Part shown: positions 1 to 22,255 of the stretch, piece by piece
How positions within the stretch are numbered: position 1 is the first letter of the stretch
How the letters are laid out: every line of letters begins with the position of its first letter
From: a virus
IMG/VR virus record: IMGVR_UViG_3300030380_000443
Span: 1-22,255 of that record
Strand: one strand, 5' to 3'
Length of the DNA stretch: 22,255 nt
Notes under the pieces: generated by a model
Database searches by the model: none
What the model was told of the DNA's origin: nothing
The model's input: the letters and a program-made list of their open reading frames with translations, nothing else
Program-made: the position numbers and the translations under genes

Positions 1-36
1 AGAGATGGTGGTATGACACCAGCAAAACCTAATTAA
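1..36 (+). CDS. 3' end of an upstream virion gene (partial)
   Basis: The first frame reads eleven codons ending RDGGMTPAKPN and then a TAA, two bases before the next gene. The gene begins left of the window, so its product cannot be identified. In short-tailed phages the major capsid gene commonly sits just before the head-tail adaptor gene, so a capsid C-terminus is a reasonable guess from position alone. A second frame is also open for the first 29 bases (RWWYDTSKT), so even the reading frame is not certain. Confidence 0.4.
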   Translation, partial: RDGGMTPAKPN

Positions 37-38
37 TC

Positions 39-227
39 ATGGCTAAAGGTGTAAAACATTATAAAAGAGATGGAACTGAACATAAAGGCAGTATGCATAA
101 AATGCCTAATGGTCAATTACATACAAACAAAACTCACACTAAAACAAGTGTAAGACTTTTTCATTTTAATGAGCTAAGTAAAACTGCAAAGAAAAAAGCT
201 AAAAGCAAAAATAAAGGCAAAAAATAA
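39..227 (+). CDS. small Lys/His-rich phage protein, 62 aa
   Basis: A 62-residue, strongly basic protein beginning MAKGVKHYKRDGTEHKG and ending in a run of lysines (KKKAKSKNKGKK). The middle, HKMPNGQLHTNKTHTKTS, is rich in His, Asn and Thr. It has no hydrophobic segment, so it should be soluble and could bind DNA or another virion part. Small proteins of this style occur in marine phages near the capsid and tail genes, but I know of no assigned function. Its TAA overlaps the next ATG (TAATG), which suggests translational coupling to the adaptor gene. The start is the first ATG after the preceding stop; no clear Shine-Dalgarno sequence precedes it. Confidence 0.7.
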   Translation: MAKGVKHYKRDGTEHKGSMHKMPNGQLHTNKTHTKTSVRLFHFNELSKTAKKKAKSKNKGKK

Positions 228-994
228 TGGCAACAACATATCTTGATTTAACTAATGAAGTACTAAGAGAACTTAATGAAATACCATTGACTTCTGCAAA
301 CTTTGCTAACGCAACTGGACTTCAACAGTTTGTTAAAGATTCTGTTAATAAAGCTATTTATGATATAGCAAATCAAGAACCACAATTACCTTTTTTTGCT
401 ACAGGTGAAAGTGGAGATACAGACCCTTTTTATGGTAATGTAACTGTTGCAACTGTAGCTGGTACGAGATGGTATGAATTAAAAGCATCGAGTTCTAGTG
501 TTGCAGATGATTTTGCTTCAGTAGATTGGGATGATTTTTATTTGACAACAATTAATGTGTCAGGAGAATCAGCTCCTTTTGTTTCACGTGGTTTAAGATT
601 TTTAAATTTAGCAGACTGGAAAAGATATTATAGAGATTCTGAAAATGCAGACGATGCAGATACACAAGCACACGGAGAACCTAAATTTGTAATTAAATCT
701 CCTGATAGCAGAAAGTTTGGACTTAGTCCTATTCCTGATAAAGTATATAATGTGCATTTTTATGCATTTGATAGACCAACTAAACTTAGTGCACATGGAG
801 ATACAATAGTTTTTCCTGAACAACATAGTAATGTTATTACTTCAAGAGTTCGTTATTACGTGTGGCAGTTTAAAGAAAGCCCACAACAAGCTGCATTTGC
901 TTTAGATGATTATAAAAAAGCTATAAAATATATGAAATCTAGCTTAATTAATCCAACACCTAAAGAAATGACAGACGATAGAAGATATTTTTAA
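227..994 (+). CDS. head-tail adaptor / tail tubular protein A-like
   Basis: A 255-aa soluble protein. The N-terminus, MATTYLDLTNEVLRELNE followed by an FVKDSVNKAIYDI helix, resembles adaptor (gp11-like, phiEco32/SU10-type) proteins of short-tailed phages, which form a ring between the portal and the tail nozzle. The middle is mixed beta strand with aromatic and acidic residues. The C-terminal helical part (VRYYVWQFKESPQQAAFALDD) is typical of proteins that count residues in gp10/gp11-type families. It lies just before a nozzle-like gene, the usual podovirus order. The fold call rests on recognition of the N-terminal style and gene order; a structural-neighbour search would settle adaptor versus another tail protein. 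The start overlaps the previous stop. Confidence 0.6.
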   Translation: MATTYLDLTNEVLRELNEIPLTSANFANATGLQQFVKDSVNKAIYDIANQEPQLPFFATGESGDTDPFYGNVTVATVAGTRWYELKASSSSVADDFASVDWDDFYLTTINVSGESAPFVSRGLRFLNLADWKRYYRDSENADDADTQAHGEPKFVIKSPDSRKFGLSPIPDKVYNVHFYAFDRPTKLSAHGDTIVFPEQHSNVITSRVRYYVWQFKESPQQAAFALDDYKKAIKYMKSSLINPTPKEMTDDRRYF

Positions 995-997
995 AAT

Positions 998-2602
998 ATG
1001 GCAAGAGCACAACCATACACTGTAGCTTGTCAGGGTGGATTAGTAACAGCTTCTAATCAGATAGATTTACTAAGAACTCCCGGAGTAGCAACAGAACTTT
1101 TAAACTTTGAATCATCTATTGAAGGTGGTTACAGACGTATTAATGGTTTTTCAAAGTTAGGAGGGAGTAGTGCAGTACAACCTACAGGAGGTACAGATAC
1201 TTTTTTAGGAGTTATACCTTATGCTGATGGAGTTGTTGCTTGTATAAGTGATGATATTTATTTTACACAAGATGGAATAAACTACTTACAAATAAATAGA
1301 AGTAGTGTATCAGGAAGTGGAGATAATCATACTGCTTTTACAGGTAGAAGTGTTTTAAATAGAACTTCACAAGGTCAAATAAGTTTTTCAATTTTTGAAG
1401 GTGCTACATTTGATTATGGTTTATTGGTTATTTGTGATGGAGCTAACAAGCCTTACTTTTTTAGAATGGAAGGAACTGGTTCTAATGTTAATACAAGAAC
1501 ATTTTTTAGTGGTGAAATAACTGTTACCGGTACAAAGTTTGCTACACATGGAACTATTCATGATAAACATTTAGTTGTTGCTGGTGTTGAAGATAATTTA
1601 AATAGTATATTTTATAGTGGCACACTAGACCCAACAGACTTTACAAGCACAGGGTCAGGCTCAATAACACTAGAAGACCAAGTAGTAGGTATTAAAAGTT
1701 TCCGTAACGAACTATTTATATTTTGTCAGAATAGTATTTTTAAACTACAAGATATAAATGGTACTCCAAAAATTGTACCTGTTACTAAAAATGTAGGTTG
1801 TCTAAGTGCATATACAATCCAAGAGATTGCTGGTGACTTAATATTCTTAGCACCGGATGGACTAAGAACAGTTGCTGGTACAGCGAGGATTGGTGACGTT
1901 GAGTTAGGAACTGTTTCTAAACAGATACAACCTGTTTTAACAAACTTAGCACAAAACATAAATAATTTTATAATTAATAGTGTTGTTATTAGAGAAAAAT
2001 CTCAATATAGATTATTTTATACAAATACAAGTGTAGTAAATGCTGTACAAAAAGGAATTATAGGAACACTAAGAACTAATGGTTTTGAGTGGTCTGAAAC
2101 AAAAGGAATAGAAGTTACAGCAATAGGTTCAGGATTTAATAAAGATGGTGTTGAAGAATATTATCATGGTGATACTGATGGTTTTATTTATCTACATGAT
2201 TCGGGTAACGACTTTAATGGAAGTAATATATTAGCAAGATATACTACTCCTAATTATGATTATGGAGATTTAGGAACTTTAAAAACTTTACATTATGTAA
2301 GAGTTTCTATATCAGCAGAAGGAATAGTAACACCTGAAATGCAAGTTAAATACGATTTTGATAGTACAAATACTCCACAACCACCTAGTAATTTTCCGTT
2401 TGGTACGGTAAATCCACAAGCAGTATTTGGAGATGCTGTATTTAATACAAATATTTTTGGAGGTGCAGGAGCACCGATGGTAAGAATTCCATTACAGGGA
2501 AGTGGAACAAGTAATAATTTTACAGTAATAACAGAAGATACAAAAGCACCATATAAAATTAATGGTTTATATGTAGACTTTATACCTTCAGGTAGGAGAT
2601 AA
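998..2602 (+). CDS. tail nozzle / stabilisation protein-like (tail tubular protein B role)
   Basis: A 534-aa, beta-rich protein that follows the adaptor gene by three bases. It begins MARAQPYTVACQGGLVTAS, then has the segment LLRTPGVATELLNFESS, which places it with the beta-propeller-like nozzle or stabilisation proteins of podoviruses (T7 gp12-like or P22 gp10-like role). Repeated short strand pairs such as DDIYFTQDGINYLQI and NSIFKLQDINGTPKIV fit propeller blades. It has no signal peptide or membrane segment. It would form the lower tail tube through which DNA leaves. Assignment is from gene order, size and overall character; whether it is closer to the T7 or the P22 family cannot be told here. 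The start sits in a TAAAATATG junction without a strong Shine-Dalgarno sequence. Confidence 0.6.
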   Translation: MARAQPYTVACQGGLVTASNQIDLLRTPGVATELLNFESSIEGGYRRINGFSKLGGSSAVQPTGGTDTFLGVIPYADGVVACISDDIYFTQDGINYLQINRSSVSGSGDNHTAFTGRSVLNRTSQGQISFSIFEGATFDYGLLVICDGANKPYFFRMEGTGSNVNTRTFFSGEITVTGTKFATHGTIHDKHLVVAGVEDNLNSIFYSGTLDPTDFTSTGSGSITLEDQVVGIKSFRNELFIFCQNSIFKLQDINGTPKIVPVTKNVGCLSAYTIQEIAGDLIFLAPDGLRTVAGTARIGDVELGTVSKQIQPVLTNLAQNINNFIINSVVIREKSQYRLFYTNTSVVNAVQKGIIGTLRTNGFEWSETKGIEVTAIGSGFNKDGVEEYYHGDTDGFIYLHDSGNDFNGSNILARYTTPNYDYGDLGTLKTLHYVRVSISAEGIVTPEMQVKYDFDSTNTPQPPSNFPFGTVNPQAVFGDAVFNTNIFGGAGAPMVRIPLQGSGTSNNFTVITEDTKAPYKINGLYVDFIPSGRR

Positions 2603-2607
2603 AAACA

Positions 2608-5397
2608 ATGGCAAGTTACATTAGACAAAGTTCGTTTGCAGATGGTGATACAATTACTGCTGCATTATTTAACAACGAATTTAACCAAATCGTAAACGCT
2701 TTTCATAATTCAACAGGGCATAAACACGATGGCACAACAGCCGAAGGTCCAGTTATAGGATTAATTGGAGATGCAGGAGAAACATCTCCTAATAATAAAG
2801 TTTTAATTGATACTTCTAATAATCATATTGAATTTTATGTAGAAGTATCTAGTAGTCCTGTACAACAAATAAGAATACAAGATGGGGCTATTGTTCCAAT
2901 TACAGATAATGATATAGACTTAGGAACATCATCTTTAGAATTTAAAGATGCTTTTTTTGATGGCACAGTTACTACAGATGCATTAGTAGCAGATACAGCA
3001 GATATAAATGGTGGTACAATAGATGGAGTTACAATAGGTGGCTCTAGTGCTGGTGCAATCACAGGGACAGCTATTACAGGTACAAGTTTTGTTATAGGTT
3101 CAGCAGATATAAATGAAGCTGAACTAGAAACGATTGATGGTGTAACTGCTGGTACAGTTTCAGCTAGTAAAGCAGTTGTTGTAGATAGTAATAAAGATAT
3201 TGCAAGTTTTAGAAATGTTACTCTAACTGGAGAACTGGATGCAGCAACACTTGATATATCAGGTGATGCAGATATTGATGGTACATTAGAAGCTGATGCA
3301 ATTACTATTGCAGGTGTAACATTAGCAGAAACAATCTCCGATACAGTCGGAGCTATGGTTAGCTCTAATACTGAAACAGGTATATCTGTAACTTACGATG
3401 ATTCTGATAACACATTAGACTTCGTAATCGGTTCAGGAGTTATAACAAATGCTATGTTAGCAAACTCTACAGTTTCTTTTGGTGGTATAAGTTTAGCATT
3501 AGGTGCTTCAGATGCTACACCAGCTTTTGATTTATCAGATGCTACAAATTATCCAACATCAAGTTTATCAGGAACAATTACAAATGCTCAATTAGCAGGT
3601 TCTATTGCAAATGCAAAACTTGCAAACTCCTCAATAACAGTAAGTGATGGCTCAAGCTCTACAGCTATTTCATTAGGTGATACATTAACCTTTGCCGGAA
3701 CATCTAATGAAGTTGAAGTAGGAGAAAGTTCAGGTACAATTACTGTAGGTTTACCAAGTGCTACTCAGATAACAACATCGTTAGGTGTTGGTGGTGGTTC
3801 AACAAATGGTGTTCAGATATCTCAAGGTGCTATTGCTATTAAAAATGGTGGGACACAATCATATGTAGATTTTTATTGTGAATCATCTAATGCTCACAAA
3901 GCAAGATTACAAGCTCCAGCTCACTCTGCGTTTAGTGGTGATATTGTTGCAACTTTACCAGCAACTACAGGTACGTTAGCTTTAACAAGTGATATACACA
4001 CAACTGAAGAGTTACAAGATATTATTGGAGCTATGTTTAGTTCTAATACTGAGTCGGGTATTACAGTTGAATATCAAGATTCAGATGGTACAATCGATTT
4101 AACAGTTGGAACTCTTAATCAAAATACTACAGGTTCAGCAGCTACTTTAACAACTCCTAGAACTATTCATGGTGTATCATTTGATGGTTCAGCTAATATT
4201 GATTTAACAGAAGTTGTACAAGATACTGTTGGTGCTATGTTCTCAAGTAATACTGAAACAGGTATTGCAGCAACATACGAAGATGGTGATGGTACAATAG
4301 ACTTAGTTATAGGTAGTGATGTTATTGTAAACTCTATGATAGCAGATGATGCTATTGATTCAGCTCAAATAGCTGATGGAGCAATCGATACAGTTCATAT
4401 TGCAGACGACCAAGTTACAGGTGATAAGTTATCTAATGATATAACTATTGCTAATGACTTAACAGTTGCAGGAAACTTAGTAGTTACTGGTAGTACAACA
4501 CAAACAGGTGCAACAGTATCTAACTCTAACTTCCAAGCATTATCTAATAATAATAGTGGTAATGCTACAGACTTTGGTTTTTATGGTAAGTATGTAGAAT
4601 CTAGTACAACTAAATATGCAGGTTTGTTTTTTGATGCTTCTACTGATAATACCTTTAGATTATTTGTAGATACACAAACAGAACCTAGTACAACAGTTAA
4701 TACAGGTGCTACAGGATACGCAGCCGGAACATTAGTAGCCAATGTAACAGGTGATGTAACAGGTGATGTAACAGGTAATGTATCAGGGACAGCAGCTACA
4801 GTAACAGGTGCAGCTCAATCAAACATTACAAGTCTTGGTACACTTACAACACTTACAGTTGACAATGTAATTATTAATGGTACTACTATTGGTCATACAG
4901 ACGACACAGACTTAATGACTGTGGCTGATGGAGTATTGACAGTAGCCGGTGAAGTTGATGCAGTAAGTTTAGATGTTTCCGGAGATATAGATGTTGATGG
5001 AACTGCTAATTTAGATAATACAGATATAGATGGAACTTTAAATACTTCCGGTGTAGTAACATCACAAACTTCTGCAAATATTTCGCAAGTAGCTCTTACA
5101 TCAAGTTCTAATGCAGTTGCTTGGGATGCATCAGCAGCAGCTAATGCTTTTCATTTAACTACAGAAAATACAACTTTTTCAGCACCAAGTAATTCTGTTG
5201 AGGGTGCGATTATTTCAGTTGAGATAGCTCAAGGTGGTACACCTAGAACTATTGCATTTAACACAGTTTTTGAATTTGCAGCAAGTACAGCACCGACTAT
5301 TACTGCAACAGCAAATAAAACAGATATATTTGCATTTAGATATAATGGTTCAGTTTGGCAAGAAATTGGAAGAGTACAAAACTTAGCACAAACATAA
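2608..5397 (+). CDS. long repetitive tail fibre protein, 929 aa
   Basis: The N-terminus (residues about 8-50) carries the FADGDTITAALFNNEFNQI and GHKHDGTTAEG signature seen on many marine phage fibres, probably the part that anchors the fibre to the tail. The body is rich in Gly, Thr, Asp and Ala, with runs such as DIDGTLEADAITIAG and NGGTIDGVTIGGSSAG that suit a long trimeric beta shaft. Three copies of a roughly 32-residue module (GAMFSSNTETGI...DGTIDL) and a 4-copy VTGD stretch are annotated separately. The last ~75 residues (from SAPSNSVEGAIISVEIAQGG) look like a compact beta-rich cap. It would bind or reach the host surface. A good Shine-Dalgarno (AGGAG) precedes the start, and it heads a block of fibre genes. 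Confidence 0.75.
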   Translation: MASYIRQSSFADGDTITAALFNNEFNQIVNAFHNSTGHKHDGTTAEGPVIGLIGDAGETSPNNKVLIDTSNNHIEFYVEVSSSPVQQIRIQDGAIVPITDNDIDLGTSSLEFKDAFFDGTVTTDALVADTADINGGTIDGVTIGGSSAGAITGTAITGTSFVIGSADINEAELETIDGVTAGTVSASKAVVVDSNKDIASFRNVTLTGELDAATLDISGDADIDGTLEADAITIAGVTLAETISDTVGAMVSSNTETGISVTYDDSDNTLDFVIGSGVITNAMLANSTVSFGGISLALGASDATPAFDLSDATNYPTSSLSGTITNAQLAGSIANAKLANSSITVSDGSSSTAISLGDTLTFAGTSNEVEVGESSGTITVGLPSATQITTSLGVGGGSTNGVQISQGAIAIKNGGTQSYVDFYCESSNAHKARLQAPAHSAFSGDIVATLPATTGTLALTSDIHTTEELQDIIGAMFSSNTESGITVEYQDSDGTIDLTVGTLNQNTTGSAATLTTPRTIHGVSFDGSANIDLTEVVQDTVGAMFSSNTETGIAATYEDGDGTIDLVIGSDVIVNSMIADDAIDSAQIADGAIDTVHIADDQVTGDKLSNDITIANDLTVAGNLVVTGSTTQTGATVSNSNFQALSNNNSGNATDFGFYGKYVESSTTKYAGLFFDASTDNTFRLFVDTQTEPSTTVNTGATGYAAGTLVANVTGDVTGDVTGNVSGTAATVTGAAQSNITSLGTLTTLTVDNVIINGTTIGHTDDTDLMTVADGVLTVAGEVDAVSLDVSGDIDVDGTANLDNTDIDGTLNTSGVVTSQTSANISQVALTSSSNAVAWDASAAANAFHLTTENTTFSAPSNSVEGAIISVEIAQGGTPRTIAFNTVFEFAASTAPTITATANKTDIFAFRYNGSVWQEIGRVQNLAQT
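3340..4317 (+). repeat. three dispersed copies of a ~32-residue fibre module
   Basis: Copies lie at 3340-3435, 4018-4110 and 4222-4317 within the 929-aa fibre gene. Each encodes GAM(V/F)SSNTE(T/S)GI followed by an aromatic strand, an acidic D-x-D turn, and (T)(L/I)D(F/L)xxG. The second and third copies are closest to each other. The DNA differs at many third positions, so these are old protein-level duplications and not recent DNA repeats. They are likely repeated structural units of the fibre shaft, and they are possible sites for recombination between phages. Confidence 0.8.
4744..4791 (+). repeat. 12-bp tandem repeat in fibre gene
   Basis: The unit GTAACAGGTGAT occurs twice exactly (4744-4755, 4756-4767), then with one change (4768-4779), then as a decayed copy (4780-4791). 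It encodes VTGD VTGD VTGN VSGT. Being in frame, changes in copy number would lengthen or shorten the fibre shaft by four residues per unit without breaking the gene. Confidence 0.85.
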
Positions 5398-5400
5398 TAT

Positions 5401-6789
5401 ATGGAAACATTACAACGTACAGCTAATCGTGGTAGTATATCTACGGATACGAGTTTTCAAGTAGATAACTCTTTAAAAACTGATGAACATGCAGGAGAAT
5501 ATTTTTATAGAAACAGTCCTACAGCAGGTAATAAAAGAACTTTTACTTTTAGTTTTTGGATAAAAAGAACACAGCTTACGGGCTATGTTGCTGACCCATA
5601 TTTAATGAGTCAAGGAAGTAATCAGCGTTTTCACTTTGCAGGAGATTCTTTAAGATTTATGTTTGATGGAAACTCAACTGAATTAGAAGCAAGTGGTAGG
5701 TTGAGAGATACGAGTGCTTGGTATCACGTAGTTTTAGCAGTAGATACAACACAATCAACAGCAGCAAATAGAGTGAAAGCATATCTTAATGGTCAAGACT
5801 ACCCTTGGAATAATACTAAGTATCCTTCTCAAAACTCAGAAAGTGGTTGGATGTCAGGTTCAAGTATGTATTTTAATACAAGAGATGGAGATGGTGCATA
5901 TCATAATTCAGCATATTGGGCAGAAGTTGTTGTAATAGATGGACAACAATTATCTGCTACAGACTTTGGAGAATTTGATTCTGATACTGGTATTTGGAAG
6001 CCTAAAAATGTAAGTGGATTAAATTTTGGTAATGAAGGGTTTTATTTAAATTTTCAAGACTCTTCTGATTTAGGTGCTGATGTTAGTGGTAACAACAATG
6101 ATTGTACCCTTAACAACATAGCAGCAGCAGACCAGTCAACAGATACTTGCACCAATAATTTTTGTACTATAAATGTTATTAATTTAAGTACACAAACATT
6201 AACAGAGGGTGCAACAAAAATAGTTTCTACTGATAATACTTCAAGAACATCTTTTGGAACTATGGCTGTATCTAAAGGTAAGTGGTGGTGGGAAGGTAAA
6301 ATACAAGTTTATGAAAGTGCTGATTCTTATCCTTGTATTGGTGTTACAGGTGATTTAGATAATCCACCAGCAACTTCCGCACAATTATGGAAAGGCAATC
6401 ATGTAGTTGTATTAGCTAAAGCACAAAAATGGGTTACTAATGATACAGGCTATTCATATGGAACAGCTTATGCTGACAACGACATTATTAATATAGCATT
6501 GGATATGGACAACCATATTATGTATACATATAAAAACGGAACTATTGATGATGCTAGTGGTATAAATTTTTCTAGTCAAAGTGCTGCGACTGCTGATGAT
6601 TTTTACATACCAATAAATCTTGTTTATGTAACAGGTGGTGGCTCAAGTTGGGAAATGAACTTTGGTGGATATGCAAATTATACAATATCAAGTGCAGAAA
6701 GTGATGCTAATGGCTATGGAAATTTTGAATACGCACCACCAACAGGCTACTATGCCTTATGTAGTAAGAATTTAGCGGAGTTTGGATAA
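5401..6789 (+). CDS. LamG- and SPRY-like fibre / receptor-binding subunit, 462 aa
   Basis: The first ~180 residues look like a concanavalin/LamG-type domain: the strand RTFTFSFWIKRTQ is followed by SAWYHVVLAVDTTQS and a VKAYLNGQ turn, the usual order in that fold. Residues about 280-400 resemble a SPRY-like beta sandwich, with KGKWWWEGKIQVYE, a CIGVTGDLDN strand, then DIINIALDMDNHIMYTYKNG. Such lectin-like folds bind sugars, so a receptor-binding or decorating role on the fibre is likely. It ends with the GYYALCSKNLAEFG segment that in related proteins leads into the domain found in the next gene. Its stop overlaps the next start (TAATG). There is no clear Shine-Dalgarno sequence at its own start. 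Confidence 0.7.
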   Translation: METLQRTANRGSISTDTSFQVDNSLKTDEHAGEYFYRNSPTAGNKRTFTFSFWIKRTQLTGYVADPYLMSQGSNQRFHFAGDSLRFMFDGNSTELEASGRLRDTSAWYHVVLAVDTTQSTAANRVKAYLNGQDYPWNNTKYPSQNSESGWMSGSSMYFNTRDGDGAYHNSAYWAEVVVIDGQQLSATDFGEFDSDTGIWKPKNVSGLNFGNEGFYLNFQDSSDLGADVSGNNNDCTLNNIAAADQSTDTCTNNFCTINVINLSTQTLTEGATKIVSTDNTSRTSFGTMAVSKGKWWWEGKIQVYESADSYPCIGVTGDLDNPPATSAQLWKGNHVVVLAKAQKWVTNDTGYSYGTAYADNDIINIALDMDNHIMYTYKNGTIDDASGINFSSQSAATADDFYIPINLVYVTGGGSSWEMNFGGYANYTISSAESDANGYGNFEYAPPTGYYALCSKNLAEFG

Positions 6790-7892
6790 TGGCTTATACA
6801 ACAATAGACGACTCTTCAGCACATTTTCAGACAGAAACATATACTGGTTCAGGTGCAAATACAACTGTAACTTTTAGTGGTAATTCAGATTTAAAACCCG
6901 ATTGGTTGTGGATAAAAAATAGAGGTGCAAGTTATGGTCATTTTGTAGTTGATTCAAGTAGAAATATAAGTTATGCACAAAACTCAAGTAACGCACCTTA
7001 TTTAGAAGCAGAATCTTCAGCATTAGAAAATAATAATCAAAACTGGATGCAATCTGTAAATACTGATGGTTTTACTACAGGAATATCAGAACATATAAAT
7101 TCAAACTCAGGTTCATCTTTTGTTGCTTGGGCTTGGAAGGGTGCTGGAGGTACAACAAGTTCTAATACAGATGGTGGAATTACAACTACACTTCAAACAA
7201 ATTCAACAGCAGGATTTACTATTGGAACTTATACTGGTAATGGTGGTTATTCAACTATTGGTCATGGTTTAGGTGCTATTCCAGACCTTGTAATTATTAA
7301 AGGTAGAGATGGAAATGGGCTTGGTGGTGCAGCTCAATATTGGGTAGTTGGAATGCCTAATACAACAACTTTTGGAAATGGTGGTAGTAAACATTTATTT
7401 TTAGACACAGATTCTGCAATCGCAACTAATACTACTATGTGGTATAACACTAACTTTACTACAACAACAATTCCTATAGGACCACATGCAGCAATAAATG
7501 GTAATACTGCAAAATATGTTTTTTATGCTTTCAAAAACATACAAGGTTTTAGTAGAGTGGGTGAATATACAGGTGCTGGTAGTAATTCTCCATTTGTTTA
7601 CACAGGTTTTAAACCAGCTTTTGTTCTTATTAGAAGAACAGATGCAGCAAACAGTTGGGGAATTGTAGATAATAAACGAGATGTTTTTAATACTAATAGT
7701 GATACTGAAACTTTATTTGCTGATTTAACAGCAGCAGAATCTAGCACTTATAAATTAGATTTATTATCTAATGGATTTAGACCTAGGAGCAATCACAGTA
7801 TTTTTAATCAAAATTCGGGTAATTATGTCTATGTAGCATTTGCAGAAAATCCATTCGTAACATCAACAGGTATCCCAACAACAGCGAGGTAA
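6789..7892 (+). CDS. second fibre subunit with tryptophan-rich beta domain, 367 aa
   Basis: Begins MAYTTIDDSSAHFQTETYTG and contains two similar halves. The first has DLKPDWLWIKNRGAS and FVAWAWKGAGG. The second has TIGTYTGNGGYSTIGHGLG, a PDLVIIKGRDG strand, YVFYAFKNIQGFSRVGEYTG, and then KPAFVLIRRTD, with a closing YVYVAFAENPF. The repeated pattern 'P-D/A-hydrophobic-V/W-hydrophobic-I-K/R' suggests two or three copies of one beta-rich fold. This type of sequence is common in marine phage fibres, often in the same polypeptide as LamG/SPRY parts. Here it is a separate gene joined by a TAATG overlap to the preceding one, so the two products are probably made in equal amounts and assemble together. 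Receptor specificity cannot be read from the sequence. Confidence 0.65.
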   Translation: MAYTTIDDSSAHFQTETYTGSGANTTVTFSGNSDLKPDWLWIKNRGASYGHFVVDSSRNISYAQNSSNAPYLEAESSALENNNQNWMQSVNTDGFTTGISEHINSNSGSSFVAWAWKGAGGTTSSNTDGGITTTLQTNSTAGFTIGTYTGNGGYSTIGHGLGAIPDLVIIKGRDGNGLGGAAQYWVVGMPNTTTFGNGGSKHLFLDTDSAIATNTTMWYNTNFTTTTIPIGPHAAINGNTAKYVFYAFKNIQGFSRVGEYTGAGSNSPFVYTGFKPAFVLIRRTDAANSWGIVDNKRDVFNTNSDTETLFADLTAAESSTYKLDLLSNGFRPRSNHSIFNQNSGNYVYVAFAENPFVTSTGIPTTAR

Positions 7893-7895
7893 ATT

Positions 7896-8477
7896 ATGTG
7901 GGCATTAATAGAAGATAATAACATAACACAAGTTTTTACAAGACCTAAAGCACTAACTATTGGAGATGTAAACTATCCTAGTAATATATTTACTATGTGG
8001 TCTAAATCTGAGTTAGAAGCTATTGGCATTTATGAGGTTGTTATTGACAACTCAAACTTAAAAGATAAAGAGTATTACATAAATACTGACCAATCTTTTA
8101 ACTTTGCAAGTAATACAGTAACTGCAAGTTATGGTACAGCTACAGCTAAATCTTTAAATGATGTTACCGATGAAGATGGTAATATTACTAGAGGTTTAAA
8201 ATATAAATATAAAGAAAATATAAACGCACAAGCTGGTAATATTTTATCAGATACTGACTGGATGGTTATTAGAGAAGCTGATGGTGGAACAGCTATGCCA
8301 AGTAATATTAAAACTTGGAGAGCTAGTGTGCGTACAAAAGCTAACGCTATGGGTACACAAATAGACAATGCAGCAGACGTTGATGCTTTAGCAACTTTAT
8401 ATGCGTACACTAATACTGGAACTGAAGAAAATCCAGTGTACACAAGACCTCTAGGTGAGTTTCCGGAGCTAAGTTAA
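7896..8477 (+). CDS. tail-fibre-associated / assembly-like protein, 193 aa
   Basis: A 193-aa protein with a short N-terminal beta domain (MWALIEDNNITQVFTRPKAL), a middle part with a lysine-rich turn (LKYKYKENINAQAG), and a C-terminal helical part with LSDTDWMVIREADGG and IKTWRASVRTKANAMG. The 'D-T/S-D-W...R' followed by a helical W-R segment is characteristic of tail fibre assembly and DUF4376-like proteins that follow fibre genes. It may be a chaperone that folds or attaches the preceding fibres, or a minor virion component. It has a GAGG Shine-Dalgarno close to its start, and its TAA overlaps the next start (TAATG). Confidence 0.55.
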   Translation: MWALIEDNNITQVFTRPKALTIGDVNYPSNIFTMWSKSELEAIGIYEVVIDNSNLKDKEYYINTDQSFNFASNTVTASYGTATAKSLNDVTDEDGNITRGLKYKYKENINAQAGNILSDTDWMVIREADGGTAMPSNIKTWRASVRTKANAMGTQIDNAADVDALATLYAYTNTGTEENPVYTRPLGEFPELS

Positions 8478-8719
8478 TGGAAATATCACCTTACATAGTT
8501 TGGAATATTTTTATAACTCTTGTATTAGCACCTATTTGGTTTCAGATTAGACAGAATTCAACAGAGCTTAAAAGACAAGATATATTACTAAATAAAACCC
8601 GTGAAGAAATTGCAAAAGAATATGTCACAAAAACTGAGTTAAAAGATGATATGGATACTATCATTGATAGAATGAAAAAAATTGACGAAAAACTTGACAA
8701 ACTCTTTGAACGACAGTAA
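8477..8719 (+). CDS. small membrane-anchored coiled-coil protein, 80 aa
   Basis: Residues about 6-24 (YIVWNIFITLVLAPIWFQI) form one hydrophobic segment. The remaining 55 residues are charged and heptad-like (LKRQDILLNKTREEIAKEY..., then DDMDTIIDRMKKIDEKLDKLF), so a coiled coil projecting from a membrane or a virion-associated helix is likely. This topology is seen in inner-membrane spanins and holin accessory proteins. It sits among fibre and virion genes, however, and I saw no lipoprotein partner, so no function is assigned. Translation is coupled to the upstream gene by TAATG, with CCGGAG upstream. Confidence 0.65.
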   Translation: MEISPYIVWNIFITLVLAPIWFQIRQNSTELKRQDILLNKTREEIAKEYVTKTELKDDMDTIIDRMKKIDEKLDKLFERQ

Positions 8720-8726
8720 AATATAG

Positions 8727-8873
8727 ATGGCAAAGAAAAAAAATAAAAAGACTAAGAAGCTTCCTGCTTCGACTTTAGTTATCTCCATCACTACTGTACC
8801 TTCAAAGGTTTTGAAGACGTTACTACGTAGGAAAAATAATGGCAAGAAAACAACAAAAGAAAAAAAGAAATAA
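8727..8873 (+). CDS. Lys-rich 48-aa mini-ORF overlapping the next gene
   Basis: An ATG at 8727, in the gap between two well supported genes, opens a 48-residue frame that ends at 8873, 35 bases inside the next gene in a different frame. The product starts MAKKKNKKTKKLPASTLVIS, has a short hydrophobic middle (LVISITTVPSKVLKTLL) and a Lys-rich tail; it is highly basic and contains no acidic residue apart from one Glu near the end. No Shine-Dalgarno is evident (AAAATATAG before ATG). It fills a gap that would otherwise be the largest between plus-strand genes here, which supports it. The A-rich DNA could produce such a Lys-rich frame by chance. Confidence 0.45.
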   Translation: MAKKKNKKTKKLPASTLVISITTVPSKVLKTLLRRKNNGKKTTKEKKK

Positions 8874-11148
8874 AAAGTATAAACCTACTTATACTACTGG
8901 TGGACGTGTAGATATGCGTACTGGTGGTCGTGTTGGTTTTCAAGAAGGTACTCTAGTTAGTCAAGATGAAAGACAAATAGCTAGGCTAGATGAGTCAAGA
9001 AGAGATGTACAAGAGGAAAGAAGAAGAAGACAAGAGCAACAAAACACACCTGTTAATCAAGTAGAGCCAACTGATACTCAACAGGGAAGTCAGGATAATA
9101 CTGATACTACAACAACTACAGACACTACAGAAACACCTGCTACTCCAGCTCAAACATCATCTCCCTTTGACCCCGGATTTGGAAATGTAGTTCCGGGAGA
9201 ATATTCTGATTCAGTAAAACCTGATGCAACAGGAGCCATGAAAAGGACTACTCCTGTAGGTTTAACAGACCCAGCAACTCAATCAGCTTTTCAAGTTGGT
9301 AGAGAATACAGAGCATTAAGAACAGGAGCTAGAGCTGAAGAGTTAGCTGCTGGAAACTTACCTGATAATTTACCTAAAATTCCTGACCCTAAAAAGTTAG
9401 TAAGTGATGAAGGTAAAGTAGCTGCCGGAACAGAAATAGATGCTGCAACAGCAGCAGAGTTGCAAATGTCAACAGATTCTAATGTTCAAGCTGCTAAATT
9501 AGGTGCTGTTAATCCTGAAACAGTTTCCGTAGTTAGTCAAACAGGAAACGCAGCTACCCCTGAACCTTTTGCTGCTTCTAAGATTGGAGCTGAAGAAATT
9601 GCTAAAGTTCCTGAAACACCGATTATTGAAGCTGCTAGTGGTAATCTTTCACCTGAAGTTTCTCAAACACTAGCTAATGCTGCTGGTGTTCAAGCAACAG
9701 AAGAGATAGATGCTGCTCAAGTAAACGTCTTACCCGGAGCTGTTCAAGAAAGAGTTGTTGGAGTTATAAGTCCTGAAGCTAAAGCACAAGCTGCTAAAGT
9801 AGCAGGAACATCTTTAGCTAGACTTACAAGAGCTAAAAAACAATTAAGAAATGCTGGTTTATCTGAAGAAGATATTCAAGAACTAGGAACTGACCCTGAA
9901 AGTTTAGAAGCAAAACTTACTGAGTTTACAGAAGAACAAAGAGGTATAGTTGCTGGTTTACCTGAAGAGGCTTTAGTATCTAATCAAATGGATAGCCTAT
10001 TAGTAGGTATTGAACAAGGAGATATACCTGTATGGGCTTCTCCGGCTGTAGCTGCTGTAGAGCAGATGTTAGCTCAGAGAGGATTAGAAGCCTCGACTGT
10101 AGGTAAAGCTTCTTTATTAAATGCTATTATTACATCAGCCTTACCAATAGCTCAAGCAAATGCAAAAGCTGTTCAAGCAGGAGTAACACAACAAAGAGCT
10201 ATTGAAGCTACGGTTGCTCTAAAAGATGCTGAGATGGCACAACAAACTGCGTTGTTTAATGCTCAAAATGTATTTAACATGGATTTAGCACAGATGAATG
10301 CTGACCAACAAAGAGCTGTTAATAACGCTAAGTTTTTCCAAACTGCAAGTATTCAAAATGCAACAATGGAACAACAAGCAGTAGTACAAGATGCTGTATT
10401 AATGTCACAAAGAAATTTAGCAGAAGCTGACCAAAATACTAAATTAGGTATTGAGAATGCAAGAGCATTTTTACAGATGGATATGGCTAATTTATCTAAT
10501 GAACAACAAGCAGTAATGTTAAAAGCTCAACAAACTCAACAACGTATGTTGACTAATCAAGCTGCTGAAAATGCTGCATTACAATTTAATGCTACAAGTG
10601 AGAATCAAACTAATCAGTTTATGTCTAGTTTAAGTGCTTCAATATCTCAATTTAATGCACAGCAAAATAATGCAATGGCTCAGTTTAATGCAACTCAAGA
10701 GAATGCTGCCGAAGCTAGAAGAGTTGCTAATGAGTTTGAAGCTGAAAAGATTGAAGCACAATTACAAAATCAAGTAAATATTTTTAACGAACAACAAGAG
10801 TTTGCAAGAGAACAGTTTAACGTTAGAAATGCTACAGCTATTGCACAGTCAAATGTACAATGGAGAAGACAAGCAAATACAGCAGATACAGCAGCTATTA
10901 ATGCAGCTAATCAACAGAATGCTCAAAATGCTTATGGTCTTTCAATAGCTGCTCAAAACTTTTTATGGCAAGAACTAAGAGATGAAGCTGACTTTGCATT
11001 TAAAAGATGGGATAATGATGAGCAAAGAAAAACATCTTTGTTTGTTGCTGCGTTAGGAAATGAACAAGGAACTAGTAGAAAAAATAGTTGGGGACAAAAT
11101 TTACAAGCTATAACAAATTTAGTCGATGGCTGGTTAGACGGAGGATAA
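8839..11148 (+). CDS. large virion / ejection-type protein with 11-residue repeats, 769 aa
   Basis: Order of parts: a basic N-terminus with QQKKKRNKKYKP; the doubled motif GGRVDMRTGGRVGFQEG at residues 22-38, which occurs at the start of other marine phage virion proteins; a low-complexity Gln/Thr-rich linker (about 60-110); an Ala/Glu/Pro-rich region (about 110-430); and then at least 24 gap-free 11-residue helical repeats at 439-702, annotated separately. The tail end is aromatic and charged (NFLWQELRDEADFAFKRW). It has no membrane segment. A long helical, Gln/Asn-rich protein in the position of the podovirus internal core genes is best read as a structural or ejected protein, but no family name is certain. 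Its start overlaps the 48-aa mini-ORF and has TAGGA upstream. Confidence 0.6.
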   Translation: MARKQQKKKRNKKYKPTYTTGGRVDMRTGGRVGFQEGTLVSQDERQIARLDESRRDVQEERRRRQEQQNTPVNQVEPTDTQQGSQDNTDTTTTTDTTETPATPAQTSSPFDPGFGNVVPGEYSDSVKPDATGAMKRTTPVGLTDPATQSAFQVGREYRALRTGARAEELAAGNLPDNLPKIPDPKKLVSDEGKVAAGTEIDAATAAELQMSTDSNVQAAKLGAVNPETVSVVSQTGNAATPEPFAASKIGAEEIAKVPETPIIEAASGNLSPEVSQTLANAAGVQATEEIDAAQVNVLPGAVQERVVGVISPEAKAQAAKVAGTSLARLTRAKKQLRNAGLSEEDIQELGTDPESLEAKLTEFTEEQRGIVAGLPEEALVSNQMDSLLVGIEQGDIPVWASPAVAAVEQMLAQRGLEASTVGKASLLNAIITSALPIAQANAKAVQAGVTQQRAIEATVALKDAEMAQQTALFNAQNVFNMDLAQMNADQQRAVNNAKFFQTASIQNATMEQQAVVQDAVLMSQRNLAEADQNTKLGIENARAFLQMDMANLSNEQQAVMLKAQQTQQRMLTNQAAENAALQFNATSENQTNQFMSSLSASISQFNAQQNNAMAQFNATQENAAEARRVANEFEAEKIEAQLQNQVNIFNEQQEFAREQFNVRNATAIAQSNVQWRRQANTADTAAINAANQQNAQNAYGLSIAAQNFLWQELRDEADFAFKRWDNDEQRKTSLFVAALGNEQGTSRKNSWGQNLQAITNLVDGWLDGG
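10153..10944 (+). repeat. 24 tandem 11-residue (33-bp) helical repeats
   Basis: Residues 439-702 of the 769-aa protein can be cut into 24 blocks of 11 residues with no insertion or deletion. Typical blocks are LKDAEMAQQTA, VNNAKFFQTAS, IENARAFLQMD and QFNATQENAAE. Position 1 or 2 is usually hydrophobic (L, V, I, M or F), position 3 is Asn, Asp or Glu in 19 of 24, and position 4 is Ala in 14 of 24. Up to three weaker units may follow to about residue 735. At the DNA level the units are diverged, so this is a conserved protein period and not a recent expansion. An 11-residue (hendecad) period gives 3.67 residues per turn, as in right-handed coiled coils or long surface-lying amphipathic helices. 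Confidence 0.85.
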
Positions 11149-11151
11149 AAT

Positions 11152-12261
11152 ATGGGTGTATTTAAAAAATTAAAAAAAGGGTTTAAAAAACTTGGAAGCT
11201 CTATAGCCAAAGGAATGCGTAAAATAGGTAGAGGTGTAAAAAAAGCTTTTAAAAAAGTAACAAAAGCTTTTGGTAAACTTGGACCACTAGGACATCTTGC
11301 TTTATTTTTTATCCTTCCCGGAGCAGGAAGTGTGCTAAAATCTTGGATGGGACAATTTGGTTCTAGTATTATGAATATGTTACCTAAAAATTTTAGTACT
11401 ATATTAGGTCAAGTAGGAACTGCTGTGAAAGATGCAGCTAGTTGGGCATATAATAATACTGTAGGTAAAGTTTATAATACGGTAGGTGATGCTTTAACAT
11501 CAGGAATTGACTATGTTACAAAACCATTTTTTAGCGATGGGGTTGGTGCAGCTACAAGATTTAAAAACTTTGTTTCTGACACAGCAGCTAACTTGAGTGC
11601 ACCTGAAAAAACTTTAACACCTGAAGAAATAACAGCACAAAGAACAGAAGCTTCTCAAGCAGCTATAAAAGCCGAAGATGGTCCAGCCGGAGGTCGAACT
11701 GACCAAGTAAGAGCAGAACAAATTAAACAAAAACAAATCACTGCTGAAGCAAAAGCTAGTGGCAAAAAAGCTGGAGTTTTTGACGATACTAAACCTGACA
11801 CAACCGTTACAACAGGAGCCAAGGACGTTGCCGATGCTGCTAAACCGGATAAAGAATCATTATATGATAAATATGTAGATATGAAAGAAGGCGTAGCTAA
11901 GCGACCTATTCCCGGTACTGGTGTTACTCTAGGAGAGGCTGCAAGTGTAAGTAAAGATGCAACGTTAGTTTATGGAACTTATCAATATTTTAATCCTGAT
12001 GAAGTGTCAGGAGAATTTTATAATCCAAATGTTGGTTTTGCAAATCAGTTAAATACTCCTAATGACCCTTATACAATGTCAAGCCAAGCATCAAGTTTTG
12101 TTCCTGTAGGTCAAGCAAATCAAACACTTTTTGATGCAGGAAAAATTTATGCAAATGCAATGGGAATGGCAGGTCCGGACCCGATACTTGAATCTTTAAA
12201 TGCTCCCGGATATGGTTTTTCATTTGAAGATTATATAACTGGAAGAGGAGCTTATGGCTAG
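11152..12261 (+). CDS. virion protein with cationic amphipathic N-terminus, 369 aa
   Basis: The first 44 residues contain 16 Lys/Arg and no acidic residue, arranged as four 11-residue units beginning VFKKLKKGFKK, LGSSIAKGMRK and IGRGVKKAFKK. Hydrophobic residues recur at F4, L7, F11, L14, I18, M22, I25, V29, F33, V36, F40 and L43, one face of a helix. A hydrophobic stretch follows (about 47-62, LGHLALFFILPGAGSV), then a Ser/Gly/Asn-rich middle, a Lys/Glu/Ala-rich linker (about 150-240), and a Tyr/Asn/Pro-rich C-terminus. The N-terminus looks membrane- or DNA-binding, fitting a packaged protein that inserts into the host envelope during ejection. A strong GGAGG precedes the start. The last 8 bases overlap the next gene. 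Confidence 0.6.
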   Translation: MGVFKKLKKGFKKLGSSIAKGMRKIGRGVKKAFKKVTKAFGKLGPLGHLALFFILPGAGSVLKSWMGQFGSSIMNMLPKNFSTILGQVGTAVKDAASWAYNNTVGKVYNTVGDALTSGIDYVTKPFFSDGVGAATRFKNFVSDTAANLSAPEKTLTPEEITAQRTEASQAAIKAEDGPAGGRTDQVRAEQIKQKQITAEAKASGKKAGVFDDTKPDTTVTTGAKDVADAAKPDKESLYDKYVDMKEGVAKRPIPGTGVTLGEAASVSKDATLVYGTYQYFNPDEVSGEFYNPNVGFANQLNTPNDPYTMSSQASSFVPVGQANQTLFDAGKIYANAMGMAGPDPILESLNAPGYGFSFEDYITGRGAYG

Positions 12262-12874
12262 AAATTTATTAGAAATTGCAAAACCTTATGTTTTAGAGGG
12301 TGCTATTCCCGGACAGTCTTTGACTAATGCTCCTGACCAACCTTATCCGTGGGAAGGACCACCTGAAATAACTTCTCAAAAAGAAGCTATTAATAGAATA
12401 TTTTTAGATATTATTAAACCCGGAAACATTGAAGTCTTGTCAGACTTGATGGCAAATGATGTTCCTATTGCTAATATAGCTGAGATGTTAATTAAAACTG
12501 GATTTCAAAAAGGAAAATATAATCCTGATTTAGCAATTACACTTATGGAGCCTACAATGTTTATGTTATTATCAGTAGCAGAAAAAGTAGGAATAGACCC
12601 TAGATTAAGCGATGATGATGAAGAAGATGAAATAGGATATGAAGAAGAAGTAGATACTAAAGGTAACATGAGAGTTGCTCAAAGTTTAAATCCTGCTAAA
12701 GAAGAACCTAAAAGTTTAAGAGATTTAAAACCTAGTATGCGAACTGTACCTATGGCTAAACCGGATATTCAAGAACAATTAGATAATTTAGATACTAGTA
12801 AATTACGAGAAAGTATTTTACAGAAAAAAAGACCTAAAGCTTCAAATAGTTTATTAGGCAAAGAAGGAGAATAA
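12254..12874 (+). CDS. PGQSLT-type virion-associated protein, 206 aa
   Basis: Carries the segment IPGQSLTNAPDQPYPWEGPP (residues about 18-37), followed by a helical domain (EAINRIFLDIIKPGNIEVL ... ANIAEMLIKTGFQKGKYNPD ... TMFMLLSVAEKVGI). Proteins with 'PGQSLT ... PWE-x-PP' and an adjoining helical bundle recur among marine phage structural genes; I know of no assigned role. Residues about 118-136 are an acidic run (DDDEEDEIGYEEE), and the C-terminal third is Lys/Pro-rich and probably flexible. It overlaps the preceding gene by eight bases, with GAGGAG just upstream, so the two are likely translated together. It may be a minor internal protein or scaffold for the large neighbours. Confidence 0.55.
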   Translation: MARNLLEIAKPYVLEGAIPGQSLTNAPDQPYPWEGPPEITSQKEAINRIFLDIIKPGNIEVLSDLMANDVPIANIAEMLIKTGFQKGKYNPDLAITLMEPTMFMLLSVAEKVGIDPRLSDDDEEDEIGYEEEVDTKGNMRVAQSLNPAKEEPKSLRDLKPSMRTVPMAKPDIQEQLDNLDTSKLRESILQKKRPKASNSLLGKEGE

Positions 12875-12875
12875 G

Positions 12876-15809
12876 ATGGCAGAAAGTTTTTCTGATATAA
12901 TGAAACAATATGATGATGCATCAATATCTGATGTGGGTAATGCCTTATTAGCTAGAAAAGAACAAGTTCAAAGTGAGCAAAGAAAACGTGATAAAAAAGA
13001 TGCCCGTACACAACAAGTGTTAGCTGTTCTTCTTGCAGGACAAGGCTTATTTAAAAATGCGTTTAAAAGAAGACAAGCTGAATTACAAAATGCTCAAACT
13101 TTAGATTTATTAAATGCTGAATCTGATGCATTAAACATTAGAAATATTTCTTCTGTTTTAAGTATGGTTCCTGAAGATTTTACAAAACAAACAAACCCAT
13201 TAACAAACAAGCCTTATACTGTTGAAGAAAATGTAAATAGATATTTTTCTGACCAAGAAAATAGTCAAGCTTTTATTGACAAAGTTGACCCTATTCTTAC
13301 TACTCATTTAAATTTTATAAATCAAGAAGACCTAAAACAAAGTAACTCTAGAGAATATGATATTATAAAAGAAGTTGCAGCTAGAGCTATATTTGAAAAT
13401 CTTATAACAGATGACAAGCATATAACGTTTATGGATGAATTAAAAAAAATGCCTGACTTTCAAGGTCTTACAAGAGAAGAATTGCTATCAAGAGGTATAA
13501 GTTTAACAGATAAAAAATTAGACTTATATAAACGACAACAGTACGCAGCTTTAGAAAAAGAACTTAGACGTAAAAGTGGAGTTGCTTCGTTATTTAATCC
13601 AAGCACATATGCCAATATTTTTAAAAGGGCTGGTGACGACTATGAAGAATTAGGTGAATTAAATGTATTTAAAAGATTAACACCTGAAAATTTATCACCA
13701 GCAAAAATAAGTGATATTGTTGATAATATTAACTTTCAAGGCATAGTAGTTACTTCAATGGATAAAGGTTTAAAAAAAGTAAGACAATCACCTGAAAGAT
13801 TTTTAAATCAAATGAACCGACCAATATATGATAACTATAGAAAAGCACTTATAGAAGAAATTTTACCTAGTTTAGTTCTTAAAATAGATAGAAAAAAAGC
13901 TTTTAATAAATTTGGTTTACAATCTTATTTAGGTAGAGGTCTTGCTGACGATTTACAAAAGGTGCTTGGTCCAAATACTAATGCTGGTTCTCAATTTAGT
14001 AAGCGAACAGGTGCTTTATCATTAAGATTAAAGTCTGATACAGATTTTGCAGTAGCATTATATCAAAATGCAAATCCAAATGCTACAGCAGCACAGATAA
14101 CAGCTTTTAAACAAGCTATTAGAATTGACACATTTAGAGATGAATTTTCAGCCCTTCTTGTTTTAAAAGCAGGAACAGATACTGGATTCTTTGGAACAGA
14201 GCAAAGTTTCATAGGAGTAGAAAATGTAGGTGAATTTACATTTAAAGGTGAGCTGGTTGACACACCTTTATCTGCAATTGGTCTTGGAAAGATAGACGAA
14301 TACACAAACAATTTTAAAACTGATATGGGATATAATCCACAATTAGCATCCGATAGAGTTGACCCTTATATTACTCCAATGTTTAATTTAAAAACTGGAG
14401 AAGCTACAGAGGATTATGTAAAACTTTCTAAACAAGGAAAAGACAATGCTTACTACATGATGGTACAGCAAATTATGAATGCTCCAAACCAAACTGACCA
14501 AGCAAGATTACAAAAGTTAGAAGAGTTTCATAATGTAACTCCAAATCCTTTAGAGATGCCTTTAATGGATTACCTTCAGTTTAAAGAACAAGAAGTAGAA
14601 CGTGATACACAGATACAACAAATTAGTGACTCGAGATATTTATCTCCAAAACAGCTTCAAATGTATAAGATAAATCTTAGACGTATTGAAATACTAAAAA
14701 ATGATATTAAAAATGAAGTTGTATCTTCAAGAGATATTACAGGTAAAAGACAAGTTGACGAAGCTTCTCCAAGAGATATTGAAAATATGCAAGGTAGAAT
14801 TTCTAGGATTGAACAATCAAATCAACAGTTACTAGCTAATCCTTTAGGTGCTGTAAATATCACAAACAAAATACGAGGATTAGATAATCAGATTGCAAGT
14901 TTCCAACGTAGGATGCCTGTGTTGGAACGAAATCTTCCTCCTACAAGTTTAGCAAAACAAAAACAAAGACTTAAAAATCTTATACAACAAAGAGAAGCTT
15001 TACAACTTCAGTTTGATGAATTTGGTTTAGAGCAGCAACGTGAAAGAACTGCTGAGTTATTAGATATTGAATTTGCAGACAAAGAAACTCCTGAAGCAAG
15101 TACAGAAAATGTTTTTGATGATGAAGAGGTAAATTTAAGAGGTGAGGAGGTTACTGTTCCTAGAGGTGAAGTATTACCGGACCCTGAACCTGTAGAACCT
15201 GATGTTACAACTGGATTAGAAAAAAAAAACTTATTAAAAACTAGAGAAGTTGGTGAAAATGTAACTCAACAAGCTATTAATGCTGTTGTAAATGTACAGG
15301 GAGCTTCTGATTCTGTTAAGAATGCAAGTAAACAGTTCTTAATGGAAGTTGCAAAAGTAGAATCTGACTTCGGAGAAAATAATAATACATTTAAAAATCC
15401 TAACTCAAATGCTACCGGTATCTTCCAAATAAGACCTGACCAAGCTTTTAAAGAAGTTCAAGACGTATTAAATAATAAAGAAGCAAAAAGAGGAGAACCA
15501 ATTCGACAATATAATGAATTATTGAAAAAAGAACTAGGTATTGATTTATCAACAGCAACTGTAGAAGATTTAGAAAAACCATTATACTCGGCTGCTTTTT
15601 CTAGAGCATACTTTATGAGAGCTGCTGCTGCTATTCCTACGGACCCTGTTGCAAAAGCTAATTATTGGTTTGATAATTATGTTCAAAATGATAAACCGGA
15701 AACAAGAAATACATTTGTTATACAATATTTAAGAAAAAACGGATATTTTATAGAAGCAATTAAATATTCAACTAGACAAGCTGGTAAAAGTCTGTTAAAC
15801 AGAGATTAA
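12876..15809 (+). CDS. internal/ejection protein with C-terminal lytic transglycosylase domain, 977 aa
   Basis: A large, mainly helical and charged protein with long coiled-coil-like stretches (about 600-740), an acidic Pro-rich linker (about 745-785), and a C-terminal SLT-type lytic transglycosylase domain (about 805-960). The domain shows the catalytic Glu in EVAKVESDFG (E829), followed by NATGIFQI (845-852), the usual order 'E-S...G-hydrophobic-F/M-Q'. It would cleave the glycan chains of peptidoglycan to let DNA pass. In T7 gp16 the transglycosylase is at the N-terminus; here it is at the far C-terminus, so the layout differs. AAGGAG stands just before the start. The neighbours are other large virion proteins, supporting an ejected enzyme over a lysis enzyme. 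Confidence 0.75.
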   Translation: MAESFSDIMKQYDDASISDVGNALLARKEQVQSEQRKRDKKDARTQQVLAVLLAGQGLFKNAFKRRQAELQNAQTLDLLNAESDALNIRNISSVLSMVPEDFTKQTNPLTNKPYTVEENVNRYFSDQENSQAFIDKVDPILTTHLNFINQEDLKQSNSREYDIIKEVAARAIFENLITDDKHITFMDELKKMPDFQGLTREELLSRGISLTDKKLDLYKRQQYAALEKELRRKSGVASLFNPSTYANIFKRAGDDYEELGELNVFKRLTPENLSPAKISDIVDNINFQGIVVTSMDKGLKKVRQSPERFLNQMNRPIYDNYRKALIEEILPSLVLKIDRKKAFNKFGLQSYLGRGLADDLQKVLGPNTNAGSQFSKRTGALSLRLKSDTDFAVALYQNANPNATAAQITAFKQAIRIDTFRDEFSALLVLKAGTDTGFFGTEQSFIGVENVGEFTFKGELVDTPLSAIGLGKIDEYTNNFKTDMGYNPQLASDRVDPYITPMFNLKTGEATEDYVKLSKQGKDNAYYMMVQQIMNAPNQTDQARLQKLEEFHNVTPNPLEMPLMDYLQFKEQEVERDTQIQQISDSRYLSPKQLQMYKINLRRIEILKNDIKNEVVSSRDITGKRQVDEASPRDIENMQGRISRIEQSNQQLLANPLGAVNITNKIRGLDNQIASFQRRMPVLERNLPPTSLAKQKQRLKNLIQQREALQLQFDEFGLEQQRERTAELLDIEFADKETPEASTENVFDDEEVNLRGEEVTVPRGEVLPDPEPVEPDVTTGLEKKNLLKTREVGENVTQQAINAVVNVQGASDSVKNASKQFLMEVAKVESDFGENNNTFKNPNSNATGIFQIRPDQAFKEVQDVLNNKEAKRGEPIRQYNELLKKELGIDLSTATVEDLEKPLYSAAFSRAYFMRAAAAIPTDPVAKANYWFDNYVQNDKPETRNTFVIQYLRKNGYFIEAIKYSTRQAGKSLLNRD

Positions 15810-15812
15810 AAT

Positions 15813-18800
15813 ATGGCAATAGATTTGCAAAACTTTATTGAAGGTATAGATACGCTTACAAGTAAGCCAGTAGAAAGTCCTTTATTTGATGAGTTTATTG
15901 GTGAACCTCAAACGCAATCTAAACAATATTCATATTCTACAAATACCCTACCTGACGAAACACAATATAAAACAACAAGTACCCCAAGCTATGGTTATAG
16001 TTTAAGTGACCTTGAACGTGACCCTGAGTTTAGTGCAGCAGCAAAAAGATTTTTAGATGGTATTGGTAGTAACGAAAATATTTTTGAATTTTTAAGAGAT
16101 GAAAAATATAGTTTAAGTTCTGCTATAGTTCGTTCATTTCAAACAGGAAACTGGACTGACCAACAAAAACAAGACTACGTTTATTTAAGAGATAGGTTTG
16201 ATAACACAGACTTAAGAGGTTTTAAAGAAAGATTTAATCTAGTCAAAGATGTAGGTATTGATATTCTTGCTGACCCACTAAACATTGTTGCAGGACTATT
16301 TGCTATACCAACAGGAGGTGCTAGTATTGCAGGTCGTGGAGCTTTACAAGCAGCAGTTAAAGGTGGTATTCAAAAAATGAATACAGCTAAACTAAAAGGT
16401 CAACTAGAATTACCTTTTACTCAAAAATTAACTGCAAGACAAATAGCTAAAAGAAAAAAATTAAAAAAAGATAAAGCATTAAGAGGTGCTAAATATGGTG
16501 CTTTATATGGAGCTGCACATGGTATGGCTTGGGCAGGACCTCATGAATATTTTTTGCAAGATATTGATATCAATCTAGGAGCTAGAGATGAGTTAGATTT
16601 AACTGCTATAGGTGGTTATACATTAGCTGGTGGTGTTCTTGGTGGTGGTCTTGGTGGTATTCTAGGTGGAGTCACTGGTCTGTATGGTAATAGATATTTA
16701 ACAAAAGAGTTTAAACATACTAACGAAAATTTAATAGACAACGTAGGTTCTCAACCACGTAAAGAAGTTGTTGAGCAATCAAAGATTGACAGAGCTTTGG
16801 CTACCGGTAAAGATAAATTAAATAAAGTTATAGCTAATACAGTTGGTAAACCTGTTACATGGTTTAATAGTTATGTTGAGAAATCACCAGCTTTACAAGA
16901 CTTTTTATTAAAATTAAGATATGATTATGATACCACTCTTTTATCTAGAGGTAAAGAAGGAGTAAAACAAAAATCATTTGGATTATTTATGGGTGAAACC
17001 ATTGGTAGGTTTCAGTTTGGTTTGTCTAGGTCATTAAATAGTTTATATCGTGTGGGTTTGAGAGCAAAACTAGACCCTAATCAAAATAAACAACTTAACA
17101 AACTTTTAAGAGATTCTGACGTTACGATTAATAATGTTGATAATAAAGTAGGTGAATTTGATGATGATGTTATTTTAGCTTATAAGGGTGTTAGAGAAAC
17201 ACTAGATTTAGCATTTAAACAAGCAAACGATGTAGGTTTGTTTGGTCCTAAAGTAACTTTAGAAGCTGGTTACTTTCCAAGACTTTTTAAGTATGATGTA
17301 TTGGAAAGGGACCAAGATATATTTAAACAAATTTTAATTGATTCAGGACATGCTGACCCATTAAATGATGCTAGAAAATTTAACTTTTTAATTGAAGGTG
17401 ACAAAGGACTAACTAAAACAGAGTTGGGTATTTTAAAAGATGCAAAAGGGATTGATGCTGATACTTTCGGAATTGACTTTTTAAAAAAAGCCGGAGTTAA
17501 AACAACAGGTGGTAGACGTTTTGCTAGAATTGAAGATGCTACTGAAGAGCAAATTAACAAAGCCAAAGAATTAAAAGCTGATAAAATTGTTGAGGACATG
17601 TTAGAATATAGATGGACTCCTTTTGAACTTAGGTCTGCTAGACAAAATAATGCAGGTACTGGATTTTTAAATGAGAGAAGATTTAGAAATATTAAAGATG
17701 AAGATATAGCTGAATTTTTAGAAGGAGATGTTCAGTTAGTATTGGAAGATTATTTTACCAACATGGGTCAAGCAATTGCAAGAACTAAATATTTTGGTAG
17801 AACTATATCTGATTTTGAAGAGAATACAGTTCAACCAATTGTTAAAGAATTACTTGAATCAGGTATGAATAGAACAGAAGCTAATAAAATTGCTGAACGA
17901 GTTAGATTTACTTATAGAAGAGTGACAGGAATTGAAAGTTATGCACAATCTCCATTAAAAAGAATAGGCTGGGCTAGAGAAGCTGCTGATTGGGGAAAAC
18001 TTTTACAGCAAATGGCTCACCTTCCTTTTGCTACTTTATCTAGTGTAACAGAACCTTTATTACTTTTACAACGAGCAGGACTAAAAGATTCACCAAAAGT
18101 TTTAGGTGATATAGCAAGTGCTATAGTTAAAGAAGGTAATTCTGTTCTTGATAGAACTATTAGAGGTTATAAACGACTTAGAGGTCAAAAAGTAAAAGGT
18201 CCTAAAGATATATCCGTACAAAAAGGAGAGTCAGTATTTGAAGTTATGCCTGATGATGATTGGGGAGAACTTTACAAAACTGGTTTAGCTTTAGAACAGG
18301 CAGTGCAAGAAAGAATAGAAGGACTAGCCGGTGAAGGTTTATATAATTCTTATGCTAAAAATATTCAAGCAGGATTCTTTAAAGTTAATTTATTATCACA
18401 ATGGACTAAAGCTGTACAGTTAGCTTCGTTTACAACAGGTAAAAGATTAATTAAACAAAATGCAGAAAAATTAGCTCAAGGTAATTTAAGTGCAAGTAAT
18501 AGAAAATACTTAACACAACAATTAAACGATTTAGGTATTGATGAAAACAAAGCTGTTAATTGGTATAAGAGTTCTTTAATAGATGGTAAGTTTAATAATC
18601 GTCTTGCTAAATCTCAAGAGTTTTATGTTGATGATTTAACATCAGGAGCTAATAGATTTACAAAAGAAATTATTTTAAACCCAAGCACAGCAGAAGCTAA
18701 TAGACCTTTATGGTTCTCTACTCCTGCTGCTCAAATGTTAGTACAGTTTGCTGGTTATCCTACAGTCTTTAATAATACTATTCTTAAAAGATTTTCAAAT

Positions 18801-19385
18801 GAAGCTGTAAGTAGTCCAATGCAAAGTATACCAAAAGTTTTACCAACAGTCTTACTTATGTCTGCTGTTGCTCATATTGGAAACACAATTAGAAGTAATG
18901 GAGCTAACTTACGAGATTATGAAACAGGACTTAGTAAAGATGAAGGTCAATTGATTGCAGAAGCTGTTAGACGTTGGGGAGGTTTTGGTCCTTTTGATTA
19001 TGTTTCTAGATATACAAATGAATCACAAAGAAATGTTGGAGGATTTACATCAACTTTAAAAGCTTTTGCAGGTCCTTTACCTCAAGATGCTCTAGATGCC
19101 ATTTTATATAGAAAAGGATTAGCAGAGATTGGTGCTACTAATTTACCGGGATATGCTGCTTATGATTTACTGTTTGGAGAAGGAACTAAAAAAGCATTGA
19201 GGTCTGCTGCTAGAGGAAGCTCTCCTAAACCAACAGGAGGGATTATAGGTTCTTATGCAAAAGGTGGTATAGTCAAGGATGTTCCTAATGTTAAAGACGA
19301 ACCTGATGAAAGAATTGATAAACTGACTGGTGTTCCATACGATGAACAAGCAGGTTTTATTATGGAAGATGAAGAAGAACGATGA
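15813..19385 (+). CDS. giant internal / ejection protein, 1190 aa
   Basis: The largest protein in the window. It has an N-terminal Ser/Tyr-rich region, two small-residue hydrophobic stretches (about 153-187, DPLNIVAGLFAIPTGGAS; and 264-294, a Gly-rich run with GG-x-LGGGLGGILGG) that could pack in membranes, then a long helical body with many charged residues. The C-terminus has a GGIVKDVP motif (G1151-P1158) followed by DEPDERIDKLTGVPYDEQAG, a tail peptide that I recognise from other marine phage virion proteins. Position, size and membrane-active stretches match the largest ejection protein of podoviruses (gp16-like role), but here the transglycosylase is in the preceding gene. Start in a TAAAATATG junction; the stop overlaps the lysozyme start (ATGA). 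Confidence 0.65.
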   Translation: MAIDLQNFIEGIDTLTSKPVESPLFDEFIGEPQTQSKQYSYSTNTLPDETQYKTTSTPSYGYSLSDLERDPEFSAAAKRFLDGIGSNENIFEFLRDEKYSLSSAIVRSFQTGNWTDQQKQDYVYLRDRFDNTDLRGFKERFNLVKDVGIDILADPLNIVAGLFAIPTGGASIAGRGALQAAVKGGIQKMNTAKLKGQLELPFTQKLTARQIAKRKKLKKDKALRGAKYGALYGAAHGMAWAGPHEYFLQDIDINLGARDELDLTAIGGYTLAGGVLGGGLGGILGGVTGLYGNRYLTKEFKHTNENLIDNVGSQPRKEVVEQSKIDRALATGKDKLNKVIANTVGKPVTWFNSYVEKSPALQDFLLKLRYDYDTTLLSRGKEGVKQKSFGLFMGETIGRFQFGLSRSLNSLYRVGLRAKLDPNQNKQLNKLLRDSDVTINNVDNKVGEFDDDVILAYKGVRETLDLAFKQANDVGLFGPKVTLEAGYFPRLFKYDVLERDQDIFKQILIDSGHADPLNDARKFNFLIEGDKGLTKTELGILKDAKGIDADTFGIDFLKKAGVKTTGGRRFARIEDATEEQINKAKELKADKIVEDMLEYRWTPFELRSARQNNAGTGFLNERRFRNIKDEDIAEFLEGDVQLVLEDYFTNMGQAIARTKYFGRTISDFEENTVQPIVKELLESGMNRTEANKIAERVRFTYRRVTGIESYAQSPLKRIGWAREAADWGKLLQQMAHLPFATLSSVTEPLLLLQRAGLKDSPKVLGDIASAIVKEGNSVLDRTIRGYKRLRGQKVKGPKDISVQKGESVFEVMPDDDWGELYKTGLALEQAVQERIEGLAGEGLYNSYAKNIQAGFFKVNLLSQWTKAVQLASFTTGKRLIKQNAEKLAQGNLSASNRKYLTQQLNDLGIDENKAVNWYKSSLIDGKFNNRLAKSQEFYVDDLTSGANRFTKEIILNPSTAEANRPLWFSTPAAQMLVQFAGYPTVFNNTILKRFSNEAVSSPMQSIPKVLPTVLLMSAVAHIGNTIRSNGANLRDYETGLSKDEGQLIAEAVRRWGGFGPFDYVSRYTNESQRNVGGFTSTLKAFAGPLPQDALDAILYRKGLAEIGATNLPGYAAYDLLFGEGTKKALRSAARGSSPKPTGGIIGSYAKGGIVKDVPNVKDEPDERIDKLTGVPYDEQAGFIMEDEEER

Positions 19386-19834
19386 ACATTGAACAATGCA
19401 AAGCTGAAATTAAAAGACACGAAGGCGAAGTCTTAGAAATTTATATGGATAGTTTAGGCTATAAAACTCTAGGAGTTGGTCATTTGTGTCAACCTAATGA
19501 TATAGAATATAATTGGGAAGTTGGTACACCAGTATCTCAAGAGGTAGTGGATGCTTACTACGAAATGGATTTTCGTAAACATTACTATGAAGCTGTAAAT
19601 GTTTTTGGAGATGAGAAAGCTTTTAATAATTTACCCGATGATATACAACGTGTGTTAGTAAACATGGCTTTTAATTTAGGTGGTACAAGACTTTCAAAGT
19701 TTAGAAATATGTTACAGGCTTGTAGAGAACACGATTGGAATAGAATGGCTGCTGAAATGCAAGACAGCCGATGGTTTCATCAAGTAGGTAGACGTAGTTT
19801 AGAATTACAAAATGTAGTATTATCACAACAATAA
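19382..19834 (+). CDS. endolysin, T4-type lysozyme (GH24), 150 aa
   Basis: Muramidase that hydrolyses the MurNAc-GlcNAc bonds of peptidoglycan at the end of infection. The catalytic triad is visible with the spacing of T4 lysozyme: E14 in RHEG, D23 in YMDSLGYKTLG, and T29, followed by GVGHL. The later helices (DDIQRVLVNMAFNLGG and SRWFHQVGRRSLEL) match the C-terminal lobe of the family. At 150 aa it is a little shorter than T4 lysozyme (164 aa) and looks complete. There is no signal peptide, so it needs a holin to reach the wall. It overlaps the previous stop as ATGA, and its own stop overlaps the next start as TAATG, placing it at the head of a coupled lysis block. Confidence 0.9.
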   Translation: MNIEQCKAEIKRHEGEVLEIYMDSLGYKTLGVGHLCQPNDIEYNWEVGTPVSQEVVDAYYEMDFRKHYYEAVNVFGDEKAFNNLPDDIQRVLVNMAFNLGGTRLSKFRNMLQACREHDWNRMAAEMQDSRWFHQVGRRSLELQNVVLSQQ

Positions 19835-20070
19835 TGTTACTTTATACTGAAAAACAATTAGATACAGCTTACAGAATAGATTGTAAAGCTAGAACAAAAT
19901 GTAATGAAGCGTGGGTAACAAGAGAAGAATTTAGACCTTTATACGAAACATTACTAGAGCATTTTATGAAAGCTTACAATGAGGACAATTTTTTTGGTTC
20001 CGATGTTCCGGATTATTTAATAGAATCCGTAAACGATTTACTTGAAACAACATTAACTTTAGATAAATAG
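19834..20070 (+). CDS. conserved small acidic phage protein, 78 aa
   Basis: A 78-residue, mostly helical soluble protein starting MLLYTEKQLDTAYRIDCKAR and containing EEFRPLYETLLEHFMKAY. It is acidic towards the end (DVPDYLIESVNDLLETT). I have no function for it; small proteins of this type sit beside lysozyme genes in other marine phages, so a role in lysis timing is possible but only by association. The TAATG overlap with the lysozyme stop indicates coupled translation. One base separates its stop from the next start. Confidence 0.6.
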   Translation: MLLYTEKQLDTAYRIDCKARTKCNEAWVTREEFRPLYETLLEHFMKAYNEDNFFGSDVPDYLIESVNDLLETTLTLDK

Positions 20071-20071
20071 T

Positions 20072-20503
20072 ATGTTCCCTTTTGAAATTATAACAATGTT
20101 AGGCTCTACTTTAATAAGTAGTTTGTTAAGTCTTTGGTCACAAAGAATGAAGGCTAAACAAGACGAACAAAAAATGTTACTACAGAGAGCCGAGATACGT
20201 ATGGAAGCAGTAGATGCTGCAAGAAACGTAGAGAACGTAGGCTTTCAATGGACTAGACGTATTATTGCATTATCGTCTATTTTTGCAATAATTATATTGC
20301 CAAAGTTAGTGGCAGTATATTATCCGGACGTGGACGTAACTGTAGGTTACACTGTATTTAATCCGGGATTTTTATTCTTTACAGAAGGTAGAGAAGTATT
20401 TGAATGGATAACTTTTAAAGGCTTAGTAATAACTCAGCTAGATACGAATTTAGTTTCTGCCATTATTGGTATGTATTTTGGTGGAAGCTTAGTTAAAAAA
20501 TAA
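20072..20503 (+). CDS. small membrane protein, holin candidate, 143 aa
   Basis: Three hydrophobic segments are visible: about 4-22 (FEIITMLGSTLISSLLSLW), 64-84 (IIALSSIFAIIILPKLVAVYY) and 126-140 (LVSAIIGMYFGGSLV). Between the first two is a charged helix (about 25-60, AKQDEQKMLLQRAEIRMEA), and the protein ends in Lys-Lys. Position two genes after the lysozyme, size and membrane topology suit a holin that opens the inner membrane for the endolysin. Alternatively it is an anchored membrane protein of unknown role; the 127-aa neighbour is an equally good holin candidate. Start separated by one base from the upstream stop, without a clear Shine-Dalgarno. Confidence 0.6.
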   Translation: MFPFEIITMLGSTLISSLLSLWSQRMKAKQDEQKMLLQRAEIRMEAVDAARNVENVGFQWTRRIIALSSIFAIIILPKLVAVYYPDVDVTVGYTVFNPGFLFFTEGREVFEWITFKGLVITQLDTNLVSAIIGMYFGGSLVKK

Positions 20504-20512
20504 GAGGGTAAA

Positions 20513-20896
20513 ATGAATAACAACATGGGTATGGGTGGCTTTAGTGGAGATATGGACCGGAATGAAGTCGAAATCGACCTCCAAAAATTTATGTCTTTAC
20601 TCCAAGAAAAGTCTGAATTAAAAGATAGGATAAGAGAGTTAGAAGATGAAAAGAATGATAACCCTTATCAAAAACTAATATTTATAGCTCAAGCTGTAGA
20701 TAGTTGGAGAATAATACCTAGAGCTTTTTTAAGTATTTACATGTATCTTTTGTACTATGTTACATTTTGGTTTATGGATTTACAAGACCCTACAATGCAA
20801 CAATCAGGACTTATCTCAGTGGTAGTAGGTGCTGGTGCTGCATGGTTTGGATTATACACTAACAGTTCTAAAAAACCCGGAGGGGAGAAAAAGTAA
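20513..20896 (+). CDS. small membrane protein with N-terminal coiled coil, 127 aa
   Basis: Starts with a Gly/Met-rich tip (MNNNMGMGGFSGDMD), then a charged coiled-coil region (about 22-50, FMSLLQEKSELKDRIRELED), followed by two hydrophobic segments, about 71-88 (AFLSIYMYLLYYVTFWFM) and 98-117 (SGLISVVVGAGAAWFGLYTN), and a Lys-rich end. The two-helix membrane hairpin with a cytoplasmic coiled coil and charged tail is compatible with a holin or holin partner (antiholin). No family is certain. GAGGG lies at a good distance from the start. Confidence 0.6.
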   Translation: MNNNMGMGGFSGDMDRNEVEIDLQKFMSLLQEKSELKDRIRELEDEKNDNPYQKLIFIAQAVDSWRIIPRAFLSIYMYLLYYVTFWFMDLQDPTMQQSGLISVVVGAGAAWFGLYTNSSKKPGGEKK

Positions 20897-20907
20897 TCTC
20901 GTTATAA

Positions 20908-21189
20908 ATGACAGACTGGATAAGTGTAGTAGAAACTATTGGTATCCCTGCTGTTGTTGCAGTAGGTATGGGATATTTAGTGTGGACCCTCTTTAAAAAT
21001 TTAATTGCAGACATACATAAGAAATTAGATACGCAACATGGAATGATTGTTGCCTTGATTGATAGAATAAGGCAAATGGATAATGACATGATACGTATAG
21101 ATACTTTAGTCCGGACTGCTATGGACCTTCCTCCTGACCTTGACAGAATTGCTAGGTCAGATGGGAAGAAAGATACTAGAAGGGACTAG
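20908..21189 (+). CDS. small single-span membrane protein, 93 aa
   Basis: One hydrophobic segment near the N-terminus (about 11-29, IGIPAVVAVGMGYLVWTLF), then a helical region with regularly spaced hydrophobics (LIADIHKKLDTQHGMIVALI and QMDNDMIRIDTL), and a strongly charged end (DGKKDTRRD). The topology resembles inner-membrane spanins, which bridge to an outer-membrane lipoprotein, but no lipobox partner was found nearby. The start is fixed by an in-frame TAA directly before the ATG. No Shine-Dalgarno is within range (the nearest GGAGGGG is over 20 bases upstream), so it may depend on coupling. It ends just before the structured hsp20 leader. Confidence 0.6.
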   Translation: MTDWISVVETIGIPAVVAVGMGYLVWTLFKNLIADIHKKLDTQHGMIVALIDRIRQMDNDMIRIDTLVRTAMDLPPDLDRIARSDGKKDTRRD

Positions 21190-21195
21190 AAACGG

Positions 21196-21225
21196 GCTTA
21201 GAAAGGCTCTATGAGCTTTCTAGGC
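21196..21225 (+). other. stem-loop I in the hsp20 leader (terminator-like, no U tract)
   Basis: The left arm is GCTTAGAAAG then CTC (21196-21209, with G21206 bulged), the loop is TAT (21210-21212), and the right arm is GAGCTTTCTAGGC (21213-21225). This makes 13 pairs, one of them a G-U wobble. The sequence after it (ATATAATTAACTTG) is not a T run, which argues against a simple intrinsic terminator. It more probably forms the stable first hairpin of the RNA thermometer described here, or a processing or stability element between the lysis block and hsp20. Confidence 0.7.
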
Positions 21226-21262
21226 ATATAATTAACTTGCTTAGTAAAAGGAGTATATTATG
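21196..21262 (+). promoter_or_regulatory. ROSE-like RNA thermometer in the hsp20 5' leader
   Basis: After stem-loop I, a second hairpin can form from ACUUGCUU (21235-21242) and AAGGAGU (21248-21254), loop AGUAA. The pairs are A235-U254, C236-G253, U237-A252, U238-G251, a bulged G239, C240-G250, U241-A249 and U242-A248. UUGCU facing AGGA(G) across a bulged G is the signature of ROSE elements, which mask the ribosome site of ibpA/hsp20 genes of alpha- and gammaproteobacteria at low temperature and melt when warmed. A weak A-U helix could extend it to 21226-21229/21255-21258, close to the AUG. The downstream gene is IbpA-like, the standard target. Thermal control is inferred; no sensing has been shown for this sequence. 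Confidence 0.65.
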
Positions 21263-21691
21263 ACAAGCAAAAATATATTAGACTTAAATAATCGTCTATA
21301 TCAAACCTCGTACGTAGGCTTCGATAGACTCTTCGATGAGTTTTTCAAACTACAATCAAGTACGAAAAACGTACCGAACTATCCCCCTTACAATCTTGTA
21401 AAGGATGGAGATAGTTATACAATAGAAATGGCTATGGCAGGGCTAACTGACAAAGACGTTGATGTTGTTCTTGAAGATAGAACCTTAACAATTTCTTATG
21501 AGAAATCAGAAGAAGATATTGATGAAGGTATTATCCATAAAGGATTAGCACAAAGGTCTTTTAAAAGAAGTTTTAATCTAGCTGAAGATATTGAAGTCCA
21601 AAAGGCTCAACTTAAAAATGGATTACTATCTATCCGTATGGAAAGAATAGTACCGGACGAGAAGAAACCTCAGAAGATTAAACTGTCTTAA
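21260..21691 (+). CDS. hsp20: small heat-shock protein, IbpA-type (Hsp20, alpha-crystallin)
   Basis: A 143-aa ATP-independent chaperone that holds unfolding proteins for later refolding. The N-terminal arm contains VGFDRLFDEFF (19-29) and YPPYN (41-45), both as in E. coli IbpA/IbpB. The alpha-crystallin domain spans about 42-132, with YTIEMAMAGLTDKDVDV, a charged loop, and the conserved A-x-LKNGLL (116-123). The C-terminal anchoring motif I-K-L is at 140-142. All parts are present, so the gene looks intact. AAAAGGAG at 21246-21253 is the strongest Shine-Dalgarno in this part of the window, and it is embedded in a predicted ROSE-type hairpin. No convincing promoter was found, so transcription probably continues from the lysis genes. 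Its stop shares bases with the stop of the opposing gene. Confidence 0.92.
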   Translation: MTSKNILDLNNRLYQTSYVGFDRLFDEFFKLQSSTKNVPNYPPYNLVKDGDSYTIEMAMAGLTDKDVDVVLEDRTLTISYEKSEEDIDEGIIHKGLAQRSFKRSFNLAEDIEVQKAQLKNGLLSIRMERIVPDEKKPQKIKLS

Positions 21692-21915
21692 TCAAATCTT
21701 CGACCATTCAAGTGAGCCTCTATCTTGTTATGAATTTTATCAAGCTCGGTAGTGGCTTCACGAATGGTCATTTTTAAAGTATTGTAATCTTCAACTGTTA
21801 AAAAGGTTTTAAGTTTTTTAATATCAGTCGAAACTCTTTCAGTAATTAATTTACCTGATTTATCATATAATAATGTATAGCTGAGAAGCCTTGCCTCTTC
21901 TCGTTTTTTTCTCAT
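21688..21915 (-). CDS. hypothetical 75-aa protein coupled to nrdB
   Basis: A 75-residue, charged, mostly helical protein starting MRKKREEARLLSYTLLYD. It includes KLITERVSTDIKKLKTFL and the helix EDYNTLKMTIREATTELDKI, ending HLNGRRFD. No family recognised. It starts within the stop of the reductase gene (ATGA, 21912-21915), so it is translated as its downstream partner. A role connected with the reductase or nucleotide pool is possible by association only. Its TAA and that of hsp20 share the four bases TTAA at 21688-21691. Confidence 0.65.
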   Translation of the reverse strand: MRKKREEARLLSYTLLYDKSGKLITERVSTDIKKLKTFLTVEDYNTLKMTIREATTELDKIHNKIEAHLNGRRFD

Positions 21916-22255
21916 GATTCTAGTCCTGTAAAAGTTATTTTATCTTGTCTGCCTCTAAGTCCTGCTTTCATGTAGGAAGTAGCACGACCTTCAAAAAAGT
22001 TCTGATGCTCTACTCCCATTACTTCATCTAACCATTGAAGAGGGTTCTCTCTTTGGTCATAGTTAGTTTTTAATCCTAATTGTAGTAATCTTCTATCAGC
22101 GATGTATCTATTGTAAGCATACATATCTTGCTTAGTAAGACCTTGAATATCACCCATTTCAAACACTAAGTCTAAAAATTTATCTTCAAGTTTGACCATC
22201 TCTCTACATATCTCGTAGATTTCTTTCTTAAAATCATCTGTCCATATCTCAATGT
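21912..22255 (-). CDS. nrdB: class I ribonucleotide reductase beta subunit, C-terminal part (partial)
   Basis: The small subunit of ribonucleotide reductase, which makes the radical used to reduce ribonucleotides to deoxyribonucleotides for phage DNA synthesis. The frame stays open to the right edge (reading ...IEIWTDDFKKEIYEICREM into the visible part), so the methionine at 22199 is internal and the true start is outside. The visible ~114 residues match the C-terminus of the family: a helix with the EMVKLEDKFLDLVFE pattern, then YIADRRLLQLGL, NPLQWLDEVM, and HQNFFEGRATSY near the end. The iron ligands and radical tyrosine lie in the missing part. The gene runs against hsp20 and overlaps the start of the 75-aa gene by four bases. 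Confidence 0.9.
   Translation of the reverse strand, partial: IEIWTDDFKKEIYEICREMVKLEDKFLDLVFEMGDIQGLTKQDMYAYNRYIADRRLLQLGLKTNYDQRENPLQWLDEVMGVEHQNFFEGRATSYMKAGLRGRQDKITFTGLES

Follow-up and report, generated by a model that had tools for sequence, protein, structure and literature searches.

The presence of an hsp20 gene in an uncultured virus raises the question of how its expression is controlled, and whether the 70-base leader that precedes it acts as an RNA thermometer. The DNA analyzed here, called the window, is a 22,255-base IMG/VR virus record whose genes code for a tail protein, large virion proteins, lysozyme, and three small products. These small genes follow lysozyme and are in turn followed by hsp20 (21260-21691) and then by convergent genes including nrdB. 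Pelagiphages provide the nearest matches for pieces of the region. The source is an uncultured marine virus of bacteria, and its gene content fits an earlier label of "short-tailed". A preliminary description of this DNA also presented the leader as the only long noncoding stretch of the lysis region, a location that proved loose because hsp20 lies three small genes beyond lysozyme.

The encoded protein matches Pfam HSP20 (3.5e-16) and PHROG 432 Hsp20 (3.5e-38). Its top NCBIfam match is IbpA (3.8e-30, below the equivalog cut-off), and the protein is IbpA-like, as first described. A terminator-like hairpin beyond the gene is a possible end of the hsp20 transcript; the consensus scan that located it is weak, since one terminator was found when 1.2 were expected. 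This hairpin sits within an antisense ORF at 21688-21915. The features discussed below are as follows.

Between stop codon (21189) and ATG (21260), + strand: hsp20 leader, 70 bases, folded as 21191-21262 (sequence)
21189-21255, + strand: whole-leader match to covariance model R1, 27.8 bits, E = 6e-6, the sole match in 22,255 bases
21196-21225, + strand: hairpin I, with a 9-bp stem, a bulged G (21205/21206), an inner stem GCUC/GAGC, and the loop UAU (fold)
21235-21242, + strand: anti-Shine-Dalgarno strand ACUUGCUU, with the ROSE motif UUGCU at 21237-21241 and bulged G21239 (sequence)
21248-21254, + strand: Shine-Dalgarno strand AAGGAGU, the 3' side of hairpin II, with AGGAG at 21249-21253 (fold, conservation)
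21260-21691, + strand: hsp20, an IbpA-like small heat shock protein of 143 amino acids (Pfam, PHROG, NCBIfam, alignments)
21882-21911, + strand: terminator-like hairpin with T run, ~190 nt past the hsp20 stop (consensus scan)

Architecture of the hsp20 leader

When positions 21191-21262 are folded alone, hairpin I with its bulged G is followed by hairpin II, in which a second bulged G lies opposite the Shine-Dalgarno (SD) sequence. The predicted pairs of hairpin II are A21235-U21254, C21236-G21253, U21237-A21252, and U21238-G21251, and on the other side of bulged G21239, C21240-G21250, U21241-A21249, and U21242-A21248. The leader was originally proposed to form a stable hairpin and then an SD hairpin, with UUGCU (21237-21241) facing AGGAG (21249-21253) across a bulged G upstream of the ATG at 21260. 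These coordinates are right, both hairpins appear in the leader-alone fold, and the comparative evidence presented below lends further support.

The isolated leader has a predicted folding energy of -19.7 kcal/mol, and 0 of 200 dinucleotide shuffles are equally stable (z = -2.9). Hairpin II by itself has ordinary stability (z = -0.5), and in the minimum-energy fold of the leader plus coding sequence, UUGCUU pairs with AAGCAA in codons 3-4 rather than with the SD. Because the energy of hairpin II is unremarkable and the full-context folds are ambiguous, it is conservation, not energy, that bears the argument.

Two other structural proposals were rejected. Hairpin I is not a terminator, as no T run follows it and the terminator scan gave none there. 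An outer AUAAU/AUUAU stem predicted for the window was dropped because relatives do not keep it.

Similarity to known ROSE classes

The leader combines the features by which ROSE-like thermometers are defined (PMC3669281, PMC11342760): U(U/C)GCU facing the SD with a predicted bulged G, a stable hairpin on the 5' side, and a location in the 5' UTR of a small heat shock gene. The bulged G of ROSE elements has been the subject of structural work (PMC11342760), and the experimentally tested ibpA thermometers of Pseudomonas carry two hairpins in a 5' UTR of 61-62 nt, with U(U/C)GCU placed against the SD (PMC3669281). Like these Pseudomonas ibpA elements and the ROSE_3 family (RF02523), the phage leader has two hairpins in about 60-70 nt, of which hairpin I is stable, and an IbpA-type gene downstream. 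Its hairpin II likewise contains U(U/C)GCU, a bulged G, and AGGAG. In most phage leaders, hairpin I has a bulged G ahead of a short CC/GG inner stem, similar to the unpaired base before an inner CCG/CGG stem in the ROSE_3 model. In contrast to ROSE_3, the phage element is AU-rich and has a different hairpin I sequence, and the phage leaders listed in Rfam scans, at 17.7-39.9 bits, stay below the cut-off of 43. Rhizobial ROSE (RF00435) and enterobacterial ibpA/ibpB (RF01832) elements also set a ROSE motif against the SD ahead of a small heat shock gene, but they comprise three to four hairpins, whereas the phage element has two.

Covariance models were used to examine this resemblance. At Rfam gathering scores, nothing in the window was matched. 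When the leader was scanned permissively, ROSE_3 ranked first among 4227 families (17.7 bits, E = 0.12 for the full set) and ROSE second (14.9 bits), with both alignments ending at the start codon; RF01832 (ROSE_2) was not among the families listed for the window leader in that scan. These values fall below the gathering scores of 43 bits for ROSE_3 and 45 bits for RF00435. Other phage leaders score higher with ROSE_3, including one from the window clade at 32.6 bits, and the best relative (L280) reaches 39.9 bits (E = 6e-5), still under the gathering score. Thus, the scoring proposed at the outset places the two ROSE families at the top of the permissive list, but a score under the ROSE_3 threshold means that the leader is filed as a ROSE-like element and not as a ROSE_3 member.

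Scores under the Rfam cut-offs and the unremarkable energy of hairpin II could also reflect an ordinary intergenic region with a strong SD, in which a chance fold bears a superficial likeness to ROSE. We consider this highly improbable. It is contradicted by the covariation among relatives, by an independent match to R1, and by the genome-wide specificity of the element for heat shock genes.

The R1 covariance model, which is absent from Rfam, was trained on 59 other phage hsp20 leaders with the clade of the window left out. In addition to the match listed above, R1 recognizes all 18 of the window-clade leaders tested. Across 11 cultured phage genomes, the hsp20 leader is the top match in each (32-54.5 bits, with the next best at 19.4), these leaders being part of the training set. 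The pattern CTYGCTTN{1,8}AAGGAG occurs eight times in the same genomes (1.67 Mb), seven times at hsp20, and its reversed control does not occur. The one copy elsewhere is found at 140897-140915 (- strand) of MZ577098. Judged by sequence comparison, the structure described for the window leader is confirmed as real and more than a product of chance.

Conservation and covariation among phage leaders

Relatives were gathered by searching with the window Hsp20 (40 viral contigs) and three other phage Hsp20s (240 more), and regions from named phages were added. U(U/C)GCU followed by AGGA or AGG before the ATG is present in approximately 277 of 287 readable marine-phage hsp20 leaders; the anti-SD motif itself reads C-U-(U/C)-G-C-U-U in these (~277/287), and the strand is identical in all 14 of the closest relatives. 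Eight leaders have the variant AACGCUUAACGGAGGUU and two (L270 and L279) have no motif. The variant leaders are L267, L271-L276, and L296, in which the SD helix is rebuilt and the bulged G is apparently retained. Loss of the motif in relatives that keep the gene had been named as grounds for abandoning the ROSE interpretation. Instead, relatives ranging from 96% to about 35% protein identity keep UUGCU or UCGCU, along with the bulged G and the pairing to the SD.

Structural conservation was assessed with 69 nonredundant leaders. These were picked by regular expression, so the letters of the core are partly preselected and the fair measure is the count of leaders without the motif given above. 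The bulged-G form of hairpin I is present in 67 of the 69, and two-sided changes occur at all nine of its modelled pairs. For the modelled structure as a whole, two-sided cells number 216, versus 74 for shuffled alignments and 37-63 with a slid partner strand. Similarly, the covariation score is 0.61, compared with 0.25 for shuffled and 0.13-0.20 for slid alignments.

Pair counts for hairpin II come from a separate alignment of this hairpin alone, because its loop length varies. The pairs C-G, U-A, Y-G, C-G, and U-A are formed in all 69 leaders, with only one or two leaders exchanging C-G for another standard pair. L045 has A-U in place of the C-G below the Y pair, a compensatory change within the SD helix. 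The UUGCU/AGGAG core is otherwise nearly invariant across the 69 leaders, and hence uninformative with regard to covariation. An edge pair (A-U, C-G, or U-A) is present in 34 of 69 leaders, whereas 19.4 are expected by chance. It accompanies the weak U.G pair in 30 of 39 leaders but the C-G alternative in only 4 of 30 (Fisher 1.4e-7, uncorrected for ancestry). This pattern suggests that a single stability of hairpin II may be tuned by two routes, namely the choice of U.G or C-G and the presence of the edge pair. The check proposed at the outset looked for compensatory changes in the UUGCU/AGGAG helix, where the core hardly varies; they are found in hairpin I and at the edge of hairpin II. The initial reading of a ROSE signature is nonetheless supported, both by retention of the motif in relatives and by the strong covariation of hairpin I.

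Distribution among phages and SAR11 bacteria

The element was first described as belonging to one short-tailed phage. This view is too narrow, given that nearly all sampled phage hsp20 genes carry it, as do SAR11 bacteria. The motif was seen in leaders of T4-like cyanophages, pelagiphages, and methylophages, and also of podovirus-like contigs. Its phage carriers include the T4-like cyanophages P-TIM40, Syn33, S-SKS1, S-CRM01, and S-SCSM1, the T4-like pelagiphages HTVC008M and Mosig, the Methylophilales phage Melnitz, and the podovirus-type pelagiphages HTVC115P and HTVC103P. In 40 of 67 leaders, promoter-like sequences (27 of the late type, TAAATA, and 13 of the sigma-70 type) lie just 5' of hairpin I, where they would be expected for a transcript beginning at that hairpin. 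No promoter was recognized for the leader of the window itself, whose hsp20 may be transcribed by read-through. Carriage by phages and SAR11, and in many cases an upstream phage late-type or sigma-70-type promoter, are further differences from the ROSE_3 elements of Pseudomonas.

Bacterial genomes queried with the window Hsp20 alone gave no relative, and no conserved stretch emerged when an alignment of diverse Hsp20s was used for searching. Scanning with another query, A6, recovered the Hsp20s of Pelagibacteraceae, whose hsp20 leaders are near copies of the phage element (GTAAGTCGCCTAATGGGGCTTAC...TTAACTTGCTTAACAAAAGGAGTAAAT ATG). In the SAR11 leaders (L303-L373), the element is accompanied by near-constant first codons, ATGACAAGTAAGGAT, that are able to pair with the anti-SD strand.

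With a threshold of E = 1e-4, matches to R1 are present in 61 of 100 genomes of Pelagibacteraceae and in 12 of 289 sampled from the class. Among the 39 matches in bacterial genomes that were fetched, 38 precede hsp20 and one precedes rpoH, which encodes sigma-32. That a model built from viruses finds heat shock genes in whole bacterial genomes is the strongest sign of the function of the element. The rpoH case (L415, ~1480-1650; G303:C1:128715-128772) is a ROSE-like leader on a heat shock sigma factor in an alphaproteobacterium with a small genome. In the protein tree, the window clade is supported at 100/99 and SAR11 Hsp20 groups with that of T4-like pelagiphages at 99/89, with the deeper order not resolved.

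Proposed thermosensing, possible Hsp20 feedback, and alternative folds

The structure of the leader is conserved with covarying pairs, its occurrence is specific to heat shock genes, and it is shared by phages and host-type bacteria. The same leader lies before the chaperone gene in nearly all related viruses examined and in SAR11, so that in these viruses the gene is probably accompanied by a heat-responsive switch of its own. We favor, with good but not full confidence, the interpretation that the window leader acts as a ROSE-like thermometer, masking the ribosome binding site and moving with hsp20 as a cassette. Occlusion of the SD in the cell, a response to heat, and a benefit to the phage can be inferred from ROSE elements that have been studied.

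By this model, hairpin II would pair CUUGCUU with AAGGAG in the cold, or when chaperone is plentiful, and so mask the SD. The bulged G and the U.G pair would weaken the helix, so that it opens on warming and gives ribosomes access. As a stable scaffold, often placed directly after a promoter, hairpin I would prevent pairing between the 5' end and hairpin II. Gene and switch would form one cassette, carried by phages and common to SAR11 bacteria, which could provide the phage with a holdase chaperone when misfolding arises in the course of infection.

The precedent of related elements makes thermosensing by the leader likely. With the leader and AUG alone, the SD is predicted to be unpaired at 3% at 5 C, 18% at 37 C, and 32% at 50 C, and deletion of the bulged G locks hairpin II shut in the same model. 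When at least 12 coding bases are included, the preferred fold pairs UUGCUU with codons 3-4 and frees the SD even in the cold. Over the 69 leaders, median predicted SD accessibilities run from 0.21 to 0.35 with little effect of temperature, while other genes of the window are higher at ~0.6. Turner energies disregard the non-standard pairs known from ROSE elements. The original statement that chaperone would be made only when the host is warmed is too strong, as the predicted melting is graded and dependent on context, and autorepression by Hsp20 is a live alternative.

Autorepression has a precedent in Escherichia coli, where IbpA binds and represses its own 5' UTR by means that require R93, a residue missing from IbpB (PMC10474464). 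K98 is likewise required in E. coli IbpA. In the window Hsp20, R99 is equivalent to R93, R103 to R97, and Y41 to Y34, and S104 occupies the K98 position. All 39 window-clade Hsp20s, 252 of the 253 from other phages, and all 80 bacterial ones in the set have the R93-equivalent arginine, and the aromatic residue at Y34 is retained as well. The equivalent of R97 is thus kept in the window, whereas the K98 position, serine here, is variable among phages. The phage proteins downstream of L270 and L279, the leaders without a ROSE-like motif, have the R93 equivalent.

Retention of R93 makes feedback by Hsp20 a serious partner or rival to thermosensing. The leader could mainly be a target of autorepression, relieved when aggregated clients titrate Hsp20, in which case misfolded protein rather than temperature would be sensed. 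The presumed rarity of abrupt heat shocks for an ocean phage adds to the appeal of this idea. On the other hand, K98 is not kept, R93 may be retained for chaperone structure, and binding of the leader by the phage protein is conjectural, even though the system resembles that of IbpA (PMC10474464) both in its leader and in its R93-equivalent Hsp20. We regard this alternative as possible but not probable. It is compatible with a thermometer, and the two are not mutually exclusive.

The coding-region pairing suggests a different, bistable arrangement in which the anti-SD strand would alternate between the SD and hsp20 codons 2-5 (UUGCUU/AAGCAA in the window), with the latter pairing stabilizing the open state. 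This is how the minimum-energy fold of leader and coding sequence is arranged, and the predicted duplex of the anti-SD strand with the first 24 coding bases is stronger than with most other 24-base segments (median percentile 0.23, KS p = 3e-5). Near-constant early codons in SAR11 (ATGACAAGTAAG) are also consistent with such a switch. The effect is modest, however, the rows are related, many cyanophage genes are without it, and pairing with codons 2-5 might itself impede ribosomes. We judge this alternative unlikely.

A speculative combination, rather doubtful at present, is that one leader would respond both to temperature and to phage Hsp20 itself, the latter reflecting aggregation state, while its anti-SD strand switches from the SD to the early codons and back, allowing phages to adjust the supply of chaperone. 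If true, chaperone would be matched to the folding stress of infection regardless of the host's own heat shock control.

Relationship to known RNA thermometers

Temperature-dependent leaders known from phages include those of lambda cIII and SPbeta blyA, and a fourU-type sigma-70 element in a gut Caudoviricetes (PMC4166951, PMC11182007). None of these is of the ROSE type or controls hsp20, and each is a single case, whereas the ROSE-like leader spans many phage lineages. The cyanobacterial hsp17 thermometer (PMC4477652) also guards a small heat shock gene at its SD. It consists of a single hairpin with a 1x3 internal bulge, and T4-like cyanophages nonetheless carry the ROSE-type element.

No description of ROSE in phages or in Pelagibacter/SAR11 was found in the literature searched, which covered few subscription papers, so that this absence is not proof of novelty. 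The main text of a 2009 survey of Pelagibacter RNAs (PMC2704228) does not mention a ROSE element, and another report counts only a few phage thermometers, none of them ROSE (PMC11182007). The RNA class is already known; what appears to be new is that phages carry it with hsp20, that it is so widespread, and that SAR11 bacteria share it. A phage-wide case joins the very few known phage RNA thermometers, and ROSE-like control is extended to SAR11, which are among the most abundant cells of the sea.

These findings also bear on why phages carry the gene. Although hsp20 is a core gene of T4-like cyanophages, its role has been guessed at, perhaps in capsid scaffolding (PMC3037559). A conserved leader that responds to heat or misfolding would imply that hsp20 is meant to be off until folding stress occurs. 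This favors a role as a stress chaperone and turns the matter into one that experiments can address. In warming oceans, virus genes gated by temperature would affect the outcome of infection.

Other records encountered

One record labelled "Pseudomonas phage Y7" (OQ572409, UNVERIFIED; L048, 298-364) carries a full-strength ROSE_3 element (69.2 bits) with ibpA, which looks like host DNA, cargo, or contamination. The record of "Campylobacter phage A18a" (MG065686; L053) includes an enterobacterial-type ibpAB stretch that is probably assembly contamination. Finally, a T4-like phage contig (L161) has a tRNA gene at 1114-1184 (+ strand) near hsp20.
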